A DNA stretch of 50,267 nt, taken from NCBI GenBank assembly GCA_021813145.1, contig JAKALS010000002.1, positions 99,595 to 149,861 on the forward strand, written 5' to 3'. The position numbers and the translations under genes are program-made. Position 1 is the first letter of the stretch. Each line of letters begins with the position of its first letter. The stretch comes from a bacterium. GTDB taxonomy: Bacteria > Patescibacteriota > Microgenomatia > Levybacterales > UBA12049. Below the pieces are notes generated by a model. The model was not told the origin of the DNA and did not search any database. It saw nothing but the letters and a program-made list of their open reading frames with translations. Of the stretch, positions 1 through 50,267 are shown piece after piece.

Positions 1-25
1 AAAAGTCAAGAAACCAAAATTAATG

Positions 26-97
26 TGGACCCGAGAGGATTCGGACCTCTGACATCTGCAATGTGAATGCAGCGCTCTACCGCTGAGCTACGAGTCC
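26..97 (-). tRNA. tRNA-Val (anticodon CAC)
   Basis: Reverse complement GGACTCG-TAGCTCAGCGGTAGAGC-G-CTGCA-TTCACAT-TGCAG-...-CGGGTCC-A folds as a cloverleaf; acceptor stem 7 bp with one G-U; anticodon loop TTCACAT; CCA not encoded. Confidence 0.93.
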
Positions 98-161
98 TTG
101 AATTAAATCTTACCACAAACGGTTGACAAAAATAAACAAATAAACGAGAATTATAAGATAT

Positions 162-719
162 ATGGAATACGCAAGAAAAGCCTATTATTTTCTCCTTGAC
201 GCGGTCCAGACCCTCCTTGTAGCTGCAGCAATTTTTCTGGTAATCTACGTATTTCTTTTCCGTCCTTTTCAGGTAGACGGAGATTCTATGTACCCGAATT
301 TTTTAAACGGCGAATATGTGTTGACCAATCTTGTAGCGCTTAGGATTAATAATCCGAAACTTGGGGATGTAATTGTTTTTAAGGCACCCCCCGAACCCGA
401 CAAGGATTATATAAAAAGAGTAATCGGAGTTGCCGGAGACACAATACAACTTAAAGGCGGAGACGTTTACTTAAACGGAAAACTTCTCGACGAAAGCTCG
501 TTTCTTAGCCCGAGCGTAAGAACATACGGAGGCGCATTTCTTAAAGAAGGAGAAGTAATAACGGTCCCTCCGGGAGAATATTTTGTAATGGGAGACAACA
601 GAATGTACAGTTCGGACTCCAGGGAATGGGGATTTGTTCCACAGGCAAATTTAATAGGAGATTCTTCCCTTGTTTACTGGCCTCTTAACGACATGAAAAT
701 TGTTACAAACCCCTTATAA
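162..719 (+). CDS. lepB: Signal peptidase I
   Basis: N-terminal TM, then FQVDGDSMYPNF (Ser), DYIKRVIGVAGD (Lys), VMGDNRMYSSDSREWG motifs of the S26 family. Confidence 0.95.
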   Translation: MEYARKAYYFLLDAVQTLLVAAAIFLVIYVFLFRPFQVDGDSMYPNFLNGEYVLTNLVALRINNPKLGDVIVFKAPPEPDKDYIKRVIGVAGDTIQLKGGDVYLNGKLLDESSFLSPSVRTYGGAFLKEGEVITVPPGEYFVMGDNRMYSSDSREWGFVPQANLIGDSSLVYWPLNDMKIVTNPL

Positions 720-731
720 TATAATAAATAG

Positions 732-1547
732 TTACTTTGAGAGGATATCGTAGACCTCTTTAAGCTTAGGTCCGGTTACTTCGACATCGCCTTTTATTAC
801 AAATGTTATTCTTGCCTGACTCCTCGACTGGTATACGTTGACTTTGTTGAATCCTAATTTGCCTTCAAGATTTCTCGCCATTTCATCAAGTTCGGGTACC
901 CAAAGTCTGTCTTCTTTTTTCCTCGGCTCTTTTTGCTGAATTTCGCCTTTTACCTGTCTTGCCATTTCTTCGGTCTGTCTTACGGTGCTGTTTTCCCTTA
1001 GTATTTTTTTGAAGAGTTCGAGCATTAATTTTGGATCTCCCAAAGAAATAAGGGGTCTTACGTGTCCTTCGGTAATAACTCCTGCCACCAATGCGTCTTT
1101 AATTGCATCCGGCAAAGACAAAAGTCTTATTGTGTTGGAAACCGTGGGAGCGCTTTTTCCCACTTTTCTTGCAACTTCGTTTGTTCCCAAACCGAATTCG
1201 TCTATTAACCTCCTGTAAGCCTGTGCTCTTTCTATCGGATTTAAGTCTTCCCTTTGCACGTTTTCGACAATTGACATTTCAAGCATTCCCTGGGGGGTTG
1301 TTTCTCTGATTACTACCGGAACTTTTGCGAGTCCCAAAACTTTTGCCGCTCTCCATCTTCTTTCACCTGCTATTATTTGAAGACCGGCCGGAGTTTTAGC
1401 AACGACAATCGGCTCTAAGATTCCCTGTTCTCTTATTGAATCGACTAGTTCCTGAAGAGAGTCCGGAGAAATTATACCTCTGGGTTGAAGAGGATTAGCT
1501 TGAAGTAAAGTTATATCTAATTCGGTAACTTTATCCTGATTATCCAT
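732..1547 (-). CDS. parB: ParB/Spo0J family chromosome partitioning protein
   Basis: [33 protein letters not shown] and an HTH typical of ParB. Confidence 0.93.
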
Positions 1548-1791
1548 TTAAAACTTCTACAAATTTTTTCCCTAAAAGGGTTTTGAATTTTACAACTCCC
1601 GATGTCAAAGCAAATATGGTGTAGTCTTTACCCATATCCACGTTTTTTCCGGGTTTAAACTTCGTGCCTTTTTGCCTTACTATGATATTTCCGGCCTGGA
1701 CTTTTTGTCCGCCGTACACTTTAACACCGAGACGTTTTGCCCTTGAATCTCTGTTTCCTTTTACTGCTCCTTGTGCTTTTGTATGTGCCAT
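1540..1791 (-). CDS. rpmA: 50S ribosomal protein L27
   Basis: [47 protein letters not shown] is the bL27 signature; no N-terminal cleavage extension. Confidence 0.97.
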
Positions 1792-1894
1792 TTTTAGATC
1801 TTAATTACTAGTTATTAGTAACAATAAACGTGAAAAGTTTTTTTCATTTTATCCTGACTTTTCACGCTAGTCAAGATATCAAAGAGGGTCAAAA

Positions 1895-2221
1895 TTAAGA
1901 CTTGCTCTTTGGAGTTTCAATTTTTTCTATTTCTACCTTGGACAGAGCGGCTCTAAATCCGGTAACTCTTCTGTACCTAACTTTTGATTTGAATTTAGCA
2001 ACTCTAATCTTATCGCCTTTTATGTGTCCGAGAACTTTTGCCGAAACTTTTGCGTTTGTTACAAAAGGTTTGCCAAGTTCTACATTCCCGTCCGAAACCG
2101 AAAGTAAAACTTCGTCAAAAGTAACAGGCCCTTCTTTTGCGTCAAGCCTGTCTATTTCGATTACATCACCTTCGGAAACTTTATATTGTTTGCCTCCTGT
2201 TTTGATAACCGCGTATTTCAT
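1895..2221 (-). CDS. rplU: 50S ribosomal protein L21
   Basis: MKYAVIKTGGKQYKVSEGDVIEIDRL...KVRYRRVTGFRA is the bL21 signature. Confidence 0.97.
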   Translation of the reverse strand: MKYAVIKTGGKQYKVSEGDVIEIDRLDAKEGPVTFDEVLLSVSDGNVELGKPFVTNAKVSAKVLGHIKGDKIRVAKFKSKVRYRRVTGFRAALSKVEIEKIETPKSKS

Positions 2222-2243
2222 TCGTATTATTATAACAGATAAT

Positions 2244-3326
2244 TTATCCGATTTCTAGAACTTCATCCCGTCTCGCAGACTTCTCCACCGCGTTTAAAAG
2301 CCCTAAAATTATAAAGTTTGAAAGCAAAGAACTGCCTCCGTAAGAAACGAAAGGAAGGGTTACTCCGACAATGGGTAAAAGCCCTACATTCATTCCGGCA
2401 TTTATAAAAAACTGCAAAAGAATAATAAAAAAACAAACTGCGGAAAAAACTTTGGAAAATCTATCTCTGGAATTTTGGAAAATTATAAAAATCCTGTAAA
2501 GTAAAAATACAAAAGCGCCTAAAATAACAAGAGTTCCGATAAAACCTACCTGCTCCGAAATTGTTGCAAAAATAAAATCGGTATGTCTTTCGGGCAAAAA
2601 CCTTAAGCCTGACTGTGTTCCCTCCCCAAAACCTTTTCCTATAATCATTCCCGAACCCACCGCAATTATCGATTGTATTGCGTTATAAGAAGAGCCTAAA
2701 GGGTCTTTTCCCGGTTCTATAAAAGTAAGGAGTCTTTGTTTCTGGTAATCGTGCAAAAAATGCCAGAGAATAGGAAATACTGCAGCAATAGACGCAAAAC
2801 CCGCCAAAAAATATTTATAGGGAAATCCGAAAAATACAAGAGTAAGCAAAGCAACAAGAACGTAAATAAGGGCATCACCAAGGTCCGGCTCCAGAAAAAT
2901 TAATACAGCTATGGGAAGAATCAAAAGACCGACGGACAGAAGCGATCTAAATGAATAATTTTTAAGGTTGGAAAGATAAGCTGCCAAAGAAACTGCAAGA
3001 AAGGGTTTCAAAATTTCGGAAAACTGGACCCTAAAGCCCAATAACTCTATGGAGCGTACGGAGCCCCTGCTTTCTATTCCTAGAAAAAGAACTATAAAAA
3101 GAAGTGCCAGGGATACTATATATATAGGGGCCATGTAGAGCTGGATTATTTTGTAATTTACCTGAGAAAAAAAGAAAAAAACAAAAAGCCCTATTATTAA
3201 AAATATAAACTGGCTTTTAAAAAAAGTTATATCTATGGAAAACATCGTGGCAAGGCTTAACATGGCAAGTACTATCGCAGGCACAAGAAGCGCAAAGTCA
3301 AAATTCCATATACTGTTTCTATTCAT
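2244..3326 (-). CDS. rodA: RodA/FtsW/SpoVE family (SEDS) peptidoglycan polymerase, RodA-like
   Basis: Polytopic; LEPDLGDALIYV, GKGFGEGTQSGLRFLPERHTDFIFATISEQVG, LPFVSYGGSSLLSNF motifs. Confidence 0.9.
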   Translation of the reverse strand: MNRNSIWNFDFALLVPAIVLAMLSLATMFSIDITFFKSQFIFLIIGLFVFFFFSQVNYKIIQLYMAPIYIVSLALLFIVLFLGIESRGSVRSIELLGFRVQFSEILKPFLAVSLAAYLSNLKNYSFRSLLSVGLLILPIAVLIFLEPDLGDALIYVLVALLTLVFFGFPYKYFLAGFASIAAVFPILWHFLHDYQKQRLLTFIEPGKDPLGSSYNAIQSIIAVGSGMIIGKGFGEGTQSGLRFLPERHTDFIFATISEQVGFIGTLVILGAFVFLLYRIFIIFQNSRDRFSKVFSAVCFFIILLQFFINAGMNVGLLPIVGVTLPFVSYGGSSLLSNFIILGLLNAVEKSARRDEVLEIG

Positions 3327-6300
3327 TTCTTTTTACCGAGAAATCACCTTTTGAAAGTTTTGCGACTAAAGCTTTTCTTTTAATATAATCGGTAAATTGT
3401 TCGGGCCAATACGGAACAGAAACATTGACTTTTTCATCGGGCCTTGTTCCGAGAGCTTTTCTTTGCTCCTGTGTCTGTCTGACTATATCTCTTGCCAAAC
3501 CGAAGTCTAAATCCTGGTTCTCTTCTCCTGTTGAAGCGTTTACCGAATACCCTTCCGTTTTTTCTCCGAAATTAAGTTTTTGAACATTTATTTCGTCCAT
3601 TACGACTTTTAATACGTCTTTTGAAAACTGCGTATCACCGTTATAGACCATTTCCTTAAGAGGTATTCTTACTTTAATATTAGCCTGCTTTCGGAATGCA
3701 TGCGCAACCTCGACAAGTTCCCTTGCTTTTGCCATTTCTTCCTCCAGTTCTCTATTTACGAGTTCTTTTCCGGCTTTTGGCCAATCGGAAAGATGGACCG
3801 ATTCCTCGCCCGTTAAATTTGTATATATTGAATCCGCAAGAAAGGGCGTAAAAGGAGCAAGGAGTTTCGATAAAGTCATCAAAACTTCATATAAAGTTGA
3901 ATAGCATAGATTCTTATCTTTGTCGTTTTCGGCCGAAGGCCCTACCCTATCCCTGCTTCTTCTTACGTACCAAAGGGAAAGGTCGTTTACAAATTCTTCT
4001 ATAGAAAGCGAAGCTTTTTGCGCGTCGTATTCTTCAAGGCCTTTCGTTACAACTTCTATTGTTTTATTTAATCTGGAAATAATCCACCTGTCCAATATCT
4101 GATTGCTGATTATGGATTTTTGATTATTGGACGGCTTCCAACCGTCTGTATTTGCATAGGTTATAAAAAAGTTGTAAACGTTCCAAAGCATGATATGGAA
4201 TTTTCTTCTTGTTTCGTCGGCTGTTTTATATCCGAAAAGAAGATTCTGTTCGGGGTTGTGGGTTACAAACATCCACCTCATTACGTCTACGCCTATTTTG
4301 TCCGCCCCTTCGTTAAACTCTATCATGTTTCCCCATGATTTGTGCATCGGCCTTCCGTCTTCGCCAAGCATCGTCCCAAACCCCAAAACAAGTTTGAATG
4401 GGCTAGCATTCTCTAAAACCGTGGACATTGCTATCATCGAATAGAACCAGTTTTTAAACTGCCCGGGGAACGACTCTGTTATAAAATCTGCGGGAAACCA
4501 TTCTTCCCAGTATTTTTTATCAGTTGTATAACTCAGTTTCCCTGTTTTCGGGTCAACATAGGTAGAAAAAGGAACAATTCCGGCGTCGAGCCAAACGTTT
4601 CCCACATCGTTAACCCTTGAGACTACCGCACCGCATTTCGAACATTTTATTTTCACTTCGTCTATATAGGGCTTGTGGGGACTATGGCCTTCAAACTTGC
4701 CCCATCCTTCTACCGCCCTTTCCTTAAGCTCTTCCTTGCTTCCAATCACTTCAAAATTTCCGCATTCTTTGCATTCATATATAGGAAGTGCAAGTCCCCA
4801 GTACCTGTTTTTCTTGCTTATGAGCCAATCGCTCATATTGGAAAGCCAGTCCAGCTCCCTTTCCAATCCGAACTCAGGCCTCCATTCGATTTTTTTCGCG
4901 GTATCCATCATCTCTTCCCGAAGAGTCTTATTATTTGTTTTTCGTTCATTATTCTTTGAACTTTGGCCTACCTTATCCATTGCAATATACCATTCGTTTG
5001 TCACTTTCCAAACGAGCTCGGTTTTGCACCTCCAACATGCTGGATAACGGTGCGTATACCCCATTGTCTTTAACAAGAATTTTGAATTTGCGGTATTCTT
5101 TAAAAAGTCTATTATTATCTCGGGGTGCTTTTTTGCGTTTTGTCCGCCGAATTCTCCCATGGAAGTCACATAGGAAGCGTCATCGTTGATAGGCGAAATT
5201 ATAGACAACTTTTCTTTTTTTCCAAGGTCGAAATCTTCTTTTCCCGCCCCCGGCGCAACGTGCAAAAGGCCCGTTCCTTCCCCTGCCGTTACTATTTCCG
5301 AACCGTCAACTACTCTATGGAAGGTATCGGGATTTTCTTCGCGGGCTTCTTTTACAATAGAAAGAAAATCAAAAGGAGCTTCATATTTTAAACCGATAAG
5401 CTCTTTGCCTTTTACTTCACGCACTTCTTCAAATTCTTCTTCGAGCCCGTTAAATATATAATCGCTTACGGGAATTTCTTTTCCCTTAAGAGACCTTACG
5501 GGAGAATTACCTTCCCCGTCTTTTGAAATAAATATAATTTTTTCTTTTGTTTTTTTGTTTTCCCAGACCTTATAGGTAAATTTAACGTTGACTCCTACCG
5601 CAACGTTCGCAGGTATCGTCCAGGGGGTTGTTGTCCAAACCAAAAGGTATGTATTCTCAAATTCTTTATCTAAAATGGGAAGCTTAAAAAATATTGTCTC
5701 GTGGGTTAATTCTTTATAGTCTTCGGTAAGCATTTCGTGCTGGGAAATCGCCGTTTCGCACCGCGGGCACCACGGAACGCTGTCTTTTCCCTGATAAATC
5801 CAGCCTTTGTCGTAACAGGTCTTTAAGAAATGCCATATCATGTAGTTGTTTTCGTCCGACATTGTGTAGTAAGAGTGATCCCAGTCCATAAAATAACCCA
5901 ATCTTCTGCTCTGCTGTGTCTGAATTGTGCTGAATTTTATTACCCTCTGCCTGCAAAGCTCCACGAATTTTGCAATGCTGGCGTTTTTATCCCCTTCGAC
6001 CAGGTTTTCTATATCCCTTTTGTTTCTTATTCCGAGTTCTTTTTCTACCTCTACTTCTACCCATAAACCCTGACAGTCGAAACCGTTCTGAAACCTCTGT
6101 TTGTATCCGCGCATATTCCAGAACCTCTGCCATAAATCCTTGTATGTTCTCCCCCATGCATGATGTACGCCCATTGGATTATTTGCGGTTATGGGACCGT
6201 CGAGGAAAGAATACCTTTTTTCGGATTTCCCGTTTCTTTGGAGATATTTATCTAACAGATTTTCTTTTTCCCATTTTGTAAAAAGTTCATTTTCAAGTTT

Positions 6301-6366
6301 AGGGAAATCGACTTGAGGAGAAACAGGTTTAAATTCCGCTAGGGAATTATCAGAGTTTTTGGTCAT
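3319..6366 (-). CDS. ileS: Isoleucyl-tRNA synthetase
   Basis: Class I aaRS: HHAWGRT (HIGH-like), WTTTPWTIPANVAVGV, paired Cys zinc motifs, MHKSWGN (KMSKS-like); 1015 aa. Confidence 0.95.
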   Translation of the reverse strand: MTKNSDNSLAEFKPVSPQVDFPKLENELFTKWEKENLLDKYLQRNGKSEKRYSFLDGPITANNPMGVHHAWGRTYKDLWQRFWNMRGYKQRFQNGFDCQGLWVEVEVEKELGIRNKRDIENLVEGDKNASIAKFVELCRQRVIKFSTIQTQQSRRLGYFMDWDHSYYTMSDENNYMIWHFLKTCYDKGWIYQGKDSVPWCPRCETAISQHEMLTEDYKELTHETIFFKLPILDKEFENTYLLVWTTTPWTIPANVAVGVNVKFTYKVWENKKTKEKIIFISKDGEGNSPVRSLKGKEIPVSDYIFNGLEEEFEEVREVKGKELIGLKYEAPFDFLSIVKEAREENPDTFHRVVDGSEIVTAGEGTGLLHVAPGAGKEDFDLGKKEKLSIISPINDDASYVTSMGEFGGQNAKKHPEIIIDFLKNTANSKFLLKTMGYTHRYPACWRCKTELVWKVTNEWYIAMDKVGQSSKNNERKTNNKTLREEMMDTAKKIEWRPEFGLERELDWLSNMSDWLISKKNRYWGLALPIYECKECGNFEVIGSKEELKERAVEGWGKFEGHSPHKPYIDEVKIKCSKCGAVVSRVNDVGNVWLDAGIVPFSTYVDPKTGKLSYTTDKKYWEEWFPADFITESFPGQFKNWFYSMIAMSTVLENASPFKLVLGFGTMLGEDGRPMHKSWGNMIEFNEGADKIGVDVMRWMFVTHNPEQNLLFGYKTADETRRKFHIMLWNVYNFFITYANTDGWKPSNNQKSIISNQILDRWIISRLNKTIEVVTKGLEEYDAQKASLSIEEFVNDLSLWYVRRSRDRVGPSAENDKDKNLCYSTLYEVLMTLSKLLAPFTPFLADSIYTNLTGEESVHLSDWPKAGKELVNRELEEEMAKARELVEVAHAFRKQANIKVRIPLKEMVYNGDTQFSKDVLKVVMDEINVQKLNFGEKTEGYSVNASTGEENQDLDFGLARDIVRQTQEQRKALGTRPDEKVNVSVPYWPEQFTDYIKRKALVAKLSKGDFSVKRNE

Positions 6367-6377
6367 AATGAAATTTT

Positions 6378-6393
6378 CCCGTTCTCTAACGGG
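6378..6393 (-). promoter_or_regulatory. Inverted repeat just upstream of ileS (CCCGTT-agag-AACGGG, extendable to 7-bp arms)
   Basis: Direct reading; 11 nt separate the palindrome from the ileS ATG. Confidence 0.5.
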
Positions 6394-6472
6394 ATAAACA
6401 TAAGCATAATTTTAACTTATACGGGGAATTTGTTCAACATTTAACCTTCTCCTTTTTATTACGCCCAGAGCT

Positions 6473-6667
6473 CTACGGTCTACCTACTGTATTTGAATCA
6501 AAAACAACCTTTAAATCAGTAAACTTTCCCCAACATGTATGATCAAGACCGAGTTTTAACTGCCCCGGAGATTTGTCGTCTTTTCTGGATTGAATAAACC
6601 TCTGGTGCCTCCAACCGTCCTCAACTACAATCACTCCCCTTGTCCTTCTTAGATATTCGTTAATCAT
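6473..6667 (-). CDS. Small hypothetical protein (64 aa), 4-nt overlap with upstream gene
   Basis: ORF in an otherwise empty gap; start overlaps the stop of the 6664-7119 gene (ATGA arrangement). Confidence 0.55.
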   Translation of the reverse strand: MINEYLRRTRGVIVVEDGWRHQRFIQSRKDDKSPGQLKLGLDHTCWGKFTDLKVVFDSNTVGRP

Positions 6668-7119
6668 CTTTTCTTAAATAACCTCTTAATCCACATATGG
6701 TCGTGAATCTCGCTGATTACAAAAATAATACTGAATATAATTATTACGTAGATAATAGCGTCTATACTGTCTCTTCCCTGCCTTTCCCAATAGACATCCC
6801 TAAGATACAGCCATAAAGCGAACTCATCTATAGTCAAAGCGGCGCCTATACCAAAAAGAATTGCCATGATATGCCTTATTCTATCGGAAGCCCAAAAAGA
6901 GATACCTATGTAACCCGAGAAAATCAAAAGAAAAATTCCGGGAACAAGGTGGTGTATATGAAGTAATCCGTTCTGATTTGGCAAAAGACCTGCTTTTTGG
7001 AGATGGGTAACAGTCCTTACAAGGGCAAATGAGATTAAAAAACTGAGCAGGATGAGGATTTGGGAGAGTCTTTTGCTGTCTTTTGTTTTTTTAATAATGC
7101 TTTTTAGAGCATTAATCAT
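6664..7119 (-). CDS. Predicted integral membrane protein
   Basis: About four hydrophobic TM segments; promoter TTGTCT-17-TATTAT-6-ATG upstream. Confidence 0.75.
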   Translation of the reverse strand: MINALKSIIKKTKDSKRLSQILILLSFLISFALVRTVTHLQKAGLLPNQNGLLHIHHLVPGIFLLIFSGYIGISFWASDRIRHIMAILFGIGAALTIDEFALWLYLRDVYWERQGRDSIDAIIYVIIIFSIIFVISEIHDHMWIKRLFKKR

Positions 7120-7204
7120 ACACTCATAATAAATAAAAAATCCCTTAAAGACAATAAGCTTTTGCCTATTGACAATGATTGATATACTCTGATGTAATTA
7201 ACAT

Positions 7205-8116
7205 ATGAAGAAGAAAACTGTCCACAAAAAGAAAAAAGTTCCTTCCAAAAAAGAAACCTCTTATCTTCAGTATGTTGTAATCACGTTTGCCATTGTTGCT
7301 TTGGTATTAATCGGACGTGCGGGATACCAAACCCTGAGCTCCACGGGCGTACTTGGAACATCCATTAACCAGGATGCCGGCGACCAGGAAGCGGGAGACC
7401 AGAATCAAGCTTCAAATTTGCCGGGAAGTGCCGGAGAACTCAGAAATGCGGGGAATGCCTTAAGACCGACACCTCCCGCAGATGCCTTAAACTCCGAAAT
7501 CAATAATGCAATCCAAAATACAAATAACGAAAGAAATACCGTTATGGAAAGAACGCAAACGGAAGCCGGTGGTGTTCCCCCCGAAGCAATAAGAAACCGT
7601 ACCCAGCTTGAACTTAACTCGAGCGAAAGTGCTCAGGTAAGAGAACAAACGCTTAATAAAATAAATGAGGCTCTTCAGGAAGCAGACCTTCATATAGGAA
7701 CAACCTCTGCTAACGAATTTGAAATAACAAACAAAAATACAAGAGCTATAACAAACTTTCCCTTAAGTGTTGATACGGCAACAAACATGCTTTCTGTAAC
7801 AACTCCAAACGGCACAAAAGATGTTGCCGTTTTACCGGATCAGGCGGTACAAAACCTTATTGCGCATAATGTTATCGACCAGGTCAGCCAGACAACCCCC
7901 TCAACCACAGGAGCCCAATTAGCTCTCGTTCAATTAAGACTTTACGGAAATAATCCTGTTTTTCAGGTAACCGGTACAGATAATAAAAATCTCTTTGGAT
8001 TCATACCAATAACAATAAACAGAACAGCTTTAGTCTCGGCGCAAACAGGCCAGGTGGTAACCGTTAACGAAAGTATCTTAAGTAAAATCTTTGACCTCTT
8101 TTCCGTCCAGCCTTAA
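7205..8116 (+). CDS. Hypothetical membrane-anchored extracytoplasmic protein
   Basis: Lys-rich N-terminus, single TM (YVVITFAIVALVLIG), then a polar Asn/Gln/Thr-rich domain; TTGACA-18-TGTAAT promoter. Confidence 0.75.
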   Translation: MKKKTVHKKKKVPSKKETSYLQYVVITFAIVALVLIGRAGYQTLSSTGVLGTSINQDAGDQEAGDQNQASNLPGSAGELRNAGNALRPTPPADALNSEINNAIQNTNNERNTVMERTQTEAGGVPPEAIRNRTQLELNSSESAQVREQTLNKINEALQEADLHIGTTSANEFEITNKNTRAITNFPLSVDTATNMLSVTTPNGTKDVAVLPDQAVQNLIAHNVIDQVSQTTPSTTGAQLALVQLRLYGNNPVFQVTGTDNKNLFGFIPITINRTALVSAQTGQVVTVNESILSKIFDLFSVQP

Positions 8117-9619
8117 TCAGGGATATCTTAATTTATATTCCCGAAGCTCTAACCCCGGGGAAAAATCTTTTATCAAAAGCCTCTGGTAATGAGTATCTAA
8201 ATAATTTTTTATAGAATTTTCGTAGCCCTGGTTGTAAGAAAAAATTACATACAGATCCCCGTAATTTTTCGTGTAGTTTTTAACCTGGGCGGCAAGTGAA
8301 ACGGTAGAGTATGAAGGAATTCTACCCGATTTATAAACATTCCAAAGGGGAATAGTAACTATAGAAGCAGAACCTTTATAATAATACTCAAAGGGATAAA
8401 TGGTAAAAGGCGAAGTAATTGCAATTATATCGTCAGGTTTTGCGTTTTTGTCAAGATAAAGAGCAACTCCCTGATAATCTTCCTTTACGGGTGTGGAATT
8501 TGAAATATTCTGAAAAATAAGAAATCCAAACATTGCAAGTGCAAATACCATAAGAACAAGAGCCGATAATTGCTTAGAAATATGAAAAAGAGTCCATGCC
8601 AAGAGTATAAAAAATGACGGTGTAACAAATATTAGATACCGCGTTAAGAATATCGGCTTAAAAAAAATCGACACCACAAAAACCAGGCCGATAGGAATCA
8701 TTACTGTAAGCAAAAAATAAAGGATATTTTCTATTTCTATATCGGATTTCCTTTTTGAAAAAAGAAAGAATATAGGTATAACAGAAAGAGGCCAAAGAGA
8801 AACAAGAAAAGACTGAAGACTTGTACTTTGAAAACCGAAAAGAAAATTTACGAGAGTCTGGAAAATATCATAGGGGGTGGTGGCGGGGATAAGGGGCTGG
8901 GTATTGGCAGCTCCTCCCTGGAGAAGAAAGAATATCACCCAGGGAAGAAAAAACAAAGCTGCCAAAAAGACTGGCGTAAGAAAATTTTTGATAATCCCGA
9001 AATTCCACTTTACATAATCTCTAAAAGATCCGACATGATTAAATCTTCTTATAAACCAATAGAGGAAAAAAATTCCCTGTGCCATTATCAGAAATATGAA
9101 AAAGTAATGGGTAAAAAGACCGAGAAGTATCGAAAAAAAGTATCCGACTTGTCCCCTTTTTCCTCCCGTATGTATCATCTTAAGGAAAAAATAATGGCTT
9201 AAAACAGCCATAAAAGTTACAATTGTGTACATTCGGATTTCGAACGAATACCAGATGATAAAAGGCGATAGCGAATAAAGAGCAATTGTTAAAAGAGCTA
9301 TTCTTGTATCGCTGGACTTTTTTGCGACAAGATACAATACCGGAATAGTAAAAAGAAAGAAAATAAAGGAAAGAAGACGGGCCGAAAATATACTAATCCC
9401 GAAAGCCTCTATCCAAAAATGTAAAATAAGTTCATATAAAGGGACCGTTACGTCCAAAGATATATAAGAAATGATTCCGGGGATACTCTTTGTTGCCACC
9501 CAAAGTGACTGTGCCTCGTCTAGTCTTAAAGACTGTTGGAATAAAGTATAAGCGCTTATCAAAAGCGAAAAGATTACAAACAAAAATATAATAATAAACG
9601 TACTTCTTTCTCTCGTCAT
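8117..9619 (-). CDS. GT-C membrane glycosyltransferase, GT39/ArnT-like
   Basis: Polytopic; luminal RLDEAQSLWVA acidic motif after TM1, PMT/ArnT-type topology. Confidence 0.82.
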   Translation of the reverse strand: MTRERSTFIIIFLFVIFSLLISAYTLFQQSLRLDEAQSLWVATKSIPGIISYISLDVTVPLYELILHFWIEAFGISIFSARLLSFIFFLFTIPVLYLVAKKSSDTRIALLTIALYSLSPFIIWYSFEIRMYTIVTFMAVLSHYFFLKMIHTGGKRGQVGYFFSILLGLFTHYFFIFLIMAQGIFFLYWFIRRFNHVGSFRDYVKWNFGIIKNFLTPVFLAALFFLPWVIFFLLQGGAANTQPLIPATTPYDIFQTLVNFLFGFQSTSLQSFLVSLWPLSVIPIFFLFSKRKSDIEIENILYFLLTVMIPIGLVFVVSIFFKPIFLTRYLIFVTPSFFILLAWTLFHISKQLSALVLMVFALAMFGFLIFQNISNSTPVKEDYQGVALYLDKNAKPDDIIAITSPFTIYPFEYYYKGSASIVTIPLWNVYKSGRIPSYSTVSLAAQVKNYTKNYGDLYVIFSYNQGYENSIKNYLDTHYQRLLIKDFSPGLELREYKLRYP

Positions 9620-9622
9620 GGT

Positions 9623-11125
9623 TTATTCTTGATACCCTATATTTGGAGACTGTCTGAATATAAAAAAACTCCTCCAGTTGTAAGCGGCCTTTATAAAAGG
9701 CAAAAACATTATTATGTTAAATATTGCCCAGGCGCTGTTTGTAAATACGGCCGGATTCTTGTTGTCGAGATTTAACGCAATACCGATTACCGCAAGTACA
9801 ATATATAAAAGATGGGGATAAATCAAAAATAAGTAATTGCCTTCCTGTCTTTTTTTTGAAGTTACGGCAAAACCCACTTTTCTTCTTGTTAAAAGGGAAA
9901 AAAGAGCGGAAAGCTGCAAAAACCAACTTGCCTGGGAAAAGGAAATTGCCCTGAAAGTTATACCGCCCCCCGAAACTAAAAAAATTGTATAAAGGTTTAA
10001 GAACATGTACGGAATAAAATAGAGCGCAAATGATTGAGTTGTGGAAGAAACGGGTTGTAAGCCGAAGAAAAGGAATAAGATAGGCATTATTATATCTATA
10101 AGAACTATAAGACCGTTAAGATAAAAAAGGGCCGAAAGAAAATATTCTACTCTTTGAGCAAAAGTAAATCCTCTCCTAAAAAATGGGTTATATCTGAATA
10201 ATATTTCTAAAGAACCCCTGGCCCAGCGCTGCTGTTGTTTATAATAAGAGAGCAAATCCAGTGGGGCAAGGCCTTCGGCAAGAATGTTTGGATAATATAC
10301 AGACTTCCATTTTCTCTTGTGGATGAAATAAGAGGTCAAAAAATCTTCGGCAATGCTTTTTTCGTTTATTCCTCCTACATCTTCAAGCGCTTTTCTTCTT
10401 AGTACAAGATTCGTTCCGCAGATAAAAGAGGAATTAAGGTTATCTTTTGCCGACATAATAGGCCCGAAAAAAAGATCTTGCTGTTCCCATGCTCCCCGCG
10501 TAATTTCATTCTGGTCGAAATTCTTGTAAAATTGCGGCGATTGAACAAAAGCAACTTTTTCATCGTAAAAATAAGGGACGAGTTTACTTAAAAAATCCTT
10601 ATTGGGAATCATGTCGGCGTCAAATATCGCTACGAGCTCGCTTTGAGTACTTCTTAAACCGTTATTGATATTGCCGGCTTTTGCCCCGCCCGGTATTCTT
10701 CTTGTTATGCATTCTACCCCCAAATCCTGTGATGTTCTTTCTATTTCCTTCCAGTTTTCTTTGTTTGCGACGAAGCCGTCGTTTAAAACAACCACTTTAA
10801 AGTTTGGATAATTCATTTCTTTTGCCGCTTTTATTGTCCGGGTAACTATGTCTACAGGCTCCCCTGCTACCGTTATAAATACGGTTACAGAGGGATCGAA
10901 GTAATTTGGTGAAGTCACTCTTTTTGGAATTTTCCTATTCCAAATCGTATACCAAAAGCCGAAGGACATGATTATATGATAGATTTCGCCAAAAAATAAA
11001 AGCGCATATAAAAAAACATTTCCCATATGAGGCAAATAAAACCACCAGGAAATATAAACAATTGCCATTAAAACGTTTATAAAAAGTAAAAGGTTGGGAA
11101 CATATCCCCTTGTTATTCTTTCCAT
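9623..11125 (-). CDS. Cellulose synthase-like processive GT2 (BcsA-like catalytic core)
   Basis: VVLNDG, FDADM, AEDFLTS and QQQRW (Q..RW) motifs between TM bundles; no recognisable C-terminal PilZ motif. Confidence 0.88.
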   Translation of the reverse strand: MERITRGYVPNLLLFINVLMAIVYISWWFYLPHMGNVFLYALLFFGEIYHIIMSFGFWYTIWNRKIPKRVTSPNYFDPSVTVFITVAGEPVDIVTRTIKAAKEMNYPNFKVVVLNDGFVANKENWKEIERTSQDLGVECITRRIPGGAKAGNINNGLRSTQSELVAIFDADMIPNKDFLSKLVPYFYDEKVAFVQSPQFYKNFDQNEITRGAWEQQDLFFGPIMSAKDNLNSSFICGTNLVLRRKALEDVGGINEKSIAEDFLTSYFIHKRKWKSVYYPNILAEGLAPLDLLSYYKQQQRWARGSLEILFRYNPFFRRGFTFAQRVEYFLSALFYLNGLIVLIDIIMPILFLFFGLQPVSSTTQSFALYFIPYMFLNLYTIFLVSGGGITFRAISFSQASWFLQLSALFSLLTRRKVGFAVTSKKRQEGNYLFLIYPHLLYIVLAVIGIALNLDNKNPAVFTNSAWAIFNIIMFLPFIKAAYNWRSFFIFRQSPNIGYQE

Positions 11126-11127
11126 AT

Positions 11128-12300
11128 TTAAAACTCCTGTAACTGGTTGTCATACAAAGCTGCTCCAAACCAGAGCCAGTTTTGCTCATAGTAAGGGAGA
11201 TTCGAGTTAAAAGAATTTGTGTCGTTTGAATAAAGACTTAATATCTTATCCTGATAAACTTTTTTTGCCAGAGAAGGATCGTTTACCAAAAAAAACGCAA
11301 GTGAAGTTGAGTACATTACGGGTCCTTCGTTTTGGCTGACAACACTTCCGTCATGGGCGTAAACACTCGCCAACTTTCCATTCTGTTTATACAGTGAAAT
11401 CAAAAAATTAAAATTATGTTTAAGGTAATTAAGCGCCTGTTGAGAATTATTCCAATGGTAATCAAGGTATATTCTCCAGGGTATTCTTACCGCTTCGTAT
11501 GCATAGTTTGTCGTAAGTCCGGAAATACCGGTTGGAGTTATTTGTCCGGTCGACTGGTCCATCGATATCCAATCGGGAGGAAGGCCTACGGATTTACTTT
11601 TATCCAAAGGCAAAGAACTTGAATTTTTTAACATCCCGTATCCCGGATTTATTAAAGAGTTCCAGTCGTGCTGTTTATCAACCTGGGCAAACACCCTGTA
11701 CTCGTATGGAGCAAAGTAAGAGGGATTGATTATAAGTTTTCCCTTAACATTGGCCCAGTTTCCTGCGGTTAAATAGCGTTTTCCGCTTGCAGTTCCCACT
11801 TCTATTTTCCATATATCGTTAAGTATCGGCATCGCCTGCGAAAGATATGAGGGTTGGTTCCATCTTTTAGAAGCCAGGATTAAGGCAAAGGCTATATCTT
11901 CGTCTGCGTCGCTTGCGGAATTCATGTCGCTTGCGCTCTGGAATCCATAAGTACCGTTGCTTTTCTTGCCCCATCTCCATCCGAATAGCCAGTCGTTCGG
12001 CCTTTTTAAATCGTTTTTTGTCCATGTCCAGGCGTTATCAAAAGTCGTTTTATCCCCTATCCATACGGCTCTTAACATTGCATAAGATTGTGCTTCAGAA
12101 GTTGTAATTCCTCCCTGGGAATAATCTATTACTCTTCCCTGCGGATTCATGAACTGGGTTTTATATTTTTCCCACGAGGAAGAAAGTAGGGTATATGTAG
12201 AAAAAGTAGGATTTTGGTTAGTAACCTTTGATGTAAAAAATACGTATAAAACCAAAATAATACTTATAAAAATTAAAAAGTATCCGATAATGTTTTTCAT
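11128..12300 (-). CDS. Glycoside hydrolase family 8 (BcsZ-like endoglucanase), membrane-anchored
   Basis: N-terminal TM; TTSEAQSYAMLRAVW and SASDADEDIAFALILA match GH8 catalytic regions. Confidence 0.87.
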   Translation of the reverse strand: MKNIIGYFLIFISIILVLYVFFTSKVTNQNPTFSTYTLLSSSWEKYKTQFMNPQGRVIDYSQGGITTSEAQSYAMLRAVWIGDKTTFDNAWTWTKNDLKRPNDWLFGWRWGKKSNGTYGFQSASDMNSASDADEDIAFALILASKRWNQPSYLSQAMPILNDIWKIEVGTASGKRYLTAGNWANVKGKLIINPSYFAPYEYRVFAQVDKQHDWNSLINPGYGMLKNSSSLPLDKSKSVGLPPDWISMDQSTGQITPTGISGLTTNYAYEAVRIPWRIYLDYHWNNSQQALNYLKHNFNFLISLYKQNGKLASVYAHDGSVVSQNEGPVMYSTSLAFFLVNDPSLAKKVYQDKILSLYSNDTNSFNSNLPYYEQNWLWFGAALYDNQLQEF

Positions 12301-12956
12301 AATAGGTTTCGCAAAATAGGAACAGAATTCATTCTGCTTCTTCTATAAATAATTCTTTCTTTAAGACTTTGGGGAATACTCATTTGCGATTTATCTATAA
12401 GCGTAAGACCCGTTACAAAGAAAAATGTCGCAAAACCCAGAAGTATTACTCTTATTGTCGGCGCATAAACGCTTGAAGCATAATAATCCTGTTCGGGAAT
12501 AATTTGGGAAATACCCGGAGGAGGCGAAGGCGGAGTATAAGCTTTTTTAATTACATTCTGAACATTTAAAGGAACTACTTCGGGAACAGAAGGGTGAGGG
12601 ATGGGTGTCGGCGACGGAGTTGGATCGGGCGTAGTATTTACAACAGGAGCAACTTTATCGGGCTTTGATGTTGGAGCAGGAGTAGGGGCGGGAGTCTTTT
12701 TTTCGTGAGAAGTACTTGGAACGGGAGTAGGGCTACTGCTTGGCATAGGAGAAGAACTGGGCGTAGGAGAGGCCGAAGGAGCAGGACTCGAACTTGGTAT
12801 AGGACTTGAACTCGGAGACGGGGTGGTACTTGGCGGGGCGGTAGATTCGGGTAAGGGTGTGGGGGTAGAAACAGGCAATGAAATCTGCGCAAAAGCAGTT
12901 GAAAAGTTTAAAGAAAAAAATAAAATTGATGCTGTAATCATTGCAAAATATTTCAT
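12297..12956 (-). CDS. Secreted/membrane protein with long Pro/Ser/Thr-rich linker and C-terminal TM
   Basis: Signal peptide, TPSPSSSPIPSSSPAPSASPTPSSSP linker, TM near the C-terminus; upstream SD AAGGAGG; ATGA overlap with the GH8 gene. Confidence 0.75.
   Translation of the reverse strand: MKYFAMITASILFFSLNFSTAFAQISLPVSTPTPLPESTAPPSTTPSPSSSPIPSSSPAPSASPTPSSSPMPSSSPTPVPSTSHEKKTPAPTPAPTSKPDKVAPVVNTTPDPTPSPTPIPHPSVPEVVPLNVQNVIKKAYTPPSPPPGISQIIPEQDYYASSVYAPTIRVILLGFATFFFVTGLTLIDKSQMSIPQSLKERIIYRRSRMNSVPILRNLL
12660..12880 (-). repeat. Low-complexity Pro/Ser coding repeat
   Basis: Repeated SSPxPSS units at the protein level and degenerate repeats in DNA. Confidence 0.75.
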
Positions 12957-13073
12957 AAAATAGCCCTCCTTCTTATTGCTTTTATCTTAAAGCTTTGAGC
13001 TTAAACGATTACAAGAAATATGTAAGAAAACTGCAAGATAAAAGCAGACTTAGAGTATTGCTATAATATGGAT

Positions 13074-13805
13074 ATGGAAAATAAAGATAAAACTGTTCGT
13101 TTGGATAAATTTCTATCGGACGCGGGAATAGTTTCGAGGCGCGGGGTAAAGCAGCTTCTTAAAAAGGAAGAAATAACCGTAAACGGAAAAAGGGTCCGCG
13201 AATCCGGAACAAGAATAATTGCAGGAAAAGATAAAATAGAAATTAACGGTTACCCTGTTAAAAAACCGGGGAAAGTTTACTTTATATTAAATAAACCCAT
13301 AGGATATATTTCTACAACATCGGACGAGCTTTACAGGGAAAATGTAGTTTCACTGATAGACACGCCCGAAAGGATATACCCCATCGGAAGGCTTGATAAA
13401 GATACTCACGGACTTATTCTTTTGACAAACGACGGAGAATTAACGCATAAACTTATCCATCCGAGATACCATGTAAATAAAACTTACCTTTTAAAAATAA
13501 AAGGAACCGTAAAGCCCATACAATTAAAAATATTAAGGGAGGGCGTAATGCTCGAAGACGGAATTACACTGCCCGCAACGGTTGATATAGAATCGGTAAA
13601 AAGCGATAAAACTGTCCTTAAGATGACAATACATGAAGGGCGAAACAGACAAATAAGAAGAATGTGCGAAGCGTTGGGGCTTGAGCTTTTGGATCTTCAG
13701 AGAATAGAGTTCGGTCCCCTAAGGCTGGGGAAATTAAAAGCGGGAGAATACCGAAATCTTACTAAAACAGAACTTGAATCCCTAAAGAAATCCGCTAACT
13801 TTTAA
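13074..13805 (+). CDS. Pseudouridine synthase, RsuA/RluB family
   Basis: S4 domain N-terminus, GRLDKDTHGLILLTNDGELTHKL, EGRNRQIRRMCEALG. Start placed at the second ATG (13074) because the track start 13068 immediately follows a TATAAT box. Confidence 0.9.
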   Translation: MENKDKTVRLDKFLSDAGIVSRRGVKQLLKKEEITVNGKRVRESGTRIIAGKDKIEINGYPVKKPGKVYFILNKPIGYISTTSDELYRENVVSLIDTPERIYPIGRLDKDTHGLILLTNDGELTHKLIHPRYHVNKTYLLKIKGTVKPIQLKILREGVMLEDGITLPATVDIESVKSDKTVLKMTIHEGRNRQIRRMCEALGLELLDLQRIEFGPLRLGKLKAGEYRNLTKTELESLKKSANF

Positions 13806-13810
13806 TCACT

Positions 13811-13845
13811 AAAAAACAACCCATTGCTTAATGCAAATGGGTTGT
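13811..13845 (-). terminator. Rho-independent terminator for the 90-aa gene
   Basis: Minus strand: ACAACCCATT...AATGGGTTGT stem followed by TTTTTT. Confidence 0.8.
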
Positions 13846-13866
13846 CTCTATTTCTATTATAAACTA

Positions 13867-14139
13867 TTAGTGACAGGCATTACTATTGTTATATCCTGTC
13901 GCTCCGGGTTCCTGACCTACCGCTCCATTATGAGAGCCCGGTGCTCCTCCATTTGTTCCAAAAGAACTGCTGTTATACCCCCGGCCATGACCACCTGCAT
14001 AAACAGAATTCTGATAGTTAAAAGCACCATGGACTGCTCCGCAGGCAGAGGCGTTATTTGCGCCACCTTCTGCAAATGCACCTGCCGCGCTGGTCAAAAG
14101 TAAACCTGCAACCGCTGCTCCGATCAAAAATTTTTTCAT
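13867..14139 (-). CDS. Small secreted Gly/Asn/Ala-rich protein (90 aa) with two Cys
   Basis: Signal peptide MKKFLIGAAVAGLLLTSAAGAFA; strong SD GGGGAGGTG; own terminator. Confidence 0.75.
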   Translation of the reverse strand: MKKFLIGAAVAGLLLTSAAGAFAEGGANNASACGAVHGAFNYQNSVYAGGHGRGYNSSSFGTNGGAPGSHNGAVGQEPGATGYNNSNACH

Positions 14140-14258
14140 TTTTTCACCTCCCCTCTAGCTAAAAGTTATAAGACTTAAATGAATAAAAGATGAACGAAAA
14201 ATAACTCGCTGCCCAAAATCAGGCCGTAAAAAATCCCGCCAAAAACGGAATTAGCAGT

Positions 14259-14279
14259 GATTAAATTTTTCATTTAATC
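14259..14279. promoter_or_regulatory. Perfect inverted repeat GATTAAAT-ttttc-ATTTAATC in the intergenic region
   Basis: Direct reading. Confidence 0.4.
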
Positions 14280-14359
14280 GTATTTTCATTGACCTGTAAT
14301 TACACTCTTAAAATAAAAAGTCAAGTTTTACTGTCGAATCATTAAAACCCCGATTTTCT

Positions 14360-14388
14360 TTGACTTATAAAGCAATCGGTTGTAAAAT
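14360..14388 (+). promoter_or_regulatory. Promoter TTGACT-17-TAAAAT directly before the start codon of the HTH gene (approximate coordinates)
   Basis: 8 nt between the -10 box and ATG 14397. Confidence 0.65.
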
Positions 14389-14396
14389 CTTTTGCC

Positions 14397-14849
14397 ATGG
14401 TAAAGCAAGAACGGGAAATAGTCCGCGACAGAACACTTCCATATGGAGAAACAAGAACAAAAATAAAAAACTTAATTGCCGGACGGGAAGGAGAATACGT
14501 ATCCGTGTCCGAGCTGGCAAGGCAAGTTAACCTTGCAAAGCAAACGGTAAGTATACATTTACAGAAACTTTCTAAAGACGGTGTTCAATTGCCCCTAACA
14601 AGGGAGCAATATCTTAGACAGCAAAAAGAAAGGAAGTTAACCGCAAAAAAAGCAGAAGAAGAAGCAAAAGATAATTTGAGGGCGGAGATAATAAGGCTTC
14701 GAAGGGAACAAAGGCTCGGAAACGCAGAAATTTCTTCTTTAACAGGTATTCCCGTAACTAGAGTAGAACATATTGTAGATTCTCAAAGAAGAAATGATGC
14801 TTCACTTAGGCTTAGGAGCAAACGCGGAACAAGAAAAAAAATTCTTTAG
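14397..14849 (+). CDS. DNA-binding protein with N-terminal winged-HTH-like and C-terminal HTH regions
   Basis: VSVSELARQVNLAKQTVSIHLQKLSKDG (HTH) and RLGNAEISSLTGIPVTRVEHIV (second HTH), basic tail. Confidence 0.65.
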   Translation: MVKQEREIVRDRTLPYGETRTKIKNLIAGREGEYVSVSELARQVNLAKQTVSIHLQKLSKDGVQLPLTREQYLRQQKERKLTAKKAEEEAKDNLRAEIIRLRREQRLGNAEISSLTGIPVTRVEHIVDSQRRNDASLRLRSKRGTRKKIL

Positions 14850-14861
14850 CTTCACACCTAA

Positions 14862-16028
14862 TTAGTTCCTATTTCTTAGGAATGCGGGAATGTCCCATGC
14901 ATCGTCGTCTGTTACTTCCGGCTGCGAAGGAGCGGGTTCGGTAACCGGAGCCTGAACAGGCTGCTGCTGCGACTGGCCGTTTCCATTGCTGATTCCTATT
15001 CCGTTATTAACAATAGACTGTGCGCTTTCGATTTTTCTTGTAACCGGAGTTACAAACTCTTTAAGGGTTTGCCTTGTTAAATCAAATCCTGTGGCAATAA
15101 CCGTAATTTTTATCTGGTCATGCATCGTCTCATCTATTGTTGCTCCGAATATTATGTTTGCATCGGGATCCGCCGAAGATGCAATAATTTTTGCCGCTTC
15201 GTCTACTTCGTTCATTGTAATATCAGGACCGCCGATAATATTGAATAATACTCCCCTTGCCCCTTCCATAGATATTTCCAAAAGGGGCGATGCAACTGCG
15301 CTTCTTGCCGCGGTCTGTGCCCTGTTTTCCCCAACTCCTGTTCCTATTCCCATAAGAGCGGAGCCCGCATCGGACATGATAGTCCTGACATCGGCAAAAT
15401 CCACATTTATAAGCCCCGGCAAAGTTATAAGGTCTGATATCCCCTGAACTCCCTGGGTTAATACCGAATCAGCAACCTTGAACGCTTCCAAAAGAGACAG
15501 TTTTCTGTCCACCACATCCAAAATACGCTGATTCGGTATAACAATTAGCGTATCGACTTTGTCTTTAAGCTCTTCTATTCCGTCTTCTGCATTTACCATT
15601 CTTCTAGTCCCTTCAAATGCAAAAGGCTTTGTTACTATTGCAACCGTTAATGCGCCCACTTCTTTTGCCGCTCTTGCTATAACGGATGTCGCTCCTGTTC
15701 CTGTTCCTCCTCCCATTCCTGCCGCAAGAAAAAGCATGTCTGTTCCTTCAATTATTTCTTTTATTTTTTCGTAAGATTCTTCCGCCGCCTGTGTTCCTAT
15801 CTCCGGATTTCCTCCCGAACCGAGACCTTTGGTAAGATTTTCTCCTATCTGAAGTTTTGTCGCGGCCTGGCACATTAAAAGGGCCTGCGCATCGGTATTC
15901 ACGGAAATAAAATCAACTCCCTGAATGTTGCTTTGGGAGATCATGGAATTGAGGGCGTTATTGCCTCCACCACCTATTCCCATTACGCGGATTTTTGCGA
16001 AATTAGTGGTTTGAGGCTTGATTAACAT
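14862..16028 (-). CDS. ftsZ: Cell division protein FtsZ
   Basis: [19 protein letters not shown] tubulin signature, C-terminal DIPAFLR peptide. Confidence 0.98.
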
Positions 16029-16034
16029 AGGCGA

Positions 16035-16063
16035 ATACTAGCAAATAAAAAAAGATTTTGCAA
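16035..16063 (-). promoter_or_regulatory. ftsZ promoter TTGCAA-17-TAGTAT (extended TGc), 6 nt before ATG
   Basis: Direct reading of the minus strand. Confidence 0.7.
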
Positions 16064-16105
16064 GTTCTTACTTTACCGGCTTTACGGCTTTATAAACTAA
16101 AAAGT

Positions 16106-17419
16106 TTAAGGCAGAAATGATTTAAAGAAGGACAGGCCTTTAGATATATATTTTCCGAATTTAAGGGAACCTAAAGAACCGACACCGGGAATCTTTGGCA
16201 TGGAAAATCCAAAAGGCATCGAACTTTCCGCCTCCACTCCTTGTCCGTAAGTCGCAAGGCCTATCACCGTGGAGAAACTTGGATTATCTTGTATTTCGTC
16301 GATTATTCCTTTAATGTTAGTCGGAAAACCCACTCTTACCGGCATTGCAAGCATTCTTTTTGCGGCTTCGGTTATTCCTATTGTTCTTGCTCCTCCTCCC
16401 GTTACGACCAGACCCGAGGGTGTTTGTCCTGCATAACCGCTTTTTTTAATTTCCAGCCCTACCATAGTAAATATCTCGTTGAGTCTTGGCCTTATAATTC
16501 CGTCGACAAGAGTTTTTTGCGAGACTTTTACCAATTCTTCTGGAAGATTTAAAGAAGACAAATCTACTTCGTCAGGTTTTTCGGTTTTTTTTGTCTCCCC
16601 TAAAATCGATTCTTCGACTCTTACGGGTTTTTTAACCGGATTTGAAAGGAAAAGTTTTATTTTTTCGGCAGACTCTAGGGAAATCCTAAGCCCTATCGCC
16701 AAATCGTTTGTTATATGCCTTGCGCCTATGGGAAGTACCGAAGAATATGCGACGGAACCTTCGACATAAATACATATGTCTGTTGTCCCCGCACCGATAT
16801 CTACCAAAACTACCCCCAACTCTTTTTCTGTCTCGGAAAGGACGGATAACGAGCTTGCGTATCCGCTTGATACTATAGAGTCAACATCCACACCAACTTC
16901 GGAAAATGCCTTTTCCATATTTCTTATCGATGTGCTCCCCGCGGAAATAATATGTGTATCTACTTCGAGCCTTACTCCTGTCATTCCAATCGGATCTTTT
17001 ATTCCTTCCTGTCCGTCTACTATGTAACTCCTTGGAAGTACATGAATTATTTCCCTGCTTGAAGGAAGAGAAACTGCTTTTGCCGCATCTATTACTCTTG
17101 TTAAGTCTGTTTCTCTTATTTCTCCCTCCGGCTGGGCAACAGCAACTACTCCTCTGGAATTCTGAGACTCTATATGATTTCCTCCTATTGAAGCTATTAT
17201 ATGTGAGGCCGAATATCCGGCCATCCTTTCGGCACCTTCCAAAGAAGTATTTATTGCTGAAACTGCTTCTTCGATATCGACAATTTGCCCTCTTTTTACG
17301 CCGTTGGAAGATACTTCGGAGACACCTAAAACGTTTACCGATTCATCTACTTTGGCAATTAAAGTAACTATTTTTGAGGTTCCTACATCTACTCCTACTA
17401 CAATTTTACCTTCAGTCAT
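16106..17419 (-). CDS. ftsA: Cell division protein FtsA
   Basis: VGVDVGTSKIVTLIA, VVLVDIGAGTTDICIY, VVTGGGARTIG actin-fold motifs. Confidence 0.95.
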   Translation of the reverse strand: MTEGKIVVGVDVGTSKIVTLIAKVDESVNVLGVSEVSSNGVKRGQIVDIEEAVSAINTSLEGAERMAGYSASHIIASIGGNHIESQNSRGVVAVAQPEGEIRETDLTRVIDAAKAVSLPSSREIIHVLPRSYIVDGQEGIKDPIGMTGVRLEVDTHIISAGSTSIRNMEKAFSEVGVDVDSIVSSGYASSLSVLSETEKELGVVLVDIGAGTTDICIYVEGSVAYSSVLPIGARHITNDLAIGLRISLESAEKIKLFLSNPVKKPVRVEESILGETKKTEKPDEVDLSSLNLPEELVKVSQKTLVDGIIRPRLNEIFTMVGLEIKKSGYAGQTPSGLVVTGGGARTIGITEAAKRMLAMPVRVGFPTNIKGIIDEIQDNPSFSTVIGLATYGQGVEAESSMPFGFSMPKIPGVGSLGSLKFGKYISKGLSFFKSFLP

Positions 17420-17427
17420 AAGGCTAA

Positions 17428-17838
17428 TTAAAAGACAATTACCGGTTTATCATACCGAAAATCCAGCGATTTAAACCGTTTCCCTTCTATTGTAAGCCGT
17501 GAGAGGATTAGTTGTAAAGAGGAGATTTGATTTTCAATATTTTTATCGGTGGAAATTATTACCTGACTGCCGTCGTTAAGAGTCACCAGATAGGACGAGT
17601 CCGAGGAAATGTCTACCCTTGTAAAGGGTATGTTATATTTTTCCAGTTCACCCTGCAACTGGTCATGCCTCTGGTTGCTGATTTGCTGGGCCAAAGGACT
17701 TAAAACACCTTTTTTAGGTATAAGGTAATTTAATGCAAGATATCCTGAAAATAAAACAAGAAGAATAAAAAAAGCGAAAAGAAAAATTTTAATTTCGCCG
17801 AAAAGCCTATTTTTTAATTTTCTTTTTTTTATGGACAT
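17428..17838 (-). CDS. ftsQ: Short FtsQ/DivIB-like bitopic division protein
   Basis: Single N-terminal TM; position between murG and ftsA; 136 aa. Confidence 0.6.
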   Translation of the reverse strand: MSIKKRKLKNRLFGEIKIFLFAFFILLVLFSGYLALNYLIPKKGVLSPLAQQISNQRHDQLQGELEKYNIPFTRVDISSDSSYLVTLNDGSQVIISTDKNIENQISSLQLILSRLTIEGKRFKSLDFRYDKPVIVF

Positions 17839-18895
17839 TTTTTAATACCGCCACAATCCTTTGGGCAGATCCTTCCTCAAAATAATTAACGGGTTTTTTG
17901 TAAGAATTTATATTTTTGAATACCTTCTCAATTATATCGGAAAAACTTGCGGGATTTGCATTTTTCTGTTCAAGAATTTCTCCCAATTTATGTTCTTTTA
18001 CAAACATTGCATTTTTAAGCTGTTCGTTGTTTTGAGAGAAAGGAATAGGAATAAGTACGGAAGGTTTTCCTAAAAACATAATCTCCGAAACAGTGTTTAT
18101 TCCCGCTCTTGAAACTATCATATCGCAGTCTCTTAAAAGATGAGCCGACTCCAGGGGCGTAAGAAATTTTTTAACCTCGTATCTTTCATCCTGAAGTTTT
18201 TCGAGCGTGTCAAAATCTTTATATTCTTTTGCATCTCCGCACTGGTGAAAAATCCTGAAGGTCTTTAGAAGATCCGGAAGCGAATCTCTAACAAGGGAAT
18301 TTATGAAATGCGACCCCAGACTTCCTCCTGTTATATAAAGGAGAGGCAAATCACCTTTATTTTTTTCTTCTTTTGAAACTTTCAAAATTTCTTTTCTTAA
18401 CGGGTTTCCGGTAAGAACTACTTTGCTTTTGGGGAAAAATCTCTGGGAAGAGTCCCAGGAAATACATACTCTGGACGCAAACTTTGACGCTATTTTATTC
18501 GCCATACCTACCTCAAATGTCTGCTCATGAATTACAACGGGGATTCTAAGGGCATATGCCGCAATTATTACGGGGAGCGAAACATAACTGCCGAATCCTA
18601 ATACTATGTCTGGTTTAAATTTATTGAGGACATAAAAGCTTTGGGAAAATCCGACCGGAAATTTAAGCATAGAAGGAAGTGTATGCCTGGTAAACTTTCT
18701 CTGTAGTCTTCCGGTTATAATCGGAAAAAATCCTATCCCCATTTCGGTAATAGTTCTGTATTCCAAAGAGTTTGCTCTATCCCCCTCCAGAGCCCTTTTC
18801 CTTCCGACATAAAGGACCTCGTTTTTACCTTTCCTTAATTCATCTATTACCGATAAAGCGGGAGACAAGTGTCCCCCCGTAATTAGTACTCTCAT
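17807..18895 (-). CDS. murG: MurG (UDP-GlcNAc:lipid I GlcNAc transferase)
   Basis: ITGGHLSPALSV, PDIVLGFGSYVSLPVIIAA, TGGSLGSHFIN, CDMIVSRAGINTVSEIMFLGKPSVLIPIP. Confidence 0.93.
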   Translation of the reverse strand: MRVLITGGHLSPALSVIDELRKGKNEVLYVGRKRALEGDRANSLEYRTITEMGIGFFPIITGRLQRKFTRHTLPSMLKFPVGFSQSFYVLNKFKPDIVLGFGSYVSLPVIIAAYALRIPVVIHEQTFEVGMANKIASKFASRVCISWDSSQRFFPKSKVVLTGNPLRKEILKVSKEEKNKGDLPLLYITGGSLGSHFINSLVRDSLPDLLKTFRIFHQCGDAKEYKDFDTLEKLQDERYEVKKFLTPLESAHLLRDCDMIVSRAGINTVSEIMFLGKPSVLIPIPFSQNNEQLKNAMFVKEHKLGEILEQKNANPASFSDIIEKVFKNINSYKKPVNYFEEGSAQRIVAVLKNVHKKKKIKK

Positions 18896-18897
18896 TT

Positions 18898-19968
18898 TTA
18901 TTTTGTTATTTGCCTTGATACATTACAGAGTATTCCGACAGCAGCCAAATCTATAATCAAAGCCGAACCTCCGTAGGATATAAAAGGGAGAGGAATTCCT
19001 GTTAAAGGCAAAAGAGCCGTCTGTGCCGCAAGATTTATTAATATCTGCATCGCCAAAAAAGTTGTTATACCGCCGGCCAAAAGTTTTCCGAAATTATCTT
19101 TGGCGTGCACCGCCACATAAAACCCTCTCCAGATTACTACCATAAAAACAAGTATAACAATTGTGGCGCCGAAAAAACCCGCCTCTTCCGCGATTATCGC
19201 AAAAATGGAATCCGTTGTATTTTCGGGAAGATATGCATACTTTTGTAAAGAGTTTCCAAATCCTACTCCCATAAGCCCACCGGAGCCTAATGCTATCAGT
19301 ATTTGTCTTACATGATATGAGCTTGTGGAAAGAGACTGGTTAGGATTTAGAAAAGTACTTAACCTTGCGGCCCTATAGGGTTCAAGCTTTATAAGAATAA
19401 AACCTATTATTGCAACCGCCGGTGCAAGAAACGCAAAATAGGTTATGTTTGCGCCCGACAGAAAATAAACCGCAAGTGCTTCTGCGAGTATAATTCCCGC
19501 CGTACCCATATCCGGCTCAAGCATTATCAGAAAAAATACAAGACCCAAAAGAAGCAGAAAAGCCAAAAAACGCCCTTTTTCTTTTCTGGAAAACCATGCC
19601 GCAAGATAAATCGCAAGTCCGAGCTTCACAAATTCCGAAGGCTGCAAAAGAACAAAATGAAGATTTATCCACCTTCTTGCTCCAAGAAGGGAAACTCCGA
19701 GACCCGGCGCAAAAACCATCGTAAGTAAAAGTATGCCGATTACCAATATCGGTAAAGCCAGATTGTATAATTTATGGTAATCAAAAAGTGCAAACCCTCC
19801 TAATGCCAAGAAACCGAAAATAATCCAAAATATCTGATCTTTTACATAATGATATTTATCCGCAAAATCCCTAAACGCAACATAAGAAGAAGCATCGTAA
19901 ATCATATAAAGCCCGAACAAAGTCAGCAAAACAACGGACAATAAAAGAAGGAAATCTATTCTCTTCAT
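18898..19968 (-). CDS. ftsW: FtsW SEDS glycosyltransferase
   Basis: LEPDMGTAGIIL, GVGFGNSLQKYAYLPENTTDSIFAIIAEEAGF, LPFISYGGSALI. Confidence 0.92.
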   Translation of the reverse strand: MKRIDFLLLLSVVLLTLFGLYMIYDASSYVAFRDFADKYHYVKDQIFWIIFGFLALGGFALFDYHKLYNLALPILVIGILLLTMVFAPGLGVSLLGARRWINLHFVLLQPSEFVKLGLAIYLAAWFSRKEKGRFLAFLLLLGLVFFLIMLEPDMGTAGIILAEALAVYFLSGANITYFAFLAPAVAIIGFILIKLEPYRAARLSTFLNPNQSLSTSSYHVRQILIALGSGGLMGVGFGNSLQKYAYLPENTTDSIFAIIAEEAGFFGATIVILVFMVVIWRGFYVAVHAKDNFGKLLAGGITTFLAMQILINLAAQTALLPLTGIPLPFISYGGSALIIDLAAVGILCNVSRQITK

Positions 19969-19970
19969 GC

Positions 19971-20981
19971 TTATCTAATAAAAGCGAGATAAAGACCCAG
20001 AATAGCGAAGAAGAATCCTAAGAGCCAGGCCCTCATTACGACCTTTGGCTCATCCCAACCTTTTTTAAGAAAATAAAGATGGAGAGGAGCCACTGGTAAA
20101 AGTTTTCTTTTTAAGAATTTTTTACCCAGTATCTGTACCAGCGAAGAACCTACCTCAAGAACAAAAACACCTCCTATAAATGCTATAGCCAGAGTTCTTC
20201 CTGTCAAAAGACCGATTACCGCCATTGCTGCTCCCAAAGACATGGAGCCCACGTCTCCAAGCCATATCCTTGCTTTATAGATATTAAAATACAAAAAGGA
20301 GGCGACGCTTCCCATCAAAATCGCAATAAATATCCCGAGTCCTCCGCCTACTTCGCTCGACGCAATTGCCAAAAACGCACCAAGACAGATAAGTAAAAGT
20401 CCGGAAGCAAGGCCGTCCAGACCGTCGGCTATATTAAAAGCATTGGCAAAGGACACTATGACAAAAGCCGCAAAAGGTATAAAAAGAAAACCCAGAGGCG
20501 CAAGACCTATCCCTCTTATAAAAACAAAAGAATAGCCAAGCTGTGAATAAAGAACAAAAGCAATTATAAGGGCCAGCGCCCACTGGATAAGAAATTTATA
20601 ACGGAATCTTAACCCGAAAAAAGCAATTTTATTTCCGTTAGAAAGTTTTTTCAGGTCGTCATAAAGACCGAGCAACCCAAAACTTATAAAAGAAAAGAGT
20701 ATTACAAAAAGTTCCCAAATATTTATAGGCACATTAAACATACCGTATCCCCAAAGCGTTAAAGCGGTTACAACCAGAATAATCAAAAGTCCTCCGCCAA
20801 AAGGTGTTCCCGCTTTCCAGGCATTGAACTTATCAAAAAGGGGTGTGGGTTTATTGAAAATATCTACTGTTTTTTGCTCCTGTCTTCTCAATTTAATTTT
20901 GTAGAGGAAATCTATAAAGGGGATTATAAGTATGGAGGTAATAAAGGCCGACAACAAAGCGAAACCCAAAAGCTGTGACAT
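19971..20981 (-). CDS. mraY: Phospho-N-acetylmuramoyl-pentapeptide transferase
   Basis: GTPFGGGLLI, NAFNIADGLDGLASG, ARIWLGDVGSMSLG, APLHLYFLKKGWDEPKVVMR. Confidence 0.95.
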   Translation of the reverse strand: MSQLLGFALLSAFITSILIIPFIDFLYKIKLRRQEQKTVDIFNKPTPLFDKFNAWKAGTPFGGGLLIILVVTALTLWGYGMFNVPINIWELFVILFSFISFGLLGLYDDLKKLSNGNKIAFFGLRFRYKFLIQWALALIIAFVLYSQLGYSFVFIRGIGLAPLGFLFIPFAAFVIVSFANAFNIADGLDGLASGLLLICLGAFLAIASSEVGGGLGIFIAILMGSVASFLYFNIYKARIWLGDVGSMSLGAAMAVIGLLTGRTLAIAFIGGVFVLEVGSSLVQILGKKFLKRKLLPVAPLHLYFLKKGWDEPKVVMRAWLLGFFFAILGLYLAFIR

Positions 20982-20989
20982 ATTGCTAT

Positions 20990-21018
20990 ATTATAATACT
21001 CGTGAAAACTTTCTTCAA
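20990..21018 (-). promoter_or_regulatory. mraY promoter TTGAAG-17-TATAAT, 8 nt before ATG
   Basis: Direct reading of the minus strand. Confidence 0.6.
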
Positions 21019-21036
21019 TCAAAAGAGTATAAATAA

Positions 21037-22806
21037 TTACTTTACGGTAACACTTTTTGCGAGATTACGGGGTTTATCCGGATCGAGTTTTTTGATAATG
21101 GCTATATAATAGGCTAAAAGCTGACTTACAACTACCTGGACTATATATACCCCCTCATTAACATCCTTTACTTCTATAAAATGGTCAAACACCGAAGAAT
21201 TCTTAAAAGAAATACCTATTATTGTTCCCCCTCTTGCTTTTATTTCGGTAGCATTGGAGATTATCGAATTATAGGTTTCATCATTGGGAGCAAAAACTAT
21301 ACAGGGAGTGTCTTTAGATATAAGTGCTATCGGTCCGTGTTTAAGTTCCCCTCCGGCAAGCCCCTCTGTGTGGATATAGCTTACTTCTTTAATCTTTAAT
21401 GCCGCTTCCAATGCTGAAGGATAAGAAAGCCCTCTTCCAATTATAAATACGTGCTCTTTTTTTGATATGAGACTTGCCAATTGTTTAATTTTTCCCGTTG
21501 TTTTTTTATCATTTAAGATTCTCTCCGTCTCTTTCGCCGTTTCTATCAGGATTTCTTTTCCTCTCTTTCCTTTTCCTATAAGGGAATAGGAAAGAAGAAT
21601 CAAAACCGAAAGTTTAGCCGTATATGCTTTTGTCGAAGCAACCGCTTTTTCCGGCCCTGCTCCGAGTAAAAATTTATAATCGGAAAGTCTGTATATCGTG
21701 GAACCCAAAACATTTGTTACGGCTGCAATTTTACTTCCTTTTTCCTTTGCCCTGTCGAGAGACTCTATTACGTCTACCGTCTCTCCGGACTGGGAAAGAG
21801 CGATAATAAGACTTTTTTTATTGAGAAAATCTTCGAGATAGTTGAATTCGGAGGCAAAAACCGTATTGATATGCTTTTTGGAAATCCGGGAAAAAAGATA
21901 AACACCCGAAAGACATGCATGATAAGCTGTTCCTGCACCTATTAAAAATATTCCCTTTGCCTCTTTTATGACTTTTGACAGCCTGCCTATCTGTGTTGAA
22001 TAATTTTTGGCAAGATTGAGTATAACTTTCGGCTGCTCATAAATTTCCTTTAGCATAAAATGTTTGTACTTTCCGGCAGAAGACTTTTCGGGATCAAAAT
22101 CTATTTTTTCTATTTTGGGTTTTAATTGTCTCCCTTTTGGAAGAGAAAATATTCTGACATTTTTTCCGAGAATTGCCATTTGATTATCATTTAGAAAAAT
22201 CACTTTTTTCGTATGAGGCAGAATTGCCGATAAATCGGAGGCCAAAAAAAATTCTTCCTTTCCGACACCTGCTATAAGAGGCGATCCGTTTTTACACGCA
22301 ATTATTTCCGAGGAAGGAGCATAAGACACAACTATTGCGTTAAATCCCTTCAGCAGATTAAATACATCTCTTACAGACGATGCAAATCCTTCTTTTCTTA
22401 AATATTCCTCTATTAAATGAGGCACGACTTCGGTGTCGGTATCCGAAGTAAATTTATGACCCTTTTTAAGAAGGTCTTTTTTTAAACTCTCGTAATTTTC
22501 TATTATCCCGTTATGTACAACTGCGATTTTTTTTGTGCAATCCAGATGAGGATGAGCATTTTCTACCGTTACTCCTCCGTGAGTGGCCCATCTTGTATGT
22601 CCTATCGCAAAATCACTTTTTTTTGCAAATGAATTTTTTAACGGGAGCTTTCCCGTGTTTCTTTCCACTTCAAAGCCCTTTTTTTCTTTGATTCTTGCCG
22701 CTATCCCCCACGAATCGTATCCCCTGTATTCGAGACTTTTTAATCCTTCAAAAATTAACTCAGGGGCATTATTCTTTTCTCCGGTGTAAGCAAAGATCCC
22801 GCACAT
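21037..22806 (-). CDS. glmS: Glucosamine-fructose-6-phosphate aminotransferase
   Basis: MCGIFAYTG Cys1 Ntn start, SLEYRGYDSWGIA, two SIS domains, C-terminal KPRNLAKSVTVK. Confidence 0.96.
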   Translation of the reverse strand: MCGIFAYTGEKNNAPELIFEGLKSLEYRGYDSWGIAARIKEKKGFEVERNTGKLPLKNSFAKKSDFAIGHTRWATHGGVTVENAHPHLDCTKKIAVVHNGIIENYESLKKDLLKKGHKFTSDTDTEVVPHLIEEYLRKEGFASSVRDVFNLLKGFNAIVVSYAPSSEIIACKNGSPLIAGVGKEEFFLASDLSAILPHTKKVIFLNDNQMAILGKNVRIFSLPKGRQLKPKIEKIDFDPEKSSAGKYKHFMLKEIYEQPKVILNLAKNYSTQIGRLSKVIKEAKGIFLIGAGTAYHACLSGVYLFSRISKKHINTVFASEFNYLEDFLNKKSLIIALSQSGETVDVIESLDRAKEKGSKIAAVTNVLGSTIYRLSDYKFLLGAGPEKAVASTKAYTAKLSVLILLSYSLIGKGKRGKEILIETAKETERILNDKKTTGKIKQLASLISKKEHVFIIGRGLSYPSALEAALKIKEVSYIHTEGLAGGELKHGPIALISKDTPCIVFAPNDETYNSIISNATEIKARGGTIIGISFKNSSVFDHFIEVKDVNEGVYIVQVVVSQLLAYYIAIIKKLDPDKPRNLAKSVTVK

Positions 22807-24071
22807 TATCTTATCCTCTCATTCTTTCTTATTACTATTTCGCTGAATTTCGTGTAATATTTCGTACTATCCCCGACGTTATTCATTATATTTGTAGAAG
22901 GGCCTACGATAACTTCTTTTCCTATTATTGTCCCAGGCATAGAAGAAGATTTAATTCCTATTTTTGTTCCGTCACCCACCATAATGCCCAAACTTTTGAA
23001 GCCGGTGTCCAGTTTTTTTCCGTCAACAACTGTTTTAACCGTACTCCTGTCAATTCTTACATTTGCGCTCACAAAGCCTGCGCCTATCCTGCAATTTTTC
23101 CCTATAACCGAATCTCCTAAGAAACCGGAATGAGTTTTGGAATTTTCCATTATAAGTGTATTTTTAACTTCCATGTTTGCTCCTACAACACAATTCTCTT
23201 CTATATCACAACCGTTTCTTAAAACTGCATTATTTCCTATATAAGAATTTTTCCCTATAAAGCATGGTCCTTTAATAACGGCATTTTCGAGAATCTGAAC
23301 ACCGTCTTCTATATGTACCTGTCCTTTTATAATAGCCGAAGAAGATACTTTTGCTTTTTTAGAAATGTAAAAGTTAAGATTTGAAAGAAGATAATTTTTT
23401 AGAAGAAGAATATCCCAGGGATATTTAAAGGAAATATTGTCTTCCTTGGAAAGTACAAATTTTACACCATGTTTTTTTGCATATAAAGAGACCGCTTCCT
23501 CAAAATTATAATGACCTTTAGGAGTATTGCTTAAAACTGTCAAAAAATTTCTGTTCAAAAAATAAACTCCGACAACACCCAAGTCCGAAGGTATATTTTT
23601 TTGCGGTTTTTCAACTATTTCCAAGACCTTATCCCCTTTTACCGAAAGAACTCCGATCTTTTTAAGAGTTTCCCGGTCCTGTATTTTTTTTGCGATAAGC
23701 ACAATTTCATCCGCGCGTATTTTTTTCTTTTCTATTTCTTTTTTTAGTATTTCAAAATCCAGCCTGTGCCCGTGTAAAAGAAAAAAGTCTTCCTTTATAT
23801 ATTTTTCCGCTAAAAGAAGCGCTTCGCCCATGCCAGTAGCTTCTTTTTGAATAACAAACTTAAGCTTGAGGGAGGGATTTATGTTTTCTATAAATTTCCT
23901 GGCGCTGTCGTCTTTTACCACGACTATTGCCTCTTTTAGGCCGGATTTCTTGACCGAATTTAATGTATGCTCTATTAACGGCTTGCCTGCAATTTTTACA
24001 AAAGATTTGTGGGCGCTGTTAAAAGGATAAAATCTTGAGGAAACTCCTGCCAAAAGAATTACTGCCTGCAT
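22806..24071 (-). CDS. Sugar-phosphate nucleotidyltransferase with C-terminal left-handed beta-helix (GlmU-like)
   Basis: N-terminal ILLAGVSSRFYPF, hexapeptide repeats from about residue 240. Confidence 0.8.
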   Translation of the reverse strand: MQAVILLAGVSSRFYPFNSAHKSFVKIAGKPLIEHTLNSVKKSGLKEAIVVVKDDSARKFIENINPSLKLKFVIQKEATGMGEALLLAEKYIKEDFFLLHGHRLDFEILKKEIEKKKIRADEIVLIAKKIQDRETLKKIGVLSVKGDKVLEIVEKPQKNIPSDLGVVGVYFLNRNFLTVLSNTPKGHYNFEEAVSLYAKKHGVKFVLSKEDNISFKYPWDILLLKNYLLSNLNFYISKKAKVSSSAIIKGQVHIEDGVQILENAVIKGPCFIGKNSYIGNNAVLRNGCDIEENCVVGANMEVKNTLIMENSKTHSGFLGDSVIGKNCRIGAGFVSANVRIDRSTVKTVVDGKKLDTGFKSLGIMVGDGTKIGIKSSSMPGTIIGKEVIVGPSTNIMNNVGDSTKYYTKFSEIVIRKNERIR

Positions 24072-24072
24072 A

Positions 24073-24813
24073 TTATTTTATCGAGTAAAGACGCTCTGCT
24101 TCCAAAAGCTCTTCTGCCGTATTAACCCCTCTCCATGTCAGAGTCCCTCCATTTAAGGTTTCAATCTTTTCTTTATTTTTTATCCCCATATCAATAAGAC
24201 TCGTAAGATAATATTCTCCGGTAAAAGGACTTTTTTGGACTTTTTTAATGTATTTTTTTACAAATGAAGTTTTAAAAATGTAACAGGCGGGGTTTACTTC
24301 CGTAACCCTTTTTTGCTTGTCTGTTGCATCCTTTTCTTCGACTATCGCTTTTACCGCTCCGTTGTCGTCTCTTATTACCCTGCCAAGTCCGTAGGGATTA
24401 TCTTTTTCTATAGTCAAGAATGTCATCGAGGCGTTGGTGAGAAAATGTTTCTCCGCCAATTTCCTTATCACATCTTCGGTATAAAAAGCGGAGTCGTCGC
24501 CGTTTATTACCAGTATATTTTCCACCCCCAAAGGCATCTTTCCCAGCCCGCAGGATACGGCATGAGCAGTACCGAGCCTTTTGTGTTGTTCTGCAAAAAT
24601 TACTTTTGTTCCCAAAACTTCCATTACGGATTGCTTGGCAAATCCCACAACTACGACTATATTTTTTATCCCCACATTTTCCAGAAGGCCTATCGAATGG
24701 ACTATCATCGGTTTGTTGGCAAGAGGAAGAACGACTTTATTTATATCTCTCGAATTCATTCTTTTTCCCTTACCCGCCGCAAGAACTATCGCCCCCAACT
24801 TATTTTTGTCCAT
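24073..24813 (-). CDS. GlmU-like uridylyltransferase, NTP-transferase domain only
   Basis: IVLAAGKGKRMNS..NKVVLPLANKPMI, LGTAHAVSCG, VINGDDSAFYT; no beta-helix domain. Confidence 0.82.
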   Translation of the reverse strand: MDKNKLGAIVLAAGKGKRMNSRDINKVVLPLANKPMIVHSIGLLENVGIKNIVVVVGFAKQSVMEVLGTKVIFAEQHKRLGTAHAVSCGLGKMPLGVENILVINGDDSAFYTEDVIRKLAEKHFLTNASMTFLTIEKDNPYGLGRVIRDDNGAVKAIVEEKDATDKQKRVTEVNPACYIFKTSFVKKYIKKVQKSPFTGEYYLTSLIDMGIKNKEKIETLNGGTLTWRGVNTAEELLEAERLYSIK

Positions 24814-26148
24814 TCAATTATCCTCCTTCACTCTTTTTATGTCCGCTCCCAAGCTTTTAAGCCTTGTGTCGAATTGCTCGTACCCTCTATCCAAATGTTC
24901 TAAGCCAAAAATTACACTTTCTCCCCTGGCGGCTAAAGCAGCGATAACTAAAGTTGCTCCAGCTCTAAGGTCTGAAACGTTAACGATGCCATTGTGAAGT
25001 TCTACCGGTCCGATAATCTTTTCTGCATGAAAATAATTATTGTCATCGTTAATATTGAAGTTATAAAATTCTTCGGGATTTTCTACTTTAGGATTGAAAA
25101 GCTCAATGTGGGCTCCCATTTTTTTGAGTTCTTCGACATAGCTGAATCTGTTTTCGTAAATTGTCTCGTGTATTACAGATGTGCCTTTTGCAGAAGTCAT
25201 CAAAACCGCCCAAGGACCCTGCCAGTCAGTCATAAAACCAGGATAGAAATAGGTAGCGATATCTGTAGGATAAAGCTCTTCTTTATGAAAAAATCTTATC
25301 CCATCTTTTTTTATCTCAAATCCTGCCCCGACAACGCTAAGCTCGTCCAGGAATTCATCAAGTCCTTTTGTAGAAACCTCTTTTATAAAGATATCGCCTT
25401 TTGTGATTATAGCGGCAACAGCAAAAGTGACTACTTCGTTTCTGTCAGGTGAAATTCTAAAAGTTGTTCCGTGAAGCTTTTCTACTCCTTCGATTTCTAT
25501 GGTCCTTGGCTCTGTTCTTTTTACCTTAGCTCCCATTTTACTCAGAAAATCTATTAACTCATCAACTTCCGGTTCCCTGGCTGCGTTTGTCAAAACAGTT
25601 TTTCCTTTTGCCATTACCGCTGCAAGTATCATTGTCTCGGTTCCGGTATGAGTGTTTTTCACAAAATGGTAGTTTGTTCCTTTTAAGCCCCCTTCAGGTG
25701 CTTTTGCATGGAAATATCCGTCTTCGCTCTCATAGTCAATCTCGGCTCCCATACTTTCTAAGCCGTCTACTATTCTGTCTATTGGCCTTGCGCCTATCCT
25801 GCATCCTCCTGGATTTGGAATTACGGCTTTTCCCATCCTTGCCAAAAGGGGAGCCAAAAACATAAAAGAAGTTCTTATTTCTGCTGCTTTATCAAGATCA
25901 ATCTTTTCTTTTAAAATTTTCTCCATTCGTATGGAAACATTATGGTCTTTTATTTCGACTTCTCCGCCCAATTCTCTTATAATTTCAGCCATTGTCAAAA
26001 AGTCGGAGATAAGGGGGACATTTTGAATAACAACCTCTTCGTTTGTGAGACATGCGGCAACAAGAACCTTAAGGGCGACATTTTTGGAGCCGAAAATACT
26101 TACCTCTCCGATAAGCCTGTTTCCTCCGTTTATTATAAGTTTTTCCAT
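24814..26148 (-). CDS. murA: UDP-N-acetylglucosamine 1-carboxyvinyltransferase (MurA family)
   Basis: GGNRLIGEVSIFGSKNVALKVLVAACLTNEEV, GGCRIGARPIDRIVDGLESMGA, DLRAGATLVIAALAARGES. Confidence 0.93.
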   Translation of the reverse strand: MEKLIINGGNRLIGEVSIFGSKNVALKVLVAACLTNEEVVIQNVPLISDFLTMAEIIRELGGEVEIKDHNVSIRMEKILKEKIDLDKAAEIRTSFMFLAPLLARMGKAVIPNPGGCRIGARPIDRIVDGLESMGAEIDYESEDGYFHAKAPEGGLKGTNYHFVKNTHTGTETMILAAVMAKGKTVLTNAAREPEVDELIDFLSKMGAKVKRTEPRTIEIEGVEKLHGTTFRISPDRNEVVTFAVAAIITKGDIFIKEVSTKGLDEFLDELSVVGAGFEIKKDGIRFFHKEELYPTDIATYFYPGFMTDWQGPWAVLMTSAKGTSVIHETIYENRFSYVEELKKMGAHIELFNPKVENPEEFYNFNINDDNNYFHAEKIIGPVELHNGIVNVSDLRAGATLVIAALAARGESVIFGLEHLDRGYEQFDTRLKSLGADIKRVKEDN

Positions 26149-26149
26149 A

Positions 26150-27571
26150 TTATTTCTTAAGGTCCAGTTTTTCTCCTATCTTATAAACATCACCCGCACC
26201 CATGGAAACGATAACCGTATCCTTTCCAAAGGAATTTGCATCGATATATTCTACCACATCGGAAAGCTGGGGCAAATAAAGCACATTTTTATGAAATTTA
26301 GCCACATTTAAAGAAAGCATTTCCGAAGACACGGTATCATCTTTTTTCTCCCGCAAAGAAGGATAGATATTTGTTATAACGGCAGTATCGCAATCACTAA
26401 ATGAAGTACTAAATTGTTCGAACAAGCTTTTTGTTCTGGAATAAGTATGCGGCTGAAAAACGCAAACAATTTTATGTTTTGGAAATGCCTTACGGAAAGC
26501 CGAAAGAGTTTTCTTTATTTCGGTAGGATGGTGAGCATAGTCATCGTATAAAAGAGCTCCGGAAGCCAGAGTCCCCACATATTCGAACCTCCTTTTCGAA
26601 CCTGAATATAAAGAAAGACCTTTCTTTATAGCTTCCACGGTTAAACCGGCCTCCTGAGAGGCTACAATGGCCCCCAGGGCATTTACCGCATTGTGCTCGC
26701 CCACTACGCATACGGAAAACTCTCCTATCAATGTATCACCGTTTTTTACCCATAAAAACATACGGTCACCCGAAATTGAATACCTTTGAATATAATAATC
26801 GTTTGCCGGGGACATACCGTACGTGATCCTCCTTCCCCCGTATTCTTTTAAGAGATCTCTTACTCTCTGCTCGTCTGCGCATGCTATAACAACTCCATCC
26901 GGCGGCAATTTATTACAAAAGGAAAGGAATGCCCTTTCTATTTCCATTTCGGAAGAATAAAGGTCGGGGTGGTCGAATTCTATATTGGTAATTACCGCAA
27001 TCTTCGGTCTTTGCCATAATAACTTTGGGGTTTTATCATATTTCGGTTCGGTAGCGTATTCATCGGCTTCGGCAATAAAATATTTCCCCTTTCCGTAATG
27101 GCCGGGAGCACCAAGCGAGGAAATGCTTCCCGTACCGATAACATAAGACGGGTCCATTTTTGCTTCTTTAAAAATTGTTGCTATCATTGCGGCGGTTGTT
27201 GTTTTTCCGTGCGAGCCCGCCACCGAAATCCCTTCGTATTTTCTAGGGAGTATGTCTCCCGACATAAATCTACCTACTGCCTCTCCCTGGGTCAAAACAG
27301 GAATATTTTTATCTTTTGCCTCCAAAACCTCCGGATTATCAAATCCTCCGTGCGCTCCTGTGGTTATCAAAAGATCGACTCCGGCAACATTCTCTCTGGA
27401 AAATCCCTCGAAGACTATTATTCCGGCCTTTCTTAACTCACCGTCCGTAATAAACTCATCCGCTAAATCGCTTCCCGTAACCTCAAAGCCAGCTTCTTTT
27501 GCGATTACCGCAAGAGGAGTCATCCCGACCCCTTTAACTCCCGTAAAATGGATTTTCTTTATCTTTTTCAT
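26150..27571 (-). CDS. murC: Mur ligase, MurC (UDP-MurNAc-L-alanine ligase) with Mpl-like features
   Basis: GSHGKTTT, DDYAHHPTEIKKTL, CVFQPHTYSRT; but ADEY and NIEFDHPDLY resemble Mpl. Confidence 0.83.
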   Translation of the reverse strand: MKKIKKIHFTGVKGVGMTPLAVIAKEAGFEVTGSDLADEFITDGELRKAGIIVFEGFSRENVAGVDLLITTGAHGGFDNPEVLEAKDKNIPVLTQGEAVGRFMSGDILPRKYEGISVAGSHGKTTTAAMIATIFKEAKMDPSYVIGTGSISSLGAPGHYGKGKYFIAEADEYATEPKYDKTPKLLWQRPKIAVITNIEFDHPDLYSSEMEIERAFLSFCNKLPPDGVVIACADEQRVRDLLKEYGGRRITYGMSPANDYYIQRYSISGDRMFLWVKNGDTLIGEFSVCVVGEHNAVNALGAIVASQEAGLTVEAIKKGLSLYSGSKRRFEYVGTLASGALLYDDYAHHPTEIKKTLSAFRKAFPKHKIVCVFQPHTYSRTKSLFEQFSTSFSDCDTAVITNIYPSLREKKDDTVSSEMLSLNVAKFHKNVLYLPQLSDVVEYIDANSFGKDTVIVSMGAGDVYKIGEKLDLKK

Positions 27572-28755
27572 GATCCAATCCCCGCATCCCCGAGCACCTT
27601 TTCGACTGCTTCATATTCGCTCCAGGGTTCTTCTCCGTTACCCATATTCATAGACTTTTCGTGGCCTTTGCCCGTAAGCAATACGAAGTCTCCGTTTTTT
27701 GCTTCGGAAACCGCCGTTTCGATTGCTTTTAATCTGTCTTTAATTCTTATGACTTTCTTATTTTTATTTATTCCTTCTCCTATCTGATCCATAATTTTCT
27801 CCGGATTTTCCGAACGCGGATCCTCCGAGGTAAGTATTATTAAGTCGCTGTATTTTGACGAAATATTTCCCATCTGCGCTCTTTTAAAGGCATCCCTTTC
27901 GCCCGCGCTTCCAAAAACATGTATCAGCCTTCCCTTCACGCCCGGCCTTACAGAACTTAAAATCTGCTCCAATGCGTTCGGTGTATGTGCGAAATCTATC
28001 ATTATCTTAAAATCTCCGTTATAAACGGTATCCATTCTTGCGACCGGTAGCGAGAGATGCCCTATTGCTTCTTTTATCCTTGAATCTTCTACTCCCAACT
28101 TTTTACATACTGTTATCGCCGCAAGAATATTATATTTATTAAACTCTCCGTCTATTACACTTTTAAAATTAAAATTATAAGGATTAACATCCGATTCTCT
28201 GGAAAAACCGTAAGTAATTAAATTTTCCCTTTTTTCTTTGATATTTTTCAGATGCTCATAAGACTGGTCATCCCTGTTTATCACCGCAATTTTCGCCCTT
28301 TTTAAAAGTTTTGCTTTGGTTTTTAGATAATTTTCGTAAGTCTTATGATAATCCAGGTGTTCATTGGTAATGTTGGTAAGTACTCCTATTTCAAAAGGAA
28401 TACCCCAAATTCTGTGCTGGTCTATGGAATGGGATGTGACTTCCAAAACGAGGTATTTTGGATTTCCGCTTATTGCTGCATTTTTAATGAATCTCTGAAG
28501 CTTAAAAGGAGAAGGTGTGGTTACATGAAATCCGAGTGGATATTCGTTGTTATTAATGATCGCGCCAACGCTCGTAATCATAGAAACATCATGTCCTGTA
28601 TATTTTAAAATCTGATAGATAAGGCTCGAAGTAGTTGTTTTACCGTCCGTTCCGGTAACACCTATTATTTTAAGATTTCTCGAAGGAAATCTGTAAAGCA
28701 GATTTGCCAGTATGGCCATGGACAAATGATAAACATTTTTAGTGTCTTGCCACAT
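27568..28755 (-). CDS. murE: UDP-MurNAc-tripeptide ligase MurE-like, lacking most of N-terminal domain 1
   Basis: GVTGTDGKTTTSSLIYQIL, LEVTSHSIDQHRIWGI, IDFAHTPNALEQIL, TSEDPRSENP, GKGHE. Confidence 0.9.
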   Translation of the reverse strand: MWQDTKNVYHLSMAILANLLYRFPSRNLKIIGVTGTDGKTTTSSLIYQILKYTGHDVSMITSVGAIINNNEYPLGFHVTTPSPFKLQRFIKNAAISGNPKYLVLEVTSHSIDQHRIWGIPFEIGVLTNITNEHLDYHKTYENYLKTKAKLLKRAKIAVINRDDQSYEHLKNIKEKRENLITYGFSRESDVNPYNFNFKSVIDGEFNKYNILAAITVCKKLGVEDSRIKEAIGHLSLPVARMDTVYNGDFKIMIDFAHTPNALEQILSSVRPGVKGRLIHVFGSAGERDAFKRAQMGNISSKYSDLIILTSEDPRSENPEKIMDQIGEGINKNKKVIRIKDRLKAIETAVSEAKNGDFVLLTGKGHEKSMNMGNGEEPWSEYEAVEKVLGDAGIGS

Positions 28756-28821
28756 GCTTTATATTATACCCCTTACCGGATATTTTTCTCTAGTTTTTAT
28801 AAGAGGATGTATAATCGGATT

Positions 28822-29151
28822 ATGCTTAAAAACCTGACTAAAAAGAGCACGGTTTCAAAAAATATAGAAGTGGCAGACGGTTTTTGGCAAAGGACCGTAG
28901 GTCTAATAGGAAAAGAAGGCAGAACTCTTACATTCCATACAAGATTTGGAATCCATACTTTCGGTATGAAATCCCCTATGGACGTACTGATACTTGACGA
29001 TAAGATGAAGGTTGTTTCTCTTAAGAAAAACTTCAAGCCAAACAGGATATTTTTATGGAACCCCAGATATAAAATAGTGGTAGAAACAAAAAATGGAGCA
29101 ATAGACAAAAGCAAAACCGGTCTGGGAGACATGCTTAAAATTGAACTATAG
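28822..29151 (+). CDS. DUF192 family protein; start corrected from track start 28726
   Basis: ADGFWQRTVGLIGK...LTFHTRFGIHTFGMKSPMDVLILD is DUF192-like; TATAAT at 28810-28815, 6 nt before ATG 28822. Confidence 0.8.
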   Translation: MLKNLTKKSTVSKNIEVADGFWQRTVGLIGKEGRTLTFHTRFGIHTFGMKSPMDVLILDDKMKVVSLKKNFKPNRIFLWNPRYKIVVETKNGAIDKSKTGLGDMLKIEL

Positions 29152-30471
29152 GCTCTCGGCTCTTTTTTTATCCCAGAATTCTCCCCGTCTGCAAAGCTTA
29201 TCTTTATCCTTTATATTTTTTAATAATATCTCAACTACTCTTTCCAGATACAAGGTATTCTGGGAACTTTTTACAAGAATTATGTCTCCCGGTTCTATAA
29301 GCTCTCTTATTTTTTCCCTCCCCTCGGTAAAATTGGGAAATTCATAAAAAGGAAACTTATGCTCCATAAGAACAGGCGCTACAAATTTCTGCATTAGGGG
29401 ACCTATTATTACGGCGAAATCGCAAGTATTTAGAATTTTATCGGCAACTATTTTATGCTGCGTTGCGCTTAAGGTTCCGAGCTCGCGCATATCTCCCAAA
29501 ATTGCAATTTTTCTTTTGCTTTTACCGATTTTTTTAAGCATATCCAGAATGTCCAAAAGAGGAATGAGTGTGGCATTATTGTATGAAGAATCTATAACTA
29601 CGGAACCTTTTATTCCTTCGAATACATTCATTCTGCCTGCAGGCAAAGAAAAACTTTTTTCCAAAGCTTTTATTGCTTCTTCTATACCAAATCCCGCCTC
29701 TTTTGAAACAGCGATAGCAAAAAGAATCGAATAAATATAATGTACCGGAAGAGGCTGACTGATTTTAACTTTGTATTCTTTTTCTCTATACTTAAAAGAA
29801 AAACTAAAAAAATCAATTCCCAAATCGATATTTTTTGCAAAAAAGTCAGCCCGATTATTCTTAAGCGAAACGTTTACTATCGAACTTTTTATGTTATCTA
29901 TATATTTTAGAATTTCCGAATCGTCATTATTTATTACAACAATTCCGTCTTTGCCGAGTGAAGTTATCAGCAAAGATTCCTGCCCGGCCGTTAAAGATAA
30001 TATTTTTTCTTCCCTTTTTTCTTCACCCTCGACCAGATAATCAAAATACTGACTGTGTTCAAGCGAAATATTGGTCAAAACTGCAATTTTCGGCTTTATG
30101 ATTTTAAGGAGATAGCTCATATTCTTGGGCTCTTTAGGCCCGTCTATCCCCATCTCGGCAATATATATTTCGTATTTATCCCAATCAAAGATAATCCTAA
30201 AAAGTCCAACAAGAGAAATCCTTAACCAATCTTTTATGGAATAATCTTTTGGCGAAACAAAGAGAACGCTCAAGGGGATACCTGTCTCGCTGTTTTTCCC
30301 GCCGCTCTGTCTTATTTTATATTTTGTTTTTAAGATAAGAGAAATCAAATAAGAGGTCGAGCTTTTCCCGCTCGAGCCGCCTACTCCTATTACAAGAGGT
30401 CTTATTTTCCAAAGTTGAATTTTGGCCAACAAACGAAGGTATAAAAGAAAAAATTTCTTAGCTTTATCCAC
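29146..30471 (-). CDS. murF: MurF-like Mur ligase, GTG start, no N-terminal domain 1
   Basis: GVGGSSGKSSTSYLI P-loop, PAGRMNVFEGIKGSVVIDSSYNNAT, ILGDMRELG. Confidence 0.87.
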   Translation of the reverse strand: MDKAKKFFLLYLRLLAKIQLWKIRPLVIGVGGSSGKSSTSYLISLILKTKYKIRQSGGKNSETGIPLSVLFVSPKDYSIKDWLRISLVGLFRIIFDWDKYEIYIAEMGIDGPKEPKNMSYLLKIIKPKIAVLTNISLEHSQYFDYLVEGEEKREEKILSLTAGQESLLITSLGKDGIVVINNDDSEILKYIDNIKSSIVNVSLKNNRADFFAKNIDLGIDFFSFSFKYREKEYKVKISQPLPVHYIYSILFAIAVSKEAGFGIEEAIKALEKSFSLPAGRMNVFEGIKGSVVIDSSYNNATLIPLLDILDMLKKIGKSKRKIAILGDMRELGTLSATQHKIVADKILNTCDFAVIIGPLMQKFVAPVLMEHKFPFYEFPNFTEGREKIRELIEPGDIILVKSSQNTLYLERVVEILLKNIKDKDKLCRRGEFWDKKRAESL

Positions 30472-30497
30472 TGAGATTATTATAGCTCATTTACTTT

Positions 30498-32183
30498 TTA
30501 TTGTCCGCCAGAAGGAGGAATTCCGTAATAAGCAAGAAGGTCTTTTGCTATTTCAAAAAATACCGGTGCCGCAGTTTCGGCACCGTATATAGAGGCCGTA
30601 GGCTTATCCAAAATAACAAGCATTGCGAATTTTGGATTGTCCGCAGGAGCAAAACCCACAAAAGAAGCAATAGTTTTTGTAGGATCATAATGGCCGTTTA
30701 TCGGAATAGAAGCGGTTCCTGTTTTGCCTGCTATTCGATAGCCGGGAAGCTTTGTCCAGGCCGCTTCCCCTTTATCTACCGCATTTATCATTATCTCGGT
30801 CATGACTTTTGCTGTTTCGGGGGTTATCGGAGAATCAATCTCTTTAGGCGGAATTTTAACGAGTGAACCGTCAGGGTTTTCAACGGCCGTTACTACATGA
30901 GGCTCCATCCTGTGGCCGTTATTGGCTATTGCCGAAATAGCATCAAGAAGTTCAATCGGTGTTACGGAAATTCCCTGCCCGAATCCGGTTGTTGCCAAAT
31001 CTACCGGGTACCACTGGCTTGGAGGTTTCATGGAGGGGGCAACCTCTCCCTGTAAATCGATTCCGGTCATATTGCCTATCCCAAATTTATTCAGATAATC
31101 AATCATTCTTGTAAGCCCCAGCTTTTGGGCAACAAATACCATACCCGTGTTATCCGAGTGCTGAATGACTTCGGTCATGGTGGTGTTCGGAAAATACTTA
31201 TCGTCCCAAGTATGTATTAAATATCCTCCAACGGGTACGGGTCCCGCACATATAGGACACTGCGTATCGGGCGTAATAAGATTTGCATTAAGAGCGGAAG
31301 ACATGACAATAGGCTTAAAGGTAGAACCGGGTTCATAGGTGTTTGTAATAAAGGGGTTTACGTAAAGGTTATCGGAATAATCCTGATAATTGCTCGGATC
31401 AAAAGTAGGAAAAGAAGCCATTGCTATGATATCCCCCGTTTTCGGATCCATAATCCCTATCATTCCCCCGGTTGCTCCGTATTTCTGAATACTGTCTTTA
31501 AGTACTTTTTCTGCCAAAAATTGTATAGGCCTATTTATACTTAAGATAAGACTGCTTCCGTCTATCTGCGCAGACTGCTGGCTTATTTGCGACAATATCG
31601 GTTTTCCGAAAGCATCGTGAACCTCTATTGCCGTTCCCGCTTTACCTTCCAAAAGCCTATTATAATAACCTTCCAAACCGAAGTACCCTTTATCGTTCCC
31701 GTATTCGTCTTTGCCTACAAAACCCAAAAGTTGTGCCGCCATGGAGGCCTCGGGATAAAAACGCGTATACTGCTGTTCAAAGCCAATTCCCGACAGATTA
31801 AAATTTGATATTTCGTCTTTTACTTTACTCTCAACGCCCGAGGCAATAGGAACCCAGTATCTGTCGAGGCTAAGCTCTGCGCTAATCGTGGCCTGGTCGA
31901 TTCCCAGAGTTTTTGACAAAAGTAAAGAAGTTTCGCCTATATTCTTAATTTCTTTCGGATTGGCAAATACCTGATAGGCAATCCTATTTGTGGCGATGGG
32001 AAATCCGTCGGAAGTCATTATTTCACCTCTTTGGGGATAAAGAGTAACCGTTGTTCCGTATTGCTGCTGACCAAGCTGGGAAAGCTCCTGGGCTTTAACT
32101 ACCTGCCAGTAAAAGAGTCTGGCAATTACTATAAAAAACAGGAATAGTATTCCTACAAATGTAATTCTGTATCTCCATGTCAT
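30498..32183 (-). CDS. ftsI: Class B penicillin-binding protein FtsI/PBP-like
   Basis: EPGSTFKPI (SxxK), HSDNTGM (SxN), AGKTGTA (KTG). Confidence 0.94.
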   Translation of the reverse strand: MTWRYRITFVGILFLFFIVIARLFYWQVVKAQELSQLGQQQYGTTVTLYPQRGEIMTSDGFPIATNRIAYQVFANPKEIKNIGETSLLLSKTLGIDQATISAELSLDRYWVPIASGVESKVKDEISNFNLSGIGFEQQYTRFYPEASMAAQLLGFVGKDEYGNDKGYFGLEGYYNRLLEGKAGTAIEVHDAFGKPILSQISQQSAQIDGSSLILSINRPIQFLAEKVLKDSIQKYGATGGMIGIMDPKTGDIIAMASFPTFDPSNYQDYSDNLYVNPFITNTYEPGSTFKPIVMSSALNANLITPDTQCPICAGPVPVGGYLIHTWDDKYFPNTTMTEVIQHSDNTGMVFVAQKLGLTRMIDYLNKFGIGNMTGIDLQGEVAPSMKPPSQWYPVDLATTGFGQGISVTPIELLDAISAIANNGHRMEPHVVTAVENPDGSLVKIPPKEIDSPITPETAKVMTEIMINAVDKGEAAWTKLPGYRIAGKTGTASIPINGHYDPTKTIASFVGFAPADNPKFAMLVILDKPTASIYGAETAAPVFFEIAKDLLAYYGIPPSGGQ

Positions 32184-32464
32184 TGTTTAAGTGCTATAGG
32201 CAGCGGATTAGTCAAGACAAAATCTCCCGAGTTCTGAACAAATCCCAAATTCTTCGCTTCTTTTGAAACGTATGTCAGCGAAGACATAGAATACACTTTT
32301 TCGCTTAAAATTGCATTCTCCGTTTTATAATAGCTTATTTGCTGCTGTATGTCACCCAAAACCATTCCCGAGGTTGATATCCTGTTTGCAAGAAAAGTCT
32401 TAAACAAAGACAGGACAACTATCGTCATTACCAAAAATAATATTATGAGGGCAGGTTTTTTCAT
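32180..32464 (-). CDS. ftsL: FtsL-like small bitopic division protein
   Basis: N-terminal TM plus short coiled coil, between rsmH and ftsI. Confidence 0.7.
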   Translation of the reverse strand: MKKPALIILFLVMTIVVLSLFKTFLANRISTSGMVLGDIQQQISYYKTENAILSEKVYSMSSLTYVSKEAKNLGFVQNSGDFVLTNPLPIALKQ

Positions 32465-32466
32465 AA

Positions 32467-33363
32467 TTAATTTTTTTCAAATACTCTTAATTTTGCGCTT
32501 CTGCTTCTTGTATTCACTCTTTTTTCTTCTTCTGTTGCCGTTACCGGTTTCTTTGTGATTACTCTTCCCTTATTTTCTTTTTCAAAACCGGCAAAAGCTT
32601 GTTTTACTATTCTGTCTTCTAAAGAATGGAAGCTTATTACAGCCATTCTTCCTCCACTTTCCAAAAGCCCCAAAGCTTTTGGAAGCGCTTCTTCAAGGCT
32701 TCCCAGTTCGTCGTTAACCGCAATTCTTAAAGCCTGAAAAACCCTCTTATTTAAATTCGCTCTGGTAAAGTCGTTTACTTCGCCTTTTATCCCGTATGCC
32801 TGTTGTATAATTCCCGATAAGTCCCCTGTTGTCTCGATGGGCGCTATTCTACGGGCGCTCACAATACCGCGAGAAATGGCAAGAGCATTGCGTTCTTCAC
32901 CAAATTTACTAAAAATTTCATTCAATTCTCCTTTCGGTAAAACGTTTATAAGGTCTCTTGCCGATACGGCAAGCTCCTTGTCCATTCTCATGTCCAGCGG
33001 ACCTCCTTTTGAAAAACTGAATCCCCTCTTCGGGTTATCTACCTGATAGGAGGAAAGACCCAAATCAAAAATTATTCCGCCGACCTTATCAAATTTATTT
33101 AAATGTGCAATTCTGTCTATATCCCTAAAATTCCCTTTGGCCGTAAGTAATTTGGAATTCGTAATTTGTAATTTGAAATTGTTTTTAACGTACTTTAAAG
33201 CTTCTTCGTCCTGGTCTATTCCTAAAACTCTTCCTCCAAGCCTCAAAATTTCCCCGGTATGTCCGCCTCCTCCCAGAGTTGCGTCTATATACCTTTTCCC
33301 CTCCTTAACTTCTAAAAAGCCAAGAACTTCTTTTAAAAGTACCGGCGTATGAAAATTATTCAT
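32467..33363 (-). CDS. rsmH: 16S rRNA (cytosine1402-N4)-methyltransferase
   Basis: HTPVLLKEVLGFL, YIDATLGGGGHTGEIL, DLGLSSYQVDNPKRGFSF, VISFHSLEDRIVK. Confidence 0.97.
   Translation of the reverse strand: MNNFHTPVLLKEVLGFLEVKEGKRYIDATLGGGGHTGEILRLGGRVLGIDQDEEALKYVKNNFKLQITNSKLLTAKGNFRDIDRIAHLNKFDKVGGIIFDLGLSSYQVDNPKRGFSFSKGGPLDMRMDKELAVSARDLINVLPKGELNEIFSKFGEERNALAISRGIVSARRIAPIETTGDLSGIIQQAYGIKGEVNDFTRANLNKRVFQALRIAVNDELGSLEEALPKALGLLESGGRMAVISFHSLEDRIVKQAFAGFEKENKGRVITKKPVTATEEEKRVNTRSRSAKLRVFEKN
33148..33182 (-). repeat. Heptanucleotide array inside rsmH
   Basis: Plus strand TAATTTG GAATTCG TAATTTG TAATTTG AAATTGT. Confidence 0.8.
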
Positions 33364-33366
33364 AGC

Positions 33367-33804
33367 CTATTTCCCTTTTTCCTCTTCTACCAAACGCTGC
33401 GAAATTCTGTCTATGTTCTTTTCAAGGTTCACTCTATATTCTTCCCAAAGCTCTTTACTCCAAACCTCAACGTATCTGGAAAGGCCTAGGAATACGACAT
33501 CTCCTTTAATCTTTCCAAAGTTTCTAAGGTAAGAAGGGATAACAAACCTTCCCTTATGGTCGAGCTCGACACTACTTGCGTTTCCGAGTAAAAACCTCTG
33601 GGTTTCTCTAGTCTCAGACTGGATAAAGGGCTTTCCTTCCGTACCTTCAAGTAGAGCCTTCCATCCTTCTTCCGATACGACGATAAGCGAGTTTTCATAT
33701 CCTAAAGTTATAATCAGCTTATCCTTGAGAACTTCCCTGAATTTTTTTGGAAATGCCGTTCTTCCTTTGGCATCGACTTTTCCTTCGTATTGTCCTATCA
33801 ACAT
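33367..33804 (-). CDS. mraZ: Transcriptional regulator MraZ
   Basis: MLIGQYEGKVDAKGRTAFPKKFRE and ASSVELDHKGRFVIPSYLRNF (two SpoVT/AbrB-like repeats). Confidence 0.95.
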   Translation of the reverse strand: MLIGQYEGKVDAKGRTAFPKKFREVLKDKLIITLGYENSLIVVSEEGWKALLEGTEGKPFIQSETRETQRFLLGNASSVELDHKGRFVIPSYLRNFGKIKGDVVFLGLSRYVEVWSKELWEEYRVNLEKNIDRISQRLVEEEKGK

Positions 33805-33811
33805 ATCTTCA

Positions 33812-33827
33812 CCCCGATATGGCGGGG
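33812..33827 (-). promoter_or_regulatory. mraZ leader hairpin CCCCG-ccatat-CGGGG overlapping the SD (GGGGTGA)
   Basis: Direct reading of the minus strand. Confidence 0.55.
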
Positions 33828-33840
33828 CCTGCCTTCTGGC

Positions 33841-33887
33841 CCACTATTTCCCACTTTGGACCACTTTATACCATTTTGAATCACTTT
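33841..33887 (-). promoter_or_regulatory. Five tandem MraZ-box-like repeats, 10-bp phase
   Basis: Minus strand: AAAGTGA ttc AAAATGG tat AAAGTGG tcc AAAGTGG gaa ATAGTGG. Confidence 0.85.
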
Positions 33888-33929
33888 ATAGGTACGTGTC
33901 AAGAGGTAAAACAGAAAAATAGTGTATTA

Positions 33930-33957
33930 AAAAGAAAAAACCGCTAAATATGTACGG
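33930..33957 (-). terminator. Weak candidate terminator downstream of the 33975-34526 gene
   Basis: Minus strand CCGTA..TAgCGG imperfect stem followed by TTTTTTCTTTTT. Confidence 0.35.
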
Positions 33958-33974
33958 AGATTTTTAAAAAGGGT

Positions 33975-34526
33975 TTACTGAGAGGATGTAGGACCGGCTG
34001 ACAACTCTGCTTGATAGGCTTTTCCGTCTGTTTTTGTAATTTTAAGAGTCAATTTTATGTCCGTAATGCCCGTATCATAATGGCAGACATCCGAACAAGT
34101 TCCTAAGGTTATGTCCTGACTTACCGGACTCCCGGGACTTTTTATCGTAATATCTCCTATAGCTCCTCTTGCTACCTGCTCCCCATTGACGGTTGCATTG
34201 TAAGATAATTCGTAGCTTACTGCCGTTAAGTCTTGTGTCTGGCTAATCTTCAGCGTTACCACCTTGTCTCCGGGACCCTCCGTAAGAGTAATACCCAAAG
34301 AGCTCGGATCTATCGAAGGCACGGGTGTATCCGTGGGCATAGGTGTTACCGCCGCCTGCTGCTGTTGAGGCTGGGATTTAGAAGAAGAAATAAAGAAAAA
34401 TGCTCCTCCCAAAACGACTAACACTACAACGACTGCTAAGGCTATAAGAAGAGTCTTATTTTTGAGGTACTTTTGGAGTTTTTCCATAACTGTAGCTAGC
34501 ATATCCGAAACCTTTTCCACTGTCAA
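33975..34526 (-). CDS. Hypothetical membrane-anchored protein with Pro/Thr linker and extracytoplasmic domain
   Basis: TM LLIALAVVVVLVVLGGAFFFI followed by TPMPTDTPVPS linker and a beta-rich domain. Confidence 0.7.
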   Translation of the reverse strand: MTVEKVSDMLATVMEKLQKYLKNKTLLIALAVVVVLVVLGGAFFFISSSKSQPQQQQAAVTPMPTDTPVPSIDPSSLGITLTEGPGDKVVTLKISQTQDLTAVSYELSYNATVNGEQVARGAIGDITIKSPGSPVSQDITLGTCSDVCHYDTGITDIKLTLKITKTDGKAYQAELSAGPTSSQ

Positions 34527-34543
34527 GCCCCGAGGGTTTGAAA

Positions 34544-35845
34544 CTATTTCAGTTTTTCTATAAAATACCGGCCGAGCTTGTCTATTTCTATCCTTTCCTG
34601 TTTTGCGGTGTCGCGGTCACGCACCGTTACCGTTTTGTCTTCAAGGGTCTGAAAATCCACTGTTACACAAAAAGGTGTTCCCACCTCGTCCTGGGCAAAA
34701 TATCTTTTTCCTATATTTCCCCTCTCGTCCCAGGCAACCATCATATTCTCCCTTAAATTCTCATAGATTTTTCGTGCCTGCCCGACAAGTTCTTCTTTGT
34801 TTGCCAAAAGGGGAAATACGGCAACTTTGTATGGAGCAAGCTTTGGACTTAACTTAAGAATTTTTCTTTCACCGTCTTCCGAATAAGCGTCTATCAAAAA
34901 GAAAAGCAAAGCTCTGTCCACTCCGCCGGAAGTCTCTATAACCCAGGGTGTGAATTTTTTGCCTGTCTCGTCAACATAAGAAAGATTGTGCCTTGATAAA
35001 TCCCAGTCGCCCCTATGATGAATTCCCTCAAATTCGGACCACCCGAAAGGCGCGTCGTATTCTATATCCTCGGCTTTTCTTGCATAATGCGCCCTTTCAT
35101 CGTCCCTATGCTCTCTAAATCTTAATTTCTCTTTTTTTATTCCAAGAGAAACATACCAATTCATTCTTTGCTCTTTCCAGTATTCAAACCATTTATTCCC
35201 TTCACTATCCTGCGGCCTTACAAAAAATTCAAGCTCCATCTGTTCGAATTCTCTGCTTCTAAAGGTGAAATTTCCCGGAGTTATTTCGTTTCTAAAAGCT
35301 TTTCCCGTTTGCGCGATACCAAAAGGTATCTTTACTCTTGTCGATGAAATCACGTTTTCAAAATTAACAAAAGCTCCCTGGGTAATTTCTCCCCTTAAGA
35401 AAATTTCGGACTGCTCTCCTTCTATTATTCCAAGGTATGCTTTTACCAGAAGATTAAATTTTTGAGGCTTTGTCCATTCGACTTTTTCTTTATGCGACTT
35501 TTCGTGCGCTTTTATTTCTTCTTCCTTATCGGCTCTGAATCTCTGATGGCATTTTTTACACTCGACAAGAGGATCGGTGAAAGCGGCAAGATGACCAGAT
35601 TTCTCCCAAACCGTAGGATTCATCATAATAGCGGCGTCAACCCCCACCACATCGCTTCTTTTTTGAACCGTAAATTTCCACCACTCATCTTTTATGTTCT
35701 TTTTTAAAAGTGTTCCCGCCGGGCCGTAGTCCCAGGTTCCCGTAAGCCCGCCGTAAATTTCGCTTCCGGGATAAATAAAACCCCGCCTTTTGCACAGCGA
35801 AACAACCTTTTCCATCAAATCAGGCTCTTTACCTTGATTATTCAT
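34544..35845 (-). CDS. glyS: Glycyl-tRNA synthetase (single-subunit class II)
   Basis: RRGFIYPGSEIYGGLTGTWDYGPAG, FRNEITPGNFTFRSREFEQMELEFF, VIETSGGVDRALL. Confidence 0.95.
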   Translation of the reverse strand: MNNQGKEPDLMEKVVSLCKRRGFIYPGSEIYGGLTGTWDYGPAGTLLKKNIKDEWWKFTVQKRSDVVGVDAAIMMNPTVWEKSGHLAAFTDPLVECKKCHQRFRADKEEEIKAHEKSHKEKVEWTKPQKFNLLVKAYLGIIEGEQSEIFLRGEITQGAFVNFENVISSTRVKIPFGIAQTGKAFRNEITPGNFTFRSREFEQMELEFFVRPQDSEGNKWFEYWKEQRMNWYVSLGIKKEKLRFREHRDDERAHYARKAEDIEYDAPFGWSEFEGIHHRGDWDLSRHNLSYVDETGKKFTPWVIETSGGVDRALLFFLIDAYSEDGERKILKLSPKLAPYKVAVFPLLANKEELVGQARKIYENLRENMMVAWDERGNIGKRYFAQDEVGTPFCVTVDFQTLEDKTVTVRDRDTAKQERIEIDKLGRYFIEKLK

Positions 35846-35846
35846 A

Positions 35847-35882
35847 AATAAAAAAAGGCGAGGCTGCCACCGGCGGCCCTTC
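35847..35882 (-). terminator. Terminator-like hairpin plus T-run between recO and glyS (approximate)
   Basis: Minus strand GGCcGCC-ggt-GGCaGCC-tcgcc-TTTTTTT ending a few nt before the glyS ATG. Confidence 0.5.
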
Positions 35883-35923
35883 TTTTACTCCATTCATACC
35901 GTAATGATAGCAAAAACCCGAAT

Positions 35924-36463
35924 TTAAGTAAAACGTTTTAGTATTCTTTTGCTCTTCAATTTCCTTTCCAGAATCTGTTCTATAAAAGAAGATGTATCAA
36001 AATCTTCGGGAACAGGTGCCTTATAAAATCCGAGTCTTGTCAAAAGTTCTATTTCGAATTCGTGTATAACCGGAACCAAATCCTCGTTACCATCGAGTCT
36101 GCCAAGAGTCTCTTTTAGAAGGTTATAAACCTCTATATTTTCCTGCTCCTCGGCACAGAGTCCGTCTACAAGTTCGCAAATATGGTATGCAAAACCTACT
36201 TTTGTAAGGTCTTCTTTTATTTCTTCAAAGTTTCTGATACTCTCAACCTCTGTTAATACAAACATCCCTCTTCCTTTGTAAAGACCGAATTTGCACTGGT
36301 TTAAAAGTTCTATATGTCCTGCCCGGCGGCTATTGATCCTGCGAACACCGGCTGCTTTAATCTGCACTTTTCCCAGAGTTTTAGTAAAAATGGTAAGGAG
36401 TCTGTCAGCTTCGCCGAAATTAACGCGTTTTATAACAATCCCTTCGGTTTTAATCGACCTCAT
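35924..36463 (-). CDS. recO: DNA repair protein RecO-like (short)
   Basis: TEGIVIKRVNFGEADRLLTIFTKTLGKVQIKAAGVRR OB-fold N-terminus. Confidence 0.82.
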   Translation of the reverse strand: MRSIKTEGIVIKRVNFGEADRLLTIFTKTLGKVQIKAAGVRRINSRRAGHIELLNQCKFGLYKGRGMFVLTEVESIRNFEEIKEDLTKVGFAYHICELVDGLCAEEQENIEVYNLLKETLGRLDGNEDLVPVIHEFEIELLTRLGFYKAPVPEDFDTSSFIEQILERKLKSKRILKRFT

Positions 36464-36464
36464 A

Positions 36465-38438
36465 TTATCGGAGGTTAAGTTTTAGAGTCTTATCCGTTAA
36501 CAGGGGAAATTCGTCTATCTGTTTACCGTTTAACTGTATCGTGTAATCGTTGGCATTTGTTCCCGGCTGTTTCTGGATAAGTAAGGGAAGCGTAGAGTTC
36601 GAAGCCAGCTTAAACGGAAGCTTGTAAGTAATTGTAAATGTTGTTGTTCCCTGCGGTCTTACCGTAAGAAATCCCTCAAAAACCGTTTTTCCCAGATCGT
36701 TATAGGTAGACATCTTAACTTCGGATCCCTGGCTTGACACCATCTGGCTTCCCGCAGGCACATATATCCTAAACCAATCTCTAAGGACCGCATTTAGACA
36801 AAGACCTCCGCTGGCAAGACTACAATCGGAAGGCGGGTAGGGATTTTTATAATTTATAGTTACAGTTTTTGTTATCGTACCGTCACTGCCTATTGTGTAA
36901 TTTTGGTTAACCGCCTCCGTCACAAAAAGATTGGATTTTGCTCCTCCAAAATTAGCTTCGTTTATATGCAGATAGTCGCCGTTAAAAGGAAGAATTCTCC
37001 CCGAAGCATTTAAGGCCTCGAGTCCTGCTTCGGCGTTATTATTAAAGCTGTAGAAAAGGATATGTTTTTGTGAAGTCTCTGTAAGCATAGTCTGAAAAAG
37101 CGGTCCCCAATAAAGTTTTGGCGAAGAAGAGAATGCTTTATTCATAATGGCGTACATCAAATCTCCTATTATTCCTTTCCTGTTTGTCCTTACATAATTA
37201 ACGGGTTGGTCCGCATAGGACTCTAACTGGTAGATGACCTGGGGACAATCGCATCTTGGATCATTTTTTGTAGTAAATGTTATTCCGTCTGCATTTATAT
37301 CACCCAAAATATTCATGGCCGAAACAAGGGCCGAAGTATCTACAGCGATAACGCCGTCCACATTTGTATGGCCGGGAGCCTTGTCATATATTCCCATGAA
37401 TGTGTTCATGGAATTCACAAAATCGGGAGAAAGATTGCTGTCCCTAAGATTAAACTGCGGAACATTGGGAAGGTATAAAAGGATTGGTCTTGGCGCTACG
37501 GACTTATCCGGAATTGTGTTGTCAAGCGTATAAATGTCGCTTGAAGTATCTACATGGACTATCCCCTGATCAAGCCTGAATATGGCGTAAGCCGTAATAA
37601 ATCCTCCCGTCGGCCTTAATTCTTTGTCGTTTTGAAAAATCACCAGGTATTTTTTCTCGGATGTTGCCCCCAAAAGATCCGGAAGGATTTTTATAAGGGG
37701 CTTTGCGTCAGTTATAAAAGTGGTGCCCTGGTCTGCCAGAGTTTTTATTTGCTCAAGATCCGTTCTCACCTTTTTCCCCGGACCGAAGTCGGGATAATGG
37801 TTCGGATCCACTTTATCTATTTCCACCCTTGCCGCATTTAAATCGTTTGATATTTCATCAATATTGGGGGTAATTTTCCCCATCGTCAAAACCGCAGTCT
37901 GAATCCTTTCGGAAGCGGTTCCGCCCACAAAACTCCCCTGACCCTTTAGTCCCAAAACATCGGCATAGGGTTTTATTGAGTCTACGAGTACCTTGGCCGC
38001 ATCAAGCCCGTGGAAACCGGCATTCATAAGGTGGGTTGCGTCTGAGTAATACCAGTTTGCGATAGGAACAAACTTAAGGTACCACATGGAGTTTAAGTCG
38101 TTTTGGGTTTCGGTTAAATCCGCCCTGGTCTGATCCAGATTCGTAGATGCCGAAGCTACGTCCTGCTTCTTTATTGCCGCAACGGTAATCTGAACCTGTG
38201 CATAAGTCTTTTTGGCCGCCTTATAAGTTTTTTCCGCAGGTAAAACAACCGTAAACACGGAAAGGACGACTAAAAATATAAGCACCAGAAAAGCTATCAA
38301 AAGTTTTTTGTGGTTTTTAAAGCTGAATTTTCTGTTTCTTCTCGATACAGAAGAGGACATTGTATTATTTTCGGGTTTTACTGTATCGTTGGCTAAATTT
38401 ACAGGTTGATCGAGATTAATTTTTTCAAAACCTTCCAT
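36465..38438 (-). CDS. DUF4012-like membrane-anchored protein; start placed at the second Met
   Basis: KKYLVIFQNDKELRPTGGFITAYA is characteristic; the track's first ATG (38453) lies inside a TATGAT -10 box. Confidence 0.8.
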   Translation of the reverse strand: MEGFEKINLDQPVNLANDTVKPENNTMSSSVSRRNRKFSFKNHKKLLIAFLVLIFLVVLSVFTVVLPAEKTYKAAKKTYAQVQITVAAIKKQDVASASTNLDQTRADLTETQNDLNSMWYLKFVPIANWYYSDATHLMNAGFHGLDAAKVLVDSIKPYADVLGLKGQGSFVGGTASERIQTAVLTMGKITPNIDEISNDLNAARVEIDKVDPNHYPDFGPGKKVRTDLEQIKTLADQGTTFITDAKPLIKILPDLLGATSEKKYLVIFQNDKELRPTGGFITAYAIFRLDQGIVHVDTSSDIYTLDNTIPDKSVAPRPILLYLPNVPQFNLRDSNLSPDFVNSMNTFMGIYDKAPGHTNVDGVIAVDTSALVSAMNILGDINADGITFTTKNDPRCDCPQVIYQLESYADQPVNYVRTNRKGIIGDLMYAIMNKAFSSSPKLYWGPLFQTMLTETSQKHILFYSFNNNAEAGLEALNASGRILPFNGDYLHINEANFGGAKSNLFVTEAVNQNYTIGSDGTITKTVTINYKNPYPPSDCSLASGGLCLNAVLRDWFRIYVPAGSQMVSSQGSEVKMSTYNDLGKTVFEGFLTVRPQGTTTFTITYKLPFKLASNSTLPLLIQKQPGTNANDYTIQLNGKQIDEFPLLTDKTLKLNLR

Positions 38439-38527
38439 CGTATTCAATATCATAACCGTAAAGCAAACCCCGTGTCAACCCTTCCAATCACAAATTCAAT
38501 TTAAATAACTTTACCGAACTGTTAAGC

Positions 38528-39193
38528 TTAGAGGGCGCCTTTTCCGGAGACCATCGCCCACGGAGTTTTTAGGATTATCCAGATATCGTAAAGAATCGAC
38601 CTCTTCCTCACATACTGGGCGTCCATTTCTATCCTTTTATCAAAATTTATTTCGCTTCTTCCCGAAACCTGCCAATAGCCCGTAAGGCCCGGCCTTACGG
38701 ACAGCACTATCTTTACCGACTCCTTGGTTTTTGGATATTGTTTCTGCTGTTCCCTAAGTTCATCGGGATAATAAGCCCTCGGTCCCACAAGACTCATTTC
38801 GCCTTTTAAAATGTTAAAAAGCTGAGGTACTTCATCGAGAGAATGTCTTCTTATAAAATGTCCCACTCTGGTAACCCTCGGGTCGTCTTTTAATTTATAG
38901 CTTCCTTTTTTGTATCTTTCGTAAAGCCTCGCAAATTTTGGATTTTCCCTAAGAATCTCGTGCGCATTTTCGACCATGCTCCTGAATTTATACATTTTAA
39001 ACGGCCTTCCGTTTTTACCTACCCTTTCCGGAGTATCCGCAAGTACGGGCCCCGAGGTATCTAATTTAATCGCCAAAGCTACTGTTAACATTACGGGAGA
39101 AAACATGATGATAAGAATAAGCGAAGAAACTATATCCATCAGTCTTTTTGTCCATTCGTAAAAAACGCTTTTTTTAATTTCTATATATGGCAT
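38528..39193 (-). CDS. Undecaprenyl-phosphate sugar-1-phosphate transferase (bacterial sugar transferase)
   Basis: WTKRLMDIVSSLILIIMFSPVML, MYKFRSM, RRHSLDEVPQLFNILKGEMSLVGPRAY, RPGLTGYWQVSGRS. Confidence 0.93.
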   Translation of the reverse strand: MPYIEIKKSVFYEWTKRLMDIVSSLILIIMFSPVMLTVALAIKLDTSGPVLADTPERVGKNGRPFKMYKFRSMVENAHEILRENPKFARLYERYKKGSYKLKDDPRVTRVGHFIRRHSLDEVPQLFNILKGEMSLVGPRAYYPDELREQQKQYPKTKESVKIVLSVRPGLTGYWQVSGRSEINFDKRIEMDAQYVRKRSILYDIWIILKTPWAMVSGKGAL

Positions 39194-39198
39194 ATATT

Positions 39199-40284
39199 TT
39201 AAGCAAGGTGCTCGTTTTCTGTACCACTCAGGCTTTCTACGAGTTTTTTTATTTTAGGGACAGAGTCTTTGGGACAGACTAAAACGACGTCTTCGGTGTT
39301 TATTACAAGCATTTTTTCAAGGTCTATTCCTACGGTCAGCTGGTTTGTAAAATTAAAAACAAGCGTATCCGAGGAGTCTTCAAGCATTACCTTGCCTTTT
39401 GTTACATTTTCGTCTTCTTTTTCGCTTAGAGCCTCTTTTAGGGCTTCCCAAGCGCCTATATCGCTCCACCCTATATCCACAGACAATACTTTTGCCTGTT
39501 TGGGGTCCAATTTTTCCAGAATTGCGTTATCAAAAGAAATTTTTTCTATGGAAGGATAAACTTCCAAAAGCACTTTTTCGTAATCCGCAGTTTTGTACGC
39601 TTCGTTTATTCTTTTTAATTTCCGGAACAATTCGGGAGAAAATTCTTCAAACAATTTCCACAAAAACCTTGGGGTTATAACAAAATACCCCAAATTCCAG
39701 GCATGGTGCCCGTCTTTTAAGAATTTCTCGGCCAGAGAAAGATGAGGTCTGTATTTAAATCCGCTAAAACTAAAAACCGGAACGCCGTCTATCTCCTCTA
39801 TCTGTTTTCCAAATTCTATATAACCGAGATTTTGGCTGGCAAATCTTGGCTTCTGGCCTATGAATATAATCTTTTCCGGGTCTTTTAAAACAAGTTTTTC
39901 CGCAGCCCTTAAAACTTCCCTGAAAAGCTGTTCCTCTTTTACCAAGTGGTCGCTTCCCCACAAAAGAGCTACGGGTTCATCTGGATTTTTCTTAACAAAA
40001 ATTGAGGTTATAAGCCCAACCGCCGGCCCTACGTCCCGCATCTCGGGTTCTATTATTATATTATCTTGGGGAAGCTGAGGAAGCTGGGCGGAAACAAGTT
40101 CTTTATAGTTTTTCCCTGTTGAGATATAAACGTCTTCCCATTTGAATTCGGGGAAAAGTTTGCCTACCGCTATTTGGAGCATCGACTTATCGCCTACAAT
40201 CTTTTCAAATTGCTTTGGAGTGTTTTTCCTCGACAGTGGCCAAAGCCTTGTACCTACTCCTCCTGCAAAAATAACTACCTTCAT
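39199..40284 (-). CDS. manC: Mannose-1-phosphate guanylyltransferase
   Basis: VVIFAGGVGTRLWPLSRKNTPKQF, WGSDHLV, VDIGWSDIGAWEAL. Confidence 0.92.
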   Translation of the reverse strand: MKVVIFAGGVGTRLWPLSRKNTPKQFEKIVGDKSMLQIAVGKLFPEFKWEDVYISTGKNYKELVSAQLPQLPQDNIIIEPEMRDVGPAVGLITSIFVKKNPDEPVALLWGSDHLVKEEQLFREVLRAAEKLVLKDPEKIIFIGQKPRFASQNLGYIEFGKQIEEIDGVPVFSFSGFKYRPHLSLAEKFLKDGHHAWNLGYFVITPRFLWKLFEEFSPELFRKLKRINEAYKTADYEKVLLEVYPSIEKISFDNAILEKLDPKQAKVLSVDIGWSDIGAWEALKEALSEKEDENVTKGKVMLEDSSDTLVFNFTNQLTVGIDLEKMLVINTEDVVLVCPKDSVPKIKKLVESLSGTENEHLA

Positions 40285-41369
40285 AAAATGTTTTTGTCCG
40301 TTAAAAAGCTTCTAATCTCTTTTTCAAACTTCTCAAAAGAAAACCTTTTAGAGTTTTCTACGCACAGTTTGCTATTATAATGCCTGTCACCGGATTTTTC
40401 CAATACTTTTTCAAGCGATTCCGGATTTTGTTCGTCAAAAAACTCTCCGGTAACGCCTTCCTTTATTATATCCAGTGCTCCTCCTCCCCTAAATGCTATT
40501 ACCGGTTTTCCGAATGCCTGTGCCTCCACCATCGCCAGGCCGAAATCCTCAATTCCCGGGAAAAGCAGGGCTTTACAATTTTTATAATAATACGAAACTT
40601 TCTCGTCAGTCAAATGACCCAAAAATTCAACTGTAGGTCCTGCGATCCGTTTTAGATTTTTTTCTTCCGTTCCCGTCCCTATTATTTTTAAAGGAAGTTT
40701 TAATTTATTGCAGGCATTTATTGCTATGTCTATTCTCTTGTATGGCACAAGCCTTGATACGACCAAATAATAATCATTATTTCCTATTTTTTCAGATTCC
40801 CGGTTACCGGTTTTTTGATCTAACATAAGGGGCGGATATACTATCTTTGAGTCCCTCCCGTAATATTTTTTAATTCTGCCTTTTACCTCGTTTGAAATAG
40901 CAATAAAATAGTCGGGCCTTTTCGATGCAATTTTGTCCCAAAGTCTTAAGTAATAAATTACGGGCTTTGAAAAAAACCTGAGATAATCCGAGTCGAAATA
41001 ATAATCGTAACCGCTCCAAAGATAACGTGTCGGGGTAAGGCAATAGCAGACATGCATTGTGCCGGGTTTTGTAATTATTCCTTTTGCAGCTTCGCTTGTA
41101 ACGGAAATAACAAGATCGTACCCGTCAAAATTAAAATCTTCAAAGGCTAGAGGCATTAACGTAGCATAGAGTTCGTGCGAGGATGAAGCTTTTGGGAATT
41201 TTTGCAAAAAAGAAGTTTTTACATTAAAAACTTTAGCCCACTGCGCTTTTTTGGGGTTATAAACCGAGGTAAATAAATCGGCATCGGGGAATATCCTGTG
41301 AAGAGCCAGAAGAACCCTTTCTGCTCCTCCCCATTTATTGATTCTGTCATAAACTATAGCAACCTTCAT
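40281..41369 (-). CDS. Glycosyltransferase family 4
   Basis: YDRINKWGGAERVLLAL; ALLFPGIEDFGLAMVEAQAFGKPVIAFRGGGALDII. Confidence 0.9.
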   Translation of the reverse strand: MKVAIVYDRINKWGGAERVLLALHRIFPDADLFTSVYNPKKAQWAKVFNVKTSFLQKFPKASSSHELYATLMPLAFEDFNFDGYDLVISVTSEAAKGIITKPGTMHVCYCLTPTRYLWSGYDYYFDSDYLRFFSKPVIYYLRLWDKIASKRPDYFIAISNEVKGRIKKYYGRDSKIVYPPLMLDQKTGNRESEKIGNNDYYLVVSRLVPYKRIDIAINACNKLKLPLKIIGTGTEEKNLKRIAGPTVEFLGHLTDEKVSYYYKNCKALLFPGIEDFGLAMVEAQAFGKPVIAFRGGGALDIIKEGVTGEFFDEQNPESLEKVLEKSGDRHYNSKLCVENSKRFSFEKFEKEIRSFLTDKNIL

Positions 41370-41411
41370 AATATTTATTAAAAAGCTAAGATTAACGGAT
41401 CCTTCGACCCG

Positions 41412-42539
41412 TCAACTATTTAATATCTCCTGATATAAAAGGAGTGTTTCTTGCGCAGCTTTTTTCCAGCTAAACTCCTTTGCTCTTTTTCTCCCTTTTT
41501 CTATCATTTTATCCCTTAATTCCAAGTTTCCGATTATAAATTCCAAACTGTCTTTTATAGAATCTGTAGAATTCGGATTAAAATACAAAGCCGCATCTTT
41601 GCACACTTCCCGCAAAGAAGGAGTTTCCGACGCCAAAACGGGGCAACCGCAAGCCATCGCCTCAAGAGCAGGCAGGCCGAAACCTTCCATAAGGGATGGG
41701 AACGCAAGGGCCAGGGCATTGGCATATAAAGACAAAAGGTTTTCGTCGTCTACATCGTATCTGAATTCCACATTTTTTATATTTTTTGCCCGTGTGTCTT
41801 TTTCCAGCCTTTGGTAAAAGAAATCCCTTTTCCCGACAAGCACTAATTTTAGCTCTTGGCTCCCGGTTCCCGTTTCCTGAAATTTAACTTTGGAAAATGC
41901 CTGAATAAGCCTTTCCAGATTTTTATGAGGATAAGCATTTCCAACGTATAAAAAATACATGCCGTAATCCTTATTTTTGATCTTCGGTTTTTGATTTTTA
42001 AATTCTTCTTCTATTCCGTTGTATATCACTTTTACTTTATCCGCAGAAACTCCTAAGTGGTCTATTATTTCGTCTTTGGTTGCATTTGAAACAGCAATTA
42101 TTTTTTTAGAATTTTTAGCCGCTTTTTTAATTACGTATTTATAAGCCAAAAGTTTTGATTCATATAAAGGTTTCGAAAGAGTAGAAGCTTTACCCGTAGG
42201 AAAATGGTTTATGATCAAGTCGTGTATGGTAACGATATAAGGACGCTTGTAAAACACGGGCACGGAAAAATACGGAAAATGCATAAGATCTAGTTTTTCT
42301 TTATCTAAAATAGCTGGAAATCTTGCCTGCTCCCCAAGGGAATGCCACTTTATATTAATTTTGGAGATTCGGAATTTTGGGTTTGAAATTTGAATTTTTA
42401 CTTTATCGTAGTCTTTTGGTCTTACAAACAGGGTATATTCGTTTTCCTTATCAAGATTTTGAAGATTTAAAACGAGGTTTCTTATATATCTGCCAACACC
42501 CGTCTGTGACCAAAGCCTGGCGTCGATTCCAATCCTCAT
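41412..42539 (-). CDS. Glycosyltransferase family 4; start corrected from 42740
   Basis: MRIGIDARLWSQTGVGRYIRNL start; AFPSLMEGFGLPALEAMACGCPVLASETPSLREV; TATAAT 6 nt upstream; upstream ORF extension overlaps the divergent gene. Confidence 0.9.
   Translation of the reverse strand: MRIGIDARLWSQTGVGRYIRNLVLNLQNLDKENEYTLFVRPKDYDKVKIQISNPKFRISKINIKWHSLGEQARFPAILDKEKLDLMHFPYFSVPVFYKRPYIVTIHDLIINHFPTGKASTLSKPLYESKLLAYKYVIKKAAKNSKKIIAVSNATKDEIIDHLGVSADKVKVIYNGIEEEFKNQKPKIKNKDYGMYFLYVGNAYPHKNLERLIQAFSKVKFQETGTGSQELKLVLVGKRDFFYQRLEKDTRAKNIKNVEFRYDVDDENLLSLYANALALAFPSLMEGFGLPALEAMACGCPVLASETPSLREVCKDAALYFNPNSTDSIKDSLEFIIGNLELRDKMIEKGRKRAKEFSWKKAAQETLLLYQEILNS
42358..42399 (-). repeat. Heptanucleotide array inside GT4 gene
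   Basis: Plus strand ATTTTGG AGATTCG GAATTTT GGGTTTG AAATTTG AATTTTT. Confidence 0.7.
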
Positions 42540-42545
42540 ACCGAG

Positions 42546-42578
42546 ATTATAAAACATTCCAATCTTTTTTGATATAAT
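42546..42578. promoter_or_regulatory. Back-to-back -10 boxes for divergent GT4 (-) and RmlC-like (+) genes
   Basis: Minus TATAAT 42551-42546; plus TGaTATAAT at 42573-42578. Confidence 0.7.
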
Positions 42579-42585
42579 TGCAGTA

Positions 42586-43122
42586 ATGGATAATCTGGTA
42601 GAAAAACTCGAAGGTGCTGAAAAAATAGAACTTCCGCTACTTTCCGACGAACGGGGATTTTTCAAAGAAGTTATAAGGGTAAGCGAAGTAGAAAAATTAA
42701 CGGGCAAAGCATTTAATCCGAAACAGATGAACCATTCCAAGTCTTCAAAAAATACCCTAAGGGGAATCCACAGGGCTCCATGGAGTAAACTTATTTACGT
42801 AACAAAGGGAAAAGTCCAGTCCGTCTTAGTGGACTTAAGGGAAGACTCTCCCACTTTCGGAAAATACCAGTCGGTAGTACTTGGGGATGATAACAGGGTA
42901 GCTTTATTTGTTCCGGCGTTTGTCGGAAATTCCTATCTTGTCTTAAGCGAAGAGGCCGACTATATTTATTTAACCGACCAGGAGTGGTCCGCAAATAAAG
43001 AAACGGGAATTCTCTGGAACGATGAAGAACTCGGCATAAAATGGATGCTTGAAGAAGAACCCATGCTTTCCCAAAAAGACAGGACAAACCCCAGACTATC
43101 GGAAATTTTTCCTAAGAAATAG
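42586..43122 (+). CDS. dTDP-4-dehydrorhamnose 3,5-epimerase (RmlC)-like cupin
   Basis: SDERGFFKEV, PKQMNHSKSSKNTLRGIHRAPWSKLIYVTKGKVQSVLVDLREDSPTFGKY. Confidence 0.82.
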   Translation: MDNLVEKLEGAEKIELPLLSDERGFFKEVIRVSEVEKLTGKAFNPKQMNHSKSSKNTLRGIHRAPWSKLIYVTKGKVQSVLVDLREDSPTFGKYQSVVLGDDNRVALFVPAFVGNSYLVLSEEADYIYLTDQEWSANKETGILWNDEELGIKWMLEEEPMLSQKDRTNPRLSEIFPKK

Positions 43123-43996
43123 CCTGTTTTAAGTCTATCCCCAAGTATACAAGCCTTGTTATAAGCCACGGATATTTATCTTCGTAATGTTTTTTATAAA
43201 AAATCCTCATTGCCCTGAACCTTTCCCTTTTTGCTTTTATCTTTGTTGTTTCATCGGCAGTAGTTATGCCTTTGGAAACTTTTTTTATTCCTCCCGAGAC
43301 GCCTTTATAATGCAAAATAGAAACTTCGGGAACATAATATATTTTCCATCCTTTTTGTTTTAACATGTAACAAAAATCCAAGTCCTCGCCGTAAAAAAAA
43401 TAATCTTCGTCCCACCAGCCAACCTCTTCCCCGGCCTCTCTTCTTACAAACATAAAAGCCCCGGCCAAAGCGTCGATAACGTGTGTTTTTGAAAAATCCA
43501 TAAAACCGAGGTTGTATCCTCCGAAAAGTTTTGTCTTTCCGAAAAATTTGGACAGTCCGGAAAAATGCGAAAAAGAATTCCACGGGGTAGGAAATCCCCT
43601 GTGCGATGCGTCATCTATTTTTCCGTTTGGCATCAAAACCTTGCACGTTGCCGCCCCCGCATCTTTTGTCTTATCCATAAATTCCGTCATGTATTCGAGG
43701 GTTTCATTTTTTATTTCCGTATCCGGATTAAGGAATAAAACATAGCGGCCTGCCGATTTTTTAATTCCTATATTATTTGCCTTCGAAAACCCGAAGTTTT
43801 CTTTATTTTCGACCAGTTTGAAATTTGAACTCGGGAATTTGGAATTTAAAATCGACTCCTTAGTCCCGTCGCTTGAAGCGTTATCCACGACAATAACCTC
43901 AAACGACACTCCTTTTACGTTTTCGTAAATAGAATTTATGCACTTTAAAAGAAAATCCTTTGTGTTATACGAAACTATAATTATCGAAATATCCAT
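43112..43996 (-). CDS. Glycosyltransferase family 2 (rhamnosyltransferase-like)
   Basis: IIIVSYNTKDFLLKCINSI, VVDNASSDGTK, LNPDTEI, WWDEDYFFYGEDLDFCYMLKQKGWKI. Confidence 0.92.
   Translation of the reverse strand: MDISIIIVSYNTKDFLLKCINSIYENVKGVSFEVIVVDNASSDGTKESILNSKFPSSNFKLVENKENFGFSKANNIGIKKSAGRYVLFLNPDTEIKNETLEYMTEFMDKTKDAGAATCKVLMPNGKIDDASHRGFPTPWNSFSHFSGLSKFFGKTKLFGGYNLGFMDFSKTHVIDALAGAFMFVRREAGEEVGWWDEDYFFYGEDLDFCYMLKQKGWKIYYVPEVSILHYKGVSGGIKKVSKGITTADETTKIKAKRERFRAMRIFYKKHYEDKYPWLITRLVYLGIDLKQAIS
43814..43848 (-). repeat. Heptanucleotide array inside GT2 gene
   Basis: Plus strand CAGTTTG AAATTTG AACTCGG GAATTTG GAATTTA. Confidence 0.75.
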
Positions 43997-43999
43997 AAT

Positions 44000-45202
44000 T
44001 TAACTAAGTGCCGATTTGTAAACTTTTTCCAGTTTTTGAGCTATTGTGTTCCAGTCGTAATTATCCTCTACAAGTTTTCTTGCATTTTTAGTAAGGTCTT
44101 TATACAGTTTTTTATCTTCCAAAAGTTTAACCGCTGCCGAGGAAAAACCTTCTGCGTCATCTGCGGTTAATACATGTATTCCGTCTTTTGCCTCAAGTCC
44201 TTCAATACCTAAAATAGTCGTGACAATTGCGGTCCCGCTTGCCATAGATTCCAATATCTTGTAACTTGTTCCACCGCCTATTCTTATCGGGGCCAAAAGC
44301 AGGAATGCCTTTGAAAATATTGCGGGAGTTTCTTCTTTGTTGTCGCTGTCAAAGATTATGCTTTCGTCTGCGCTCCCCAATTCTTTTATGTTTTCAGGGA
44401 TATTCTTCCCCACAATCCAAAGCTTCAATTTGAAATTTGGAATTTGTGATTTGTAATTTGTAATTATTTTCGGCCACACTTCCCTGATAATAAATGCTGC
44501 GGCATCCCTATTTTGCATCCACTTAAAATCTCCGATAAAAAGAACTCTTTTCTCATCACCTTCAAACTTTTCCCCGGGTTCTGTAAAAGTAAACTTCCCC
44601 ACGTCTACTCCGTTTGGTACAACGCTTACGTCTTCCCTTCTCATTATGCTTTTTTCTATATTTGAGACCGCAACAAGCTTTGCTGCCCTTTGCCAGAAAA
44701 ACTCCTCTTTCCTTTTAAGTTTTAAAACGTCGGCTAAAAGAATAGGTCTTACGAAAAATGGAGCTTTGTCGGCAAACCTTTTATAGACGAGGTATTCTAT
44801 ATTATGCTCCACCAAAACGACGGGAATAGAAACAACCGGAAGATTTTGCATTACATAAAAAGTTTCAACGTGTATAAGGTCATACTTCTGTCTTAACAAT
44901 TCCTCTTTTATTTTTTCGTACATCTCACGGCTCTGGTGTCCTGTTATTAAAAACGGGTTAAACGAAAAACCTGTTTTTAAAATATTTTTTGCGCTCCATT
45001 GTTTTCTTCTTTCGACGGTAATAACTTTGTCGCAGATTTTTCTCATTTCTTCTATGTCTTCTTCCGTTTGAAACTGCCTTTTTTCGCAGATAAGAGTTAT
45101 CTTGTGTTTTTTTGAAAGAAGCCTTAAAAGACTATATAAGCGGATACTTCCGCCCGAAAAAAGAGGATACGGCAAATACGAAGACACCACTAATATTCTC
45201 AT
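44000..45202 (-). CDS. Glycosyltransferase family 4
   Basis: SSYLPYPLFSGGSIRLYSLL, FIGDFKWMQNRDAA, RIGGGTSYKILESMASGTAIVTT. Confidence 0.9.
   Translation of the reverse strand: MRILVVSSYLPYPLFSGGSIRLYSLLRLLSKKHKITLICEKRQFQTEEDIEEMRKICDKVITVERRKQWSAKNILKTGFSFNPFLITGHQSREMYEKIKEELLRQKYDLIHVETFYVMQNLPVVSIPVVLVEHNIEYLVYKRFADKAPFFVRPILLADVLKLKRKEEFFWQRAAKLVAVSNIEKSIMRREDVSVVPNGVDVGKFTFTEPGEKFEGDEKRVLFIGDFKWMQNRDAAAFIIREVWPKIITNYKSQIPNFKLKLWIVGKNIPENIKELGSADESIIFDSDNKEETPAIFSKAFLLLAPIRIGGGTSYKILESMASGTAIVTTILGIEGLEAKDGIHVLTADDAEGFSSAAVKLLEDKKLYKDLTKNARKLVEDNYDWNTIAQKLEKVYKSALS
44426..44467 (-). repeat. Heptanucleotide array inside GT4 gene
   Basis: Plus strand CAATTTG AAATTTG GAATTTG TGATTTG TAATTTG TAATTAT. 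Confidence 0.85.
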
Positions 45203-46659
45203 GGTTTTTCGTGCAGGTTAAAAAGAATATAATCTTTTGTCGCCGACACTATTTTATAGGTCTTTCCTATATTATAGTCCGGGGGCTTTGGATTTACCAA
45301 GACGAGATAATCCGCTCCCATTTGAATTAGCTGCGGTAAGGGTTTTTCAAAGCTTGCCCAACCGTTTCTTTGTGTCTGATACAAAAAGGAAGTATCTCCG
45401 TCGTAAGGGGCTATAACTTTTGCGTTTTTGGGAGTAAGTTTATTTACAGCCTGTCCCGCAACAATTATAGAAGGATTATTAATGTCAAAATAAAATCTTA
45501 TCTGATTCCAGCCTACCGCAAGCCCTAAAACCGTTAACAGTAAGAATACAAAAACACCAAGATATTTTTTCATCTTCTCTCCTCTTCTTATTATTTCTTC
45601 TCCCCCAAGTCCCAAAAGAATTGCAACTGCGGGTATTACGAGTATCTGGTAATAATCATGCTGGACATTTCCGGTTGCGATAACAGACACATAAATAATT
45701 GCCGATAACGCAAACGAACCTGCGAAAAATAGATCTTCCCTTTTATATTTCCTGATAAAAGAAGCGAGAAAAACAGGAACTGCGAAGATTCCGAGAATCA
45801 AAAGGGTAAGCCTCTGGTATCCAAGCCAATAAAAAAATGAAGGCCTGAACCTTATACCGTTTCCGTTAAAAAGCCACGAGTTTGCGGGAATACCCTGCGG
45901 ATACTGCTGCATCCAAAGCCTCCAGGCAAGAAGGGGTGCGAAAGAAATTATTAAATAAAGCCAAAGCTGCCATTTTAATACAAATTTCCAGCCGAATTTT
46001 TCAAATGCCAGATAAACAATTGGTAGGGCAAAAAACGCCGCATAAGGCTTTAATAAAAGCGCCGCAATCATAAATACCAACGAGGCAATAAATCTTAAAT
46101 CATAAATCCTAAATCTTAAATCTTCCCTCAGCCATTTATCGAAGAAATAGATAGATCCAAGCGTTGCCATGACCATGGAGGGATCGGGAAGAATGGTTCT
46201 TGAGTAGTAAATGTTAAAAGGAATAAAAATAAAAAAGAAAGCACTTAAAAGCCCCGCAAGACTCCCGAACCTCTTTTTTATTATCAGGTACAAAAATACC
46301 GAAGACAAAAGCGAAGAAAAAATAGTTACAAGTCTTCCCCATTCTTCTATTGTCAAAACTCCGAAAAGCTTAAAAAAGCCTGCCTGCAAAACATTGTATA
46401 TGGGAAATTCAACAAACCTATACCCTTGCGGATTATCGAGGCCAGAGGCAACGTTTGACAGGTCTTCAAACCTCGGATGCAAAATATCGAAGCCGTTATT
46501 AGCGAAATTTCTGGAAACTGCCGAAGTATCCGCCTGCCTCCATGAATGCCAGTCGGCAATAGGGCCGTTAAACCTGTAAAGTCTTACCGCAAATCCTAAA
46601 ATAACAAACAAAATAAGAAGAGGAATTTCCCACTTTAATAATTTTTTACTTAACTGCAT
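45199..46659 (-). CDS. GT-C membrane glycosyltransferase (GT39-like); start likely at 46659
   Basis: GPIADWHSWRQADTSAVSRNF luminal acidic motif, polytopic; MQLSKKLLKWEIPLLILF is a more plausible N-terminus than the track start at 46692. Confidence 0.8.
   Translation of the reverse strand: MQLSKKLLKWEIPLLILFVILGFAVRLYRFNGPIADWHSWRQADTSAVSRNFANNGFDILHPRFEDLSNVASGLDNPQGYRFVEFPIYNVLQAGFFKLFGVLTIEEWGRLVTIFSSLLSSVFLYLIIKKRFGSLAGLLSAFFFIFIPFNIYYSRTILPDPSMVMATLGSIYFFDKWLREDLRFRIYDLRFIASLVFMIAALLLKPYAAFFALPIVYLAFEKFGWKFVLKWQLWLYLIISFAPLLAWRLWMQQYPQGIPANSWLFNGNGIRFRPSFFYWLGYQRLTLLILGIFAVPVFLASFIRKYKREDLFFAGSFALSAIIYVSVIATGNVQHDYYQILVIPAVAILLGLGGEEIIRRGEKMKKYLGVFVFLLLTVLGLAVGWNQIRFYFDINNPSIIVAGQAVNKLTPKNAKVIAPYDGDTSFLYQTQRNGWASFEKPLPQLIQMGADYLVLVNPKPPDYNIGKTYKIVSATKDYILFNLHEKP
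46090..46124 (-). repeat. Heptanucleotide array inside GT39-like gene (approximate coordinates)
   Basis: Plus strand AAATCTT AAATCAT AAATCCT AAATCTT AAATCTT. Confidence 0.85.
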
Positions 46660-49600
46660 AAATGTCGTCGTTTTTGTCAAAGGCAAAAACAAAGGTTTTT
46701 CCTTTAGGACCCGTCTTTAACGTATTATACGCATCCTGCATGGAGTTGAGATAATAAACCCTTTGGGTGTCATCTCTGTAAATAAACCATATTCCGTCGG
46801 GAAGCCCTACCGGAAATATCCAGGCGTTGGCTTTTCTTATCGGCCTGTTGACAAAGTAAAAGCCTGCATTGGGATGGTTTCCGTCGTAATAAAGCCTAAG
46901 GTAGGCAAGGGTTCTGTTTGTTATTCTTCCCGCTTCATGCCACTCCGCATTTTCGGCGTTTATCTGGAGATAGTACCAACCCCCTATTAAGGCGGTTAAC
47001 CCCACGAGAAGATAAATCTTAAAGTTCTCTTTCCTAACAAGAAGAATAACTTTGCTGAGTATAAGAGTTACAAGAAGAGCAAACCCCAAAGATGCAAGAT
47101 AGCCGTACCTTTCCGCAATATTCCCGAGTCCCAAAAACGGTACAAGGCTTACAAAGATGAACAATAAGCTAAACACGGCAAGTCTTACGCTTTCGTTTTT
47201 CCTCCAGGAGTCCACCCTCTTTTTATTAACAAAAAGAACGGCGGCAAGAACTATAAGCGCAAAAAATATAAATACAGACACGTACAAAATGTCTCCCTTT
47301 AAGAGTTCCCTTGCTCTTGTATAGTAAGGAAGGAAAGGCTCGCCGGCTATAAAAAGCCCCATGTATCCCAGATAGTTGCCGATAAAGTTAGGGATAAGAT
47401 GAGGAATGCTGTATGAATAGTCTCCTCCGGGAGAAACCGTATTCGTAAACTGTCTGACAAACGGATACAAAGCGGTAATAAGCGCAAAAGGAATATAGCC
47501 TAACAGCACTTTTCTATTTGTAAGTTTTACTTTACTTATAAAGAAGTCGAAAAGTATTAACAAAGGAAGAATAACAACCGCTCCCTCGTAAGACAAAAGC
47601 GCAAGTACGGCAAAAACAAAGGCAAGCGGATACCAAAGATAAGGTTTTGCGCTTCTTAAATTCTGCCAGAATATAAGAGCGTAAACTATAAAAAGAGTGG
47701 AAAGGTTCGTAGAAATAGTCGAAATCCAGAAAACATCTTCACCCTGCGAGGGAAGGAACATGAATACAAAAGCTCCGATAAACGAAAGCAGTTTGTTCTT
47801 AAAGAGCCTCTGGACGATTATATAAACTCCTATGCCTATCATAAAGTGGATTAAAAGCATGAATAAGTGGTAACCGTTCGGCCCGAAAGAAAAAACGGTA
47901 TAGAGGAAATACATGACAATTTTATCCAAAGGTCTGTAGAAAAAGCCCTGCGAATCTACAAAAATTTTCGGCAAGTCGGGAAGGTTTGTTGTCGCAGCCC
48001 ATTTAAGCCACGTAAAATCGTCAGCTACAAAAAAGTTAGCTACGGAATTTAGGAAAAATATCAAAAACAGGAAGAAAAGATAAAATCCCATAAAGAAATG
48101 CGAAGTCAAAACCCTTTTTATGTATTTTTTATACTGGTAGTCTTTTCTGTAAAGAAAGGCAATTCCTGTGGCAATACCCAAAAGTATCCAAAGAGTTTCG
48201 GCAACTTTTGATGCCTCAAATACGTCTATAAGGGTAGCGTTCATAAATAGTCCTATTACTCCGCCGGTTAGTCCCAAAAGATAGAATTTGGGGATTCTGT
48301 CGGGGATTTCCTTTATAACCTGTATAAGTATCAGTCCCAAAATAAGGAATATGGAAAGAAAAGTGGCCATTCCCAAAAGCCCCGTTTCCCCCAATATCCT
48401 AAGATAATTATTGTCTGCAGCAAGAGTAATAGTTGCAAAACCGCTTCCAAGTATCGGGTTTCGAAGCATTGCGTTCCAGGCGTTGGGCCATTCCGCCTGA
48501 AACCTGGTAGTAAAGGAAATGTCGTAAACGAGGACTTTTTTGACAAGGAAACTTCCCGAAACCGTTGAAATTTCCACGCCTCCGTTTTCAAGTTTTAGCC
48601 TTCTTGCCTCTTCCAAAGATAGGGGAGACTGTACTATTGCTTTGTTTGTTTTTTGCGGAGCATTAACCTGCGGAAGTCCCAAAAACCCGCTTCCTGCAGG
48701 AAGATTTTGTGTAGGCACATTCTCTATTACGTTATTCGATACCTTATTCTTTAAATTCGAGGGAAGCTCACCTATTACCTGCCCCTGGTTATTCGTTACA
48801 ACCGATGTAAGGCGGAATGTTTCCATAAATCTTTTTGCGGTCGAACCGCTGAATATAAGAAGAAGTACAACGCTTAAAATGTAAAACGGAATAATAAATT
48901 TTTTCTTGTTTATAAAAATAAGGGTTGCGGTTAAGCCCATAAGGTAAGCAACAAAAGAAACCCTCGAGGAAGTAAATATCAAAACCATTATCGAAATTAA
49001 GTTCAGAAGGAAAAGAAGTATCCGGTAAATCCTTTTCTTAACGGCAAACATAATCGCCGTAAAAACGGGAATGACGACAACAAGATAAGCTGCCAAATCG
49101 TAGTGCCCGGCAAAAGTCGAAGTTATTCTTGCCCCCTGCGGAAGGCAAAGAGGAATTCCTTTAGCAAACTGTTCGTTCCCCGTCTGAAAAGACGGAAAGC
49201 AGTAAGAATATTTTTCGAAGAAAGCGGGAAAAGCAGACCAGAAATCAAGATAAAATCTCTGGCCGAAGGCATAAATAGAAAAGGCAAATGCCGTTAAGGC
49301 CATTATTATAAAGTAATCCCTTACGTCTTCTTTTTTCTTTATGGTGGAAAACGCCACAAAAAAGAGTATCAGGTACTCTATATGTCTTACGTAATAAAGT
49401 GCTGCGACTTTGGGAAAATAATTTGCTATATGAGGCCCTATAAAAATAATCGAATATATTAAAGACAAAAGCCCCGCAAAAAGATACAGGGCAAAAGGGA
49501 TCCAGACTTTTGGAGGAAGCTTAACTTTGCGAAGCAAAAATTGGATACCCCATATGGCAACAACCGCAAGTATGGCAAAATCCTCAAGTCTTATATAGAC

Positions 49601-49717
49601 CCATGTATGATTTATGTGAACACTCGGAAGCTTCGGATATAGAGCAATGAAAAATATTAAGAAGCTGACACCGATTTTTAAAATGTTATTCCTTAAAAAG
49701 CCCAAGACTCTGCCCAT
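46646..49717 (-). CDS. Large polytopic fusion: N-terminal O-antigen ligase/Wzy-like domain plus C-terminal GT-C-like membrane domain
   Basis: TSSRVSFVAYL and NAMLRNPILGSGFATITLAADNNYLRILGETGLLG (Wzy_C-like), then a second TM array starting FVADDFTWLKWA...FYRPLDKIVMYFLY. Confidence 0.78.
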   Translation of the reverse strand: MGRVLGFLRNNILKIGVSFLIFFIALYPKLPSVHINHTWVYIRLEDFAILAVVAIWGIQFLLRKVKLPPKVWIPFALYLFAGLLSLIYSIIFIGPHIANYFPKVAALYYVRHIEYLILFFVAFSTIKKKEDVRDYFIIMALTAFAFSIYAFGQRFYLDFWSAFPAFFEKYSYCFPSFQTGNEQFAKGIPLCLPQGARITSTFAGHYDLAAYLVVVIPVFTAIMFAVKKRIYRILLFLLNLISIMVLIFTSSRVSFVAYLMGLTATLIFINKKKFIIPFYILSVVLLLIFSGSTAKRFMETFRLTSVVTNNQGQVIGELPSNLKNKVSNNVIENVPTQNLPAGSGFLGLPQVNAPQKTNKAIVQSPLSLEEARRLKLENGGVEISTVSGSFLVKKVLVYDISFTTRFQAEWPNAWNAMLRNPILGSGFATITLAADNNYLRILGETGLLGMATFLSIFLILGLILIQVIKEIPDRIPKFYLLGLTGGVIGLFMNATLIDVFEASKVAETLWILLGIATGIAFLYRKDYQYKKYIKRVLTSHFFMGFYLFFLFLIFFLNSVANFFVADDFTWLKWAATTNLPDLPKIFVDSQGFFYRPLDKIVMYFLYTVFSFGPNGYHLFMLLIHFMIGIGVYIIVQRLFKNKLLSFIGAFVFMFLPSQGEDVFWISTISTNLSTLFIVYALIFWQNLRSAKPYLWYPLAFVFAVLALLSYEGAVVILPLLILFDFFISKVKLTNRKVLLGYIPFALITALYPFVRQFTNTVSPGGDYSYSIPHLIPNFIGNYLGYMGLFIAGEPFLPYYTRARELLKGDILYVSVFIFFALIVLAAVLFVNKKRVDSWRKNESVRLAVFSLLFIFVSLVPFLGLGNIAERYGYLASLGFALLVTLILSKVILLVRKENFKIYLLVGLTALIGGWYYLQINAENAEWHEAGRITNRTLAYLRLYYDGNHPNAGFYFVNRPIRKANAWIFPVGLPDGIWFIYRDDTQRVYYLNSMQDAYNTLKTGPKGKTFVFAFDKNDDIYAVK

Positions 49718-50267
49718 AAGTTTGCTCGTAATACTTATTTCCTATTATTTTACCAAGATTTTTAATAAAAAGCGCCTTCAAAAATAAAAGCTCCCTTGCA
49801 ACCTTGTACTGCCAAGGGGGCATATACTTTTTATAAAAATATAAAATACCCTCGTAAATATGAATTATAGCAAAAGTTCTATTGCTTGAGCCTCTTTCTT
49901 TGTGCAAAAGCTCGATATTGGGGTAAAAATAGGTAAAAAATCCCTCTTTTTTTGCCCTAAAACAGAGTTCCATGTCTTCCATATACATAAAAAGCTTCTC
50001 CTCAAAACCGCCGAGTTTTTGAAAAGTTTCTTTTCTTACCATCATGCATGCACCGCTTACCCAGTCAACCCTCGTAATTTTTGAAGGGCTTTGCCTTAGC
50101 ACCCCAAGCCTCTCCCCTCCTATTAACATAAGAAAAAGGTTAAAAAGCGAATAAAACCTTCCTGCAGATTTTTGTATTGAACCGTCCAAATTCCTTAATC
50201 TTCCTCCTAAAATCGCCACCCTGTCGTTGTTCTGCATAAATTCAAGCATCCTTAAAAACCCTTTATC
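49686..50267 (-). CDS. Glycosyltransferase family 2, 5' truncated by window edge
   Basis: VDWVSGACMMVRKETFQKLGGFEEKLFMYMEDMELCFRAKKEGF; frame stays open upstream (DKGFLRMLEF) to the edge. Confidence 0.88.
   Translation of the reverse strand, partial: DKGFLRMLEFMQNNDRVAILGGRLRNLDGSIQKSAGRFYSLFNLFLMLIGGERLGVLRQSPSKITRVDWVSGACMMVRKETFQKLGGFEEKLFMYMEDMELCFRAKKEGFFTYFYPNIELLHKERGSSNRTFAIIHIYEGILYFYKKYMPPWQYKVARELLFLKALFIKNLGKIIGNKYYEQTYGQSLGLFKE

What the first reader, a model, noticed from the sequence alone, without database searches (positions are those of the whole stretch)
8117..12956. Minimal cellulose-synthase-like exopolysaccharide locus: P/S-rich anchor protein, GH8, processive GT2, GT39
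Four tightly packed minus-strand genes: a signal-peptide/TM protein with a Pro/Ser linker, a GH8 hydrolase with both catalytic regions (TTSEAQSY, SASDADEDIA), a BcsA-like synthase with D, DxD, ED and Q..RW motifs, and a GT-C transferase. No PilZ motif is seen in the synthase and no BcsB/BcsC/BcsG-like gene adjoins. If this is CPR, a dedicated cellulose-like or mixed glucan system in a tiny putative epibiont would be a notable surface/adhesion system, seemingly without direct c-di-GMP control.
Basis: partly seen in the sequence, partly recalled or inferred. Interest (0 to 1): 0.72.

Follow-up and report, generated by a model that had tools for sequence, protein, structure and literature searches.

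The report
Stripped-down cellulose synthase operon in CPR
A tiny, probably host-dependent bacterium carries a compact four-gene kit that very probably makes and trims cellulose or a close relative on its surface; the same kit recurs across the Candidate Phyla Radiation and in a few actinobacteria, and it lacks the usual cellulose partner proteins and the usual signalling switch.

Summary
In detail: 8117-12956 is a tight minus-strand operon of four genes (small signal-peptide/TM protein, GH8, BcsA-like GT2, PMT_2-type GT-C). It is a discrete unit: a congener lacks exactly these four genes between the same neighbours. Of the best 80 hits in GTDB genomes, 75 carry GH8-GT2-GT-C, nearly all in CPR, plus seven actinobacteria nested among the CPR sequences. 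The GT2 keeps D, DxD, ED, QxxRW and the FxVTxK gating loop, folds as BcsA (TM 0.85), has only the six channel helices, and has no PilZ (0 of 55 homologues; none in the genome). BcsB is also absent. Adjacent secreted cellulases (26 GH6, 6 GH5, extra GH8) point to a beta-1,4-glucan. The GT-C often lies near polyprenyl-phosphate-sugar synthases, so it probably decorates the glucan or the small protein. Corrections: the Pro/Ser linker is not conserved; the small protein's conserved part is an [FY]Y motif plus a C-terminal TM. The GH8 catalytic-base Asp is Glu here. "GT39" means only PMT_2/GT-C. Verdict: a PilZ-free, BcsB-free variant of the cellulose-synthase kind, not described in the papers searched. 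Product and mechanism are inferred.

The parts
12297..12956 (-). Gene 1, small protein (219 aa): signal peptide/N-terminal TM, Pro/Ser/Thr-rich linker, conserved [FY]Y motif (QDYYASS...), C-terminal TM. Proposed membrane partner of the synthase.
   Evidence: upstream partner in 12 of 12 Microgenomates cassettes (one truncated); C-terminal profile finds adjacent ORFs in 29 loci at E<=0.1 against 1 elsewhere, which is the same protein moved downstream of GT-C (L071)
11128..12300 (-). Gene 2, GH8 endoglucanase-like (390 aa), N-terminally membrane-anchored, BcsZ-like
12094..12096 (-). GH8 Glu69, catalytic acid (= Glu55 of E. coli BcsZ)
   Evidence: 51 of 51 relatives
11494..11496 (-). GH8 Glu269 at the catalytic-base position (= Asp243 of BcsZ); Asp in 44 of 51 relatives
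9623..11125 (-). Gene 3, BcsA-like processive GT2 (500 aa), two N-terminal and four C-terminal TM helices (= TM3-8 of BcsA), no PilZ
9854..9871 (-). GT2 gating-loop motif FAVTSK (FxVTxK), residues 419-424
   Evidence: F, T and K invariant in 55 homologues
8117..9619 (-). Gene 4, GT-C glycosyltransferase (500 aa), PMT_2, catalytic Asp34-Glu35, C-terminal extracytoplasmic alpha/beta domain
12957..13067 (-). Intergenic leader of the operon with an AAGGAGG ribosome-binding site ahead of gene 1
   Evidence: sequence only; promoter not tested

Best explanation
The four genes form one surface-polysaccharide machine. The GT2 polymerises UDP-glucose in the cytoplasm and threads the chain through its own six-helix channel, as BcsA does; the product is most likely a beta-1,4-glucan (cellulose). 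The gating loop is kept but the PilZ switch is gone, so synthesis is not gated by c-di-GMP through the synthase. The small signal-peptide/TM protein is proposed to supply the single extra TM helix that BcsB gives in Gram-negative bacteria, placing its flexible linker at the channel exit. The membrane-anchored GH8 trims the emerging chain as BcsZ does; in many relatives an adjacent secreted GH6 or GH5 cellulase remodels or releases it. The GT-C takes a sugar from a polyprenyl-phosphate donor and adds it outside the membrane to the glucan (cap or branch) or to the Ser/Thr/Pro linker. Shown: gene content, operon layout, motifs, fold, absence of PilZ and BcsB, recurrence, cellulase and donor-synthase neighbours. 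Inferred: product, partner role of the small protein, acceptor of the GT-C, regulation, and surface or adhesion role.
For: GT2: R. sphaeroides BcsA is the best PDB sequence (2.4e-60); AF2 model pLDDT 92.8; Foldseek best is BcsA 4p00, 6e-30, and 9b8v TM 0.85, rmsd 2.7, ahead of plant CesA and far ahead of hyaluronan or chitin synthases; CelA 288 bits against PgaC 86 and NodC 32; D, DxD, ED, QxxRW, F..T.K invariant in 55. TM3-8 is the channel core, and BcsB adds one TM helix required for BcsA activity (PMC10237404; PMC11022532). System: GH8-GT2-GT-C in 75 of 80 loci, same four-gene order in the 12 Microgenomates cassettes amid different flanks; exact empty site in a congener. Product: 43 clustered neighbour proteins include 26 GH6, 6 GH5, 7 GH113 and 2 GH8; GH6 co-occurs with the synthase over 380 CPR genomes (7 of 12, Fisher p=1.6e-7), adjacent in 6. 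BcsZ activity is needed for export in E. coli (PMC11379886). Substrate: GalU-like protein of 315 bits. GT-C: DPMS/GtrA-type genes within 4 kb in about 40 loci, directly abutting in several; a donor synthase is fused to the small protein in L081; GtrA/DPMS protein in own genome.
Against: No biochemistry: BcsA-like GT2s without PilZ can make other polymers (pseudomonad Orphans, PMC10237404, although those lack the canonical gating-loop and FFCGS motifs). Equivalog cut-offs for CelA and BcsZ are not reached. The catalytic-base Asp of GH8 is Glu here, so this copy may be slow or inactive; D243A inactivates E. coli BcsZ. The window's genome has no GH6 or GH5, only a second GH8. The small protein was detected next to only about half of the cassettes, so it may be accessory. 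DADH has become DADM in the Microgenomates clade.
Confidence: 0.72

Rival explanations
1. The synthase makes another processive beta-glycan (mixed-linkage 1,3;1,4-glucan, glucomannan, or a mannose/GlcNAc polymer) rather than plain cellulose.
For: GH8 also contains lichenases, xylanases and chitosanases (established); GH113 (beta-mannanase-type) neighbours occur among 7 of the clustered neighbour proteins; barley CslF6 mixed-linkage synthase is among the Foldseek hits; equivalog cut-offs not reached.
Against: BcsA is clearly the closest family by sequence and fold; GH6 and GH5 cellulases dominate the neighbours; the GH8 is closest to beta-1,4-glucanases, with xylanases far behind.
Confidence: 0.2
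2. The GT-C glycosylates the Ser/Thr/Pro linker of the small protein (PMT-like O-glycosylation), making a glycoprotein stalk, and does not touch the glucan. (This is a rival for the role of one subunit, not for the whole locus.)
For: PMT_2 in 49 of 52 members; Asp-Glu motif in 51 of 52; the small protein is the only Ser/Thr-rich partner in the operon; Pmt4 TM 0.55.
Against: The linker is missing or not Ser/Thr-rich in several cassettes (L039, L046, L048) although the GT-C is kept; actinobacterial loci keep the GT-C without a detected small protein; the closest named profile is a mycobacterial mannosyltransferase of the MT1671 type, weakly.
Confidence: 0.3
3. The cluster belongs to cellulose use (scavenging) rather than synthesis; the GT2 is incidental.
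For: Secreted GH6, GH5 and GH8 enzymes nearby; a CPR genome study reads GH content as degradation capacity (PMC5581439).
Against: GH8-GT2-GT-C association is conserved and the GT2 keeps all catalytic residues; cellulose synthases are routinely paired with cellulases (PMC11379886).
Confidence: 0.05
4. Non-processive lipid-linked GT2 in a cell-wall glycan pathway.
For: Many CPR GT2s are of that kind; polyprenyl-phosphate enzymes lie nearby.
Against: QxxRW, gating loop and BcsA channel helices with a high-confidence BcsA fold.
Confidence: 0.03

Closest known systems
Gram-negative Bcs cellulose synthase (BcsA-BcsB-BcsZ-BcsC)
   Same: Processive GT2 with the same motifs, gating loop and channel fold; GH8 hydrolase in the same operon
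   Different: No PilZ, no TM1-2, no BcsB, BcsC, BcsG or other bcs genes; adds a GT-C transferase and a small SP-linker-TM protein
Clostridial CcsZABHI (PMC7710045)
   Same: Synthase + hydrolase + a non-homologous partner with two terminal TM helices and an external middle
   Different: CcsA has PilZ; CcsZ is GH5; CcsB carries a CBM11-like domain; MBOAT/DHHW acetylation genes instead of GT-C
Streptomyces CslA-GlxA-CslZ (PMC11022532)
   Same: BcsA-like GT2 paired with a non-BcsB TM-anchored partner and a glucanase; FxVTxK kept
   Different: CslA keeps part of PilZ and is c-di-GMP-responsive; the partner is a copper radical oxidase; no GT-C or GH8 in the cluster as described there
Pseudomonad BcsA-like 'Orphan' synthases (PMC10237404)
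   Same: BcsA-like core without PilZ
   Different: Orphans are fused to a glycosidase domain and have altered FxVTxK, HxKAG and FFCGS motifs; the CPR GT2 keeps the canonical gating-loop residues
Polyprenyl-phosphate-dependent GT-C transferases (ArnT/GT83, PMT/GT39, MT1671-type mannosyltransferase)
   Same: PMT_2 domain, Asp-Glu motif, ArnT-like fold (5ezm, 1.8e-7)
   Different: Only about 12% identity and TM near 0.54; no named equivalog cut-off reached; linked to a cellulose-type synthase

Membership tests
BcsA / UDP-forming cellulose synthase catalytic subunit (TIGR03030) | GT2 catalytic motifs D, DxD, ED, QxxRW | tested here: met
   invariant in 55 homologues
BcsA / UDP-forming cellulose synthase catalytic subunit (TIGR03030) | FxVTxK gating loop | tested here: met
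   F, T, K invariant; V or I
BcsA / UDP-forming cellulose synthase catalytic subunit (TIGR03030) | Membrane-channel fold of BcsA | tested here: met
   best match BcsA, TM 0.85; only the TM3-8 core
BcsA / UDP-forming cellulose synthase catalytic subunit (TIGR03030) | C-terminal PilZ domain | tested here: not met
   (window); no PilZ in 55; none in genome
BcsA / UDP-forming cellulose synthase catalytic subunit (TIGR03030) | Equivalog score cut-off (699 bits) | tested here: not met
   288 bits
BcsA / UDP-forming cellulose synthase catalytic subunit (TIGR03030) | Makes beta-1,4-glucan from UDP-Glc | not testable with these tools
   needs biochemistry; neighbours are cellulases
Gram-negative bcs operon | bcsB present | tested here: not met
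   none in genome
Gram-negative bcs operon | GH8 bcsZ present | tested here: inconclusive
   a GH8 is present and BcsZ is its nearest NCBIfam model, but at 148.6 bits, below the 299-bit equivalog cut-off
GH8 (PF01270) | Family profile over its cut-off | tested here: met
   171.8 against 24 bits
GH8 (PF01270) | Catalytic acid Glu (BcsZ Glu55) | tested here: met
   51 of 51
GH8 (PF01270) | Catalytic base Asp (BcsZ Asp243) | tested here: not met
   Glu in the window, Asp in 44 of 51 relatives; whether Glu supports activity is unknown
GT39 / PMT-type GT-C | PMT_2 profile and luminal Asp-Glu motif | tested here: met
   49 of 52; 51 of 52
GT39 / PMT-type GT-C | Protein O-mannosyltransferase activity | not testable with these tools
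   fold nearest ArnT, weak

The most novel reading that the evidence does not exclude
A separate class of cellulose synthase systems, centred on CPR bacteria and passed to actinobacteria: a six-helix synthase with no PilZ and no BcsB, in which a small protein with one C-terminal TM helix replaces BcsB and a GT-C enzyme caps or branches the glucan on the outer face with a polyprenyl-phosphate sugar, giving a decorated cellulose made by epibionts.
Probability: 0.4. Interest if true: 0.8.

Novelty: new variant of a known kind. Interest (0 to 1): 0.66.

Why it matters
CPR bacteria have about 1 Mb of DNA and few biosynthetic pathways, so a conserved cellulose-type synthase module shared by Microgenomates, Saccharibacteria, Parcubacteria and others would be a defined candidate for how they build a surface matrix or hold on to hosts. 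It would also be a minimal natural synthase (TM3-8, no PilZ, no BcsB) for studying what cellulose synthesis and secretion really require, and a possible decorated cellulose. Sequences in culturable Geodermatophilus, Klenkia and Quadrisphaera make it testable now.

Tried and rejected
Viral or phage carriage: the viral-contig scan gave only three distant GT2s, 30-35% identity; rejected. Recent foreign DNA by composition: cassette GC 37.8% against window 39.4%, about 1.3 sd; no signal. PilZ hidden in the synthase or elsewhere in the genome: none. BcsB elsewhere: none. Pro/Ser linker as the conserved feature: rejected, it is variable. GT-C sequence relatives in the PDB by profile: none. Literature on CPR cellulose synthase: nothing relevant (PMC7563247 checked and unrelated). 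A strict claim that actinobacteria got it from CPR: tree nesting is strong (UFB 100) but the AU test against CPR monophyly is only p=0.035, so it is stated as likely.
Full report
What is there. Window 8117-12956 holds four minus-strand genes packed as one operon: a 219-aa small protein, a 390-aa GH8, a 500-aa GT2 and a 500-aa GT-C, joined by a 4-nt overlap, a 2-nt gap and a 3-nt gap, with an AAGGAGG ribosome-binding site before the first. Its nearest named relatives are Levybacteria, Daviesbacteria and Blackburnbacteria, that is, the Microgenomates group of the CPR.

It is a discrete unit. A genome of the same genus (G016) is collinear gene for gene around the site, but its pseudouridine synthase gene (= window 13068-13805) lies directly beside the homologue of window 7205-8116; exactly the four genes are missing, together with two small genes between the pseudouridine synthase and FtsZ.

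It is widespread. Within the class, 12 of 281 genomes carry this GT2 (the window's own and eleven at 53-57% identity), and all 12 have the same order small protein - GH8 - GT2 - GT-C amid different flanks (in one the small protein is a 76-aa remnant). In GTDB genomes the best 80 hits span Microgenomates, Saccharibacteria, many Parcubacteria, WWE3, Dojkabacteria and Gracilibacteria; 75 of them contain all three enzymes, usually within a few tens of bases. Across 380 CPR genomes about 4% have it. Seven actinobacterial records (Geodermatophilus, Klenkia, Quadrisphaera, a 'Streptomyces', an Actinomycetales MAG) carry the same triad; in the tree they sit inside the CPR sequences next to a saccharibacterial one (UFB 100; AU test against CPR monophyly p=0.035), which suggests transfer from CPR.

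The synthase. In 55 homologues D116, D169xD171, E260-D261, Q297xxR300W301 and the gating-loop residues F419, T422, K424 are invariant. The AlphaFold2 model is confident (pLDDT 92.8) and its best structural matches are BcsA (4p00 E=6e-30; 9b8v TM 0.85, rmsd 2.7), then plant CesA; hyaluronan and chitin synthases are far behind. It has two TM helices before and four after the catalytic domain, which corresponds to TM3-8, the helices that form the BcsA channel (PMC10237404). No homologue has a PilZ domain, and PilZ and BcsB are absent from the genome. One GGDEF protein exists (motif GGEEM), so c-di-GMP may be made, but it cannot act through PilZ here. A peculiarity of the Microgenomates clade is DADM in place of DADH at the DxD motif.

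The hydrolase. The GH8 has an N-terminal hydrophobic anchor and is closest to beta-1,4-glucanases. The catalytic acid is invariant. The base position, Asp243 of BcsZ, is Asp in 44 of 51 relatives but Glu in the window. D243A inactivates E. coli BcsZ (PMC11379886); a Glu may or may not work.

The small protein. Its sequence varies (12-29% identity), and the Pro/Ser linker is absent in several relatives. What stays is a hydrophobic N-terminus, a flexible middle, and an [FY]Y motif just before a C-terminal TM helix. A profile of that C-terminus finds the ORF next to the GH8 in 29 loci at E<=0.1 and only one elsewhere, and that one (L071) is the same protein moved to the other end of the cassette. 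It was not detected in about half of the cassettes, so its role may be accessory. BcsB supplies one TM helix needed for BcsA activity, and GlxA and CcsB are non-homologous TM-anchored partners of other synthases. The same job is therefore proposed for this protein; this is inference.

The GT-C. It keeps an Asp-Glu pair in the first external loop (51 of 52); its model (pLDDT 93.6) is nearest to ArnT, with OST, ALG and PMT following, all weak. DPMS- or GtrA-type genes, which make or handle polyprenyl-phosphate sugars, lie within 4 kb in about 40 of the 80 loci, several directly abutting; in L081 the donor synthase is fused to the small protein. No background rate was measured for this neighbour, so the association rests mainly on the abutting genes and the fusion. 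The window's genome has one such protein elsewhere. The GT-C therefore probably adds a sugar outside the membrane; the acceptor (glucan or protein linker) is open.

Product. Beside the cassette, 43 clustered secreted proteins include 26 GH6, 6 GH5, 7 GH113 and 2 GH8. GH6 is a beta-1,4-glucanase family (established knowledge). Over 380 CPR genomes, GH6 occurs in 12, of which 7 have the synthase (Fisher p=1.6e-7), adjacent in 6. Cellulase activity is needed for cellulose export in E. coli. A beta-1,4-glucan is therefore the best inference. The window's genome has a GalU-like enzyme for UDP-glucose.

Comparison. It works like bacterial cellulose synthesis, but it fails two BcsA/bcs defining tests (PilZ, BcsB) and both equivalog cut-offs, so it is filed as a variant: BcsA-like, not BcsA. 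It differs from the clostridial Ccs system (PilZ, GH5, CBM11-like CcsB, acetylation genes), from Streptomyces CslA-GlxA (partial PilZ, copper oxidase partner) and from pseudomonad Orphans (altered gating loop). No paper in the searched library describes a cellulose synthase locus in CPR; that library lacks many subscription journals, so absence of a description is not proven.

Shown: operon layout, discreteness, conservation, motifs, fold, missing PilZ and BcsB, cellulase and donor-synthase neighbours. Inferred: cellulose as product, BcsB-like role of the small protein, GT-C acceptor, lack of c-di-GMP gating, surface or adhesion role.

Noticed in passing
L037:6154-8373 (own genome G000:C4): A second GH8 in the same genome, 739 aa, secreted-looking, with P/S/T-rich linkers and repeated domains; similar long GH8 proteins occur in G146, G166 and G266, which also carry the cassette.
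   Followed up: partly
L114, L115, L120, L122, L124, L126, L137: Actinobacteria (Geodermatophilus, Klenkia, Quadrisphaera and others) carry the GH8-GT2-GT-C triad, nested in the CPR tree beside Saccharibacteria: a likely CPR-to-actinobacteria transfer.
   Followed up: partly
L081:4382-5704: A DPMS-type GT2 fused to the small signal-peptide/linker/[FY]Y-TM protein directly upstream of the cassette.
   Followed up: yes
L091:8538-10301 and L102:8566-10206: The GT-C proteins of these two loci are longer at the C-terminus and carry a LysM-like tail; LysM is matched in 2 of 52 GT-C members.
   Followed up: partly
L033:1300-2100 (own genome G000:C5): The only GGDEF protein found in the genome has GGEEM at the active-site motif; no PilZ protein exists, so any c-di-GMP target is unknown.
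   Followed up: no
window 13867-14139 and 14397-14849: A small Gly/Asn-rich signal-peptide ORF and a two-HTH protein next to the cassette are also missing from the congener G016.
   Followed up: no
L034 and L035 (G018, G090): Genomes without the cassette have a GH8 near a divergent GT2 (22-24% identity) and a probable GT-C in another order: perhaps a second, distant system of the same kind.
   Followed up: no
L086 and L094 (MAG PMG_070 labelled Chloroflexi): Two cassette copies in one 'Chloroflexi' MAG; L094 groups with Saccharibacteria in the tree, suggesting mislabelled or mixed bins.
   Followed up: no
L049:7676-7906 (= L074): The small protein upstream of GH8 is only 76 aa, with the FY motif but a disrupted C-terminal TM: possible frameshift or decay.
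   Followed up: no

Follow-up and report, generated by a model that had tools for sequence, protein, structure and literature searches.

A predicted MraZ-box operator and a probable paired NrdR operator at the dcw promoter of a Levybacterales bacterium

Few bacterial regulators are as conserved as MraZ; to our knowledge, work on its operator covers only a few species. What are the five short repeats that stand before mraZ in this genome, and which regulators could act on the promoter that they cover? We analysed a window of 50,267 nucleotides (contig JAKALS010000002.1, positions 99,595 to 149,861) from a genome of 954 kb in 6 contigs that encodes one MraZ; a search with this single MraZ protein gave Candidatus Levybacteria/Levyibacteriota (Patescibacteria) as named relatives. 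As read from the DNA sequence, the locus probably combines a MraZ autoregulatory operator with a paired upstream NrdR operator that would modulate the same dcw promoter. The genes 3' of the repeats follow one another in the order mraZ, rsmH, FtsL-like, FtsI/SpoVD-type penicillin-binding protein and MurF-type ligase, mraZ being the first dcw gene:

33367-33804, minus strand: mraZ, encoding a 145-aa MraZ (TIGR00242, 102 bits, cut-off 98; two PF02381 domains)
32467-33363, minus strand: rsmH (mraW), second gene of the dcw cluster (TIGR00006, 294 bits)
32180-32464, minus strand: small FtsL-like protein, from a weak NF053549 match (E 3.8e-4, below cut-off) and its position in the cluster
30498-32183, minus strand: FtsI/SpoVD-type penicillin-binding protein (TIGR02214, 390 bits, below its cut-off)
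29146-30471, minus strand: MurF-type ligase (TIGR01143, 179 bits, below cut-off)

Two DxxxR motifs are the hallmark of the MraZ DNA-binding family. The translated MraZ consists of two MraZ/AbrB-like halves with one such motif each (D11-R15 and D82-R86); R86 is invariant and D82 nearly invariant in alignment A3. The MraZ entries of the PDB matched by sequence are 1n0e, 9qlg, 9qlr and 9sx6, and no paper describing the recent ones was found in the literature searched.

Between a TTGACA hexamer and mraZ, five units of 10 bp succeed one another in exact phase on the minus strand, from 33887 down to 33838. The elements of the core promoter and of the array, as predicted, are:

33897-33902, minus strand: -35 hexamer TTGACA; TTGAC is invariant in the 35-sequence alignment A1
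33878-33887, minus strand: predicted MraZ box 1 (weak), AAAGTGATTC, within the -35/-10 spacer
33873-33878, minus strand: -10 hexamer CAAAAT, 18-bp spacer to TTGACA
33868-33877, minus strand: predicted MraZ box 2, AAAATGGTAT, holding most of the -10 hexamer
33858-33867, minus strand: predicted MraZ box 3, AAAGTGGTCC, with the predicted transcription start near the 5' end of the box
33848-33857, minus strand: predicted MraZ box 4, AAAGTGGGAA, identical to E. coli box 3
33838-33847, minus strand: predicted MraZ box 5, ATAGTGGGCC

The start near the 5' end of box 3 is deduced from the position of the -10. The original prediction had read five exactly 10-bp-phased boxes upstream of mraZ and the dcw cluster, and five in-phase units are indeed seen, with MraZ and RsmH encoded downstream; the array is real where it was placed, except that it ends at 33838, three bases past the 33841 then given. 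None of 200 dinucleotide shuffles of the locus equalled the array score. The dyad AAAGTGGNNNAAAGTGG has four overlapping matches in the array with 0-2 mismatches, and its sole other one-mismatch match in the genome falls in coding sequence. With a promoter-plus-boxes model (R1), the array was retrieved at E 4.8e-16 and the next best match in the genome at E 0.029; no further MraZ target was found in the genome, the next R1 matches being single promoters without repeats or coding sequence.

We then read the array across relatives. MraZ is present in 55 of 60 relatives and in 321 of the 385 genomes sampled from the phylum, and the mraZ upstream regions of the 55 MraZ-bearing relatives served as the conservation set. 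The phase, which had been expected to recur at orthologous mraZ genes, does so: at least three boxes stand in exact 10-bp phase in 45 of the 55, and the distance from one GTGG to another is 10 in 37 cases and 20 in 21, with two pairs at all other distances between 4 and 40. Arrays are broken or weak in the relatives L025, L069 and L070. Sixty mraZ upstream regions from other Patescibacteria classes gave the distance of 10 bp 105 times, against 0-6 times at 9, 11 and 12, with in-phase chains of up to four or five boxes, and mraZ upstream regions were among the best matches of a phylum scan with R1. The repeats at 33838-33887 are thus predicted MraZ boxes, an autoregulatory operator of a type already known and new in this lineage.

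The promoter itself could be anchored on TTGACA in 49 of the 55 class relatives. Among these, the spacer from TTGACA to the -10 is of 17 bp in 36 and of 18 bp in 9, so that the overlap between repeats and -10 (TTGACA-18-CAAAAT), already pointed out for this locus, is conserved. Boxes 2-5 are well conserved in the anchored promoters and box 1 is weak. The fourth base of box 2 is A in 43 of 49 and that of box 3 is G in 39 of 49, suggesting that box 2 has been adjusted to double as the -10 (cAAAAT). From this arrangement we infer that MraZ binds the boxes and represses its own promoter. The subunits of the MraZ ring oligomer would dock on successive 10-bp direct repeats along one face of the helix, and the repeats would extend from the -35/-10 spacer over the -10 and the start site to about base 25 of the transcript. 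Box 2 would be both MraZ box and -10, the change from G to A at its fourth base restoring cAAAAT while AAAnTGG is kept. Because box 2 and the -10 have common bases, MraZ and RNA polymerase would be mutually exclusive: bound MraZ would shut out the sigma-70 RNA polymerase, and expression of mraZ, rsmH, the ftsL-like gene, ftsI and the mur gene would fall as MraZ rises. Since the site is single in the genome, MraZ here would exert feedback locally, on the dcw cluster, a role also reported in M. genitalium (PMC8475190).

A second element, which was not part of the original prediction and is added by the present analysis, lies upstream of the -35:

33912-33952, minus strand: probable NrdR operator, ACATATTTAGCGG-N15-ACACTATTTT, matched by model R2

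Its inner halves are a degenerate TAGCGG on the left (33941-33946) and ACACTA on the right (33920-33925). Most genomes of the order have TAGTGt-N15/16-ACACTATTTT, with ACACTA as right inner half, upstream of the mraZ -35. The inner halves are 15 or 16 bp apart in most relatives (15 here) and the element stands 16-18 bp from TTGACA. A score of at least 9 out of 12 was reached in 21 of 41 members of the order at exactly 18 bp and in 7 at 17 bp, the maximum of the shuffles being 2 at any offset. The left box is often palindromic, for example ACACTACATGTAGTGT in L071, its inner half being degenerate at the present locus. The R2 match at this site has an E value of 7.3e-5 in the genome and of 1.8e-5 in the collected mraZ loci. 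Six genomes of the order outside the training set (G433, G436, G439, G449, G453 and G454) have the element in the same place before mraZ. When R2 was run on 60 mraZ loci of other classes and on more members of the class, the element was found only within the order, save for one weak match in L072.

NrdR is a sensor of ATP and dATP that binds DNA when loaded with both. An NrdR operator is expected to have two boxes, each a palindrome of 16 bp, with 14-17 bp between them. Its operators comprise two boxes spaced by 15-16 bp (PMC12051234), and the element resembles the double-box operators of ribonucleotide reductase (RNR) genes described there in its inverted TAGTG/CACTA half-sites and in the 15-16 bp between the boxes. 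It differs from them in its dcw target, in the position of the boxes upstream of the -35 and in the outer right half-palindrome, which is missing in most mraZ sites (alignment A4).

As in those systems, NrdR is encoded here beside an RNR gene (nrdR, C6:71724-72164, then the RNR gene, C6:72443-73885), and the nrdR promoter has the same pair, ACTGTAGATCTAGTGT-N16-GCACTACAAGTAGTGA (71662-71707), with the -10 between the boxes. We compared the two kinds of promoter in both directions. Firstly, R2, a model made from mraZ-upstream elements only, was searched in 40 relatives. It gave matches within 250 bp upstream of nrdR in this genome (G000) and in G006, G007, G010, G019, G022, G040, G042 and G045, among about 100 other matches listed, for an estimated chance expectation near nrdR of ~0.03. 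The R2 match reported in the held-out genome G448 is also the nrdR promoter. Overall, R2 detects the nrdR promoter of no fewer than 10 genomes, this one included. Secondly, R3, a model made from 26 nrdR promoters only, finds nrdR and, in five genomes (G001, G012, G015, G039 and G041), the upstream region of mraZ as well; it finds nothing in the window, not even the mraZ site that R2 does recognise. The other matches of R2 and R3 lie near assorted genes and form no clear regulon. No NrdR was found in G037 (99% complete), G017 (98%) and G018, though the element is present; incomplete assembly is only one conceivable reason. G044 has no NrdR match either, but an nrdR-type operator stands at a contig end, so that its nrdR may be cut off. 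Taking these results together, we regard it as quite likely that the element upstream of mraZ is an NrdR operator.

We infer that NrdR, bound at this element, would modulate, and most likely repress, the mraZ promoter together with the nrdR-RNR operon; expression of the division genes would thereby be tied to the supply of deoxynucleotides. We lean towards the reading that NrdR directly regulates the dcw promoter in this order, through a paired operator at a fixed distance upstream of the MraZ-box promoter. If so, DNA-precursor supply and division-gene expression would come under one transcriptional sensor. Such a direct regulatory connection from deoxynucleotide supply to the division genes, which the probable NrdR operator would provide, is the main interest of the locus. 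No description of NrdR acting on mraZ or dcw was found in the literature searched, mostly without subscription papers.

Because the pair is located upstream of the -35, outside the core promoter, any NrdR effect could be of either sign. That NrdR, bound at its own site, activates or insulates the dcw promoter instead of repressing it is a possibility to which we give some weight while thinking it unlikely. The upstream position, which sets the mraZ pair apart from the nrdR promoter of the same genome, would suit such a role, and the NrdR of P. aeruginosa is reported to raise topA expression via a single box (PMC4409342). Against it, the -35 and the -10 of S. pneumoniae nrdHEF both lie downstream of box 2 (PMC12051234); operators upstream of the core promoter thus also occur at RNR promoters.

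A further explanation, which we consider improbable, is that only the MraZ array is regulatory and that TAGTG...CACTA is a terminator or remnant of the preceding conserved membrane-protein gene. The same gene family precedes mraZ in most relatives, and in L029 and L025 a T-run comes after a small hairpin formed by the left half. However, most copies of the element have no hairpin, and the right half, ACACTA, is conserved as much as the left. The element moreover keeps 17-18 bp to the mraZ -35, whereas the distance from the stop codon to the ATG varies from ~131 to 359 bp where the gene is present. Finally, no such gene precedes the nrdR promoters that R2 also recognises.

NrdR-like pairs were also observed elsewhere. 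One genome has a second pair (L318:1501-1538, that is G032:C2:1543-1580) located ~1 kb 5' of mraZ and preceding a short reading frame, and G440, of the same genus, shows two R2 matches ~1.4 kb apart. Further intergenic pairs are found at L290:969-1009 (G040), L291:984-1021 (G012) and L292:952-991 (G045), the first two near a TTGACA.

How, then, does the MraZ array relate to known MraZ operators and to the core promoter? Eraso et al. reportedly placed MraZ boxes at the E. coli mraZ promoter in 2014. From the sequence of E. coli K-12, we read an AGTGGG that starts 30 bases after TTGACA and two more at +10 each. Both operators have direct repeats of the GTGGG type with a 10-bp period, a first core 31 bases after TTGACA, and mraZ-rsmH directly downstream. 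Boxes 3-5 here correspond to the three boxes of E. coli, since they share the same register to the promoter. In E. coli, however, the three boxes stand downstream of a separate -10, whereas here the -10 incorporates an extra box and the spacer holds a weak one. Having five boxes where E. coli has three thus amounts to a modest variant, given that boxes 3-5 match those of E. coli (described in PMC8475190), box 2 is the -10 and box 1 is weak. The copy number of five, to which the original prediction drew attention as exceeding the three of E. coli, holds for this locus and is typical only of the genus and some relatives, the family pattern being four well-conserved boxes and a weak box 1. Nor is it exceptional, runs of similar length being present in a Brevibacillus MAG and in other Patescibacteria.

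The resemblance to mollicutes that had been proposed was not borne out as a special one: it resembles the mollicute site no more closely than that of E. coli, AAAGTGGGAA being E. coli box 3 in the same register. The mollicute MraZ site is given as (AAAGTGKN3)3 (Fisunov et al. 2016, as cited in PMC5282649 and PMC8475190). It shares with the present array the AAAGTGG units with 3-bp gaps, and such a motif is the sole one in the M. genitalium genome, as it is here. The two differ in copy number and in the fixed -35/-10 register that the present analysis shows for Patescibacteria. The C-protein HsdC of M. gallisepticum targets a GTG direct repeat of similar type, a site that MraZ also binds in vitro (PMC5282649). 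It is nevertheless very unlikely that the present repeats are bound by such another direct-repeat regulator and not by MraZ: HsdC repeats have an 11-bp period, HsdC showed no binding to MraZ boxes (PMC5282649), and throughout the phylum the repeats accompany mraZ and keep strictly to a 10-bp period.

The register of these predicted MraZ boxes to the promoter is fixed well beyond the order. Counted from the first base of the -10, the GTGG core of the class relatives lies at +14, +24 and +34. It lies at -6, +14/15, +24/25, +34/35 and +44/45 from the -10 in 49 promoters of other classes, for which three shuffled sets gave no recurrent GTGG offset. The GTGG at -6, within the spacer, is found in 27 of these 49 Patescibacteria promoters and has the register of box 1 here. 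A role of the repeats at the RNA level, in translation or attenuation and with boxes 3-5 in the leader, is scarcely credible: these boxes are predicted to be transcribed, but folding of the leader is not unusual (z -1.18), and conservation follows the DNA helical period and is anchored at the promoter instead of the start codon, the -35-to-ATG distance varying from 65 to 121 bp. Because E. coli and Patescibacteria hold the boxes in a single register relative to the core promoter, a simple model of occlusion by MraZ becomes testable, and dcw promoters can be called in uncultured genomes. In the loci L114-L173, from other Patescibacteria, an AGTGG directly 5' of TATAAT (-6) with boxes at +15/+25/+35 makes a recognisable dcw promoter signature.

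Several minor observations were made around these loci. R1 matches elsewhere in G087 have the look of a dispersed repeat and not of box arrays; two of its contigs, C124 (L301) and C35 (L303), share a near-identical palindrome of ~75 bp, CCGAATTACT...AGTAATTCGG, probably a small mobile or repeat element. On the 5' side of mraZ, a small membrane protein gene with a weak FliL-like match (33975-34526, minus strand) adjoins it, as in most relatives, and the proteins encoded there share a common family end, YD..V..IKL.LK..K.DGK, throughout the order. Between the AAGGCAGG element (33828-33835) and the start of mraZ, the minus strand has a hairpin, CCCCGCCATATCGGGG (33812-33827). GGCAGG is seen again before mraZ in many relatives, with a stem between GGCAGG and the ATG in several of them.
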